Assembly (NCBI GenBank): GCA_021292105.1
Contig: CM037861.1
Span: 28,048,545-28,112,544, forward strand
Length of the DNA: 64,000 bases
Direction: 5' to 3'
Source of the DNA: Anadara kagoshimensis
Taxonomy: Eukaryota > Mollusca > Bivalvia > Arcoida > Arcidae
The notes under the pieces were generated by a model, which was given only the letters and a program-made list of their open reading frames with translations, searched no databases and was not told where the DNA came from. A program made the position numbers and the translations under genes. Below, one piece after another: positions 1 to 64,000 of this stretch; the stretch's first letter is position 1, and every line of letters begins with the position of its first letter.

Positions 1-329
1 GTTCTGAACACGAAAAAGAAGTCAGCCAAGCCGTCCTGAAAAATGCCTATGTCGTACTTCAGCGGAACAAACACAGTAATATTTTGAAGAATAATTACGG
101 ATCTCTAAGTGCTAAATTTTCAGTATTAAATCAAGAAACGCCTGGGGAAATCTTAGATGTGTTCTGTCAGGATTTATTTAATAATCATAGTAGGGTTAAT
201 ACAATTATGTACCTAGATTTAAGAACAGGTAGATCTTCAACATCATCTAAAGAGTATATTCTAAATATTGCATCTACATTTGGAGTACCGGTGTTTTCGT
301 GGGATCCAGATTTCGCGGGAGCTTTGCAG
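1..329 (+). CDS. GRIN2: GluN2-type NMDA receptor subunit, ATD exon (5' partial)
   Basis: This is the first visible exon of an NMDA receptor GluN2-class subunit, a glutamate-gated cation channel of the plasma membrane. The frame starting at base 3 is open to the window edge, so the 5' boundary is not visible. It gives 109 codons and ends in phase 0 at GCTTTGCAG, followed by a GTAAAT donor. The product contains the amino-terminal-domain pattern I-L-D-V-F-C-Q-D-L-F, then I-M-Y-L-D, then I-A-S-T-F-G-V-P-V-F-S-W. This corresponds to the GluN2 stretch from the first ATD lobe up to the strand before the L-Q-x-x-P motif. That motif follows directly in the next exon, 28.7 kb away. Family assignment rests on the whole exon chain; this exon alone would be weak evidence. 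No start codon or signal peptide is in the window. Confidence 0.8.
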
Positions 330-620
330 GTAAATTAAAATTATTATCTTTACATTATTTTTCACCTTAAGGACAGCTGATGTACTAAATACCTAAAAGT
401 TTAATTTGTTGTTACAAAAATTTCGTGGGTTCCATATTCCGATGCCAGATTTCCGGATTCTGCATGTTAATCTAAAATTATATATTTTTTAACTTGAGGG
501 CATTCAATACACTTAAAATTATCTTAAATTACATACATTTGTACTCGTAAATAACAAAACAGTAAACCAACATTCAAACGTTGATACAAAACTTGTATGC
601 ACATTGTATCAGATCAAAAA

Positions 621-1030
621 CTAATATACCGGCCCTTGTTCATATCACAAAAGCAAAATTAAATTAAAACTTTGAAAACCCGTTCACTTCCACAAGATTT
701 CCTCCGGAAGAGTAAGCACTTCCTGCCTAGCTAACTGCATCAAAATCAAAAGATGTTGATGGACAACCCAAAACTGTGTATTGAGTGGACCTAACGTATA
801 ATTTATACGTTATATTTGCCCTGGATATATTTGACGTCTCATAGTTCCATGTTCCTTTCACACAATTTTGATTACACACGTGGCGGGTGTAGCTAGCTAA
901 ACATGAGGTGCTTACCCTTCCGGAGCACCCGGTCTCACTTCCCTGGTGGAAGTTCACGTGTATAACCTAACTTGTCAGTTCAAAAGTTTTTACTTTTCTT
1001 CTGGATTGTGATTCGGACATGGATTAGTAT
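621..1030. mobile_element. Foldback element, dispersed repeat family R1, inverted-arm copy
   Basis: A minus-oriented arm (621-735) and a plus-oriented arm (about 890-1030) carry the same sequence in opposite orientation, with the words CGGAGCACCCGGTCTCACTT and GGATTGTGATTCGGACATGG at characteristic places. The middle contains CCTGGATATATTTGACGTCT and CCATGTTCCTTTCACA, which recur in other R1 copies. No coding capacity is seen. It is a non-autonomous repeat of unknown class. Confidence 0.7.
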
Positions 1031-1084
1031 ATTTAATATATTTGTGTTTTACAGAAGATATATAAGGTTTTTACTTGTTTTCAC

Positions 1085-1217
1085 AGGAAGTGTTTATTCT
1101 TCTGGAGCACCCGGTCTCACTTCCCTGTAGGCAATTCATCTGTTTAACTTAATTTGTCTGTTGCCAAAGTTTTAACTGTGTTTTCAGGATTGTGATTTGA
1201 ACATAGACCGGTATGTT
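1085..1217 (+). repeat. Dispersed repeat R1, partial copy
   Basis: It contains CTGGAGCACCCGGTCTCACT, a TTGTCTGTTGCCAAAGTTTT stretch and ends in GATTGTGATTTGAACATAGA, in the same order as the 890-1030 arm directly upstream. Confidence 0.75.
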
Positions 1218-1788
1218 ACAGTTTGATTTCATTATGGCAAAGTAAAATAAGAAGCATAACAACACTTTAAAAGTATCACATTGTTTTTTCTTAAAAACAC
1301 AAATTTTAAGTGGTTATATCTTTGTTTTCTTAAAACAGAAATTTTGTGTGGTTAAATCTTTGTTTTCTTTAAACCGAAATTTTGTGTGGTTAAATCTTTG
1401 TTTTCTTTGAACAATCATTTCGCTTGGTCTTGTCTGAAAACCTTATAAAACGGCAAAACCTCGTACATACAATGTAGTTATCATGTGGACGCGCTTATTG
1501 GGTATAAATCATTTCCGTCCTTGTATCACAGGATCATAAATGTTATACCAGCTCATATAAATAAAAAAAAGCCATTTTCCCTACCTCAGTCATATATATA
1601 TTTTTTTACATATATAGATTATGACTTGACCTTTATGGTCGTATTTTGACACCTGTATTATAATGTTCGACACTGTCCATGTCAGCTTTTTTTGTCTGGT
1701 AACACGTTAACATGCGGAAACAATGCTTAAGAAAATGAAAAAAAAACAACATGATATAACAATAGGAAATTTTAATATTATTATTACT

Positions 1789-1850
1789 ATAAATAAATAA
1801 ATACTATAAATAAATAAATAAATAAATGAATAAATAAATAAATAAATATT
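1789..1850. repeat. (AAAT)n microsatellite
   Basis: Runs of TAAATAAATAAATAAATGAA interrupted by short changes. Confidence 0.9.
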
Positions 1851-2560
1851 ATCAATTTGGAACTTAAACCGACACCTTTGCATACAGGTCACTATATATG
1901 CAGTATTTTTAAAATATATTATTATATACATTGAAAGGACTCTACCGTAGAGTAGCACCGGTACCGTGTGCCAACAGACTATTTTGAACATTGGATATTG
2001 TAAATAACCATTTTGAATTATTTGAAAAAATAACATTTTAGTTATTTCCACATGCGCATACATTGATTTACAAGAAAATGTTTTTCCAAATTTGTCTTCC
2101 CATCCCAAGTTAAAAATACATGCATGTGACGCGTCAAGCGAAACCAAATTTGCAAAGCAAGAAAATTACGTCAGGATATTTCCTGGGGATTTTAACAAAT
2201 AAAACACCTGTTGCTATGATTATATTATTTTGCACAACATTGATTTAATCTTTGAGATCGATACTGCCAGCTTCAGATGCTTATCGGTAATCAACATTTA
2301 AAGTTCATCGCCAAGACAAAATAAAGTTAAATTATAAATTCCATTAAAAATAAAATATGGTCAATTTTTCTATTTTACTAATAAGGTGAGACAGATTATA
2401 AATCACGCATATTCCAAAATGGTTTTAAGCCGTTTGTACCATTGACTTTTAAATTATTATTCTGTGCAAAATATTAAAACTTTGTGTACATTTGTGCACA
2501 TTTTAATCAGAAACTTTTAAATTAACATTCTAAAATCGATAAAATTACCTGTAAGTAGCT

Positions 2561-2700
2561 ACACAGGAGGTGTTTACCCTTCCGGAGCACCCGGCCTCAC
2601 TTCCCTGGTGGAAGTTTCACGTGTCTAACCTAAACTTTCAGCTCCTATGTTTTACTTTCACTTTTTCTGGATTGTGATTTGGACATGGTTTTGGTGTATT
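2561..2700 (+). repeat. Dispersed repeat R1, partial copy
   Basis: It begins near ACACAGGAGGTGTTTACCCT, contains CCGGAGCACCCGGCCTCACT and CTGGTGGAAGTTTCACGTGT, and ends near GGATTGTGATTTGGACATGG. Confidence 0.75.
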
Positions 2701-2812
2701 TGTTTTTTTTTATTGTATGACGTGTCACGTATCATTCTAATTTAAACAAAAATGTAAATTAAAGTTTTATCGTCATAAGCATCGTACAGTAGCTACTTAA
2801 GCAATGATTATG

Positions 2813-2995
2813 TCCAGCACAGACTAAAGACATGTCGAAAGTTTAACGTTAAGCTAACAAATTAGTGCCGGGTACTTATCTCTCCTCGTTAGCAATACCT
2901 CGACAGGTTTTTGGCAGCTGCTATATATCTCTCTTGGGAGTTTTTTCTGTCTCTAGCTATTCGTATATCAGCCCCTCGACAACCTAGCTTAGGAT
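2813..2995. repeat. MITE R2 remnant
   Basis: CAGCACAGACTAAAGACATG leads into TCGAAAGTTTAACGTTAAGC. Words such as GGCAGCTGCTATATATCTCT recur downstream in altered order. It lies next to the complete copy at 3.0 kb and has no clear right end. Confidence 0.5.
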
Positions 2996-3027
2996 CCATT
3001 TTGTCAAATACTGTAATTAGGCAGTTA

Positions 3028-3280
3028 CAGTACAGGCCTGTCGAAAGTTTAACACTGAGCTAACGAAAAGGCGTCCAGGCTCGGCTGTCAAGTGACCGAG
3101 ATATGGATAGCTACATCTCAACCTGTCTAGAGCTATTTTAGATAGCAGCTGCCGAGAGGCTGGCGAGATATAACTAACAAGGGGTAAGATGGCGAGTTTC
3201 ATGTATTGCTAACAGCTAATGAGGAGCTAAGAGAAGCTAATTTGTTAGCTTAGTGTTAAACTTTCGACAGGCATGTACTG
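3028..3280. mobile_element. Tc1/mariner-type MITE (family R2), complete copy
   Basis: The element starts CAGTACAGGCCTGTCGAAAG and ends with its near-perfect inverse (CTTTCGACAGGCATGTACTG). It is flanked by TA on both sides (3026-3027 and 3281-3282). The inverted repeats extend about 38 bp into the GAGCTAAC word. The inside is non-coding. CAGT termini and TA flanks are the hallmark of Tc1-type elements, so this is an internally deleted, non-autonomous member. Confidence 0.8.
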
Positions 3281-4063
3281 TATTTACTGTTAGGGTTGGT
3301 CATGTGTAACTTCATTTCAAAGTGAGCCATGATTTATCCATACGGTCATATTCTCAGTTTTGTGGGAGAAAACTCGATAGAAATAAAAGGATTTAGGGGA
3401 GGTCACCATACAGAAACAAATCCAATTATTCAGTTGAAAAACAACTGTTAGAAACGGCGTAATACGAATTACTAAAGAATGTGAAACGGCACCCAGGCAA
3501 TGAATGAAGTGAACTCAAATCAATAAAAATATAATATAAGACTGTTTTAGATCAATATTTAATATATATAACAAATAGTCCTTAAATATTTGTTTATCTT
3601 TGGTATTGGAAAGTTATTTCACTTGTTGTGTGGTGATTCTATCTAATATTATCTTGAATCTTGATTGTTTGTTGCGCGAATACATGTCATACCTCAAATA
3701 TGGAAACCCAGGACATTAGACAAAACAGTCCGGGATTTTATGTGAAATTTTTGCCAAAGTCGGGAGACATTTTAATCAGAAACATGATTAAGTGTATTAA
3801 CAATTAACACCATGTTAAAAGAATGATAAAATTAAATAAATAATAAATTTAAAAGTGAAAACTATAGGAAAATTGGCTTTTACGTTTTCAAAGACTTCAT
3901 AAGGATGAAAAATTTTATGTATCTGGTCACTCTATCATCAGGCCATTCCAAACTGATTTATTTGTTGTAACTACGGATACAAACATTTTGTTTAGCTATG
4001 GGGTCGAACTGTTTTTCTTGGGCATTGATAGCATTTCGTTTGTTGCACACCGGTTCTGCAATA

Positions 4064-4256
4064 CAGAACTTTCAAAAGTTCAACACCAAACTAACGAAAA
4101 AAAGCCGAAGCTCAATTCGGTTGCTGACTTTGGCTGCGGTATTGCTAGGTAGTTGCTAAAAAGATGTCGAATAGCTATCGAAATATAGCTGATAAGGGGC
4201 TAAGGTGAGCTGCTGACACGACACTAATTTGCTACTTTGATTGTTCAATTTATCAC
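4064..4256. repeat. MITE R2 remnant
   Basis: Shows TTTCAAAAGTTCAACACCAA and ACTAACGAAAAAAAGCCGAA, then AGCTGATAAGGGGCTAAGGT, in R2 order. The ends are decayed. Confidence 0.55.
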
Positions 4257-4422
4257 AGATCTCTGCTGTAGCTTTTATATTGGTCTTTGTATTTTATTTC
4301 ATTTGTGGTTCCATGCATGTCTTCGACCTTGGTGCATTATTTTTTTGTACGGTTATTCTCGCAATTCATTTTTGGATCTTGTTTGGCGGCTAGTTAAAAT
4401 AGGAAATTCTAAAATCTAAGGT

Positions 4423-4602
4423 ATACTCCCTGACGCAAAGTATTTCCTTCGTTAAATTTAGTAAAATATATTTTTGTCCTTTGGGTTTCTTTTCAAAATC
4501 TTGGAAAAAAGTTTTGGTTTCATAATTTTGGTCCAAGCAATACTGATGAGAAATGTATTCCGAAATGGCCGTCTAGTGCTGTAAAATTAAAACTGGTATA
4601 TG
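4423..4602 (+). repeat. Dispersed repeat family R3
   Basis: Runs from GGTATACTCCCTGACGCAAA through GGTTTCATAATTTTGGTCCA to GGCCGTCTAGTGCTGTAAAA and AAACTGGTATA. Further copies are at 6.7-7.0, 23.3-23.5 and 46.0 kb. Class unknown. Confidence 0.7.
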
Positions 4603-5520
4603 TAATGAATTAGTTTATTGCGCGCTGGTTCTATTGATGACCCTTGAAAACTTATGTTGTTGGTTTCAGCTAGTTTTGTCTTGGATCTTGAAAATTTATT
4701 TCGTTTGTTGCGCGGCGGTTCAAGATAGCTATTTTAAAAACAAATAACGCATGTTTAATGTAGTATAATGCAATTTATTTTTCATAATTCCAAATGCAAC
4801 ACATATATGAAAAATACAGACAATACAAATAAATAACTAACCTGCAGCGGCTTAGCTTACTATGAGGCTTCAGAGGTAACTGCCTCGGTAAAAATCAGAT
4901 CGTATTTTTGATTTTTTTTACAGAAACACAAAGAAAATAGAAAAGGATAAAAATAATTTATACTGAACACATATTATTATTAGCCCAGCGACGACTGGCT
5001 AAATGAAAAGCTCAAGTAAAACTTGAGTTACTTAGTTGTTTTATTTGTTTAACTGTAGTTATGTTTTGCCCTTTTGACAATGTTTCTAAACATGAAATGA
5101 TATGTTTGTTTAATTTCATAAGTTTCTTTTTATTTTTACTAGCATCATTCAACAGCAAATATCAGGTTCAGTTGTCGTCAGAATGCACCATTTTTATTTT
5201 TTGGACCCTCTGCTTCTGAAGCGCCTTCGGCATATCTACAGTTTTTGCCTCGGTTATAATTAGATCCTATAGATTTACGCTTCAGACCTTGAGGACTGAC
5301 CCTCTCAAATACAATTTTTATAAATCTACATAGGCTGATTAGATGAAATAAATTGTTTCATTAAACCTGCTTGTTGCCAAATGAAATTTCAAGTTGATAT
5401 TTGTGCCGTGTTGAATTGCGACGCAAATTAACGTTGGCAGTGCCAAATTGAAATCAAAATGAAATTTAACATGACGTCAACAATAGGTCATTATACTACA
5501 TGCGCTTAGTAATCACGTGC

Positions 5521-5870
5521 GAGTTGAGTTGAGTTGAGTAATGGTGTTTAACGTCCCAGTCTAGAATATTTCACTTATATCGAAACGTCGCCAGCTATAG
5601 GCGAAAGTGCAGAAATTTTGCCTGTGCGTTGCGCTGATGGCATTATACAGCAGGGTTCTTTAGCGTGCCAAGCCCACCATGACACGGGACCTCGTTTATT
5701 TAAAGTTCCAATCCGAAAGAACCGCGACTCTCACTTCGCAATGCCGAGTGCTTGGCGAAAGAACAGTCACTACCCACTTTCAAGTCTTGGATCAGACCCG
5801 GCCGGGGATCGAACCCACGGCCTCCCACTTACGGAGCGAGCACTCTACCAACTGAGCTACCGCAGTGGTG
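5521..5870 (-). mobile_element. tRNA-derived SINE, family A, full-length
   Basis: Read on the minus strand, the head is GCGGTAGCTCAGTTGGTAGA (box A) then GTGGGTTCGATCC (box B), a tRNA-like pol III promoter. The body contains CAAGCACTCGGCATTGCGAA and GGCACGCTAAAGAACCCTGC, then a GGGACGTTAAACACCAT region, and the tail is (CAACT)n. A perfect 12-bp target duplication, GTAATCACGTGC, flanks it at 5509-5520 and 5871-5882. The low divergence of the duplication points to a fairly recent insertion. It is not a functional tRNA gene. Confidence 0.9.
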
Positions 5871-6724
5871 GTAATCACGTGCGGTACAATTACATGTAAT
5901 CTTGCAATAAATTTTTTTGCAAAAATATTACAAAATATCTTAGTGTTCCAATTTAAGGACACATACGTATCTTTTGTTGTTTTAATCAAAGGAAACATTT
6001 GTCCACGTCATGTATGTGGCAGGCTACCGGTAGAAGACAAATGTATATGTCCTCGTAACGGACTATATTATCGACAGAAGAAAGCTATTTCCTTTTGCCA
6101 GCAGGAGGGTTAACATTTATTAGAATTTTGAAAGATAAGTAGCTATATTTATCTAAAATTAGTAAATGATATTTACAAACAAGGACGTCATAAAATATAC
6201 CCTCCATTTTCTTTTTTTTTACTGTGACAGTTAATTCTAATCTCGAACTTTGATTAACCCTCTGGAGTCAAAACGTTTGACATTCGTGACTTCATCGATT
6301 GGTCTTGCGCTATCCGTGGATAGTAAATGTTGTTTTAGCTTATAAAGATATACGCATTTTCCCCTACTGCCGTGCTTTTTGACATCTATAATTTATGACC
6401 TGAAGTTTATGGTATTTTCTTGACACCGATATTCTGAAACTAAAGCAATATTCCTGTTCTGTTGTCAAAATCACGACAGAATAATTCGTTTTCTTTTGAA
6501 CATGCTTTTAATATATCGCCCTACTGCGTAGTTTTAACATAGAGATGGCTTACTGCATTTCGCTATTTCAGCATGAAAATAAAGTAGTTTCTTTTTGCAT
6601 GTGGCATATGAAAATAATTAAAGATATGTTTTTATATACAGAGCATTTGCCATTATTTTTCACGACAAGACAGATTATTCGACAAACATTTTCCATATTA
6701 CATTAAAATCATGATAAACTTAAA

Positions 6725-6990
6725 AACACTTCCTCATGCAAAAAATTTCCGGAGCTAAATTTGGGATACTATATTTTTGGCCATTTGGATATTTTTACAA
6801 CCCCTTGAAAATATTGGTTTTACAATTAAGGCTCCAACACTGATGAGGAATTGTATTCAGCCGAAACGGCCGTCTAGTGCTGTAAAATTAACACTGATAT
6901 ATTCCGAAACGGCCGTCTAGTGCTGAAAATTTACACTAATACAAACCGAAACGGCCGTCTAGTGCTGAAAATTTACACTAATACAATAAT
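6725..6990 (+). repeat. Dispersed repeat R3 with its end triplicated
   Basis: The family body ends in CCGAAACGGCCGTCTAGTGC, and this terminal piece is then repeated twice more at about 6903 and 6947 with AAAATTTACACTAATACAA between. Confidence 0.75.
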
Positions 6991-7338
6991 CTATTTAAGT
7001 ACCAACATTTTAAAACAAATTATTCAATCCTTATTGCTCACATGACTCTTTGATTTCTTTTTTGAATTCAAAGACAGACTTTTATAAGGCAGGTCAGAAA
7101 AAAAGTTTTGATTATTTTAACATTTTATTATTGAAAGCACAACCTTTCATTTCAACAAAGGACATTTCTCTAATCATGTTGTGTTTCCTTTTTTGTTGAA
7201 AAAATATAAAAAAGGTAAAATTGAACTTGATCAGTAATACCCCATCCCCAATATCGCCTATTGATGCTAAATGTAAAATTTCACCTCCTTACATTTGATC
7301 TAGCATCGGGTAGTATGAGACACATCGTCTTATGCCTG

Positions 7339-7499
7339 CAGTCTAACCTTCGTCTAAAGCCACCTCTATATAAGGACCACCTGCTTATAAATGCCAGTAG
7401 AATTGTATCCCAATTGTTCTTTATTTATATTATTTGAACCTGTATATAAAGGCGACTTTAACTGGTTCATTGGATGACTTTTATAGACAGGTTTGACTG
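7339..7499. mobile_element. pogo-like MITE, short copy
   Basis: It starts CAGTCTAACCTTCGTCTAAA and ends TATAGACAGGTTTGACTG followed by TA. Internal CCACCTCTATATAAGGACCA and CTGTATATAAAGGCGACTTT show the pattern of repeated sub-terminal motifs. Confidence 0.65.
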
Positions 7500-7570
7500 T
7501 ATATTAAGTTTGATAAAATCTGCATACTATAATAATGTTTTTTAACAAACAAAGCTCGTTCGTACATGCT

Positions 7571-7627
7571 GTCATATACCATTTTTTGAATGTATTTTAT
7601 GATTAAATTCAAAAAATGGTATATGAC
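7571..7627. repeat. Perfect 21-bp inverted repeat with 15-nt loop
   Basis: Arms 7571-7591 and 7607-7627 are exact reverse complements around ATACCATTTTTTGAAT. Function unknown. Confidence 0.85.
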
Positions 7628-7713
7628 AATGCTATTAATGTTTCAACTAAATATATAATTTTGCATGCCCCTCAATTTTAAAATGAAATAATAAAAGAAA
7701 ATAAATAAATTTT

Positions 7714-7720
<7 letters not shown>

Positions 7721-7773
<53 letters not shown>
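7721..7773. repeat. (GA)n microsatellite
   Basis: About 26 uninterrupted GA dinucleotides. Confidence 0.97.
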
Positions 7774-7774
<1 letters not shown>

Positions 7775-8156
7775 ATACACGTGTAACTAGAGTACACACG
7801 TGTTTGTACTCTTTGTAACCTAGTAACCTATAGCTAGTAGTACTAGTATGGTAGTACAAAATTAAGTTTACCTGTACTTTTGACATCCCACGACTATCTA
7901 GTCAATATAAGAATAAAATATGATTTATTTATCCTCAGTCCAGACAGTTATTGCTGTTTGTTTTTATTCTTACTATTGTATGAGCCTTATGAAATGACAA
8001 AAACACATATAAAATGTCAAGGTACAATTTGAAATAGGATACGATAACAATATCTGGGAGGTAATATCGAATATTGACCTCCAAAAGTTTTGCCGTCTAA
8101 TAGTGCAGTTGCACTATATAATAACCTTCAATACACGCATTAGTGCATTTCCAATC

Positions 8157-8210
8157 AACTAATAAATAATAAATAAATAAAAAAAATGAATGAATGAATG
8201 AATGAAGCAA
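8157..8210. repeat. (AAAT)n/(AATG)n microsatellite
   Basis: AATAAATAATAAATAAATAA then TGAATGAATGAATGAATGAA. Confidence 0.85.
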
Positions 8211-8419
8211 ATAAATATTCCCGGCCCTTGCATTTTTTCAGATTAAGTATATGGGTCTTGGGCCTGGACGCTGAAAGTGATAAAAATGCAATGAAATAAA
8301 TTATGAACTGATGACATGTATATACAGGACGAAAACAGGCGATTCCGTCATAGGAATTGTGTGACCTATTCCGGGAAATCTTTAGGACGACATTTATGAG
8401 GTATACGGGAAATATCGGG

Positions 8420-8545
8420 ATTGGGAACAAACATCACAAACACACAGCCTGAATACTACGCCAAACAAGACCAAACACATCACAACATAAGTGCAGCACC
8501 TAATATAGAATACACCACAGCATGCATACAAAATACACCGTAAAG
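8420..8545. repeat. Outlying decayed relatives of the 69-bp repeat
   Basis: CACATCACAACATAAGTGCA, GCAGCACCTAATATAGAATA and CCACAGCATGCATACAAAAT resemble the unit of the array 2.4 kb downstream. A similar weak stretch is at 10020-10135. Confidence 0.45.
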
Positions 8546-8824
8546 AAAAACATCGGCAAAATTGGATACCATTTTGTCTTTAGTAATTGTTCCAAATTCC
8601 AATCTTTTTTTAAAAAAAAAAAAATGATTCGATAATCTTTGACACTATTGTGCTAGACTTCAATGGTTTAACATGCCAAAGTTATCTTCATAAGTGCATA
8701 AAGACGCATTACATGTTCTTTGAAGGTTTAATGCCTTTGCGGAAGAGTACATGTAGTTTAAAGCGTGTGCTAATACTCTCACAACACCTCTCAACACCTT
8801 AGGTTGGAATCCCACTTGGGACAG

Positions 8825-9205
8825 TTGGTTGGTTGGTTGAATGTTGCTTAACGTCGCATCAGCAATTTTTCAGCTATTCGCGACGAGAACTGTTTTATTA
8901 ATCTCTATGGATTAATCTATGAACAATTTTGTGTATGCATGTGAAGTGCGAGTGTGTTGTATGGTCTGCCTTGTACTAGCGCGCACTCAGGGCGATTTTA
9001 ACGTGCTAGCTCACATAGTCAGTACGCCGCAGACAAGCGTACCACTCCCCCAGTCCATTATACTGATACCAGGTGAATCAGTAAAGGCCAACGGCAAGAA
9101 AAATTCACTTTCCCACATGTGGTCCGAGCGGGACTCGAACTCACAGCGGTGAGAGACCCTGGATTTGAAGACTGACGTCTTATCCATTAGACCACTGCGC
9201 CCTCT
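8825..9205 (-). mobile_element. tRNA-derived SINE, family B, full-length
   Basis: On the minus strand the head reads GCAGTGGTCTAATGGATAAG then GTGAGTTCGAGTCCCGCTCG, an Arg-tRNA-like box A and box B. The body has CTCGTCGCGAATAGCTGAAA and GCGACGTTAAGCAACATTCA, and the tail is (CAAC)n. A 13-bp target duplication CCACTTGGGACAG lies at 8812-8824 and 9206-9218. It is a different head from family A, but the 3' region is related. Confidence 0.9.
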
Positions 9206-10135
9206 CCACTTGGGACAGATCCTAGTATGTGAAAATTCGCTTGCCCAAGGTAACTGTAGGCGGTTTTATGTTTTCTTAGGGCATTTCGGTTTCCTTGCCA
9301 TCCATGAACTCACAGCCTTGATATAAGCAAAGAACCTCGACTTAAGCGTTAAACTCCATTACTCCATTCCACTTTTGGAAGCTTTAAAACGACCATGAGC
9401 TAGCTTTACAGAAATATAGTTAATGTATTTTATATGATAAATATATTTTGATTGATAGTTCTCAACAATAAGTCAATTCCAGAACTTATACAACAATTAA
9501 AATCATTTTTACATTACGCGTTATCAAGAGAAACCCAGTAAATAACGGTAGTCTCAGACATCAGACAGCCAGAGCAAAAATCGATTTTATCAGAAGGCCG
9601 CTGTAAATATTCCAATTTTATGAAATATTTTCATTATCATATGAAATAGCTTCTTTTTTGTTCACACAAAGCATGGAATGTAATTTCAATACAAATAAGA
9701 GGACCATCAATTCTTAGGATCTGAAAAGGCACACAATCAATATGTGTCAAACGCAATGTTGAATGAATGTGTATAATTTGTATAATACTGATATCTCCCT
9801 TTGTGCATGAATAATCTCCCTTTGAAGGACATGTCGCATGTGTATACAATTGTATACAATCGAAAAGTGAAATTTTATCAGATCTTGTGAAAAACCTTAA
9901 ACCGATTTGTTATCTTAAAAAATATGATTGTTAAAGGGAGATAACCACTACAAGTACAATCTTATACTTTTTAAAGCTAAGGTTACTATTCGTTTTGACA
10001 ACAGAAGTAACAGCAGTGTACCTACAACACATGAACAGACAGAAATGCAATACAACACAAAATGTTCCTTTGCAACACCAGGAACAAAGACACAATAAGA
10101 AATATAACATCATGAACAAATATGCCACAATGCAA

Positions 10136-10481
10136 GAATTGAATAATGGTGTTTAACGTCCCAGTCAAGAATCAAATGTATTTCACTTATATCAAGGCGG
10201 CGCCAACTATAAGTGAAGGTAAAAAGATTTTGCCTGTGCGTTGCGTTGATGCCATTATTCAGCAGGGTTCTCTAACGTGCCAAGGGAACCGTGACACGGG
10301 ACCTCGTTTATTTTAAGTTCCCATCCGAAACAACCGTGACTTTCATTTCGTAATGCCGAGTGCTTGGCGAAAGAACAGTCACTACCCTCTTTCAAGTCTT
10401 ATATCAGACCCGGTGGGGGATAGAACCCACGACCTACCACTTACAGAGCGAGCACTCTACCAACTGAGCTACCGCAGTGGT
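10136..10481 (-). mobile_element. tRNA-derived SINE, family A, second copy
   Basis: It has the same minus-strand head (GCGGTAGCTCAGTTGGTAGA), body (GGCACGTTAGAGAACCCTGC) and GGGACGTTAAACACCAT end as the copy at 5.5 kb. It sits within the decayed border of the 69-bp repeat field. Possible target duplication around ATGCAAG / TTGCAAG, imperfect. Confidence 0.85.
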
Positions 10482-10489
10482 CACCGCAT

Positions 10490-10849
10490 TGCAAGACAAA
10501 CACATCACATTATACAAGATCAAGCACGCTGCAACATACTTAGAATATCAAGAACAAACACTCCACAGCATGCATACAACAAGCAACATAAACAACAAAT
10601 AAGAAACACGCCACAATATGAATACAACATGAAACACTAAAATGAAATACACCCCAAAATAATACTGTTCAATGAGCGAACATGTCACAAAATGTATGTA
10701 ACACAAACATTACACCACCACATTAAAACAACTAAGAACGATTACACCACATGTAAACATACAACACAAAAACAAACACGCCACAATATAATAAGAGAAA
10801 TAAAACATTCCAAAACTCGCAAACAACACCAAAACAGAACACACTCACA
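10490..10849. repeat. Decayed border of the 69-bp repeat
   Basis: Words such as CACAGCATGCATACAACAAG, GAACAAACACTCCACAGCAT and AACAAACACGCCACAATATA are diverged versions of the 69-bp unit, with irregular spacing. Confidence 0.6.
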
Positions 10850-12460
10850 ATATAAATACAGCACCAAGAACTAACAGGCAATACCATGCATACGCCGCCA
10901 AAAAAATCGCGTCGCACAACATAAATACATCACCAAGAACTAACAGGCAATACCATTCATACAATGCCAAGAAAATCGCGTCGCACAACATAAATACATC
11001 ACCAAGAACTAACAGGCAATACCATGCATACAATGCCAAGAAAATCGCGTCGCACAACATAAATACATCACCAAGAACTAACAGGCAATACCATGCATAC
11101 AATGCCAAGAAAATCGCGTCGCACAACATAAATACATCACCAAGAACTAACAGGCAATACCATTCATACAATGCCAAGAAAATCGCGTCGCACAACATAA
11201 ATACATCACCAAAAACTAACAGGCAATACCATGCATACAATGCCAAGAAAATCGCGTCGCACAACATAAAAACATCACCAAGAACTAACAGGCAATACCA
11301 TGCATACAATGCCAAGAAAATCGCATCGCACAACATAAATACATCACCAAGAACTAACAGGCAATACCATGCATACAATGCCAAGAAAATCGAGTCGCAC
11401 AACATAAATACATCACCAAAAACTAACAGGCAATACCATGCATACAATGCCAAGAAAATCGCGTCGCACAACATAAATACATCACCAAGAACTGACAGGC
11501 AATACCATGCATACAATGCCAAGAAAATCGCATCGCATAACATAAATACATCACCAAGAACTAACAGGCAATACCATGCATACAATGCCAAGAAAATCGA
11601 GTCGCACAACATAAATACATCACCAAAAACTAACAGGCAATACCATTCATACAATGCCAAGAAAATTGAGTCGCACAACATAAATACATCACCAAGAACT
11701 AACAGGCAATACCATTCATACAATGCCAAGAAAATCGAGTCGCACAACATAAATACATCACCTAGAACTAACAGGCAATACCATTCATACAATGCCAAGA
11801 AAATCGCGTCGCACAACATAAATACATCACCAAAAACTAACAGGCAATACCATGCATACAATGCCAAGAAAATCGCATCGCACAACATAAATACATCACC
11901 AAGAACTGACAGGCAATACCATGCATACAATGCCAAGAAAATCGCATCGCACAACATAAATACATCACCAAGAACTAACAGGCAATACCATGCATACAAT
12001 GCCAAGAAAATCGAGTCGCACAACATAAATACATCACCAAAAACTAACAGGCAATACCATTCATACAATGCCAAGAAAATCGCATCGCACAACATAAATA
12101 CATCACCAAGAACTAACAGGCAATACCATTCATACAATGCCAAGAAAATCGAGTCGCACAACATAAATACATCACCAAGAACTAACAGGCAATACCATTC
12201 ATACAATGCCAAGAAAATCGAGTCGCACAACATAAATACATCACCTAGAACTAACAGGCAATACCATTCATACAATGCCAAGAAAATCGCGTCGCACAAC
12301 ATAAAAACATCACCAAGAACTAACAGGCAATACCATTCATACAATGCCAAGAAAATCGAGTCGCACAACATAAATACAGCACCAACAACTAACAGGCAAT
12401 ACCATTCATACAATACAAAGAAAATCGAGTCGCACAACATAAATACAACACGAAGAACAA
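10850..12460. repeat. 69-bp minisatellite, about 23 copies
   Basis: AACAGGCAATACCAT recurs every 69 bp from 10873 to 12391, exactly 22 intervals. The unit also holds ATACAATGCCAAGAAAATCG and CACAACATAAATACATCACC. Because 69 is divisible by three and the unit lacks stops on the minus strand, a 603-codon frame exists there (10845-12656), but it is a by-product. Variant sites (TTCATAC/TGCATAC, CGCGTCGC/CGCATCGC/CGAGTCGC, ACCAAGAAC/ACCAAAAAC/ACCTAGAAC) show a higher-order pattern. Flanks at 10490-10850 and 12460-12640 are decayed relatives of the unit. Confidence 0.95.
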
Positions 12461-12893
12461 ACACACTAAAACAAAATAAAATATCACAAAAAAATCCACA
12501 ACGCAACATGCATACAATAAGTAGCTTGAAACACGAACAAACCAAAAATGCTACACCAAGAACAAACTCGTCGCAATATGTATACAGAACGCGTGAGTGC
12601 ATGCATATAACGCCAAGATCAAAGACGTTACAAAGCATTCTAAAATGTATGTTCATGTCATTTTAATGTTCTTATGCTTTATGACCTTTAAAGACCTTAT
12701 ATGGGGAAACATTCTTGTCATATCTCTAACTGTACAAGTCTACGGGATTTAACAAATCAGCTTGTTCTGCGTAGTTTTGAAAGGAAACGTGGTAACCGAG
12801 AATCAAGCTCATTTTAGCACACTGTGATGTATAAAGATAACCTTCCATTTTTTCTAACACATCATTACATGTCTTCCACTGAAATATGAATTG

Positions 12894-12894
<1 letters not shown>

Positions 12895-12929
<35 letters not shown>
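12895..12929. repeat. Poly(A) tract
   Basis: More than 30 A residues; no recognisable retroelement precedes it. Confidence 0.9.
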
Positions 12930-13197
12930 AAAACATATTTTTATTATTCCTTGTTATATTAAAATTTTATTACTTGTAAATACGACCTAAAAAATGGACG
13001 GTACTAAACATTTTTTTGTTTATTTGTTCATCGAAATAAAATGCAAGCGATTGGTATTTTATGCGACTTTATTTGGTCGCCGATGCAAAATCGAAGAATT
13101 TACGACCAATTTTTGAACACAACTTTCTTCGCGTTTTTATTAGCATTTGTTTACGTGGTTCGTTTTCTTTTTCATTATTTTAATTCTAGCTTTACCG

Positions 13198-13626
13198 TGC
13201 ACATATAGATGATGATCAGTCTGAGATGCAGACCAGTTTGCATCAATGGTGATTTGGGACTTTATGGTGTGTTCCGAATAACGGAACTCGATCACGTGAG
13301 GGAAATATAATATTTCTTTCCTTTCCATGTGACTGCGCTCATCCAATCAATCTTCAGTATTTATGAATGCGGTATGATAATATAGATACAAATGCTGACC
13401 AGTTTGAGATGCAAATCAGTTTGCATCAACGGTAATTTGAGACGTTATGATGTGTTCCGAATAACGGAACTCGATCACGTGAGGGAAATGTGATACTTCT
13501 ATCCTGGCCATGTGATTTCGCTCATCCAATTAATCTTCAGAGTTTTTATGAATGAGGTATGATGATACAGATATAGATGCTGATCACTTTGAGATGCAGA
13601 CCCGTTTTGCATCAATGGTGATTTGG
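13198..13626. repeat. Tandem repeat, ~185-bp unit, 2.3 copies
   Basis: GAGATGCAGACCAGTTTGCA, TTCCGAATAACGGAACTCGA and ATCACGTGAGGGAAAT occur in two near-identical units, and the start of a third (GAGATGCAGACCCGTTTTGC) follows. Each full unit contains the palindrome TCACGTGA and CATGTGA. Confidence 0.85.
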
Positions 13627-14489
13627 GACGTTCGTTAAAGTCATGCCAAGAAAGCAATTTACCCTTTCAAGTCAAGTCTGATCATTTTAATTTCCCTTGA
13701 CAAAGACCAAATTCTAACAGAGATGCAATATCAAATCTACAAAGAAAAGTTTTTACTACTATACTGGCTACAGTTTCACATTAATTTCTTATCAAATTTT
13801 TTTCCATTTATAACTAAAATTTAACAAAATAAAGAATTCAATAATTTTGATATTTGTTTTTATTATATTCGTGATTTTAAAGTGTCATTTTGAAATTCGG
13901 TTTTAAGTTTCTCCATATTTTTGGTAGCTGAAAGGATACGTGAATACTTGTACTAAGGAGACTATATGTGATTCCCGGCATGCAAAATAACCATGTACCC
14001 AGTGACCCGAGGATATATAATATGTTCAACTCGACAATGAAATATGTAAATTTAAGAGCCCGATAACCATTCCAATTTTATGTAGTGTCTATTGGTTGTA
14101 ATTAATGAACAACTCAATGACTTTTTTGAATTTTTGATTTTCAAATTGATTAATTGAAATGGGGTCTTGGTATTCTTGAGTAATCTTAATTATGCTGATA
14201 TAAGTATCGCTTTAAAAAATAAAATTGATTGTGGGGCCATCGTCTCATTGAAACTCGCGTTTTATACACTGCAATAAAGCGATCAATGAATAAGCTTCTT
14301 CTATAGATTAATCATGACGTGTTTCAGAATTTAGCATTCTTCTTAATAGAAACAATTTGTTTTTAATTCGCAAATTTAGTTTTATTTCTTCTTTTTCCTC
14401 GGTGATTTTAACGATAATCAGATTAGACTTAGGAACAAAACACGGTTATGCTTCATGTCTTCTATAATTCCATCCTAAGGATAATTATC

Positions 14490-15226
14490 TTACGGCGGCA
14501 CAGAGGTGACATTAATTTTCATATCGCATACTAAAGGGAGTGTTACTGCAAGCTCACGCAATATCTATGTGCTCAAGGAATATGGATGTGCTCACACAAA
14601 AGCTATATTGCTTGCTTACGTAAAAATTATTGTGTGCTCGCTCGAAAACTATATTACTTGTCAACCAAAAGCTATCGCGTGCTATACAACACTGATAACA
14701 TGAACGGCAATACTAATTACTTACTCACGTTAGCTTTTGCGTAAAAACGCAATTTTTACGTGAGCACACAGTAGCTTTTGCGTAAAAAAGTTAATTTTAC
14801 GTGAGCACACGGTAACTTTTGCGTAAAAAAGAAAATTTTACGTGAGCACAGGGTAACTTTTGCGTTAAACTGTAATTTTTACGTGAGCACACGGTAGCTT
14901 TTGCGTAAAAATGTAAATTTTACGTGAGCACACGGTAGCTTTTGAGCAACCAATATAGCTATCGCACGAACACGCAATGACTTTTCGTAACGTGACCACG
15001 CTGTAGTTATTGTGTGAGCACACAATATCGTTTGCGTGAGCTCGTGATAAATTTTGAATGAACACGCAATGACTTTTCGTGACGTGAGCACGCTGTAGTT
15101 ATTGTGTGAGTACACAATAGCGTTTGCGTGAGCTCGTGATAAATTTTGAATGAATACGCATTGACTTTCGTGTGAGCACACAAAATAAAAAGTGTTTTTC
15201 ATGTTATCACGTCTGTGCCGCCGTAA
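14490..15226. mobile_element. Foldback-type element with 20-bp terminal inverted repeats and internal ~50-bp units
   Basis: The ends are TTACGGCGGCACAGAGGTGA and the inverse of TTACGGCGGCACAGACGTGA, with one mismatch in 20. The right half is built of repeated units around ACGTGAGCACACGGTAGCTT and TTGCGTAAAAA. The left half carries the same words inverted (GTGCTCACACAAAAGCTATA). The whole could fold on itself. Short frames inside it are by-products of the repeats. Confidence 0.8.
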
Positions 15227-15290
15227 ATTTTGGAGCATGATTGTTCCAAGGATATTCGAAATATTAAGCCGTAAATTGGTTTTCGGGACA

Positions 15291-18200
15291 TAGTCGAGTT
15301 GACACTCCCATATACTCAATACTTGAACCTAGAAATGTTTTTTCCTATGAAGTTTTTTTGCTGTTTTGTATTCTATAGGATCCCTAGAGTAAAATTAGGT
15401 TAGTTGCCCTACAGGCAACATTGGGCAAATTGCATAATTTGCATATATCCAAGATGGCTGCCTGACGCCATATTGAAAATCTATCTTTCGTAAGAATTGT
15501 TCTACAATAGCTTGTAATATACCATTTTGTATGTGGAACTCATTTCCGTTGTTGTTTTTAACATTTGGGGCAATTTAAAAGTATATATTAACAATTTTGA
15601 CCAGACAAGGGTAGAAGTAACAGGTTTTTTATTATTAGATGTAACTCAGCATATCACATTCAATGCTGCGTAACTTAACCATACATCTTGATACATTTTG
15701 ATTTAAAGGGCATAAATGAGGTTCCAACAATTCCTTTTAATAAGAAATTAAAACATGATCTAAGTAATTTCAGCTTTACTAAATCTAGCGTAAAGGCAAG
15801 TTCCAATTGCTAAGGTTTCTTTTTAAGCAAGTATCCAACGAAGAAGTTTTCAAAGCCACATTATTGCTATCATAGTTAATCCAGTCACATATATTACCAC
15901 GAATGAAAACCAAACAATACTGGGACTTTTTATCAAACTAAATAATAAGTACGGAAGCAGTGAATTGATTGGACTTTTACATGAACATTAATACATTACG
16001 TCATATAATGAAGTATTTTGGTTTGGTAATCTGCAGCAAAATCTATCACTGATAATGCGCAACCTTCCACAAATTGGTTGGCTGGAGTTGAACAGTAGAA
16101 CTAATCTTTTTGATTTTATGATAGTTTTGATATTTTGATCTACTATTTCCACTCCAAATGGCCGCTATAAGACAGGTGAAAGGGTAGTACAAAGGGTTGG
16201 CTTACTTTTGGTGTCTCAACTTAACCAAGTTACCATTAAGCAACTTTTAGATCCGACAATGCTGTTTCACTTTTAAATTATACTGGACCACAGAAAATAA
16301 AACCTATGCACTGTCTACAATCAAAACTATTTGTATCATGATTAACACACCCAACAAATAATTTTATTGGATGCTGGACATGTACAATGTGCTGGCTAAC
16401 TTTCTCAGTGTCTGCTATAAACACATGCATGTCCTGTCAAAGATCTTGCATGTCGACATCATGGTGATTATTAGGATGTTGTCTTTGGTAACCAGTTTGG
16501 CAAACAAACTGCTATCAAATATAAAAAATGAGCCTTTAAAGGCATGACTCTTTAGCCTGTCCTTTTAGTGGGTAGATTGTTGCTTCTCTGATCGATTGGA
16601 ATGAATATATTTTGAGTGTGATACGGACCATAACTCAATGAGTTCAATCCTTGGTGTTCCTTGAATATATATGACCAAAATTTATTGCTTATTCAAACTC
16701 CATCTAAATGAAAACAGGTCATAAGGCAATTGCTCGCAATATTGCTTCAAATGTGTGGATTCAATTGTAATGGATGAGTAGATGGAATACAAGTACAATC
16801 CAGTCTACCTGATGAGTTTTTCAATGCCATCATTAGTTCTATGAAGGCAATACGTTTCAAATAGAAGCTGTCAAGAACAAAGCCAGTTGTTAATCTTGGA
16901 AACATGTTTCTTTGGTTACCGTTGTTTGGACAGCAAGGGCAGTTTGAGCTTAGCTTCTGCTTGTATTTGATATCGGTTCTGTTCCTTTTTGACAGTAGTT
17001 GAAAATGGCTGTCATTGGAAAGGCATGAAGTCAGCTATAGTCAATTCGTTTTTTGGGGTTAGTTCACACAAAACTCACAAACAATCACCATGATTCAGTT
17101 TTTCTACCGCATCCCTTGATCATATGGCGATAACCCATCAGAGTTCATTGCATCAATCCAAAAAAGGTCATATTGGTACCCAGACACGTCAAAGAAAATC
17201 TTGTTTTTGTGACAAATACCACCTCATATCTTCCAAGGACCAGGACAGAGGAAACAACACAGCAATATATATACGATTGTGGATTTGGCCATGATGAATC
17301 CGGCATAACTATGGTATCGTTTATGTCTCCTAGCTGCAAAAACAGGTCATGATAGCATTTGTGTGCTGTTTGACGACACCGATGTTTTTGTTTTCCTAGT
17401 GTATTGGGTGTATAAGCATTAAAACAATGTGATGTACAGATATAGTGATAGGATAGAAGTTTTGAACACCAATGCAACAAACCATGTCTTGAACTGCGAG
17501 GCATGCATGCTTTAAGTGCCATGGTCTTGGTTTGAGATGTCTTGAACTGCCAGACATGCATGCTCGTAGTGTCATGGTCTTGGTTTGAGATGTCTTGAAC
17601 TGCAAGGCATGCATTTTATGTGTTAGATCTTGGTTTGAGATGTCTAGAACTGCCAGGCATGCATTTTATGTGTCATGTTCTTGGTTTGAGATGTCTTGAA
17701 CGACCAAGCGTGCATGCTCTTAGGGGCATGATCTTCGTTCGAGATATCTTGAGCTGCCAGGCATGCATATTCTTAGTGGTTGTGATACAGCATCCTAATT
17801 ACAAACTCTTTTTCTCCTCATTTAGCTGATGTTCTGATTAACAAAGATCACAAATAACTTGGTTGGATCTGAACCATTCTTTTTCTGTATGGCCAGTCAG
17901 CAGGAAAGATTGTGATGTTTCCTCTGGCTCTTCATAAAAAACATCAAAGCCTAATAGTTCTGATCGTTTTCAAACATCATTTACTGCTGTCTTACATTTA
18001 GTTAATGTTGTGAAAGGGTACCGCGGTCAAGATCCTCCTAAAGAGTATGAAATGATAAAGATTTCGGATTGAAATTCAAAGATCGATTCTCATTACATGT
18101 TATAGTGAAAGGATACCTAGTGCCACAAGAACTTTTTTGTCATGTTTTGTCAATGTAAGGCACAAAATCATAAATACAACACACAAGGACATTATTGCCT

Positions 18201-18787
18201 TAAAATTAAATTCTGTACATATTTTAAACTGTTTTGGAGAAAGAGAGTGTTTAATTTTTTACACAAAAATAAGATTACCCATGGCTATCCTAGGGTGAAT
18301 AGTTATTTGACACATATGGTCAGTCATTATAGACATGATGATATTTAATGTAAAACTAATGCCAGAATTGAATTGCCCATGCCTAAATATCCCTACAAAG
18401 ATACATTTGTATATTGCAGTCTATTATAATTTTTTTTGTATAAAATCGATATTTCAAGATGACATCCGTCGGTCATCTTGGATTTATAGCTTATTGTGCG
18501 AGTAAAGTGTTCCGTATGTAAAAATTAACAACAGAAATGGGTTTCTCATACCTGAAAACATATAAAAAGATATATTACAAGCTATTGGAAGATATTTTAT
18601 ATCGCAGTATGTACTTCATTTTCAAGTTTGGCGGCCATTTTAGATTTATGTATATTGTGCAAGTTGCCCAAATTTGCCCGAAGGGCAACTAAGTTAGTTT
18701 TCTTCAAGGACCCATGAGGAAAACAAAACAGCAAAAAAACTTTATAGGAATGAACATTTCTAGGTTCGTAAAATGCCTACTCGACTA
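15291..18787. mobile_element. 3.5-kb element with ~280-bp terminal inverted repeats
   Basis: The left arm (15291-15570) and right arm (18510-18787) are reverse complements over their length, for example GAACCTAGAAATGTTTTTTC, AGTTTTTTTGCTGTTTTGTA, TTAGTTGCCC..GGGCAA and CTTGTAATATA. The 2.9-kb inside has a 51-53-bp minisatellite and only short fragmentary frames, mostly on the minus strand. No transposase family can be recognised. It is probably a decayed long-TIR DNA transposon. Confidence 0.75.
17478..17780. repeat. Minisatellite, 51-53-bp unit, about six copies
   Basis: CTTGGTTTGAGATGTCTTGA followed by ACTGCCAGGCATGCAT recurs at about 17527, 17580, 17630, 17681 and 17735, with a weaker copy upstream. 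It lies inside the 3.5-kb long-inverted-repeat element. Confidence 0.85.
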
Positions 18788-18885
18788 ACATGTCAATCTC
18801 ACAAAACACTGTTTATCACTAACTTGCATACTGTTTGACGTTGCATGAAAAAATACTATCATTTACATTTGCATGTATTGTTGCA

Positions 18886-20070
18886 ATATCCTTATTTTTA
18901 TTTCATTTCTCAAATGAGTTACGTCAGAAGCTATAGTGGTTTATAAAGACTTCAATTTGAGTCTTTTTACTGCATCTAACCATTTCTGTGTCCATTACAT
19001 CGATTTATAATGTAAACTGTCAAATTTTAGTATAAATCAGCCCAAATGATGAACGTTCAATATTTCTTTTATTATTGAATGTCGATATATTGCCGTATAT
19101 TGCTGTATATTGCAGTTGTAATAAGGCTGTCTTGATTCACATTTGTCAAAATTTGAATCGGTAATTTTAAAAATAAGTGGTCATATTCAGCTTTTGACTT
19201 TAATTGTTTTGGCTGTTTGAATTTTTCGACTGAGAAAGATAAAATTACCGATGCAATATTTCCATATTCCCCATTTCTAGAAACGCATTAAGGTAATGCA
19301 TTGAAGATATTTCTTCTAAACTTGCTAAACATGATTATTAATATTCTTATTTTTGTTTCATTTTCCCAATGAGTTACGACAGAAGCTATATTGGTTTATA
19401 AAGACGTTAATTTGAGTCTTTTTACTGCATCTAGTCATTTCTGTGGCCATTACATCGTTTTATTGTTTAAACTGTCAATTTTTAGTATAATAAGCCCAAA
19501 TGGTGAACCCTCAATATTTCTTTTATCATCAAATGCATGTATATTGCTGAATGACATTTCTGTTGTGACAAAAATTGTCCTGATTGACATCTGCAAATGA
19601 TATTACATTTGTCAAACTTCGAATCGGGAATTTTAAAATAAATGGTCACATTATGATTTTGCCTTTTCTTGGTTGAGTTGGGTTTTCCGACTAAGAAAGT
19701 CTTCCGATGAAAAATTTTTATACACCCGTTTCTAGAAACGGAACTTCTATAGTAAGGTGTTTTTGTCGGTAAATCCTTCCAAAAAAACTCCTTCGTAAAA
19801 CTTTGTTTGGCCTATTCTCCCAACCACTATTAAATACATTTATATGATTATCAAGGATTATATTGTGTAATACGTCCATTTTATTTTATTTTCCAAATGA
19901 GTCAGAAACTATATTAGTTTATAAAGACGTTGATTTGAGTCTTTTTACTACATTTAGTCATTTCCATGCATATGACCATTACCCTTACATCGATTTATAG
20001 TTTAAACTGTCAAATTTTAGTACAAATCAGCCCAAACGATGAACGTTCAATATTCATTTTATGATTGAAT
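18886..20070. repeat. Tandem repeat, ~450-535-bp unit, three diverged copies
   Basis: GTTTATAAAGAC(T/G)T, TTTGAGTCTTTTTACT(G/A)CAT, AAACTGTCAAATTTTAGTA and GATGAACGTTCAATATT recur at about 18.93, 19.39 and 19.91 kb. Confidence 0.8.
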
Positions 20071-20079
20071 ACAAGTTAT

Positions 20080-20299
20080 GGATAGCTAGTATGGAACAAA
20101 AACTTGCTGAGGAGAGATAGATGGCAGCTTATAAAAGTTGTGAAGATATAGATATCGAGGGTCGTGAATTGACACTTTTTTGCTAGCTCAGTGTTAAACT
20201 TTAGACATGTCTGTACTGTATCTAACGAGGGCCTAGATGAGTTGACGATTCGCCATTTATTCGTAAAATCACTGTTAAACTTTCAATAGGCCTGTACTG
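20080..20299. repeat. Two overlapping right ends of MITE R2
   Basis: GTGTTAAACTTTAGACATGT then CTGTACTGTA at 20218 is followed by ACTGTTAAACTTTCAATAGG then CCTGTACTG ending at 20299. One R2 copy appears to have inserted next to, or recombined with, another. Confidence 0.6.
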
Positions 20300-21589
20300 T
20301 ACATGCATATTACTGACTATACATTTTAACTGTTGGCATTGCCTTATTTGTGTTAATTTCACTTAGACTTAAATATTTTTGTATTTTATTATTTAAAAAA
20401 TGTACAAAGTCTGACAAAACGGAATTCGTAAGCCACTTTACACCCACTTTTCTTGCATTTAAAGCAATTCAATTATTTTACCTTATATCATATCAAATAT
20501 GTCTGAACAGCAACACTTGCACTCTTACCGTCTGGGTTTTTCTTATTTTTTCTATTTTTTCTCGCTTGAAGCCTTTTTGAGTTTTTTTTTATCATTTCGA
20601 TTACAACAGTAATATGTACATGCCGCATCGCTCATAATGGATAACCTTTTCCGTTGTTTTTGTAGAAAACATCTGTTTGTTTTGCTTTGATAAATTACAA
20701 TTCTATAAAATGTCACATTTGCCGTTATTTGATTGATGACGATTATGAACCTCATGGCAAGTTACAACAATGCAATGTAAATATGTGTAAGCAAAACTGT
20801 TGGAAGAAAAAAGCGGAGAGACATTTATTTTAAGAATCCACAAGAATACCAAACTTAAATCTGACACAATTGAAAATCTAAATAGTTTTTTTTATTTTTT
20901 AAGATAATAAGAAATTTAAGGTGTTATTTTTAAGTTCGCTTCTAGATTAAAACATCTGCATTGTTTTGACAAAATGTTCATGAGTATAGTTCCAAACAGA
21001 TAAACAAAATTTATCAAATTTAGATAAAGGAAATGCTTGGCAAAGCGGTGATTGTGAAACAGGGGACAACTTCAGTCCGTAGTTTGGAATTACAGATATT
21101 CAAGGATCTCAGTATAATGTAACGGGCTTATTTCTTCTGATATCAAGAGTTTTTCCTTCGCTGCTTTAGTTTAAACATTCAAAAATCACAAAGTATTAAT
21201 TTATCTTTTTTAATTTCGCTCATTTTGTTTATTTTTTAACTTGTTCTCACCATTTCTAAGCACATGTCAATCAACATAAAATTCTATCGAAACAATTTAT
21301 ACCAAATTACTAAATTCTGATCCTTGAACAATACAGAACGAGTATCTATAATTACTCTGTAATTAAGTTTTCTTAACGTCCCACAGGAGTATTGTTCTTA
21401 TTGTAACTTCTTGATTTATGTACAGAGCACCATTATACAGAAAATCAATGGCTTACTTTGGAATAAATTTACTATTATATATACTCAGATCTTTCTCTGT
21501 GGATTCCATCAAGGATTGCTGAGTGACAATGGATATGACTAAAAGCTATTAAGGGAGTTAATTGGTTATTACTTTTCTAGATCTACGAT

Positions 21590-22075
21590 GCTTTTTTAAA
21601 AAAGAAAAATGACTTTTTCTTAGTTTTTTGAATTTAAAAATCGTCTTCTTTTAAGATAATGGTGGGTTTTCCCTTAGTTACTATTGGAGCTTTAAATATC
21701 AAAAGTGAATATTTTTTAAATAAAAGGTTGGATTTTTCTTAGTAGCTATTTGACTTATAAATTTGAAAATCGAAAGTGAATGTTGTTTTTTAATAAAAAG
21801 GTTGGCTTTTTTTGAGTAACAATTTGAGTTTTGAAATTATAAATTTAAAATTCGAAAGAGAATCCTTTTTAAAGACCCTTAGTAGCAATTTGTGTTTCAT
21901 GAAGCTCAAAATTCGAAAGTGTTTCTTATTTAAACTAAAAAATTTGGCTTTTTCCGAGTAACAGTCTAGTTTGATAAATATAAAAAATTGAAAGTGGTTC
22001 CTTTTCTCAAAAAAGGTTTCTTCTTTGTAACAGTTGGATTGTATGGATTAACAAATTGAAAGTGATTTTTTTAAT
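21590..22075. repeat. Decayed tandem repeat, ~85-bp unit, about six copies
   Basis: The plan (T)GGCTTTTT(C)TTAGTA, A(A)TTTGAGTTT, then AAAATTCGAAAGTGAAT recurs with many substitutions. Confidence 0.65.
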
Positions 22076-22374
22076 TGTAGTAGAAATAAATTAAATTACT
22101 TCAAAAAAATATTTATAACTCAGAAAATATGATGATTCGAAAAGGGATTTTTGTATCATGAAAATATATATTTTTTGTCGAGGGCGATATACATGTTGTG
22201 TATAGGAATGTTTCAGGAGGGAACATTATCTCTCTAGCACATAGACAAAAGGGGACAATTATAAATATAATACTACACATAATAGGAAGAATACAGCGAT
22301 AAAGCCAATAAAACTATAGAAACATATATGCATAATGCTTCGAAACGAATCAATGTGTGCCTTCAGTAATGGTG

Positions 22375-22505
22375 ATACAAATCCATGTCCGAATCACAAT
22401 TCAGAAGCAAAGTAAAAACTTTGGAACTGAAAAGTTAAGTAGAACACGCAAACTTTCACAATGGGAAGTGAGGCCAAGTGCTCCAGAAGGGTAAACACCT
22501 TTTGT
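22375..22505 (-). repeat. Dispersed repeat R1, partial copy
   Basis: The reverse-complement R1 words ATCCATGTCCGAATCACAAT, TTTCACAATGGGAAGTGAGG and GTGCTCCAGAAGGGTAAACA are present in order. Confidence 0.75.
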
Positions 22506-22850
22506 TAAATAATACATCTGTTATGTCGTGTGCTGCTTTTGACTTTTTATGAAATAATGCATTCACAAGTATCGCATTTTCTACGCATGTAAGTGAAGCA
22601 CGTGTGTTACACATTGAAATGTAACACATATACTACATATGTACAAGACAACATACCACATGCGCTATAAATGGAAAAGTGTCACATGTACTGCACACCA
22701 AAAAGTATCACATGTACTACACACCATAGAGTTACACATCTTGTACACAAGTTCATTTTAATTTTTGCTAAAATTTGTGTCTTGTGTCTCTGTTCATTTG
22801 TTGTATGTGGTGTGTTTTTCGTTGCTTATGCTATTGCCGAATTCAATTAT

Positions 22851-23326
22851 TGTAGGAACCACTCTGTCTGTGACAGTGAAATACTCTTTATATCCATAGA
22901 AAATCAAATAAAATTGGATAAAGATTGATATTTTTCACTTACTTGTACCTAGTCGTAACAGGAAATCTGTATGCGCATCCGCGATTTTCATAAAGTATGT
23001 CTTGTAGAAAGGAAAATGTTGGCGTTATGTGGATTTTACATGGCGAAAATTGCGAAGTTTACACCGAAAGTGATGTCCTTGGTGATGTTTTACGTCATAT
23101 AAGCAACAGAATCCACCATTTGCCTGGTTTTTCAAAATGTTAAATCCCCATAGGGTCAACGTTTTACCCTGTGCAGATATATTCTGGGCTAATCGAGGAT
23201 GCGCATGCAGATTTCCTGTTACGAATAGGGACAAGTAAGTGAAAAATATCAATCTTTATTCAAATAAATTTGATTTTCTATCGATATGAAGAGTATTTCT
23301 CTGTCACAAACTGAATGGTTCCTACA
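22851..23326. mobile_element. Inverted-repeat element with 135-bp arms
   Basis: The left arm (22851-22985) and right arm (23192-23326) are reverse complements with few mismatches, for example TGTAGGAACCACTCTGTCTG versus TGTAGGAACCATTCAGTTTG and TATTTTTCACTTACTTGTAC. The spacer is about 206 bp and non-coding. This looks like a hairpin-type MITE. Confidence 0.8.
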
Positions 23327-23344
23327 GTACATATTATATCAGTT

Positions 23345-23525
23345 TTATTTTTATAGCACTAGACGGCTGCTTCGAATACATCATCTATCAGTAGTGCTTA
23401 GACCAAAAACGTGAAACCAATTTTTTTAAGATGTTGAAAAGTTACCCTAAGGACCAAAATATGTTTTACCCGATTCAATTGAGGAAATACTTTGCACGAG
23501 GGAGTAAATACCTTAGATTTTGAGG
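23345..23525 (-). repeat. Dispersed repeat R3, inverted copy
   Basis: GCACTAGACGGCTGCTTCGA through GACCAAAAACGTGAAACCAA to ATACTTTGCACGAGGGAGTA is the reverse complement of the copy at 4.4 kb. Confidence 0.7.
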
Positions 23526-24178
23526 AATTTAGATTTTAACTAACAGCAAATTTAGACAATAGTATATTTCTGACAATATACATAATTCTTTAAAATATTC
23601 ATTCTCTTAGTAAAATCTATATCTTGTTTTGTTAATTTCACATTGGTTTTTCATGACTTCTTTAACTACATGTATTTACCGAATTACATATTTTCAGCTT
23701 TAAGTTTCAATATTCTAGTATATATTCTTATAATTTGAGCTTTCTCTTGAGACATTATCCGCTAATTCTTAAGATTACTTTTAAAAATATCTTCTAATAT
23801 CAGTTATTGGAGGTAATATATTTTTCTTGATAATGGAATAAAAACAATTGACTTCATCTAAGTACAAACATTAGGGAATGCTTCTCACATTATCAAAGAG
23901 TAAAATGACGATCCAATTAGTACTTTTTATCTGACAATAAATAATTCTGTCAATTTTCTTTTCTCATTCCAATTCCCTGAAGCCAATGAAAAACATGTTT
24001 TATATTCCGGAGTTAATCACTTGAAAGTTGAATATAGTCTTAAAAGCAAACTGACAGATCAAATAACCAGTAAACCATTGGTTTTAATAATTCATAACGT
24101 TTTTATCTGGTAAGAATTATATTCTTCCAAAACAATCGTTAGTATATTTTGTCTTGATAAACGTTTTAAAGCTACTTA

Positions 24179-24233
24179 CAGTCAAACCTGTCTATAAAGG
24201 CCACTAAAGGGAACCAGTAAAAAGTGGCCTTGA
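24179..24233. repeat. pogo-like MITE left-end fragment
   Basis: CAGTCAAACCTGTCTATAAA follows TA and leads into GGCCACTAAAGGGAACCAGT. It is abutted on the right by a SINE-A fragment. Confidence 0.6.
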
Positions 24234-24352
24234 TTCAAGACTTGAAAGTGGATAGAGACTGTTTTTTCGCCAAACACTCAGCATAACGAATATACGGAAT
24301 GAAAGTCGCGGTTCTTTCGAACGGGAATTTAAAATAAACGGTTGCTTTAAAA
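24234..24352 (+). repeat. SINE family A internal fragment
   Basis: CAAGACTTGAAAGTGGATAG through TTCGCCAAACACTCAGCATA to GTCGCGGTTCTTTCGAACGG matches the family A body in the sense direction. The tRNA head is missing and the 3' part is lost. Confidence 0.75.
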
Positions 24353-25522
24353 TAGCTCGCGTATGTCTTATGTTTTGAAGGTTTTCTGCCATTATCCTGT
24401 TTTTTTCCATTGTCATGACTTCGTAAGCTGTTGTCAAGTTCATTGTCTTGAGTAAAGAATTTCCTTCTTCCTTTGATAAAACCAGCAACGTTAATTCATC
24501 TATCATAATGGTCATTCCTCATTATTGTCTTGTTGTGGACACGATAAAATCTAAGTTGTGATCACAAATCATTGACTGTCGTGATAGACAGATTTGTCTT
24601 ATGCCGCTTGCCGGTCCCCGGGTACAGATTTTGTCCTATATGACGCATGCTAAGTCCCGGGGGACAGAATCATTTATTGAAATTACTAGCAGTAATTTAA
24701 ACACCGAGGTAAAAGTCTCTCTGGAAAGACTTATGGTGAAAAACACGTTAGTACATAATAATATAATGAACTGGAGTTGACACGATTATCGAATTCCCTC
24801 TGTAGCAGATTTAAATGAAGGCTTGTGAAAGCTTTTCGCTTCGTTACATTACAGAAGCTGCTTAACGACAGAATCTTATCTAGATCGCACTTTAAAATAT
24901 ACATCAATTGTATTCATTTCACATTACAGCGAATTTAGTTCCCTAAAATGGATGTCTTTTCATTTAAATTCTGTTCTCTAAGGAAAAGATCTAATCCATC
25001 AAACGGCAAAGACAATTACTACTGATATTTTCACCAAACAAGAAAGTTGTGGCAGTTACCTAATACCAAATTATTAGATAGAACAAGCTTAATGATTATA
25101 ATGGATTTAATAAAACAATTAGAATCCAGCATGTATTGACCTTTACATCTAGCAAAGTTTTATGAAAGGAAATTTTGAAAACAAGACAGTTGGAGCAGCT
25201 TTCTTTTACCAAATTATTATAGAGAACTCGATGATTGTAATGGGACTTATACACCGATTAACGATGGCAGACCCAGGGATTTCAGAAAGGGGGTTCTTTC
25301 TGAGCTGATGGGTTGAGGTAATGATCCTTCAGAAAAAATTGAAATATAGCATAGAATTCTTAAATTTTAAGTTAACACAGCAAATGATATTTATACATGA
25401 GCTGGCATATAAGGCGGGTTCTAAACCACGATACATCCTTTTCTGTGCCCTTCGTTGATAAGAATCGGGAGAACTTGTTAACCAAAACTTATTGACCTCT
25501 TTATCTGACTATTTAAAAAAAG

Positions 25523-25905
25523 GTTGGTTGGTTGGTTGAATGTTGCTTAACATCGCATCAGCAATTTTTCAGCTATTCGCGACGAGAACTATTTTATTAA
25601 TCTCTACGGATAAATCTATGAACAATTTTGTGTATGCATGTGAAGTGCGAATGTGTTGTATGGTCTGCCTTGTACTAGCGCGCACTCTAACTCTAACTTT
25701 AACGTGCTAGCTCACAGAGTCAGTACGCCGCAGACAAGCGTACCACTCCCCCAGTCCATTATACTGATATCAGGTGAATCAGTTAAGGACAACGGCAAGG
25801 GAAATTCACTTTCCACATGTGGTCCGAGCGGGACTCGAACTCACAGCGGTGAGAGACCCATTGATTTAAAGACTGACGTCTTATCCATTAGGCCACCGCG
25901 GTCTC

Positions 25906-25907
<2 letters not shown>
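25523..25907 (-). mobile_element. tRNA-derived SINE, family B, second copy
   Basis: Almost the same sequence as the copy at 8825-9205, including the (CAAC)n tail, GCGATGTTAAGCAACATTCA, and the head GCGGTGGCCTAATGGATAAG. An A-rich run (25908-25948) abuts the head end. The copy interrupts the first of the duplicated blocks at 24.9-26.9 kb. Confidence 0.88.
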
Positions 25908-25942
<35 letters not shown>

Positions 25943-25948
25943 AAAAAA
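25908..25948. repeat. A-rich tract beside the family B SINE
   Basis: A long A run with two G interruptions next to the tRNA-head end of the SINE at 25523-25907. Confidence 0.85.
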
Positions 25949-26810
25949 AGGAAAATGGCAACAGATAACAGAAATAAATTAAGAAATTACCGTTGGAATC
26001 GAGACAATGATGGTGTGAAAAATGATGTTAAATCGACCTTTAAAAGTAAAAAACATTCAATCTTTGTATATGTTGTTAGGCAAATCGAGCTTTAAGCTTA
26101 CGAACAAACATGTCATGAAGAGTCACCTTTTTTCATGAAACCAGACTATGTTACCCTTGGGAAATATTACATTCTTGAATAAAAACGTTTGTGCACACAG
26201 ACATATTACTCATTCTGCATATAATATCATATTTATACGTATTATGAAGTGCAAAGTATACCTGACAACAAGTTTCTAAGTAAAATCTGTAATTTTTTCA
26301 TATTTTCTGCTAGTATAGGAATGAAATTTATTTTTCTTTTTGTTATGTAAGTATGAAAGAATTGGACATTTTGCACACTGAATAATTCGTTTAGCGAATT
26401 ATTATATATGTGCAAACATACTTCCATAACAAAATTAAAAAATTAATTTCATTTCTAAGAAGTTCTTCAAAAACAAATACAACAAATCAACAATTTAAAC
26501 AACAATATTGCCATAGCAAGTAAAAATAGCAACGCTATGGCGTAAGAATTAAAATGCCTCTGTTCGTCATCCATAATGAGATGAAATCACTGAGAGTTAA
26601 TCCATTCATGAAAACATAACAAAAAAATCTGACCAATCAGAATGCTTTTGACAAAAGAGAATTAAATTATTCGTATTTAACGTTGGAAAAAGAGAGTTGG
26701 GCTGCGTGCTTTTAGCTATTAGTTACCTTATTCCATAATTTCATTTTTTTAAAATTTTAATTTTATTAAGTGTATTTTTTACGTAATATAAATACAATGG
26801 CTGTATATGA

Positions 26811-26940
26811 AGTTAGCCAGATAGGAGGAACTTGTCCTTCCGGAACATCCGGTCTCACTTCCTTGGTGGGATGCTAGAGTTTAACAAAATTTGACACAAT
26901 TTTATAACATTTTTTGGGGATTGTGGTTCGAACTTGGACA
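26811..26940 (+). repeat. Dispersed repeat R1, partial copy
   Basis: It contains CCTTCCGGAACATCCGGTCT and CACTTCCTTGGTGGGATGCT, then ends at GGGGATTGTGGTTCGAACTT. It sits at the end of the first duplicated block at 24.9-26.9 kb. Confidence 0.7.
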
Positions 26941-27135
26941 AAAAGAACGTTCGAAAAGTATTTTAACCACACTACTGATCATGAACTTTAAAATACACAT
27001 GAATACTCGAATTATTTTACGTGTGCAAATGGTCCAATATTTATACAACAAAATGAAAAAATAATTTCATTCCTATAATGAATACATTTCATGTGTATTT
27101 TAAAGTTCAATACTTTTCGAAGGTTCTTTTTTCAA
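26938..27135. repeat. Inverted repeat between duplicated blocks
   Basis: AAAGAACGTTCGAAAAGTAT..GAACTTTAAAATACACATGA (26940-27003) is inverted at 27089-27135 (TTCATGTGTATTTTAAAGTT, CAATACTTTTCGAAGGTTCT). Confidence 0.7.
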
Positions 27136-28347
27136 GTGTTTTACTTTTATAATTCAATTTTATGAAATCATGAAATTTTTCAACAACAAATCAACAATTT
27201 AATCAACAATATAGCTGTAACAAGTATAAAATAGCAACGCTAAGGCGTAGGAATTCAAATGCCGATTTACGTCATCCATATTGAGTTGACCTCACTTAGA
27301 GCCAATTCATTCATGCAAACGTAACAGAAAAATCTGACCAAAGAAAATGATTTTGCAAATGAGAATTGAACTATTTCACATTAGAATGGATGTCTTTTCC
27401 TTTTAATTCTGTTCTCTAAGGAAAGGATCTAATCCATCAAATGGCAAAGAAAATTACGACTGGTATTTTGAGCAAGCATGAGTTGGAGCAGTTACCTAAT
27501 ACCAAAACATTCAATAGTGATAGTTTAATGGTTATAATGGATCTAATGTAACAATTCTAATGCGGGGTATTTGTAAACAAAGACATGTTGACATTTATTT
27601 ATATCTCTTAATATTTGAAAATAATGTAAATTGGGTAAAAATGTCGCGTTTTTTAAAATTTCTGACATATTCGCGGTTTTATGAAACTGACCATAAGATG
27701 GAGGATCACCATACTGACCTTGCAATGCATGGATTTGTTTTCAGGCGATAGCGATGTTGGCTCATACTATAATGGTTTTAAATTAGAACCCCGTGAATAA
27801 TTTGCACTTTCAAGGAAATTTCAACTGAAAACACACAGAAGCAATCAAAGAATTACGACAGTGATCGAGACAATTATTATGTGAATAACGACGTTTAATC
27901 GGCGTTAAAAGCGTGAATAACATTCAATCATTGTTTAAGAATGTTGACAAAAGAGTCTATACAACGGAACATTAATCTGACAAACTTTACGAACAAACAT
28001 GTTATGGAGAGTGAATTTTTTCAGGGAACCAGACTATGTTACCCTTGGGAAACATTGTATTCTTAAATAAGAACATTTTTGCACATAGGCATATTACTCG
28101 GTGTACATATAATATAATTTATATACGTTGTATAAAGTGCAGAGAACAGAAGCCAACAAACTTTTAAGTAAACTGTATATTTTTGTCAATTTTTACGCTA
28201 TCTGTACTCGACGTTGAACAAGAAACTCTTCCTAAAATTACTATGACACCTGCATGCTTATAGCTATGAGTTGCCTTATTCAATATTTTCAATGTTTAAA
28301 TTTAATTTCAACTTATTAGCACTAAACAAATGTTATTGCATTTTATG

Positions 28348-28480
28348 AAGCTAGCTAAATAGGAGGTGCGTGCTTTCCCTTTCGGAGCACCTGACCTCAC
28401 TTTCCTGGTGGAATTTACGCGTGCAACTTAATGTGCTATATTTTTTTTGATTTTGGAATTGTGATTTGAACAATGACCGT
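28348..28480 (+). repeat. Dispersed repeat R1, partial copy
   Basis: It contains AAATAGGAGGTGCGTGCTTT, TTTCGGAGCACCTGACCTCA and GAATTGTGATTTGAACAATG. It sits at the end of the second duplicated block, matching the copy at 26.8 kb. Confidence 0.7.
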
Positions 28481-29044
28481 TATGTTTTTGTTTTATTTTA
28501 TAGATAAATATCATTATGTAGTGTGCATTTGTTTAAATTATAGATCTAATCTTAACAAGCATTCAATAATATACATTTATTATTAGCTAGTGACAATGAT
28601 TTCCCCTTTCTCTCAGCCATTAAGCAATGGCATTTCAATACGTTTGAACAATAACAATAATTATAATTCAAACATTGTCGCCAATTAGACTTCAATTTGC
28701 AATAGTAAAAACCACGTTTTACGGTCGGAAGTCTTCAAATACAAACTGTTTCTTCTACTTTGACGTCTTAATAGTATGGTTGTTTTTAGTACATGCATTT
28801 ACAATGAATCCGCGTCATATCACGTAAGAATTTTGCAACATCAGGTATTGACACTGAAGTAACAAAATTCATTTTCTTTTTTTGTTTTGTATACAACCGC
28901 TCCTATTTATCACCAAACCCTTTGAACGAATGATATTTTATACTATATCCCTTTTCTTAAGAATTTATCTAGCCAGTCACTGTTAAACATTAATTTGAAG
29001 ATCTTTAAACCATAATGTCACATGTACTTTCTTTTTTATTCCAG

Positions 29045-29247
29045 AATGATTCAAATTCACGTGTATTACAAATGGCGCCAACAATATTTCACCAATCACA
29101 AGCAATTATACAGTTAATGCAGAAATATAATTGGACAGATTTTGCTGTTGTAACAACGACGTCATCTGATGACGTGGAGTTTATCAACTCAATACAAGAA
29201 ATTGTAAATCGACATAACGACAAAATAAGCACTACGCGAGTAAACAG
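29045..29247 (+). CDS. GRIN2: GluN2 subunit, ATD exon 2
   Basis: This 203-nt exon starts in phase 0 after TTCCAG and ends in phase 2 (AAC AG) before GTAAGT. It encodes part of the amino-terminal domain. The pattern V-L-Q-M-A-P-T, then H-Q-S-Q-A-I-I-Q-L-M, then Y-N-W-T-D-F-A-V-V-T-T matches the conserved GluN2 segment L-Q-x-G-x-S-x-E-Q-Q followed by x-Y-x-W-x-x-F-x-x-V-T. It is followed by S-S-D-D-V-E-F and an amphipathic helix ending near V-N-R. It is the most GluN2-like piece of the ATD, and it fixes the exon chain because exon 1 ends exactly where this motif should begin. The split arginine codon is completed by the first base of exon 3. Confidence 0.92.
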
Positions 29248-29263
29248 GTAAGTTGAATTTATA

Positions 29264-29449
29264 CACTCAATCCTGTCCATAATGGCAACTATAGGAAACA
29301 TTAAAATTAAACTTTAAGACAGTTGTTTCTTATATATAAGATTAAATAACATGAATTAAGAATAATTTGGATTAAATTTTACTGGCATTTAAAGGAAGGC
29401 GACGCTTATTTGGAGGTGGTCATAAAGGCAGGTTGGAGTACTTGCACTG
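29264..29449. repeat. pogo-like MITE remnant just downstream of GluN2 exon 2
   Basis: CACTCAATCCTGTCCATAAT and, 140 bp on, GTGGTCATAAAGGCAGGTTG then GCACTG form degraded inverted ends of the same family. It starts 17 bp after the exon 2 splice donor. Confidence 0.5.
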
Positions 29450-30024
29450 TACTAAGAAACACTCTATAATGTTGAAAATTATATCTGAAACTTGTAAATC
29501 TTGTATAACCACAGTGATACCTATACCGTTACCTAGAAAATGAAGCAGGTTTTGAAAGAAAAAATCAAAAACATTCAAATTATACAACATTGAAGCGGTT
29601 TTTACAAAACAAACCCGGTTCGGAAAAATGTTTTCTTTTTAACTGTTGTGAGAAAAAAAATCAAAATTAAAAAAAAAATGTCTGTAACCTAATGCAACAC
29701 TATGCTACTATAGTGATATACACTATAGCCATAAAACGAAGCCAGTATGTTTTGAATCGCAGTTACAAAGACTGATACATACATTTACCTAATATCACAA
29801 CATGTATGCATACCATAACCGTGTTTATTTTCGCAGTGTACTAATTTTCGCTTATTTTGTGGTCGTTTGTTTAGCGCGAAAATTAATACCAAGTAAAAAT
29901 TATATTTTGTTATTTTTTATAGTATATATTTTATAAACGCGAAAATTTAACTACGTGGATATGCCTAAATTTCCTATACCACGTAAAATAAATTCACGGG
30001 AAATTAAATACGTTAACAGTATAT

Positions 30025-30190
30025 GTTAGAACTAAACTAACAAATTCTTGCCGAATCGACAGTTCATTTCGGCTCTTTGTCAGCCATATTTTGATAGATT
30101 TCAGCAGCGGTTATTATCTCTGCCATCTTCGGTCACAAGCTATCCATATCTCGGCCACTCGGTTGGTAAGCTTCAATCGTTTTAGTTAGG
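30025..30190. repeat. MITE R2 remnant
   Basis: AACTAAACTAACAAATTCTT, then GCTATCCATATCTCGGCCAC and TTTTAGTTAGG follow the R2 plan on the opposite strand, without intact ends. Confidence 0.5.
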
Positions 30191-31389
30191 TTTCAACAGA
30201 GATATACTTTTTTTCTGAAAGTATGTTCTTGGCCATTGTCATCGAAACCATGGTCACGTTGACACAATAACACGAAGTAACGAAACACCGATTGCACACT
30301 CATTCTAGGTATACTTATATTATACGAAAGGATCTCATGATATTTTGAAATACGAGTAATGCCACTGAATGAAATTTGCAACTGAAATACGTGTACTGAG
30401 CAACACCAAGATAATTAAAAATGATACTGATACATCATGTTTACAAAAAAAACCGGGTTTAAAAATTAATTAGATGAACATAGTTATTTTTATCAGAATT
30501 CTAATAGAAATAGAGACATTCTGTGTTAGAAACCTTACATTCATCGGTTATTTTCTGCCTTATCAAATTAAACAAAGGGATTTTAATACTAAGATCAACG
30601 AAGTATTGATGACTAAATTAGTTTTTAAAACAAAATCGGTAAGCCTTGATAAGCATGTTTTATATCTATCGCGTAAAAAGGATTCTGGTTTTTGTTAGAT
30701 AAACAACATATCTGTTGTATTTGGCAATATAATTTTCCCATAATCAATCGTTATAACAATGGGCACGCACAAACTGTGCACTATTCCTTGCCCGTTTGTT
30801 TCTTAATTCGTATAAAGTAAAATTTAAGTAGAACCTTGTTAAATCAATAGAAAAGACTGTCGACGAATTATTCAACTAAATTTAGAAAATATGTGAATGC
30901 CATCTATCCCAATGAGCTTAAAATAAAGGACGAAGTGATTCTTCAAGTTCTGCGCCATATGTCGATTAATACTGCAATTATGACATACGTTATGACTTTA
31001 ATGTTCTATTGTCAACTTTCTTTTGCTATGCAGCAATACACCTGTTTTCTCTGTTTATTTTTTTTATTTGTTTCACAATAAATAAAGCTTGTTGTACCAC
31101 GAGAACTATACAAATTACAAGTTGCTAACACATGAATTGTTAGCCAGATAAATTTTGTAAGGTTTTAGTAATTTTTTTTAATTATTTGGATGAAATCTTA
31201 CTTTCAAGTAATAATCGTATTATTTTCAAAGATATGACCCCTGGAAAAATATTTTTTCGTTTTGAAGTTCACAAGGGACAGGTTTCCCGGTCTATTGATG
31301 TAGAATATTTTTGTATTAAACGACTCTACAAGAATCTCTAAGGGACTTTTACGGATTCATCAATATCTATTTTAGTTTTTTATTGTTAC

Positions 31390-32700
31390 AATCAGACATT
31401 AAATGAGCACAAAGTGACTCATTGAGTGCTAAAAAATCACGTTTTTTCGCATAATTTTAGTAGTGTAATCACTTTGTATTTATTAGCGACTGAACTAAAA
31501 AATATTTGGTTGCCCAAATCTAGAAGGTTGACAGTCCGGTTTAAACAAACTTGTTCGAATATGAAATAATATTAAATGATTTATTGAGTGCTAAAATAAC
31601 GTTTTTCTTTCTAAAGAACTCTATTGGTACTATCATCTAGAATTGGGGTAAATTTGGATGCGGATGAACGAAAACACATTTGGTTGCCCAGATCTAGATG
31701 ATTGATAGTGTGATTTGAACAAATTTGGTTGAATGTGAAAAAACATTAAATGAGTGCTAAAATACTGTTTTCTTCCTAAAGAACTGTAGTTGTGCTATCA
31801 TCTAGATTGTGGGGATGACTGAACTAAAACACATTTGGTTGCCCAAATCTAGATGATTGATGGTGTGGTTTAAACAAACGTTGTTGAATATGAAAAACAA
31901 ATTTAATGACTCATTGAGTGCTAAAAATAACGTTCTCTTCATAAAGAAGTATAGTTGTGATATCATCTAGACTGTGAGTGTGACTGAACTAAAACACATT
32001 TCGTTGCCCAAATCAAGAGGATTGAACCAACTTGGTAAAATATGAGTAAAAAAAAATCATGACTCATTGAGTAAAAAAATAACGTTTTCTTTATAAACTA
32101 CAGTTATGCTATCATCTAGACTGTAGGTGTGTCTGAACTAAAACACATTTGGTTGACCAAATCTTAGTCTGGTTTAAACAAACTTGGTTTTGAATGTGGT
32201 CCTAATTTGATTAAATGGTCTTATTGTCTTCTGATGTTCTTACGTTATTTTGGAAGAGACAAAAGACTCCAATATGACGGTTAAAGAATGTATATATAGT
32301 TAATTGATGATTGATAGTCCGGTTTCAATTAACTTTGTGTAATGTGAACAAAAACATTAAATGAGTGCTAAAAATACCGTTTTCTTAATAAAGAACTCTA
32401 TTAGTACTATCATCTAGAATTGGGGTAAATGTGGATGCGAATGAACTAAAACACATTTGGTTAGCCAAATCTAAATGATTGATAGTGTGATATGAACAAG
32501 CTTGGTTGAATATGAAAAAACTCAATGAGTGCAAAAAATAACGTTTTCTCCATAAAAAAACAATAGCTGTGCTATCATCTAGACTGTGGGTGCGACTGTA
32601 CTGAAACACATTTGGTTGCCCAAATAGTCTGGTTTAATCAGCTTTGATTGTATTTGAAATAAAAATTTTGAATGTGGTCCTAATTTGATCATATGACCTG
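31390..32700. repeat. Degenerate tandem repeat, ~150-165-bp unit, about eight copies
   Basis: Words AACACATTTGGTTGCCCAAA, CTATCATCTAGA, GAGTGCTAAAA and GATTGATAGTGTG recur from 31.4 to 32.7 kb, for example the GGTTGCCC-type site near 31500, 31681, 31835, 31999, 32147, 32457 and 32611. Confidence 0.8.
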
Positions 32701-33759
32701 ATTGTCTTCTGTTGTACTTGCGTTGTAATGGTAGTGACAAAAGACTGCGTTTTAATAATGCTGAAATATTTAAATTCTGAATTATGTACAACAGACGGCA
32801 ATTTTTCACGAATTTTGGTGTTTGATGTTTCTGACCAACTTCAGAATGAATTTTACATAACCCTGGGTAATAATTTTGTTAAAAAACAGCACCTACATAA
32901 TGTGCAATTAAATAAAAAAGATATATAACTACAATTTCCTCTTATTTTTTGACAAAAAGTTAGGCAGACGTAGTCGCAAAACCAATTTTACCCTTTATGA
33001 CGAGACGTACAACCCTTATGTGATGATAAATGTCAAGGAGAAGTACTCTGAGCAAACATAATATAGGAAATGACATGATGTAAAAATGTCGTACACAGAC
33101 CGTAAAACCGGAAATAGACATAAAAAGCGATGGCGTGAAGAGCAAGAATAATATTACAGATCATAGATTTTAACGAAACGACAACCTCATGTTTTATTTC
33201 ATTTATAGAAGATTGGGTAATTCTCAAAGTCTACTTTGATAAATCAAATCAGATTTTAGGTATTAAGTGATTTGTTATTATTTGTATTTATACTTTTTAC
33301 TCATGCAGCCCTAGTGGAAATAAAACATTATTGTGGACATAAAGGATTTTGAAATGAGACAAAACAAAGTCATTTTGCGTTAAATTTCCAAGATTATTCT
33401 TAGTTACAAATATTTATTGATGCCAAATTCAATATAAACTTGATTAAAGCAATTTGTAGTCAGCTAAAATGTAAACAAAATAACAACTAAATTACATGCA
33501 GAAAAAATGCAGACAAAATGTGTTGAAAAAGCATGCTAATATATTTATTACATGTCTGTCCTTAGTAAAGCTGTATTCCATGCACATTCGATATTACATT
33601 GATACAAGAATTTTTACGATAAGAACTAATCATTTTAATTTGCCTTTCCGATAACCTCTGACCTCTCTGTCAGTTTTCTATCGAATCACATACAAAAATG
33701 TCGATACAAAAATATGAACACGGATAATGAAAATTAAACAAGCGTGTGAAAAATGTATG

Positions 33760-34045
33760 AATATAATTTGTGGTCAATAATCTGTGGATACACGACTGAA
33801 ATACTTTGTGGGGAACATTTGTACTAGTTTGTTGGCATAGTTTATGGCATACAGTTGAAATAGTTTATGGCTAAGAGTTGATATAGTTTATGGATAACAT
33901 TTGACGTAGTTCACGAATAACAGTTTGTAGAGTGTATATGGTAAAATGTGATGGTATAAAATATTCAGTGGATAACTGTTGACAAAGGATGTGGTAACAA
34001 TGATCATAGTGAGTAATAGGTGATAGTATGTGGCTAAAATTTGGC
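33760..34045. repeat. Decayed short-period repeat, about 25-30-bp unit
   Basis: Variants of GTTGATATAGTTTATGGATAACA recur about ten times with many changes. Confidence 0.55.
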
Positions 34046-34625
34046 AAGAACGACCAAGCTAACCCCGAAGACTTTTTATTTGCAGCTGTTTTGATCCGTG
34101 TTTTATTTTGTATGAAATAAAAATTGACATACTTTCCATATTGACACAATGCGTATATATTTCAAACCCGATAATTCCATGTTCCGTTCATGTATATGTG
34201 GTTCTTTTACTTTCTTAACACCCGGGATAACTTTGTAAAAAAATCACCAGTTTTCACAGGTTTAACTTTTTGAACACGGACCAGTATGTTTGTGTTAAAT
34301 AGAACAATCTTTAGAATTAATAATTTATTGGAAAATAACGTATTCAACACGTCATTGACACAATCAAAAGTATAGATGATTGCAATATGTGTGAAGGGGA
34401 GATAATCTTTAAATGTTAGAAGGTGGAATAAGTTAAAGATAAAAATTGACAGATGCATTAGGCATAACTTGTGCTTTTATGATTGAATAAGTTGTAATCA
34501 AGACAAGATGCCAGAATATTAAAAACTATCAGGAATTTCTATCAGAGATATTACCCAATTATAGAGATGTTATGTAGTAAAAGACAGTTTTCAGAACCGT
34601 TAGAAGAGATTTCATTTTGAAAATA

Positions 34626-34841
34626 CAGTACTGGCTTATCGAAAGTTTAACAATGAACTAACGGAAAGGAATCCAAGCTCAAATGCCAAGTGGTCGACAT
34701 TTGGACATGTTGTTCTCGAAAACATGTTGAGATATATAAAAAACAGTAGCTGTCGAAAAGCTGCCGAGATATACCTAACGAGGGACCAAGATGAGATTAT
34801 GCGTTAGCGCTAAGTGTTAAACTTTCGACAGGGATATACTG
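34626..34841. mobile_element. Tc1/mariner-type MITE R2, copy
   Basis: It begins CAGTACTGGCTTATCGAAAG and ends CTTTCGACAGGGATATACTG between TA dinucleotides. The inside shares the GAGATATA and GCTGTCGAAAAGCTGCCGAG words with the copies at 3.0 and 52.2 kb. Confidence 0.8.
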
Positions 34842-35612
34842 TACGTGATCGAAATTGAAATAAGCTATGTTCTTTATAGATTAAAGCTAGCAATGAATAA
34901 CAATGAATAAATCATTTGTAACAGATTGCTTGAAGACAAATTAAGTTTTCATGTTTTTGAATTAATTTCAAATTTTTCATTAGTTTAAAATTTTGTTTAA
35001 TATTGCATAATTTTTCAATTACAGATATGATCTGGGGTTTTTGCATTAAATATGTGTTTAAAGATTTGTTTAAAAGATTTATTTAAAAATTTACGCCAAA
35101 TTTTAAATCTGTTTACAAATTCTACATAAAAACAATAAATGCTTTATTGCACGAGTTGTTTTAGTCTTACGGATATGAAACATTTAGATGTCATATACAG
35201 TATACAGATTTAACGCCCCTCGATTTACCGCCAAACTGAATCCTTTTGACCCGTTTTACTTGCATGTTAATTCGTAAAACGTCATATTTCCGAAATCAGT
35301 TGGTTTCACTAGCGAATTACGTGATTCAATCCTCTTAAAATTTGTGCAGAACTATATGGACACCGTCACGTTGCAAATCTCCGAAATAACAATGGTTTTA
35401 CAGGGAGCTTAAACTTAAGGAGTTTCATATTCATTGGAAATATTTGACCCATACAAACACTTCTAGATATTACGGTGGCATTTCATAATCTCAATTTGAC
35501 TTCAATTGTAAGGTATATAATTATATGGAAAACCATAGCAACTGTAGAACCTGAAATTGCCATTTTGTAAGAAAAAATAAAAATTCGCAACTCCAAAGCA
35601 TTTATTTTGGTA

Positions 35613-36866
35613 CGAGGGGAGGTCAAAAAGTTCATAGAATGGGCCATACATTTTATTATTATTTTTCAATATAGTCCCCATTTAACCCAATGCACTTAGC
35701 CCACTTTTTTAGACTGTCTATACCTTTGAAATAGAAGTCTTTGGTTTGGTCCTGAAACCATATCTCTGTGGCAGCCTTAAGCCCCTCATCATCAGGAAAA
35801 CTGATTCCCCGTAAATAGGATTTCAAATTTCTAAATAGGAAATAATCACTGGGTGCCAAATCGGGACTGTAGGGGGGTGGGGTGGGGTGATTAACTTGTT
35901 CGAACTTGCATTCACGAATTGCTGCCTGTGCAATCCTTGACTTGTCCACAGGAGCATTGTCGTGAAGAAGCAATACACCTCGGCTCAACTTTCCCCTCCT
36001 TTTTAATTTAATAGCAGCTTTCAGCTACTTCATTAGTTCAGCATAGTAAGCCCCAGTGATAGAGATTCCAGCAGGTTTAAAATTGATTAACAGAACACCC
36101 CTTAGAATCCGAAACCCAGCTGAGTGTTGGGTTTTGAATTTCTTTGGTGGGGTGAGCCAGGGTGCTTCCAATATTGCTTTCTGGGTCCCAATGATGAATC
36201 CATGTTTCATCACCAGTTACTAAACGTTAATGGAAGCTCTCCGGGTTATCATTATAAATGTCAAGAAGCTCCCGACTTGACTGGAGTCTTTGGAAGCGAT
36301 CCTGCACATTAAGGTTTGTGGGGACCCATCTTGCGGATACTTTTGACACCCCAAGATGCTCGTGGATAACCGTGTATACACTTCCATGTGAAATGTCACA
36401 CTCCTTAGCTATGTTACCAATCCTAATTCGACGATCATTCATGATGAGGGTCTCCACAGACGTGACAATTTCCTTTGTGATGGCATCAGCTAGGCAAGCT
36501 GACCGTGGGTCATCCTTCAGTGAGGTGCGTCCACGTTTAAATTCAGCTTACCATTTTGCCACTGTGGAATAGGCAGGACTGTCACCGTACACCTCAGCCG
36601 TTCGCCGGTGAATTTCTTTGGCATTTGATCCCTCTACTGTGAGGAACTTTATTACTGCCCTAAACTCAACATTTTGACTTTCCATCATTGCATGATGGTC
36701 ACCAACTTTGAATGCTTTTGAGAATTACACACATATGTTGTGACAAATAAACTTGATATGTTTAAAATGGCGGAATGTTGTGTTGTCTAAATAAGTAAAG
36801 AAAATGTGTGTTACGCTTGGCTGAATACGCTGTTCTATGAACTTTCTGACTTTCCCCTCGTAATGG
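35613..36866 (-). mobile_element. mariner element, nearly complete but inactivated
   Basis: Terminal inverted repeats TACGAGGGGAGGTCAAAAAG at the left and, inverted, CTTTCTGACTTTCCCCTCGTA-like at the right define an element of about 1.25 kb with TA at the borders. The repeats continue inward with GTTCATAGAA on both sides. The size is typical of mariner. The single transposase frame lies on the minus strand and is broken (see the pseudogene entry). Confidence 0.88.
35659..36688 (-). pseudogene. mariner transposase (DD34D type), broken
   Basis: On the minus strand the frame starts M-M-E-S-Q-N-V-E-F and shows the helix-turn-helix region, including I-A-K-E-C-D-I-S-H-G-S-V-Y. It then has T-G-D-E-T-W-I-H-H-W-D-P-E with the first catalytic Asp, L-L-H-D-N-A-P with the second, and P-Y-S-P-D-L-A-P-S-D-Y with the third, about 34 residues later. 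It ends Y-I-E-K. It is inactivated by an in-frame TAA after V-A-K-W, a stop before R-L-V-T-G-D-E, and frame changes between the first and second catalytic segments. All three catalytic aspartates survive. It is unrelated to the receptor gene and merely sits in its second intron. Confidence 0.9.
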
Positions 36867-38029
36867 CAAAGTACCAAAGAACAGGAAAAAATAAAAGTTA
36901 ATGATGAAACTGTCAAACAAGTCTTCAAAAGAAAAACGCATATATAATACATATATTCATATTAGTATGTCCACAAAACGAAGGAGTTTTCGTGTACCTT
37001 ATTTATCTTAAATCGATTAATAGTGTTTTCGAAAGTTCTTAGTAAAATGTGTAAGGGAAAAATCGAAGTTGTGTGTTTTTTGCTTTGAACCGGGTACATT
37101 TGACAATTGCTGAGCACAAGTTGGACTCAAATAAATTTCTTTTGTGAGCCAAAGAAATATTTTTTACTTTTAATAAAGCAACGAATTGTTGTACTTTTTT
37201 GCATTCAGATTAAGCATGGAACAGTTCAATAATTCCTCAAGCGTTAATAAAAGCCAGCATATCGTGCATGCGCAGTTAGTAATACTTCTAGACCTTTATT
37301 CGTGTATGAATTATATCTTAAGAAGTTCGTGACACTCTCCAACAGCTAATTGCCTTTTTCTAATTTTTTACTGTTCTTTAATTCGCAACCGTGGTTAAAT
37401 AAAAGGCGATTTAGAAAGTTGAATCTTGAAAAGTATTCTGGCTCCAAGAATATCTGTATTTTTACAACAAATTTATTCTTGTTACAGTCTATCTGGCTAC
37501 AATGGGACTACTTTAATTCTGTTGTTTGACAAAGGGGTTTTATAATTAACAGAATCATGGACTACCGTCTGCTGAAAGTGTGAGAGCAGACGATTTAAAT
37601 TGTACATTTAAAATCCCTTAAAAGGATAAAAACTATTTACTAGTACTGATGCTTCCATAAAACCGAACTTTACATAAAAGTGGCAACTAAGATTGAGAAT
37701 TGTATAATTTCTTTAACGCCATTTTATAGCATTTTTACCATGCAATTTGTGAACAATAAAATGATTTTTCATTTATGAACTTTAAAAGTAAAAAAGTACA
37801 ATTATTGCTGAATTTATTACATATTGTAGGCAATTAAAACAAATACACCCTAAATGCTTTTCTCAGTATATACTGCAAATCCAAATTTATTTTTCGAAAT
37901 CAAGAGGCATTTGTTCACCCGGTGTCAGTAAAATGTAATTTGAGGAATGGTAAATTTGTTTTTGGGGTACTGACTCAATGTGATGTCTTATACACTGACT
38001 TTATATTAAATAATTCTTAGGGTTTAATA

Positions 38030-38091
38030 AACTCGCTATCGCTGCGAATTGCTGAAAATACTGCTGTGACATTAAACAACCAACCAACATT
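38030..38091 (+). repeat. SINE family B 3' fragment
   Basis: CTCGCTATCGCTGCGAATTG, CTGAAAATACTGCTGTGACA and TTAAACAACCAACCAAC match the family B 3' end and (CAAC)n tail. The rest is truncated. Confidence 0.7.
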
Positions 38092-39576
38092 GTTGCTATA
38101 CTTTTCTAAATAAACATATTAAAATACAGTTAAAACAATTTAGTTTTTGTTCTTAACGTTTGTTCATTCTGCCTTAGAGTGCTATTCCCTATTGGATTAT
38201 ATGATAGACGACCTCAACATTTTTAGAAACCTTCCATTTACGCTATTACGTATATTATACTAATACCCCTAAATTTCTGTAAAAAAACTCGACAAAAACG
38301 TCATTTATCGCCATATTCATCTTGATATTCCAATAAAGACAAAGGATGATATAAATGAGGTGTGTTAGAATGACATAATGTGTCTGACTGCAGATAAACC
38401 TTTACAAATCTGAACCTCTTACAAGTGCAAATACACACATTACGCGGTGACAGGTACATTTATAATGAGCGCACATAGAATGATGTATGATGACAATTTG
38501 TCCTTAAGAGACTTCTTTAGAACTAACAAATGATATAAAATCACAGATACATGATTTGTCACCATCCTTACTAACTAAACTTTATTTCTAAATAATGATG
38601 TTTCAATGATTCTAAATAATGATTCTTTTAATGTTTTTAAAAACTAAAGTTTCCAAACTTTAAAGGAAAAATGTTTCAATATTTCAAAAGAAATGTAACT
38701 TGTCAGTGCTGTTATATGTATTTTTAGTTCTTTTATGTCGTTTTGCACTTTTCTGTCTTTTAATGTATTTGCAAGACAGATAAGGTTTACAGTAAACATA
38801 TGAATTTAAAAAAGGTCACTTAAAGTTTTATTTAAGTTGATTGACAGTTTAATTTCTCTTCAGATTAGTAAAAAATATAACTCGAAAGATTGAACGTTAA
38901 TAATATATATAACTTACATTATTCTTAACAATAAATATTACATTGTCGTGTAAAAAATGAAATGTAAAAAATGCAACGTGTTTTGCCATGTGATTTTAGG
39001 TACTTTTTTATGAACAATAATAAAAGGGTTTATTTATACGCATCAAAGGTCATGGCCCGAATGTATTTAACGGGAAACGCAATACAATTCATTCTGTAGG
39101 TTTTATCGAAGAGATACCATTATTATTTAAATATTACATAATTGTTTAAGGAAACTATGTACATATTTTGTTTATTTCACTGATATTTAAATGTCAGAGA
39201 TAAAGTATAAATCCAAGACGATGTCCGTGACGTATCACGGTATATCATAGAACAGTTCAATTATAATTTTAAGATGATATCGAGTAATGCTAAAGCATAC
39301 AAAACGATAACTTCTCTTTTATTTTTAGTAATTTTTATGATCGGTACGTTGGGTATAATTTCATGATTTATAGCATTTCACTGCCATTCAAGGAGGCTTT
39401 TTTCCAATATAAAAGATATTGTCGTCTGGATAACTTTATTGTTTACTAAATCTAGAGCAAAAAAGTATATAAATAGTAATGTAAAAAATGAAAAAAAAAA
39501 AAAAAAAAATTAAAATAAAAAATTAAATAAATGAAATCAATATAAATATTTAAAATAGACTTGTCATTCATTTTTC

Positions 39577-39665
39577 GAATCACAATCGCCCAATAAACTT
39601 TTAACGTTGAAGCGAACTCTAACCACACAAGTTAGACTGGGTGCTCCAGAAGGGTAGACAATTCC
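39577..39665 (-). repeat. Dispersed repeat R1, short copy
   Basis: CGAATCACAATCGCCCAATA is followed by CTGGGTGCTCCAGAAGGGTA, the reverse-complement R1 order. Confidence 0.6.
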
Positions 39666-39857
39666 TATCAAGGGTAATAGAAGTAGCAATCACAATTAAT
39701 AATTTATTTGGATTTTGTTTTCATCTTGTCTTTCTACGCCTTCGTGCTTTTTAAAGGTTAGAGTCAAAATATAAGTTAAATATAAAACAACGTGCGTGAT
39801 GTAGTATATTATAGAACAGTGCAGAAATAACGAGCAATTATAATGATTTTAAGTGGA

Positions 39858-40062
39858 TATCGAATAATGCTAAATCATATAAACCAAAGATATATTTTCA
39901 GATTCGATAAAAATATTTATACAGTTTTAATATGTTTATGTTCGTATTTAGGTTATTATTTCGAGATAGATAGCTTGTTTTCTAGAATTCCTGGATGAAT
40001 AGTATTTTATTCAGCTGTATAAACAAAATATAAAACATTTTTGAACAGCCAAATAACATTTA
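39858..40062. repeat. 205-bp recent duplication, first copy
   Basis: Starts TATCGAATAATGCTAAATCA and ends near CAAATAACATTT. By eye it differs from the copy 396 bp downstream at about five positions. Confidence 0.85.
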
Positions 40063-40253
40063 ATTTCAAAACCAGAATCCTCCAAAAAAGTTATAACGTT
40101 GAAAACTATCAAATTAGGTCTGACACGCAAACTTCCAACACATACATAGACCGGATGCTCCTAAATGGTAGGCATCTTATATTAGGAGGAGTAATGGAGG
40201 TAGAATCATTAATAATTTATTTGGATTTTGTTTTCATCTTGTCTTTCTACGCC

Positions 40254-40458
40254 TATCGAATAATGCTAAATCATATAAACCAAAGATATATTTTCAGATT
40301 CGATAAAAACATTTATACAGTTTTAGTATGTTTATGTTCGTATTTAGGTTATTATTTCGAAATAGATAGCTTGTTTTCTAGAATTCCTGGATGAATAGTA
40401 TTTTATTCAGCTGTATAAACAAAATATGAAACATTTTTGAACAGTCAAATAACATTTT
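40254..40458. repeat. 205-bp recent duplication, second copy
   Basis: Matches 39858-40062 at an offset of 396. The upstream block TTTGGATTTTGTTTTCATCT (39697-39741 and 40209-40253) is also duplicated but at an offset of 512, so about 116 bp was lost between the blocks in this copy. Older relatives lie at 39200-39400 and 40740-41010. Confidence 0.85.
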
Positions 40459-40524
40459 TTCTAAGAGTCGGAACAAACCAGAAAACAACACAACACGAAA
40501 AAGGAATCAATCGAACACAAACAT

Positions 40525-40660
40525 ACCGGTCCATGTTCAAATCACAATCTAAAAAACTTTGAAAACTAGCAAAATATGTAATACATGCGAACTTTCACGA
40601 AATAAACGAGACCTGGTTCTCCGATAGAGTTGTCACCTCCTTTGTCACTCAAATGATTTA
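40525..40660 (-). repeat. Dispersed repeat R1, partial copy
   Basis: ACCGGTCCATGTTCAAATCA, a GAACTTTCACGAAATAAACG segment and TGGTTCTCCGATAGAGTTGT follow the reverse-complement R1 order. Confidence 0.65.
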
Positions 40661-41149
40661 AGCTATTTGTTCGAAGAAAAATAACTAAATCATTTGAAGA
40701 AGTAGCAAAAACGAATATTTATTTATTTATTTGGATTTGTTTTCAACTTGTCCTTCACGCCTCTGTAATATTGATTAAAGGTTGAAATTAAAGTACGATT
40801 TAAAATATAAAAAACACGTCCGTGATGACGCACGGTATATCATAGAACAGAAGAACAATAACGAGCAATTATGATGAGTTTGAGAGGATATCAAGTAATG
40901 CTAAATCATATAAACCGATATCTTCTTTCTTTGGTGCTGTAGACACATTGATACTGTTTTAGTTATATTTATGCGAGGTGTGTACGGTATTATTTTACTA
41001 TTAATGACTGTTTTTGCCATTTAAGGATGAATTTTGATTTTTTTAGACAATAAAACACAGACATGTTTTAGCTGAATAATATTATTTTTGCTTAGAGTCA
41101 GAGCAAACCAAAAAAAACCTTAACAATGACAATAAATCCAAGAAACATA

Positions 41150-41290
41150 TCGGTCAATTTTCGAATCACAATCCCCAAAGCAAATGTAAAAACCTTTAAA
41201 ACTGGCAAATTCAGTTTAACATGCAATCTTCCACTTAGGGAGTGAGGTCGAGTGCTCCGAAAGAGTAGAGTGAGTACCTCCTGTTAACCC
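41150..41290 (-). repeat. Dispersed repeat R1, partial copy
   Basis: Shows TCGAATCACAATCCCCAAAG, AATCTTCCACTTAGGGAGTG and GAGTGCTCCGAAAGAGTAGA in reverse-complement R1 order. Confidence 0.7.
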
Positions 41291-41895
41291 CGTCACACCC
41301 GTCACAAGTCAAATCATTTTTGTTAATGAAAAGAATATGGAACTATAAGACTGTTTTCACTTGATGTCGTTTGGGATCGAAAACATGAAGGTGAGATGCC
41401 TTGAGTTGCTAGGTTAAAGTATAAACCACTCGGTCTACAGTCGTATGTGCGATTTACATCTATTCACATGTTTGATTTAATTTTTAAAATTTAGGATTGT
41501 GATTTGATCATGAACAATTTCTTGATTTGATTTAAACATTGTCAGTAGTCTTAGCTGTTAAAAATAAATGTAAATATTATTCATTAATTAATTTTTATTG
41601 TTCAATTTTCGGAACATAAAAATATAATACTTGTCATAAAATGAAAATAAAACGATAATCACCCACACATTAAGTTGCCATATTACGATGAGATTATCTT
41701 TTAATTGAATTAGATGAAAATATAATTTCCCAATCACAGAAAGAGAGATTTCACTACAGACCTGCCGAAAATTTAACACTAAACGAACGAATGATGTATT
41801 TGCTTATACCTGTATACATAATTAACAGTGAGCCACTTTATATCTGTCAACCTGTAACACTGCTTATAAAAATTAAAATTTTGTAATTATTTCAG

Positions 41896-42027
41896 GTTAA
41901 CAATTTTGTCCAACATAGTCATAAAGGTTAACCTAGACGATGATGATGACGTCATAGAACAGACCATGATGAAAGAGCTAAGAAAACAAAATAAAAAAGA
42001 AAACAGAGTGTTTCTTCTACATACGGG
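41896..42027 (+). CDS. GRIN2: GluN2 subunit, ATD exon 3
   Basis: This 132-nt exon follows TTATTTCAG. Its first base completes an Arg codon, and it ends in phase 2 (ACG GG) before GTAGGT. The product reads from L-T-I-L-S-N-I-V-I-K through a run of five aspartates to N-R-V-F-L-L-H-T-G. In GluN2 ATDs this is the region leading to the strand before the second-lobe helix, where mammals have V-I-L-L-Y-C-T. The acidic run lies in the variable loop between lobes and is not a family motif. The junction with exon 4 restores G-S-R-E-A, matching the family T-x-E-E-A pattern, and this supports both splice sites. Confidence 0.88.
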
Positions 42028-42435
42028 GTAGGTATCTACTTTCCTCATCGTAATGATGTACATGCAATTGGCTTTTACGTCCCAGTACCACAGGACAATA
42101 AGCAGGAATGGTTCTTCTGCGTGCTCTGCTTAGTGTTACACAGGACAAGGGTTTTAATGATGTGTAAGGATTCTGCGACTTTCATTTCTAAATTCCGACA
42201 GTTTTAAGAAAGAAAATAAAATTTTGAAACAGACATATGAAGATAAACGCGTAAACTTCCATCAACATAATACTTCGCAACAATATTGTGATGACAGTCA
42301 TTTGTTTGTTTGTAAATTTCTGATCTTAAATAACATGTACGAGTTTTAAAATGACATTATTAATATTGAATATGAACAAGTATACATAATGCGTGGATGT
42401 ATTATGAGTAGAATTCTTTTATTTTTTTGTCTTAG
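42028..42435 (+). other. GRIN2: Intron 3 (408 bp)
   Basis: A short intron from GTAGGT to TTTGTCTTAG. Bases about 42060-42200 contain a TTTTACGTCCCAGT-like stretch faintly resembling the 3' part of SINE family A, too decayed to call. Nothing else is seen. Confidence 0.85.
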
Positions 42436-42572
42436 GTCTAGGGAAGCAAAAAACATGTTAGGAGCTGCAGAGAAAATCGGATTAGTGGGTTTAAATTATG
42501 TATGGATACTAACATCTACGAGCATTGGAGCGATAACCAAAAGAACAAGTGCCTATCCTTTGGGAACACTTG
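42436..42572 (+). CDS. GRIN2: GluN2 subunit, ATD exon 4
   Basis: This 137-nt exon follows GTCTTAG, starts by completing a Gly codon and ends in phase 1 before GTAAGA. It encodes S-R-E-A-K-N-M-L-G-A-A followed by I-G-L-V-G-L-N-Y-V-W-I. This matches the very typical GluN2 ATD motif E-E-A-x-x-I-F-x-A-A-x-x-x-G-L-x-G-x-x-Y-x-W-I. The exon ends with A-Y-P-L-G-T-L-G, equivalent to the mammalian P-x-G-L segment. The match in order and spacing makes this one of the clearest ATD exons. Confidence 0.93.
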
Positions 42573-42898
42573 GTAAGAAAATATTAAAACAAGATTAATG
42601 TTGTCTGGTGCAGTAAAGTATAAATCTTTATATTAGTCCAACCCAAAAGTTCGAAGGCTTTTTTAATGCAGTGTATTGCTAGGTACGATTTTTAAACCGT
42701 TATTAGTTTTGACATATCTTGTCAATACGACTTTACAATTTATTTACTTGCAACTTACAACCTGTTCGCCGCACCTTTAATTTAAATATTAAATGTGAAA
42801 GGAGTGCATTTATACATTGCGAACACAGAAATTCATTTCGATTAAATTATGGGAAACGAACAGTATTTATGTATTAATTTTATTAACAATCCTAACTA

Positions 42899-43712
42899 CA
42901 GTGAAACCTCCCTAAACCGGACACTCTCTAAACCAGACAACTCTCTATTCCGGACAAAATATTTGGTCCCAAATTCATCCTTCTTTATTTCAACTAGCAA
43001 GAACCTCTATAAACCGGACACTCTCTATTCCGGACACAGGACAAACATTTTAGTCCCAAGTTGTTTATATCCTTATAATTGAACTCTCAACCGGACAACA
43101 TTTTGATTTTTTAATTACTTGTTTTTCCTTTCTATATTAGTTTTAAACACATTTATAAAAATATTCAATAATGGACACTTAAATTTTTTTTTTATAATTT
43201 TTTATTCTTATTTAAAATAATTGGTATTTAATTTATTACTCATGTATTTATTTTTTTAAATATTATTATCTATATATTTTTTCTATTCTTTCTTTTTGTG
43301 ATTTTTATAATCTAAATTTGTTGATTAATTAATTTATTAATTGACACAATAACTTAAGATAAGCACTTCTATATAATCTCATCTTATTATCTATCGTTGC
43401 AACAGTTGTTTTGTTAATTATTATCCAGTAACACCTTAGGAATAAAAGAGGCTGGAAAAGTATCAACACTATTGTTGTCCTGTCAGGGATTAATAAAGGT
43501 AGTGTCGTTTTCCTTGAGTACCCTAATTAGAATCCTATTAAGAAAGTGAATAAAGGTGAATTAAACCTAAAACTAATTCACACATTGCTTTTACATATTT
43601 ATTTAAGGGAAGATAAGCCAGGTTAAAATTTCAAACCCTCCTTAAACGGACACCTCCCTAAACCGGACAAGATCTATGGTCCTGAGTTGTCCCGTTTAGA
43701 GAGGTTTTACTG
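42899..43712. mobile_element. pogo/Tigger-like non-autonomous DNA element
   Basis: The 814-bp element starts CAGTGAAACCTCCCTAAACC and ends with the inverse TTTAGAGAGGTTTTACTG, flanked by TA at 42897-42898 and 43713-43714. The terminal repeat with AAACCGGACA is reiterated several times near the left end and once near the right end. A-C-C-T-C-x-x-T-A-A-A-C-x-G-G-A-C termini are what I associate with pogo/Tigger elements. The inside is AT-rich and non-coding. Confidence 0.75.
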
Positions 43713-44319
43713 TATATCGATGTATTGTGTGAATCATCGAATATGAATATTTCCAATGAAAGTTCAAGCGGACAGTTCAAATTTGTTACCCTATCCTAAT
43801 AATCAAATGTACGTAAATCTGTAGTCGTAGTTTTGTATAGTTTTGTATTCGTACAGTTGTTCTTATTCGGCTTTCTTAAACGTAGTATATCGTAGTTTAT
43901 GGACTTAAATATATACACTTAGGTTTGTATTAAAATATAGCTTTGAGTATTAAAAACAATGGAAAATAACTGTATAATAATTGTATTTTTACGTAATAAG
44001 GTTTTATGGGAACATTTTTATGTTAGATTATTTGTGTGTAGAAAAACAAGGGTTATGTCTTAAAATTTTTTAGTATATAGATACCATTAGTTGTAAAAAA
44101 GTTCATTGCCCACACAAAATATTTAGTCATGCATTTAGAAGTAAGTTTATTGGTAATAACAGACCGTAGTTTTATTATCACTGGTAAATATATATTATGT
44201 GCTTTGTCTTGTTTCATTTATATTTGAAGCTTTATAAAAACGTGATGACTTCAATTTTTCGATTGTCAACTTTCCTTTTCTATGCATCAATATACTTGCT
44301 TCTCCTGCTTATGGTGTAT

Positions 44320-44690
44320 TTGTTCCCAATACGCTATGATAGAGCTTGTTTCCACTACGGGAACTTTGTACAACGAAGCAGGCTGCTTGCAGGTGGGTTG
44401 TTGACCCAGGTAAATTGAAAGTCTAGGCGTATTAGTATTGTTGATAAGTTTTATGTCTCTGTGTCCAGGATTGCCTTGGATATATTTGACGTCCAATAGT
44501 TCCATGTTCCTCTTATCCAAGTTTGATTACACACGTGACTGGTGAATCTAGCTAAACATGTGGCGTTTACCCTTCTGGAGCACCCGGCCTCACTTTTCTG
44601 GTAGAAATTCACGTTTTAACCTGACTAGTCGGGTCACAAAGTTTTTACTTTGCTTCTGGATTGTGATTCGGATATGGATTCGTATGTTTT
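44320..44690 (+). repeat. Dispersed repeat R1, long copy
   Basis: This is one of the longest copies. It starts near AATACGCTATGATAGAGCTT and GAACTTTGTACAACGAAGCA. It continues through TGTCTCTGTGTCCAGGATTG, CTTGGATATATTTGACGTCC and CTGGAGCACCCGGCCTCACT, and ends at GGATTGTGATTCGGATATGG. The copy at 48145-48540 matches it over the same extent in the opposite orientation, so the R1 consensus is at least about 370 bp. Confidence 0.75.
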
Positions 44691-45984
44691 GATTATATGC
44701 CTTTTCATCGGTAAACATACCGTTTATGTTAAAGCATTATTCTAGAAGCAAAATATAAAATTAACTTTAAAACTAACAAATTAACAAAAACACTAAGTGC
44801 ATGTTATTCTTAAGCTTCATATTTCCAATATTTATGTCTTTAAGACATCATAACTTAAACATTTTATGGACTTCAAGTCTGGTGTTCTTAAGTCAACAAG
44901 GACAATTCATTTATTCAAACAAAATTATTGATTTTAATATCCATTTGAACGTTATGTTACCGTTTTGGGGTGTCAGTGGGTTAGCGATCTTGGACAACAA
45001 CTCCTGTCATCGATTAGGTTAGAATCCTATTTGGGACTAATCGTCGTGTGACAAAGTTTTTCAATCAGTTTGCCGAGGGTCAGTTGTTTTCTTAGGATCC
45101 TCTGGTTTCATCTACCAACATTGAACTGGTCCTCTCGATATAGGTTAAAAAGTATTGTCTGAGGCGTAAAACCCAATTACTAATTTTACTGTCTTTTATT
45201 AACCTTTAAATTTCATTATTAATGAAAATGTATATTAACACATTTAACTCTATATTGAATAGCAACGATAGTGAACAATATGTTATCGAGTTAAAATTTC
45301 GTTTGAGTATGCGAAGCAGCAAAAACATTATTCCTTGACGTGAAAGCCAACATGATTTGTTCATTAAACTTCAACTTTGTTACATTATGCTGGTGTATGT
45401 AAATCTATGTTTCCCAAGATTTCGAGAATATTAAACCCCAAAAGTACAAAATTGGAAAAAAATTATTTTGAAAAAGGTACCTCTTAACCTCTTTGACATG
45501 TTATATCTTACTTTTTAGTTAATTCAAATATTTGAAATCCCAAAAGTGAAAATAGTACACAAAGAAATCTTTAATTTGCTCAGGACTCACAAAGCGGAAC
45601 ATTCTTCATATGCTGGTACATTTATGATATTTTCTAGATTATTTATTCTATGAACCCTTGTTAGACTAGAAACCAAATTATATTGTCAATTGTAAATTGT
45701 TAGTTGTCAATATTATATTGTAATTTTAATTTGATACTTTACACACAAAATATTTTTGATTCTAGTCAAATTTTAGTATTTATTTTTTTTGTTTTTGAAA
45801 TCTTTAATTTTGTCCAGGGTTCATCAAGCAGAGCATTCTTGATTATATGATCTTTTATGATTATTTGTTCTACAACCCCTTGTTAGACCTGAAAAGAAGG
45901 AAACAGAAACACATTTTATATTGTAAATTATCAATATTATGTTTAAATTTTATCCTTGCTTGGTTGCGTTCACTGTTGAATAGT

Positions 45985-46080
45985 ATAATTTTGGTTTCAT
46001 AATTTTGGTCCAAGCACTACTGATGGGGAATTGTATTCCGAAACGGCCGTCTAGTGCTGTAAAATTAAAACTGGTATAAT
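45985..46080 (+). repeat. Dispersed repeat R3, partial copy
   Basis: TTTGGTTTCATAATTTTGGT, CAAGCACTACTGATGGGGAA, CGAAACGGCCGTCTAGTGCT and AAACTGGTATA are in family order. Confidence 0.7.
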
Positions 46081-48144
46081 ATATAATTCATGTTTTTACA
46101 TTTGCAAGACGGTCTTGATTTTTAACATCCTTTATTATAGGATCCCACAGAAATATATAATCATTTAACTACAGATAGTAATATAGATTTATATTGGATG
46201 TGATCTGAACTAGTTTGTAAATGGTGGAGATTTTATTTAATTTGTCTCTTATGCCAATGGGATTTACTAAATGCATTCTACTCTGCTAAATGTTTCTATA
46301 TTTCATTTTAATTCATAAATTATACTTGACAGCCTAATTGAATTCGAATGGTATAATGGAATAGTCTTTCACGTGTTACGTAATAGACTTAAACTGCAAT
46401 ATTACAATTTTTCTGCAGTGTTTTCTAGTTAACCATTTAAACCAAGTATCTTAAGAGACGAAGCCTTATAAGACAAGATAGATCACATAGAAATCACGAA
46501 TTCGCATGAGATTAAAACATAGTTAATCTAGATCAGATCTATAAAAAAGAGTTGTAGACTGATATTTTTGCAAAGCAAAAAAAAAAAAATCGAAATGAGA
46601 AGCAAATGAAATGAGAAAATATGTCACAAATGTTCGTTTCGTTAGTTTCTAATTATTCAAATGTAATATATATAAAAAAATAAAACCTTTCTTCAGATGT
46701 TTTTTGCAATTATTATCTGAATAAGATATCATCAAAATATCATCGCCATTGTAATGCCCTTCTCCTGAACCTCAGAAGACCGCCATGTAGGTTTTTAAAG
46801 CTATTAATGTCTGAAAAATAGCAGCATGGTTAAAACCAGTTGACCAGTATACAATGTATTGTTGTACAGAATAAAGCCAGAGAGAAGTCGGGATTCTGAT
46901 TTCAAATTATATAGTCATTATTTAATAATAAAGCTAAAAATATCCAATTAATGATCCCGGCGAAAGCTGTTGTTTACGAACTTGTTTGTTTGCTGGTTCC
47001 TTATTACGGAGACAAACCAAACATCATTTCCAAATACAAATCCCAAATTGTGAGTGCTCTGAAATTATGTTAAACACGTAAACTTCCACAAAGGAAGCGA
47101 GGCGGGATAGTCGAAAAAGGTAAGTTATCCCTATGTATTTAGGTATGCCCGCCAGATGAGTAATCAAAAGTAAAAATGAAAGGAACATGGAAGCATGTAA
47201 ACAAGGCAAGTGTACACCATTAATTGTTGCACTATGTATGTGACAGCGTATTACCGGGTATTTAACATTTTACAGAACACACAATACGCTTACTTGAGCC
47301 TGTTCGTGAACAAAAACTACTATGCGCACCTAAGAATACCATAAATTGTACCTGTAATGTTTAAGATATTTCCACTACGCGAGTTGTACATGGTAGATAA
47401 TCTGGCAAATGATAAATAGCATGTTGGCGCATACGTCACCGAACTCATTACTACTTATGTAAACACTATCTTTTCAAATATGCTAAATTGTCTATATCAA
47501 CAACATTTTTAGCCTTTTTACAGAACTAGTTTTGTGATAAATATACGCATAGTGATTTTATTAGTTATGCCATGGCGTAGATAAATAAACAATACCTAAT
47601 TAAAAAACTTTGCATAGTTCGTTGTTACAAACACATTAAAATACAAATCAAGGTAAAATTAAAATCCATTTGAATTTTGTTAACATTTTTCGAAAATAAT
47701 TTCAACATTTATTAAAAAATATATGTCAAAAGTATTTCATATTTTCACTCTCATATATACATAGACAGTTAAATGTTAACTGTTACTAGTAATTCGATTT
47801 CTTTACAGTTAATACCCTCTGTGTCAACTCATTTAGAATAATTTTCAGGCAATATTCAAATAGTGGAGGGTATTTATGTTGATACTTTAAACAATCTGGG
47901 AGTGTTGGATTCAAGAAAATGAAAGAAGTAGTTTTAAGCGATTGGTATTAAAGCCTATCATTATTGATTATAAAAAGTAGTTCATTATTTCATATAATCA
48001 CAAATTACATTAAACATAACCCAAAAGAGTTATAAAAATGAATCGAATATCCATTAGAACAAAGGTAAATGACTTATGTCTCCCACATAAGGAACGAGCA
48101 CGGTGCCAATTGAGATACTTAAGTGATATAATACAAATCAAAAA

Positions 48145-48540
48145 CAAACATACTAATCCATGTCCGAATCACAATCCAGAAGCAAAGTAAAACCTTTGGA
48201 ACTTCACCAGGGAAGTGAGGCCGGGTGCTCCGGAAGGGTAAGGACCTCCTGTTTAGCTAGCAACACCCACCACATGTGTAATCAAAATTGTGTGAAAGGA
48301 ACATGGAACTTTGAGACGTCAAATATATTCAGGGCAATCCTGGACACAGAGACATCAAACTTATCAACAATGCTGTGATGACAGCCATAAAACTTTTTGA
48401 GGGCCTTGATAAGCATAGGCTTGCAATATCCCTGAGTCAACAATTTATTTGCAAGCAGCTTACTTCGTTGTACAACGTCCCCGTAGTGGGAACAAGCTCT
48501 ACCATAGCGTATTAATTGGGAAACAAATACAACATAAATG
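48145..48540 (-). repeat. Dispersed repeat R1, long copy
   Basis: It shows TCCATGTCCGAATCACAATC, GAAGTGAGGCCGGGTGCTCC, CATGGAACTTTGAGACGTCA, CCTGGACACAGAGACATCAA and TTCGTTGTACAACGTCCCCG, the reverse complement of the copy at 44320-44690 in the same order. Confidence 0.75.
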
Positions 48541-48846
48541 ATATCTTATGTTCATGTCCGAATCTTCGGTTTTAAGTACACTAAAGACATGTACATTCTG
48601 ATAAATTTCAGGGAGTTAAAAAGGGAACTTTAGAACTTTGTATCGATCTGAAAGTGAGATTTTTGGGCCCATAAAGCAATAGAAATATCCTGAAGGATTG
48701 TAAAACATACGCATTTTACAGATTAGACAGGTTAAAAAAGTCGCGGAGTTAGCAAACTACAAATAATGTTTTAAATGTTAAGGGCCATTTAAATTGTACA
48801 AGATGGAGGACGTTAGGAGATTTAAAAATTTGTCATTATTAGAATA

Positions 48847-48960
48847 TATCACTACTTGCGGTGCCAGATAGGGAAATCTCACCCGAGTTCTAATATATAA
48901 AACCCATATATATTAGAACGAGTGTTTCGATTTCTTAATTTAGCACCACAAGTAGTGATA
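48847..48960. mobile_element. 114-bp palindromic mini-element
   Basis: Ends TATCACTACTTGCGGTGC and the inverse GCACCACAAGTAGTGATA; the inner arms GAGTTCTAATATATA and TATATATTAGAAC also pair. The entire piece could fold into one long hairpin. Confidence 0.75.
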
Positions 48961-49547
48961 GTATTGTGAAAAATGCCTGGCATTTGGAGTGATAGCTATC
49001 TTATCATTGTTGTTCTTATTTTCAACCAAGGATGTGATGTATTACCGCAAATCGGTTCCAACCGGTTATGTTGAGCCATGACACCAAAAATTAAATTAAA
49101 CAATGCACTAAAGTAGATTTCACTTACATGTATATTAATTTGTGCAGCCGTGTCCAAATTTTCTTAGGTTATGAAGCGGCTCTCAACCTATCGATGCACC
49201 TCTGATTTTATTGATATATCCTTGCGGGGAAAAAAGCATGTGACCATCTTACACAGGGAGGGAGCGCAAGATGGAGTTCTCTTTGACAGCTCTTTTTATG
49301 AATTTTTCTATCTGGAGTGGAAGAAAAAAGATCTCGGAATTACATACATGTCTGTGATTTCATTGACGTTATAAAATTATAAATTAGAAAAAATTCGCGT
49401 CAAGTAACGATTAAGAGAATAGTCATTTCCCAAATGTTTAGTCGATTGTTTAAATCTCTAATTATATTTTTTGTTGTTTATTGTTAGTTACCTTGCTCTT
49501 GTTATTTGTTTTTCACTTGTTACAGCGTTGTTGTTTGTTTGTTTAAG

Positions 49548-49743
49548 GTGTGACATTTACTAAAATGGAAGGCGACAAAGATGAAGACAACAATGTGATT
49601 AAATCTATAGAATCTGCTATCAAAGTTTGGGCTAAAGCGCTGGTTGAATTAGCAAAGAAACGTGAACGTTACAACGTAACACCAGTTCTGTCCTGTAATA
49701 CATCAAGTAACTTTTTCTGGAACCAAGGAGGGATATTATTCAG
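49548..49743 (+). CDS. GRIN2: GluN2 subunit, distal ATD exon 5
   Basis: This 196-nt exon starts by completing a Gly codon with GT and ends in phase 2 (TTC AG) before GTAAAG. The product includes V-I-K-S-I-E-S-A-I-K-V-W-A-K-A-L, corresponding to the GluN2 helix D-G-I-A-I-L. A charged stretch and P-V-L-S-C-N-T-S-S-N-F-F-W follow. The final N-Q-G-G-I-L-F-R corresponds to the mammalian W-D-G-K-D-L-S-F segment that closes the ATD. The C-N-T-S context includes an N-x-S sequon. The acceptor has a weak tract (TTTGTTTGTTTAAG), but the phase and the homology on both sides fit. Confidence 0.88.
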
Positions 49744-50663
49744 GTAAAGTAATTCTGTGTAGTAAATTATTTCTAAACCTGTTCCAACTTTACAGCACCA
49801 GACGGTCACACCTAACAGCAGATTTCAGACCAAAAGTGTAAAAATACAAATATTTTAAAGAATTTGAAATGAGAAAAACACAAGAACTAAACATTTTTAC
49901 CTAATCCACCTAAGTTAAAACTTTGAATTAAGCATAGCTCAGTTACTCTCAGGTGCGTATTGCAACGACGAGTACAAGAATCCTTATAAATAAAATTGCA
50001 CAAACACATGTACATTTCAGTGTTAATTCCCAGCTTTTTATCAATATTTTCTAAGCAATAAGACTTCGTATACAAATGCAATAAAAAAATAAAAAGCTTA
50101 ATTTAACATTAAAAAACAGAAAAAAAGAAACATTTTTAAAAGAACGCGCCGCTCTAGAAAGCTTTTTCATGGACTACATATTTTTTGCTCATGATGTAGC
50201 AAGAATATTCTAGTTAGAAACCAGTTTTTGATCAAAATGCTCAGTACAGTATAACACCTTATATAGATCGCCTCTGTCACCCTCCTGAACTTAAAATCCA
50301 GTATTTTTCTAAAGGTCATGTAAATTCGTCGCAGAGGAGATATTACTAGAAAAGATACAAAGTTTGCTCAGAAAGTATCAATTTTTAAATTCCGAGAATA
50401 AAAAACAACTTTTATATCATCATTTTCCTAAATATTGTTCGCATAGAATAGCTTGAGTATTTATGTATATAGACTTTTCGCTAAATATCCTATGTATAAT
50501 TCCAATTGTGAGTGAAATGATAAGTACATATATTGATTGCAGTATTTAAACTATTATAGTCTATATGTCTATATTATAGACATAAATGACACCAAAGACT
50601 TTTGAACCGACAGCTGAGACTTTACATAGTTAATAAGCCTAGAAGCCAGACATAGTGTACGTG

Positions 50664-50857
50664 CAGTATAGACCTGTAGAAAATTTAACATTTAGCTATC
50701 AAAAAGGTATTTAAGCTTGGCTACCGAGTAGCCGAGATAAGGATAGACAGTGAACAAAATCCTTTTGAAAGATATCAGCCGTCAAAAGCTGAGATATAGT
50801 TATAGTCAAGATATAGATTCGTAAGCTTAATGTTAAACTTAAGTCCGACCCGTACTA
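50664..50857. mobile_element. Tc1/mariner-type MITE R2, diverged copy
   Basis: It starts CAGTATAGACCTGTAGAAAA and ends TTAAACTTAAGTCCGACCCG then TACTATA. The internal GTCAAAAGCTGAGATATAGT stretch corresponds to the family middle. Confidence 0.65.
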
Positions 50858-51547
50858 TAGTTAATAATCCTAGAAACCAAATATCGTTTAAATAGGTATT
50901 CTCCTAGGGTAATTATATAATCTTATTGATCACAATATATCGACCCTTTTGTGGTATACTTTTTACGAAATATACTGCAATCTATCTATATTGATCTTTG
51001 CTCGTTTAATGTTCTGTAATAAGACAACTGCCATGTCTTTAACAATGAGACTGAATATTATATTATTTTATTGGAGCGTTATATGTAAGTGAGTTTATAC
51101 TTAGGTTTATACTTCTCATGGAAGTAAACAATGACATGCAAAATAGGAAAAACTATTAAAAGCTCCCTGTTTCTTTTATTCCTAATTTTGATTTTACATG
51201 AAGTGGATGTAGTTAACAGGACAAGAGCAGTTGACCCATCTTAAATACCCGACCGCACTTCCATGTTGAATGTTTGTCCTAAGAATCCACTTTTGTGATT
51301 GCTATTTGCAAAAGAATCGGTATATATTTGTGGTAGATATGATCCATATTCAAATAATTTTTTTGAAAATTTTCTGATGGACCACTACCATGTTTATTGT
51401 GTTAATCTAAAAGCTTAGTTATCTTCACTTGAAGATATTAGACTACGGTGAAAATTTACATTTGAAAGTGTATATGATGAACAATTGGTTCATTTTAATA
51501 TTCTAAACCTTTACAAGCTAGTATTACGTAATCCTTATACACACAAA

Positions 51548-51680
51548 CATACCGGTCAGTATTAAATCATAATACTTCAAGCAACGTAAAAACTATTAAT
51601 ACAAGCTAAAACAATTTCCAGAACCTCCATTAGTGATGCCGTGTGCTCCGAAAGTGTAACCACTTCCTTTCTAGCAGCCA
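51548..51680 (-). repeat. Dispersed repeat R1, partial copy
   Basis: ACATACCGGTCAGTATTAAA, a CCTCCATTAGTGATGCCGTG segment and GTGCTCCGAAAGTGTAACCA follow the reverse-complement R1 order. Confidence 0.65.
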
Positions 51681-52228
51681 ATACAAATTAAGAAGGAAAA
51701 GGATATAGAACCAGCGGTATTTATCGCTGATAGAGTTATGGGACGTCACATATATCCTGGTTAATTATGATACAGAGACCGTATACCTATCAAGAATATT
51801 TTGTTGTCGACCATCAATTGAAAAGTAGTTGGTCACTAGACATCTTCTAACGAACATTTGTCTATTTCGGAAATGCTTAAACAAGATTTTAAGAGAAATG
51901 TTTAGATTAAAAACGACAGTAAATTTTCTTTTTACTATTGATAGATTAAAGGATTAGATATTTTGTGTATGTCTCGGGTTATGCAATATACAAATATACA
52001 AAAATAAAAATAATGCCATTTGTATATTAGTACTGTTTGTTTATGTTTCATATGGAGGTCTTATTCGTTATTCGTTTTCCGATTTGGTAACCATACATAT
52101 ACATTGTATTTTTAAAAAAACCCAGGAAATCTTATAGGTTTTGATTCCATAAATAGTGTTGGTGTAATCTGCTATTATTTTCCGATTTAATTTGAGCTGT
52201 TATCATTTAGTTTTAACTCTCTTATGTA

Positions 52229-52437
52229 CAGCACAGACCTGTTGAAAGTTTAACAATAAGCTAATGAAAAGAAGTACATGCTCCGCTGCCAGAGATATGA
52301 ATAGCTGGTGATAGCTGGGAAAGGTACACAGCATCTATCGAAAAGCTGTCGGAATATAGATAACAAAGGTCCAAAATGAGTGCCGGTTTAGCACTATTTC
52401 GTTAGCGTAGCATTTAACTTTCAGCAGGTCTGTACTG
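52229..52437. mobile_element. Tc1/mariner-type MITE R2, copy
   Basis: It starts CAGCACAGACCTGTTGAAAG after TA and ends ACTTTCAGCAGGTCTGTACTG-like before TA. The internal TCTATCGAAAAGCTGTCGGA word matches the 34.6-kb copy. Confidence 0.75.
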
Positions 52438-52819
52438 TAAATATCTCAATAACAGAAAAGGAAACTAATTTGTGAAGAAAAAATATCTCTTTTAACTCTA
52501 TGCTGATCGTGTTGTATCAATCATCCTGCAAATTCTGAAAGTTATCTGTATAAGGAACTAAAATCCCATTTGTATCCATACGATATGGAAATTGAAGGAA
52601 AACGAAACTCATTATCAACACACGAAATCACTTATCCCAATCGATCTCGTCAAATCAATGGACTAATATACACATTACAGTTTCTTATTTCGGTTAAAGA
52701 AAACAAACCTAGTAATGCCCTGCTATTAGTAGCAAAAAATCAGACTAATTTTGTGGAAAGATCCCAAATGAAGGTTATTGTTGGTTATTGTTACTTTCTG
52801 AACTTTTTTCTTATTATTG

Positions 52820-53700
52820 ATCACTGAGTTTAAATGTTAGCTTTTAAGGGAATGTACTTTAAGTACTTGTATTTTTGAATTTGGCTTACAAAGTGCTTCA
52901 TTGTGATGCAAATGGATACATAAAATGCAATCCTTAGTCCTGATCAAATATTTTTTAAAGAAAATAAGAGAACGTTAACTTGGAGTACTGGGTTTTACTT
53001 TTAAATTCTGCTTACAAAGTGTGTCTTTTTTCAGATGCAAATGCATAAATAAAATGCATTTGTAAGCCCCGTTCAAATATTGTCTTTTTGCATTTTTGCA
53101 GAAATTTTAAACACATGTACAAATTATTGATCACTGAGTTAAATGTTAGCTTTTAAAAGAATGTGAACTCTAAGTACTTAAATTGTACCTTTGAATTCAT
53201 TCTGCTACAACGTGTTTTCATAGTGATAGAAATCATAAAATAAAAATGCGCGTATAAGTCCCGATCAAAATACACATGTTATTGATATCTGAGGTAAATG
53301 TTAGCTTTTTAGAGAACGTAAACTTTTAGTACTTGATTGTACTTTTGAATTCTGCTACAAAGTATTTTCATATATATAGTGATACAAATAATAAAATGAA
53401 ATGCACTGACAAGTCTCGATCAAAGTTGTCTTTTTATATTAAGTATTATTTGAATTCTGCTACAAAATGTTTTTGATAATGATAGAAATAATAAAATAAA
53501 AATGCTCTTCTTAGGCCCGATCAATAATTGTCTTTTTTGTACAAATTAAACATGAAAACTTAAACTTTAAGCACTTGGGTGTACATTTGAACTCTACCAT
53601 AATTTGTTTTATTCAAATGCAAATAAAATGCACTGATAAATTCTTATCAATTTTGTACAAACTTTAATTACATGTTAATATTAAGACAAAATTAGTTATT
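52820..53700. repeat. Decayed tandem repeat, ~130-250-bp unit
   Basis: ACTGAGTTAAATGTTAGCTT, TTGAATTCTGCTACAAAGTG, ATAAAATGCA and AGTCCCGATCAAA recur about five times with drift. Confidence 0.7.
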
Positions 53701-54261
53701 GCATGGTGATGAAGTCAATATATGTTTTACCGACTGAAGAAAATCGATATTGACCGAGGACTCACTTCAGTATATATTTTGGTCCCATGTTTCTGAGGCT
53801 TTTTTAAAAAGAATTTAGAAAGAGGTTTTTTGACAGTTGTGTTTGCAATATGATATTTAGTGGCAACAATGTGACACAAATGAAGAATCCGAAGAAATTT
53901 TCTATGGATCTGTAGAAGTGGGATTCGATAAAAGCGTTGTAAGCCATAAACTGAACCTTAAGACCAATCGTCTACCAAAGTATCTCATGCAAAATATATG
54001 CAATTGTCATTGTTGATCAAAATTACATGGATTCAAACTACAACAATAATATCGCGCATATACAGATAATGAATAACCGATTTAAAAAAAACATTAACAA
54101 TCTTTCATTTTAGGAACTTTTTTAAAAATAATTTTTATATTTTACTTTGCTTTTAATAGAATTGTGATTTGAACATGACATGTGATTTATATTGACCGTC
54201 ATAATATATTTATGCCGATGTGGCTCGATTTGAGTAACGGTATAATATTGTTTTTAAATAG

Positions 54262-54400
54262 GTACATGAAAAATTATATATGGGAAGACGTACCTCCTGT
54301 AAGGTTTACAAAATCTGGTGTAAACGAATTTGTAACATTGAAAATAGTGAATGTACAGAAGAAAACCGAACACAATAGAGTATATACAGTTTGGACTAAG
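54262..54400 (+). CDS. GRIN2: GluN2 subunit, ATD-LBD junction exon 6
   Basis: This 139-nt exon completes an Arg codon and ends in phase 0 (TGG ACT AAG) before GTACGG. It encodes the end of the ATD and the approach to the ligand-binding domain: F-T-K-S-G-V-N-E-F-V-T-L-K-I-V-N-V-Q, then Y-T-V-W-T-K. The family equivalent is F-x-x-x-G-Y-x-x-x-P-x-L-V-I-V-x-L, then W-x-K-V-G-x-W. The W-T-K at the exon end joins V-G-R-W-T-P in exon 7 exactly. The acceptor AAATAG is poor in pyrimidines, but the reading frame and the homology agree. Confidence 0.9.
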
Positions 54401-55278
54401 GTACGGTATATTGTATCAACATATATATTTTATAGGCAAGCAATATTAACCTGTCCGCTTGACCTTTAATTTATGATCGACATGTTCATTTATGTATAAG
54501 GATCACACATGTTAATTTTTATGTTTATAATGCGAACACCAATCAAGTGCCCTGTGTGTTTATTATAAAAAGTACCAATCCTAACACTACCCATGCATTT
54601 GATAGATCCTTCTTATAATTAATTAATATTTCTAATGAAAGGTCAAGCCGACAGGTAAATGTTGTTTCCCTATGCATATATCAGTTGAATAAGGTAGGCT
54701 TTATTTTTATGTACATAAAATGAATAAGATACCTTTATTGTTATTAACAGACATTGGATAAGAATTTTTTTCATATTAGCAATGCTTTTCGTCTATAACA
54801 TTTTGTTAGATACCAAATATATTTATATATGCTTTAACTGGTTACCAGTTGACGAAATTTTCTCGCTTATTAATTTATATTTGCGGCAATTTCACCTATA
54901 TCTAGACTGTCAGTTCTGGGATAACGAAAACAGGTTTCGTGAGAAAACAACCGAACCGCAAGCAAACTTATCAATCTCGCACAAGGATCCCCTAATGTGA
55001 TCCGTAACCGTATGCTATAAAGAACATGGAAGGCTAAATATCTGGAAATCACTTGTTGATTACAACTACACTGTACTATCTCGAATCATTGTTTCATATC
55101 TTTAGCAGATAGATATTTAAAAAACTGAAATTGTTTAAAAAACAACCACATAAGCAATACAAATGAGAATAGAAAAAACATCTCGACTACCTTATAACGA
55201 TAGTGAACTTGTTCTGTTTAAAAATACTATATTATCCCTTATTATGTTTAACCAAATTATTTTATGAATACCATTTAG
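54401..55278 (+). other. GRIN2: Intron 6 (878 bp)
   Basis: The intron runs from GTACGG to ACCATTTAG. No repeat or gene is recognised inside. Confidence 0.85.
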
Positions 55279-55517
55279 GTTGGAAGATGGACACCACAAG
55301 TTGAAAAGAAAAAAGCAGTCATGGGATTAGAAATGCATGACGTTACGTGGCCCGGTGGCGCATTATTTCCACCAAAAGGAAAACCCGAGAAGAGATATTT
55401 TAGAATTGTCACTTTAAAAGAAAAGCCTTATGTAATTTATAGAGAAACTGGCTCTGAAACACAACAATGTAGTGTCCACGAAGTGCCTTGTAGATTGGTG
55501 TACGACCCAACCGAACA
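55279..55517 (+). CDS. GRIN2: GluN2 subunit, linker and S1 start, exon 7
   Basis: This 239-nt exon starts in phase 0 with V-G-R-W-T-P and ends in phase 2 (GAA CA) before GTAAGT. It encodes the ATD-LBD linker and the first part of the glutamate-binding S1 lobe. Visible family marks are D-V-T-W-P-G-G, P-P-K-G-K-P, then I-V-T-L-K-E-K-P-Y-V-I, matching the family V-T-L-E-E-x-P-F-V-I. A cysteine pair C-x6-C (C-S-V-H-E-V-P-C) corresponds to the paired cysteines of GluN1 and GluN2 that bond with the C-C doublet in exon 8. W-P-G-G is typical of the iGluR S1 entry. Confidence 0.95.
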
Positions 55518-57920
55518 GTAAGTATAATGAACTAAAAAAACTTATTGTTTTGTTGTTAAATGTAAAGAACAAGAAACATAAACAAATGTTTTTAGCATTA
55601 TTACGTTAGGCGTATAACTTTATTTCATGTTACAAAACTTCTGAATGTGCAGGACGGATTTACACATATTTTCACTGCTTTGCTGTATTTTGTGAGAAAA
55701 TGGTCTAATGCACTAGTTTACATATCACAGCAGCGTTCGAATACCAGTCAGGTAGAGTTTTATGTTGGTCTTTTTATTTCAAGTACACCAGTTTTTCTTT
55801 CACAATTCCAGAACTGACCGTGATACAAGTTAACCCATTTTGACTTTCGGGTAAAACTTCGTTACAATACGTTACAAAAACTTATTTTAAATCTAAGGAC
55901 ATTTTAAATGAGGTCTAAAGCGATTGTAATTCTTCCAAACAGTATCATCTATCTATCAATAATAAATAAAAACTATATTCTGAACTATCTGTATATAAAG
56001 TGTTTGAATTTGATAACGGATAGATATGAAGATTCTTTTTGGAAGTATTAGTTTTATAAGGCCCTTTCAACAATTAGAAACCAACATTAAAGTTTTAGAT
56101 CGACTGCGAACATAGCTCATGATCATCAAGGAATTCGTAGACCTGCGATGATGAATCAGTCATTTGGGAATAATGGATAGAAGCTTACATTATATTTACT
56201 GAGTAATACGTTTGGAAATAACCCTCATTAAGCATAATAAAAAGAAGAATAAACACGACTGAAGTCACAAGTATATTGATATAGAGAAATGACGACGATT
56301 TGGGAACACATAACATGGTCCAGAGATCCCAGAAGATCAAAAACCAAAATATCTCTCTTTAAAAGCATTGATTATAATTCTCGGGTTATCATCTATAAAA
56401 TGCATTTTCATGCCTTCACGCCAAGTCATCCTAATGTTGTGTCTCTGGGGTTTAACAAGAAAGATAATGTTTTCCACATCACGTATAAATTAATTTATTT
56501 ATAGTCTACTCAATGATATAGAAATGAAAAAAAATCCATTTATAGCGCGTCCATATGTATAGAATTATGTGTTTGTGTTTGAAATTGAATATTTATTTGT
56601 TGTCAGTTGAATCAGTATTCTTCCTCTGATAATGATTTCAAATTTGATCACTGATAAAATGGAATTAAATGGAAACTAGTCCAGGCGTGGTATTAACGAC
56701 ACTTTAAGTCCGCTCGAGAGAATCAAATTTCTGAACATGAGCGGGACTTGGGATTTTCTTTTTATAAAACAATTTATGAGTACACTAATGATTCATATTT
56801 ACACAGCTCTAAATATTTACTGATTTGTCAAATTCTATTTTTGTAAGATGTAATTTCGTTTTTTATCTTTCATATTAATAATTCGTAAATTAAGATGTGA
56901 CAATAGCTGTTGATATCGTGTTCGTTTTTCGTATAAATTGGATTTTGTGATTCAAAAACCTTTGTGGAACTGAGTCTCTCAGGAAATCAAACATGCTTTT
57001 AAAATCTGCTATCATAACATGGTATTATTCAACCAATTCAAATGGAATTATAATTCAGAGAAAACCTTCTATAGATAAGATATAAATAGTTATGGAAATA
57101 AAATCAAATACAATTGGATTTAAGATTATTGCTTGTTTAATTTGTGATTTTAAAATCCAATTGATATAAACCAAAGAATATGTACTATTAAAGAATATAA
57201 AGGGCTTTTTCTCTAAAAACAGAAACTGCTTTTAATTTGTCTGCCAAAAGAATCTTTTATTTTTATATTTTATCGATTTTATATTCCAAATACAGTTGAA
57301 ATACAACATATATTTATCAGTTTTGTGTTGGTTTCCTTTCCTCTTAATTGCGATATGGCTATGGTGATTGTTTAGTATATAAGGTATTGTTGTTGTTAAA
57401 AATATACCCTTTAAAACTACAGAATATTTAAAAAAAAGTTTTCTAAATCCGTTTACAATTAGGCTTAGTTGAGTAATTTATCCGTCGTGGTGTTTTGCAT
57501 ATGCCAAGTACAAGCTCATCTGCTAGTATTATACTAATGCTTTTTTACTTAAATCCTGGAGTGATACTACAGTTGGTTTTTTAATTGATAAAAGATTATT
57601 GAATGTGTGCATGACCTGCATCTTAATATAGCGATCGCAAAGATAGTGATCAAATGTAAATGCTTTGTAAATTTATAGAAAAGGTAAGCGATTCTGGTAA
57701 ATCTATTATTATAAGCACGTCTTGCTGTTAAATTACCACTGGTATAATATAAAATTGCAGTCTAACAATACGTTTCAAAATAATATATATTATACAAGTT
57801 TCATTTTTACAACAGTAAACCAAAAATTATTTTTAGCCGATTTTGAAACATCCATCTATTTATTTGTACATTGGTCACGACATGTGGTATTTTTTTTATC
57901 TTTCTATCTGTATTTTACAG
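55518..57920 (+). other. GRIN2: Intron 7 (2.4 kb)
   Basis: The intron runs from GTAAGT to TGTATTTTACAG. A short GCTGTTAAATTACCACTGGTATA fragment near 57724-57746 resembles the end of the GGCCGTCTAGTGCTG repeat family. Otherwise nothing is recognised. Confidence 0.8.
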
Positions 57921-58068
57921 TGGTAATGACAGTACACTTGCCAACAATACAGTATCCAGATGTTGTGCCGGATTATGTATAGATCTATTACGGATACTCA
58001 GTGAACGAATGAGGTTTGATTATACTTTATACGAAGTACCCGACCAGACCTGGGGACTGCCGGATGAG
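57921..58068 (+). CDS. GRIN2: GluN2 subunit, S1 exon 8
   Basis: This 148-nt exon completes a His codon and ends in phase 0 (GAT GAG) before GTAATA. It encodes the core of S1: R-C-C-A-G-L-C-I-D-L-L-R-I-L, the near-invariant NMDA receptor C-C-x-G-x-C-I-D-I-L motif, then F-D-Y-T-L-Y-E-V. Two N-glycosylation sequons, N-D-S and N-N-T, precede the cysteine doublet. In the following loop the residue aligned with His485 of rat GluN2A is a tryptophan (T-W-G where GluN2A has K-H-G). The loop is shorter and different in sequence from that of vertebrate GluN2. Confidence 0.96.
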
Positions 58069-59303
58069 GTAATAAATAACAATGGGTTGTATATCACGTT
58101 TTATATTGGCGTAACCTAATTTTTCAGTTTTAAAGTTTTTACTCACTCAATTTTACACATGTGGTGGGTTAAGCTAGCTTAACAAGAGGTGCTAACTCTT
58201 TCAGAACACCTGGTCTCGCATCCATCCATGGTGGAAGTTAACGTGTCTAACCTGACTTGTCAGTTCCAAAGTTTTTACTTCGATCTGGAATGGATTAGTA
58301 TGTTTGATTTATTGCTATCCTTACTTTGGTCACTCGACAACAAACGAACTTCGAATCCTTATCGTTCGTTTAGTGTTAATTACATGTTATACCAGTTTAA
58401 TTTTACAGCGCTAGACGGTCGTTTTGGAATACAATTCCTCACGTGTTAAACTAATTTGTCAGTTTCAAATTTATAACTTTGCTTCTGGATTGTGATATGG
58501 ACATGGATTAGTATGTTCCTTTTTGAATTTGAGATAATAATAATTTTAATTTATCGAATCCATCACCAACATACCGGTCTATGTAGAATCAAATTCCAAA
58601 AAGTAAAGTAAAAACTCTAGAACGGGCAAATTAAATAAAATGTTTGGTCTTCCACCAGGGAAGTGATGCTATTTGCGCTGGAAGGATAAAGATATCTTGT
58701 CCTTCTAGCTACACATCTCATGTGTGAACTTGGTTGTTGCATATCAATTATGGCAACATGCAATTACACAACAGTACAACATTTAACAATTGAGGATTGA
58801 AATGGTGCCGATTTATCAATTTTTTATGACAACCCATGGAACATTAACATTGTGCTTAGTTTTATGGTGGTGATTAAATAAAACTGAAAAAGTGTTTGAA
58901 CTTTAAAAAAGGTCATTTATTTTAAGATACGTTAATAATTGTTCAATGCTTCAACATTATTATCTGTAACAAATTATCAATAGATGAAGACTAGCAAATA
59001 ATTTCTTATCTTACTTCAGCTGGCATACATCTTTCATCTATGGATTTTCCCAATTGCTCAACGAAAAAAATCATGGATTTGAACGCACAGATTGGAGTAT
59101 AACACAATAATTAAATTCTTTCTTTTAAAATTCTATTTTTTTAAATTCCTTGTGTTCAACAAAATTTATTTTCTTCTCATACGCACAGCGAAATAATGAG
59201 ATCTATAAAAGCAGAGGTTTGTTTAAAGGATTTAATTCATATTAGTAAGGTTTAAATATTTGTCTTAGTTTGACTCATTGATTGCTTTGTTTTTATGTTT
59301 CAG
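58069..59303 (+). other. GRIN2: Intron 8 (1.2 kb)
   Basis: The intron runs from GTAATA to TATGTTTCAG. It contains a dispersed foldback repeat arranged as plus-strand parts (58150-58300 and 58470-58520) and a minus-strand part (58565-58695), and between them a minus-oriented fragment of the GGCCGTCTAGTGCTG repeat (about 58395-58440). Confidence 0.8.
58150..58695. repeat. Dispersed repeat R1, composite copy inside intron 8
   Basis: Plus-oriented parts are at 58150-58300 (GAACACCTGGTCTCGCATCC, GGTGGAAGTTAACGTGTCTA) and 58470-58520 (GCTTCTGGATTGTGATATGG). A minus-oriented part is at 58565-58695 (ACCGGTCTATGTAGAATCAA, TCTTCCACCAGGGAAGTGAT). The opposed ends resemble the foldback layout at 621-1030. 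Confidence 0.65.
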
Positions 59304-59490
59304 AGAACGGGAGAATGGAATGGCTTAATTCGACAAATTATGGATGGCAAAGCAGATATGATATTTACATCTTTAAAAATAACACCGAAAAGAAATGAAC
59401 ATATTGCATTTTCCGTCCCATTTTTAGAGACTGGTATTGCGATAGTTGTGTCTATAAGGAAAGGCGCTATTTCTCCGACAGCATTTCTGG
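59304..59490 (+). CDS. GRIN2: GluN2 subunit, S1 ligand-contact exon 9
   Basis: This 187-nt exon starts in phase 0 after TTTCAG and ends in phase 1 (CTG G) before GTAAAC. It carries W-N-G-L-I, then D-M-I-F-T-S-L-K-I-T-P-K-R, F-S-V-P-F-L-E-T-G-I, and S-P-T-A-F-L, all in the family order. Aligned with GluN2A, Ser511 and Arg518 are kept. Arg518 is the arginine that binds the agonist alpha-carboxylate throughout the iGluR family. Thr513 is Lys here. The last base combines with AA of either following exon to make the Glu that opens the M1 segment, so this donor can serve exon 10a or 10b. Confidence 0.96.
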
Positions 59491-60175
59491 GTAAACATTG
59501 ATTCTTTTATTGGATATTCTTATGTATTTTTAAATTGCTTTTATAGCTAGGAAAGTAAAATTTCAGAATAATTAAAAGTCGCCATACTTCAAAATGTTGG
59601 TTATTTTAGTGGGTGATGATATGTAAATACAAATAAATGTTATGTACCAAGGAAGAAAATTAGGGGAGTAATTTAAACATAACCACGAGATTTTCTCCAA
59701 AATTTGTTTTGAAATAACAGCTGTTGTTATTTTTCGTAGTCTGACTTTGATGATTTTGTTCTCAATACGATTTCAAAAAATACATTAAATCGACAATTTT
59801 CTAAATTAAAGAAGAGGACACATTTAAATAGGAAATAGGTTCGCCAATGTTACCAGGGATCAACACTCCTTAACTTTTGTGTGGAGCGATTTAAAAAAAA
59901 ACGTTGAAGTCGCAAATTCTTGTAATACGATAGTTTAACAGTAAAATAGCAACTGATACAACTCCATACCTTAGGAAAAATAATTATTTCCACAAACGTT
60001 ATTAGTTTATAACGTGGTACACTGGCGAACATTATTATTATGTTTCTATTGGTTTAACCTACTCTCCTTTAAACATAAAGTTTGAATTAGAAGCCATCGT
60101 TTAATGCGTTCTTAATTTTTTTACACAAGTTACAACTACAATTTCAGTTTGTTTTACCTACTGGTTGTGTTTCAG
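59491..60175 (+). other. GRIN2: Intron 9, upstream of the first M1 exon (685 bp)
   Basis: The intron runs from GTAAAC to TGGTTGTGTTTCAG. No repeat is recognised. Confidence 0.8.
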
Positions 60176-60301
60176 AACCTTTTAGTTTACGATATTTTCT
60201 ACCGATTCTCCTCGGCACCCTCCATGCAGTTGGTTTCACAATCTTCATCCTCAATGTCGTAAGCGACAGATTTACTAAGAATCAGCAGAGTTTAACTCGA
60301 G
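60176..60301 (+). CDS. GRIN2: GluN2 subunit, alternative M1 exon 10a
   Basis: This exon is 126 nt, phase 1 at both ends, with a good acceptor (GTGTTTCAG) and donor (GAG GTAAAC). It encodes E-P-F-S, a hydrophobic helix from about residue 7 to 29 (from R-Y-F-L-P-I to I-L-N-V-V), and the linker S-D-R-F-T-K-N-Q-Q-S-L-T-R. It is open throughout and joins exon 9 and exon 11 in frame. It aligns without gaps to exon 10b at 13 of 42 residues, including the opening E-P, H-A-x-G and I-F-I. It lacks the E-W/Y-L/F-S-P-x-G motif that normally follows M1 in GluN2. I infer a duplicated alternative exon. A decayed exon is possible but less likely, given the open frame and intact splice sites. Confidence 0.8.
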
Positions 60302-61688
60302 GTAAACATAAGAACAGGTTCACTTTTGACATTTGCTGATTCTCTATGCTTTAAACAATATTTTGTGTCTTAAGTATATGTCTTTGGTAGATATCTGCAT
60401 GGGCTGAATTTTTGACTGAAATTTCTTATATATCTTTATTAGTTTCCAAAAACTCTTAAAATATCATTTATCTAGTTTTGGCTATGAGACAAAATCAGTA
60501 GGAAGAGAAAATATAAAATTTAAAATAAGCATAAGGACTTAATAATCAGTCAAATCTCGTAACACAATACATATTTACTTGCTAATTCCAAAACCAATAA
60601 ATGCCTTAAATTGTAATTGTCTTTGCATGAAATAAAATGTAACCATTGAGAATTTTTCGTATTGTACAGATAACTTAATCCTTACTATAAATGTCAAACT
60701 AGGTGCCCCTGTGACCGAAAAGTCTAAAGGCAACAGCTTATATACCACATCGCCTCTCTCACCGTCTATTTTTGTATTTTATTCGGACATATCCTAGTGC
60801 AAGAATATTTGTCGGTTTGCCTTTCTAAGACCGTTGTTTTTCTCCGGGTACTACAATTACAAAACTATGTAAAAAAAAAAATCTTGAATCTGGCATAAAA
60901 CATCATTGCTCCACTCAATTCAACTCAAATGCCATAAAAAATCACAAGTTCTTTGATATTTGTTAACTCCTTAACAATTTATTCCAATGAAATGATCAAA
61001 GCTTCTTTCATAAATTGAAGTTATCAGTTTCTCCATTGATCAAGATACGCTGTAATTCTTCTGTATGAATTTGCTTAATTAAGGCATAGGAAGTCCTTGA
61101 AATTAACACAAATATCTTAAATGACGACTCTAAGACTATCGGTTAATTAAACACGATTTAAAATATTAAAATTGAAGTTTATGTCGTTACTAATTATCAA
61201 AGACGTTTTCTCTGTTTTAGAATACGACTCATTAGTATTCAGTTTAGTATTCGTTTCATTTAACAATTTGTACTAAATAACATTTTAAGCATTTTAAGCA
61301 TGCTCATGTTCCATGCATTCGAAGTCAAACGTTAAATTGAAATAAAAGATATCTTAAAAATTCACTATTTCGAAAATTTCTAATTTTTTTTTAAACTCTT
61401 ATTTACGTTTGCTTTAAATTATATCCGTACATATTTTTGCATTTCAATATTTTTATAAACAGTTACCAGGCACAAATAACTTAGAGGCCTACATATAGAC
61501 GCCCACAGTGACTTGTCTAGCACAAGCTTATATATGTTCTATATGTGTTTGGTAATTGTTTATAATGTTTTACTCTGATGTTTCTGTCTTTACATTCTTT
61601 CTACATTCATTATTTTCTTCTTTACAGATTGTACTTGATCTTTTCATACTTGTATTGTTTTTCTTTACGCTGTTTCTCTGGTTTTCAG
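60302..61688 (+). other. GRIN2: Interval between the two alternative M1 exons (1387 bp)
   Basis: This is the intron separating exon 10a from exon 10b. It runs from GTAAAC to GGTTTTCAG and holds no repeat I recognise. At 1.4 kb it is too long for steric interference between the two exons' splice sites. A second acceptor-like TTTACAG lies about 60 nt before exon 10b, but its use would put exon 9 and M1 out of frame. Confidence 0.75.
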
Positions 61689-61814
61689 AACCGTATGACT
61701 ATCCATCTTGGTGTTTAATTTTGGTGTTTAGTGTTCATGCTACTGGAGCGTCAATATTTATTTACGAATGGCTAAGTCCACGAGGACTTGACCGGGGGAG
61801 GACATCATTGAGAG
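61689..61814 (+). CDS. GRIN2: GluN2 subunit, canonical-type M1 exon 10b
   Basis: This exon is 126 nt, phase 1 at both ends, after TGGTTTTCAG and before GAG GTAACT. It encodes E-P-Y-D-Y-P-S-W, a hydrophobic M1 helix (C-L-I-L-V-F-S-V-H-A-T-G-A-S-I-F-I), and the family-typical linker Y-E-W-L-S-P-R-G followed by a basic stretch ending T-S-L-R. Vertebrate GluN2 has F-E-Y-F-S-P-V-G here, and insect Nmdar2 is, from memory, very similar to this exon. I take 10b as the ancestral M1 exon. Its length and phase equal those of 10a exactly, so either can replace the other. The same frame runs open for 130 nt upstream of the acceptor, but that is intron. Confidence 0.93.
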
Positions 61815-63259
61815 GTAACTGCGAGGTAAATTATGGTTCATGTGGTAATTAGAACAGCAGGGAAATAGCTTGTGACATGCGCATGCGTCGTCTTCTTTCC
61901 TTTGTAGATTATATTTTGTATTATGTGCATTGACTGTAGTTGGGTTATTAGCTACATGTATGTGTTGTATCTTTATGTCTTCGACGCCATTCCCCCCCAA
62001 TTTTTTTTATTTATGAAACTTACCTCCCCTCCTCCTTAATTTTACAACACCTAAGGCACCTAAGTTACTTTTGAATATTTTCTTTATGTTATTGACTTGA
62101 TATCCATACATAAATTCCAAGTTAGTTTATTTTTCGAGGCATAATAAGTGAATTTGTAATGAAAAAGTAACGTAATAAGGCTAACCATAATTGTTTCAAA
62201 ATATCAAGTTTAATACTGTTATTGCATTGAAACAACATTGAACATACAGCATGCTAATTAATGATTTGGTAACAGAAAGTTTTAGGAAATCAAGATTAAT
62301 TCATCGTAATTATTGTCACATTACGATTGATATTCACACTAGAAAAAGCTTGAATGATTTGTTTACAGAAAGTGTTAGGAATTTAAGGAATTCATAGTTA
62401 TCCTTTTCAAGTTATGATTAATATTTATACTTTAAAACACTTGCATTGATTTTATTAATATTCACTAAAGGCGTTTTCCATATTGCAACATGGACGGTTT
62501 CCATTTAAGCTTGTACAGAAATACAATTTTGAAAAATAAATACCAATTGACATATATAAGATACTTTACGATTATCATAATAGCACCTTCAACCAAACAA
62601 TGGAATCAGTAAGAAAAAAGAAAAAGCTACAATGTATATACATAGATATAAAGTCAAGAATAATTTACCTATGGCTGGAATAATGTTTGGTGTCTTGTGC
62701 TCATGATCGCTCTTTGTAACTCTATGTTGATGCACGGGTATTTTTTATTTATTTTATTTTAGTATTATTATTTTCTTTTATTTGTGAAACTAAACATTTT
62801 GATTTAAATGTAATTCATGAAATATATGTGTTTTGATTAATGGATTTAAGGAATTTATATCAGATCTGAATGAAATAACGATATTATACATTCTATAAAT
62901 CAAAAAAAAAAAAACATGTACGTACTCATTACTAAATTAAATGTACTTATTTTGTTGGCTTCGTGTTTCACCAATGATATGGCAGTCATTACAATCTGAA
63001 AGGTCAATATAGGAACACTGAACATGCACAACTTCTATTTTATATATAAAGTTATATACTTATTTATAACTTTCTTGTATTCTTTATTAAATTGATATTA
63101 TTTTAGACTCAATATTATTATTAAAAATGGTATGTTTGTTTTTTATGCATTTATAAAAAGTGTTTTTTTTTAAATCAATTTGTAAATTATTCTACCCTTT
63201 GTTCACAATCTTCTTATTAAAATTATTTAATCAATTGTTTATTCCTTTTTCTCATGCAG
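61815..63259 (+). other. GRIN2: Intron between M1 and M2 exons (1445 bp)
   Basis: The intron runs from GTAACT to TCATGCAG. Bases about 62255-62480 contain two degenerate copies of a roughly 115-bp segment with AACAGAAAGT and GTTAGGAA-like words. No third M1 exon or alternative M2 exon is visible. Confidence 0.75.
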
Positions 63260-63483
63260 ATGGTCACAGATTTTCTTTGTTCCGTTCACTTTGGCTTATT
63301 TGGGCAATGTTGTTCGGAGCATCAGTTTCAACCGATACCCCTCGGGGTGTTTCTAGCAGGTTCCTAGCAAACATATGGGCTTTGTTTGCGTTGGTGTTTC
63401 TTGCGAGTTATACAGCTAACCTGGCAGCCTTTATGATTACAAAAGATGTACACTTCCATTTATCTGGGATTAAAGACATCAAA
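63260..63483 (+). CDS. GRIN2: GluN2 subunit, M2 pore loop and M3 exon 11
   Basis: This 224-nt exon completes an Asp codon and ends in phase 0 (ATC AAA) before GTACGT. It encodes [17 protein letters not shown], the re-entrant M2 pore loop, then P-R-G-V-S-S-R-F, and the M3 helix [21 protein letters not shown]. The SYTANLAAF gating motif is perfect. The exon ends with L-S-G-I-K-D-I-K at the start of S2. At the pore tip the residues aligned with the two vertebrate GluN2 asparagines are Gly-Ala. This is normal wild-type-looking coding sequence without stops. Beyond it the gene leaves the window. Confidence 0.97.
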
Positions 63484-64000
63484 GTACGTATTTAACAACA
63501 ACTAAAGGCGGTAATTTGATTTAAAAGATTCTCAGACCATTTTTACAGTAAATTGACTCCATTATGATGCACTGTATTTCTTTTTGCAGCTGTTTTGCTT
63601 TGGTTTAATTTTATTATACAGTATTGTTCCGAACATTTGTTTAAGATTTTTATGGTAATAAACTGGTCTTTCGTCGCCAACATTCGATCTCAATGCACCG
63701 GTAAAGATAATATGTTCGGCGTTTATATTTTTCTATGATTCAATTACATCCACCTTCTCATAAGAGCGTTTAATTGGAAAAGCTAATGACGTCTAGTTGA
63801 TAGCAATGGAGTGCATTTATGTGTACCTACGATTTAATATTCACCGACTAGATGTAGATCTAAAATCAAACTGCCCATGATAAGAAAAATATATTGAATA
63901 TATGGTCTATATACAATAAACGTTAATTACAAAACGGTCAAACAAAACAATAAAGAGAAAAGACAAAAACAAATTGAGTCTAGTGATTATAATTTCTCGA
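63484..64000 (+). other. GRIN2: Start of the next intron, runs off the window
   Basis: After the GTACGT donor no further exon, such as the rest of S2, can be recognised before the window ends. Confidence 0.7.

Follow-up and report, generated by a model that had tools for sequence, protein, structure and literature searches.

1. Introduction

Within the ionotropic glutamate receptor family, the nearest case to the exon pair described in this work is that of the flip and flop exons of the AMPA receptor genes (GRIA1-4), which are tandem, mutually exclusive exons of equal length whose exchange alters gating, as described in PMC8257547. However, flip and flop are located at the end of the ligand-binding S2 region and differ at 8-10 of 38 residues, while the two exons reported here, called 10a and 10b, encode the pre-M1 segment, the M1 helix and the M1-M2 linker, and differ at 29 of 42 residues.

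A second case is found outside this family. Nicotinic alpha6 is a Cys-loop receptor, with a fold that is unrelated to that of the glutamate receptors. In insects, its exons 3 and 8 are present as tandem-duplicated alternative exons of a neurotransmitter-gated channel; some exon copies are absent in some insects and, among those of exon 8, the best conserved one is also the most used, according to the accessible text of PMC1919356. The insect alternatives are backed in that text by cDNAs, whereas 10a and 10b are described here from genomic DNA.

The human GRIN2 genes belong to the same gene family as the gene studied here. The splice events covered by the accessible text of PMC8257547 affect the last exon of GRIN2A, the 5' UTR of GRIN2B and GRIN2C, and a 63-nt cassette exon of GRIN2C in S2; unlike the 10a/10b pair, they lie elsewhere in the protein and include no M1 alternative. 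Among molluscs, Aplysia possesses a GluN2. The accessible text of PMC5225553 gives it a single Grin2 gene, as in each protostome studied there, and names a splice variant for Grin1 only, whereas three GluN2-type genes are present in the genome analysed here. Among the titles and abstract openings listed for openly licensed papers, none describes an exon pair that swaps M1 in a glutamate receptor, and none of the accessible text of an oyster iGluR paper (PMC10642201) yielded an alternative M1 exon.

2. Gene and Exon Layout

The window, i.e., the whole stretch of DNA analysed, comprises 64,000 nucleotides of contig C5 of Anadara kagoshimensis, whose 1.1-Gb genome comprises 36 contigs. Its 3' end falls within an ionotropic glutamate receptor gene of the + strand. 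Three GluN2-type genes are located on this contig: the window gene (C5:28.11 Mb) and two further ones, paralogue B (C5:28.27 Mb; L021/L022) and paralogue C (C5:51.85 Mb; L023/L026). The following features of the window gene could be placed:

49547..49741, + strand: match to an amino-terminal-domain exon of the same gene; ends approximate (38% identity to paralogue B, E 6e-10)
55279..55518, + strand: exon match, start of ligand-binding S1; ends approximate (52% identity to paralogue B, E 1.5e-26; 49% to paralogue C, E 1.4e-25)
57921..58068, + strand: exon 8, S1; ends from splice sites and phase
59304..59490, + strand: exon 9, end of S1 and first base of a split Glu codon; 5' end from phase
60176..60301, + strand: exon 10a, putative alternative pre-M1, M1 and M1-M2 linker, EPFSLRYFLPILLGTLHAVGFTIFILNVVSDRFTKNQQSLTR; from geometry, homology and neutral simulation
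61689..61814, + strand: exon 10b, canonical pre-M1, M1 and M1-M2 linker, EPYDYPSWCLILVFSVHATGASIFIYEWLSPRGLDRGRTSLR; from geometry and the 126-nt counterparts in paralogues B and C
63260..63483, + strand: exon 11, M2-M3; M2 reads LFGASV, versus VFNNSV in GluN2D

Exon 9 is 69% identical to its counterpart in paralogue B and 48% to that in paralogue C. Matches to the S2, M4 and C-terminal exons of the gene, recognised by their similarity to the paralogues, are found beyond the window. Judging from these exon matches rather than from an end-to-end assembly, the window gene looks whole from its amino-terminal to its C-terminal part. On the - strand, positions 11367-12410 of the window contain repeated short frames (FLALYEWYCLLV..DVFMLCDSI) that gave chance matches to 10b; this region resembles a tandem repeat array.

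3. GluN2 Identity

The preliminary description had assigned this gene to the GluN2 type, and three lines of evidence (PDB matches, a tree of the M1-M3 region and the S2 exons) agree with that assignment. When the protein encoded by exons 9-10b-11 was compared with the PDB, 59 of the best 60 of 367 matches were named GluN2 or NR2, the remaining one being named 'Glutamate receptor', and the best match among those listed was GluN2D, with 163.6 bits. Over M1-M3, the 10b form is identical to GluN2D at 53 of 118 residues and to GluN3A at 47 of 114; for the M1 part alone there is a near tie (18/46 versus 17/45). A nine-row tree of M1-M3 separates the GluN2 rows from the GluN3 rows with a support of 98/96, its resolution ending at this split and not extending to the branching within GluN2. 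The exons that follow encode RFGTIPNGSTEENIREN and AFIYDATPLEY, so that the S2 residues PNGSTE and FIYDA are present (L024). We take residues of this type in the S2 exons to be glutamate-binding motifs.

A GluN3 identity was considered because 10b (YEW-SP-GL) and M2 (LFG--V) look GluN3-like. It was rejected: when two genes of contig C4 are included in the comparison, these fall with GluN3A, whereas the window gene lies outside the GluN3 clade. Those two GluN3-type genes (C4:10.239 and 10.305 Mb; L027 and L028) carry S1-M3 in one long open frame, of 405 and 387 residues, respectively, in contrast to the intron-split GluN2 genes. A further locus, on C9 (L029), is one that we take to be GluN1-type, and another GluN1-type locus is indicated by matches alone.

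Two other observations were made in this genome. A block of iGluR matches occurs twice with near-identical scores (C17:7.50-7.92 and 9.50-9.94 Mb), which would correspond to a segmental duplication or to an unmerged haplotype. COX1-like copies at C4:4.487-4.538 Mb (L030) are open under the invertebrate mitochondrial code, and would be nuclear inserts or misplaced mitochondrial sequence; a COX1-like stretch of this kind seems to be of bivalve type.

4. Geometry of the Exon Pair

According to the preliminary description, 10a and 10b are both 126 nt long, of phase 1-1, open and flanked by GT-AG sites, and they complete the same split codons on either side. A re-reading of the sequence agrees on every one of these points. 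The 5' flank is ...tttcag for both exons, and the 3' flank is gtaaac for 10a and gtaact for 10b. The final G of exon 9 forms GAA (Glu) with the AA of either exon, and the final G of either exon forms GAT (Asp) with the AT of exon 11. The pair thereby combines the features used to recognise mutually exclusive exons: tandem position, equal length, same phase and compatible splice sites. Exons 9, 10a, 10b and 11 follow one another collinearly on a single strand, with an intron of 1387 nt separating 10a from 10b. Four joins are open and in frame, namely 9-10a-11, 9-10b-11, double inclusion and skipping; since 126 is divisible by 3, the reading frame does not force 10a and 10b to exclude each other.

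5. Homology of 10a with M1 Exons

Aligned without gaps, 10a and 10b are identical at 13 of 42 residues, including E-P, H-A-x-G and I-F-I, exactly as had been noticed before, and the claim that they are two homologous M1 exons is upheld by a score far above those of decoys. This BLOSUM62 score is 48. It was reached by none of 200,000 full shuffles of 10a and by a fraction of 9e-5 of the shuffles that preserve hydropathy class, both figures referring to an exon that was picked because it looked intact and not blindly. A set of 114 open 126-nt candidates bounded by AG and GT was drawn from the window and further, partly overlapping loci (383,716 bases over both strands); the top four were 10b, the M1 exons of B and C, and 10a, while the fifth scored -9.

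Relative to the self scores, the pair reaches values of 0.19 and 0.208, exceeding the 15% minimum of PMC3228551; the scorer was modelled on the rules given in the accessible text of that paper and is not its program. In an exon-pair scan with 11 of 15 exon queries counted, those in the right frame (A11, one of the 11, gave no candidates; A14, B9, B11 and C9 were left out), 10a/10b was the sole pair above 0 among the two best candidates per query, the two best candidates for 10a and for 10b being versions of each other. Judged by its sequence, 10a is a true homologue of the M1 exon 10b. AlphaFold2, run on 10a with three relatives, predicted a single helix at residues 5-41 with a mean pLDDT of 84, a model that says only that 10a can be a membrane helix.

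6. Paralogues and Copies of the M1 Exon

Paralogues B and C contain one 126-nt, phase 1-1 M1 exon each. As this is the same exon as 10b, the latter is regarded as the ordinary, canonical M1 exon of the window gene. The exon of B is identical to 10b at 35 of 42 residues and that of C at 25 of 42; the corresponding identities to 10a are 12/42 and 9/42.

No 10a-like exon was found in the introns that flank the M1 exon of these two paralogues. The best local protein alignments of 10a to the four introns had P values of 0.09, 0.62, 0.11 and 0.41 against resampled introns, and one of five DNA alignments (C, intron 9-10) had a P of 0.04 before correction. A weak tblastn match of 10a in B (E 8.3), which contains a stop, was rejected as evidence of a relic exon there. 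When the whole genome was searched, the query 10a recovered only itself at E values up to 10. This result excludes close copies only, because that search missed 10b, which plain tblastn finds (E 0.005).

7. Is 10a an Intact Exon or a Relic?

At the DNA level, 10a and 10b share 53 of 126 bases (42% identity). The identities are distributed nearly evenly over the three codon positions (18, 19 and 16 of 42), without a third-position signature. Neutral decay was simulated by mutating 10b without selection to 43% DNA identity in 3000 runs. Frame and splice sites were kept in 0.2% of the runs, a figure to be read with the fact that 10a was chosen for its intact look. A score of at least 48 was obtained in 0.03%, and frame, splice sites and score were retained together in none of the 3000, uncorrected for the choice of an intact-looking exon. 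The preliminary description had set an intact exon against a relic, and it is the intact exon rather than a long-decayed copy that stands, since neutral decay does not explain the survival of 10a at 42% identity. The GC content of 10a is 41%, which is exon-like, versus 27-29% in the surrounding introns, where 4 of 629 windows attain this value.

The codon usage of 10a is not coding-like: it scores -2.9 bits, versus +11.2 for 10b, +12.0 for B and +9.1 for C, and takes rank 67 in a set of 105 open 126-nt candidates that includes genuine coding sequence. For the synonymous part of codon usage, the values are -1.4 bits for 10a versus +2.5 (10b), +4.5 (B) and +0.9 (C). As the scores derive from a small training set of 728 codons and are influenced by helix composition, this result constitutes mild evidence against 10a being coding.

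With respect to conserved residues, residue 8 of 10b is a Trp that all 16 of the distinct M1 segments compared with 10a possess, and 10a has Phe in its place. The segments counted were 13 distinct ones from other receptors of the genome together with 10b, B and C. Excluded from the count were matches of the pattern outside receptor M1 (one of the two in L008, L009, L017 and L019 each; those in L023 and L026), L020, whose M1 was missed by the pattern, and the receptor matches for which no locus was read (50 of 70, apart from loci added later). After M1, 10a has Ser-Asp where each of the six NMDA-type segments compared (10b, B, C, L027, L028 and L029) has Ser-Pro; the Pro at residue 2 is retained. 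The Pfam Lig_chan match has 83.2 bits with 10a versus 92.4 bits with 10b; taken as exons alone, 10a gave no Pfam match and 10b only a sub-threshold one.

Several of these results would be expected if 10a were a relic, that is, an alternative exon once used and now unspliced in this species, with its frame still unbroken: the paralogues do not have it, its codon usage is not coding-like and it has lost the Trp that the remaining M1 segments of the comparison share. However, its frame, both splice sites and homology score have survived at 42% DNA identity, a combination seen in 0/3000 neutral runs, and only a recent silencing would fit them. We consider a relic unlikely.

8. Mode of Splicing

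In our reading, 10a and 10b are probably spliced in a mutually exclusive manner. Double inclusion would yield two consecutive membrane helices and reverse the orientation of all that lies downstream, and skipping would remove M1; it is from these consequences that exclusivity is inferred. A different mode of use, in which 10a enters transcripts by double inclusion or as a low-level cassette and the resulting misfolded or dominant-negative subunit tunes receptor number, would be compatible with 126 nt being in frame in every combination. The 1387-nt intron between the exons would, in addition, be too long for steric exclusion. Thirteen inverted pairs, candidate elements for RNA pairing, are listed within 4.2 kb; they are mostly AT-rich and several link different introns. 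For instance, 59888-59902 is fully complementary to 63162-63176 over 15 nt of A/T-run sequence. Against non-exclusive use stands the combination of equal length, equal phase and homology from end to end, which is characteristic of substitution splicing; in the accessible text of PMC3228551, only 90 of the 16,180 Drosophila X-chromosome exons that are not mutually exclusive share such features. We regard non-exclusive use of 10a as quite improbable; regulatory proteins are possible enforcers of the exclusion.

It is very improbable that 10a is an assembly artefact, joined in here from another gene copy or haplotype: near-duplicate iGluR blocks exist elsewhere in the assembly (C17, 7.5-7.9 and 9.5-9.9 Mb), but 9-10a-10b-11 are collinear on one strand and no second copy close to 10a occurs in the assembly.

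9. Proposed Function of the Exon Pair

The reading that we prefer, with a probability of roughly two in three, is that the M1 exon of this GluN2-type subunit was duplicated in tandem long ago, and that the diverged, intact 10a replaces 10b in minority or cell-type-restricted transcripts. What the sequence itself establishes is that 10a is homologous to 10b, interchangeable with it in frame, bounded by intact splice sites and preserved beyond what neutral decay explains. With 10b as the canonical copy, the spliceosome would use 10b as the default exon and 10a in a subset of cells. The 10a form of the subunit would then differ in its pre-M1 helix, its M1 helix and its M1-M2 linker.

Vertebrate NMDA receptors have their pre-M1 helix in contact with M3, and agonist potency and time course are affected by single changes at the pre-M1 Pro, as reported in PMC5240934. 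In the same paper, the pre-M1 helix and its linker count among the GluN2A and GluN2B regions with the strongest depletion of missense variants in humans. Altered gating or assembly would be the most likely consequence of using 10a, given the contact between pre-M1 and the M3 gate and the replacement in 10a of both the conserved Trp and the post-M1 Ser-Pro. With 29 of 42 residues changed, including this Trp, gating or assembly should change. A 10a subunit that assembles without opening would be as possible as one that opens differently.

10. The M2 Pore Site

The Asn pair of the M2 pore site is absent from the GluN2-type genes of this genome, GA replacing the NN of GluN2D in three out of three. 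The motif is FGAS or FGAA, versus FNNS in GluN2D, in the window (63260-63483), in L021 (9659-9871) and in L023 (75-281, - strand), and its Gly is GluN3-like. This change sits in exon 11, is common to the paralogues and is independent of 10a. Despite its Gly-Ala pore site, the window gene is GluN2-type by descent; NMDA-type permeation is not claimed for it. The Q/R/N site of the NMDA2A subunit is described in PMC12226733 as otherwise invariable, an Asn-to-Lys change there weakening Ca2+ permeation and Mg2+ block. By analogy, Gly-Ala at the M2 site may act on Ca2+ permeation and Mg2+ block as that change does.

11. Concluding Remarks

We lean slightly towards the existence of a regulated splice switch that swaps the first membrane helix of an NMDA subunit, and that would produce either two channels differing in gating, block or assembly, or a channel and a silencing subunit, in a lineage whose GluN2 genes have also lost the pore Asn. 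If this is true, a natural gene would carry two versions of pre-M1/M1, 31% identical, behind one ligand-binding domain, and such a pair would be a ready-made test of which features of pre-M1/M1 are required for gating and assembly. Protostomes would then also be seen to diversify their NMDA receptors by splicing, whereas vertebrates use four GRIN2 genes.
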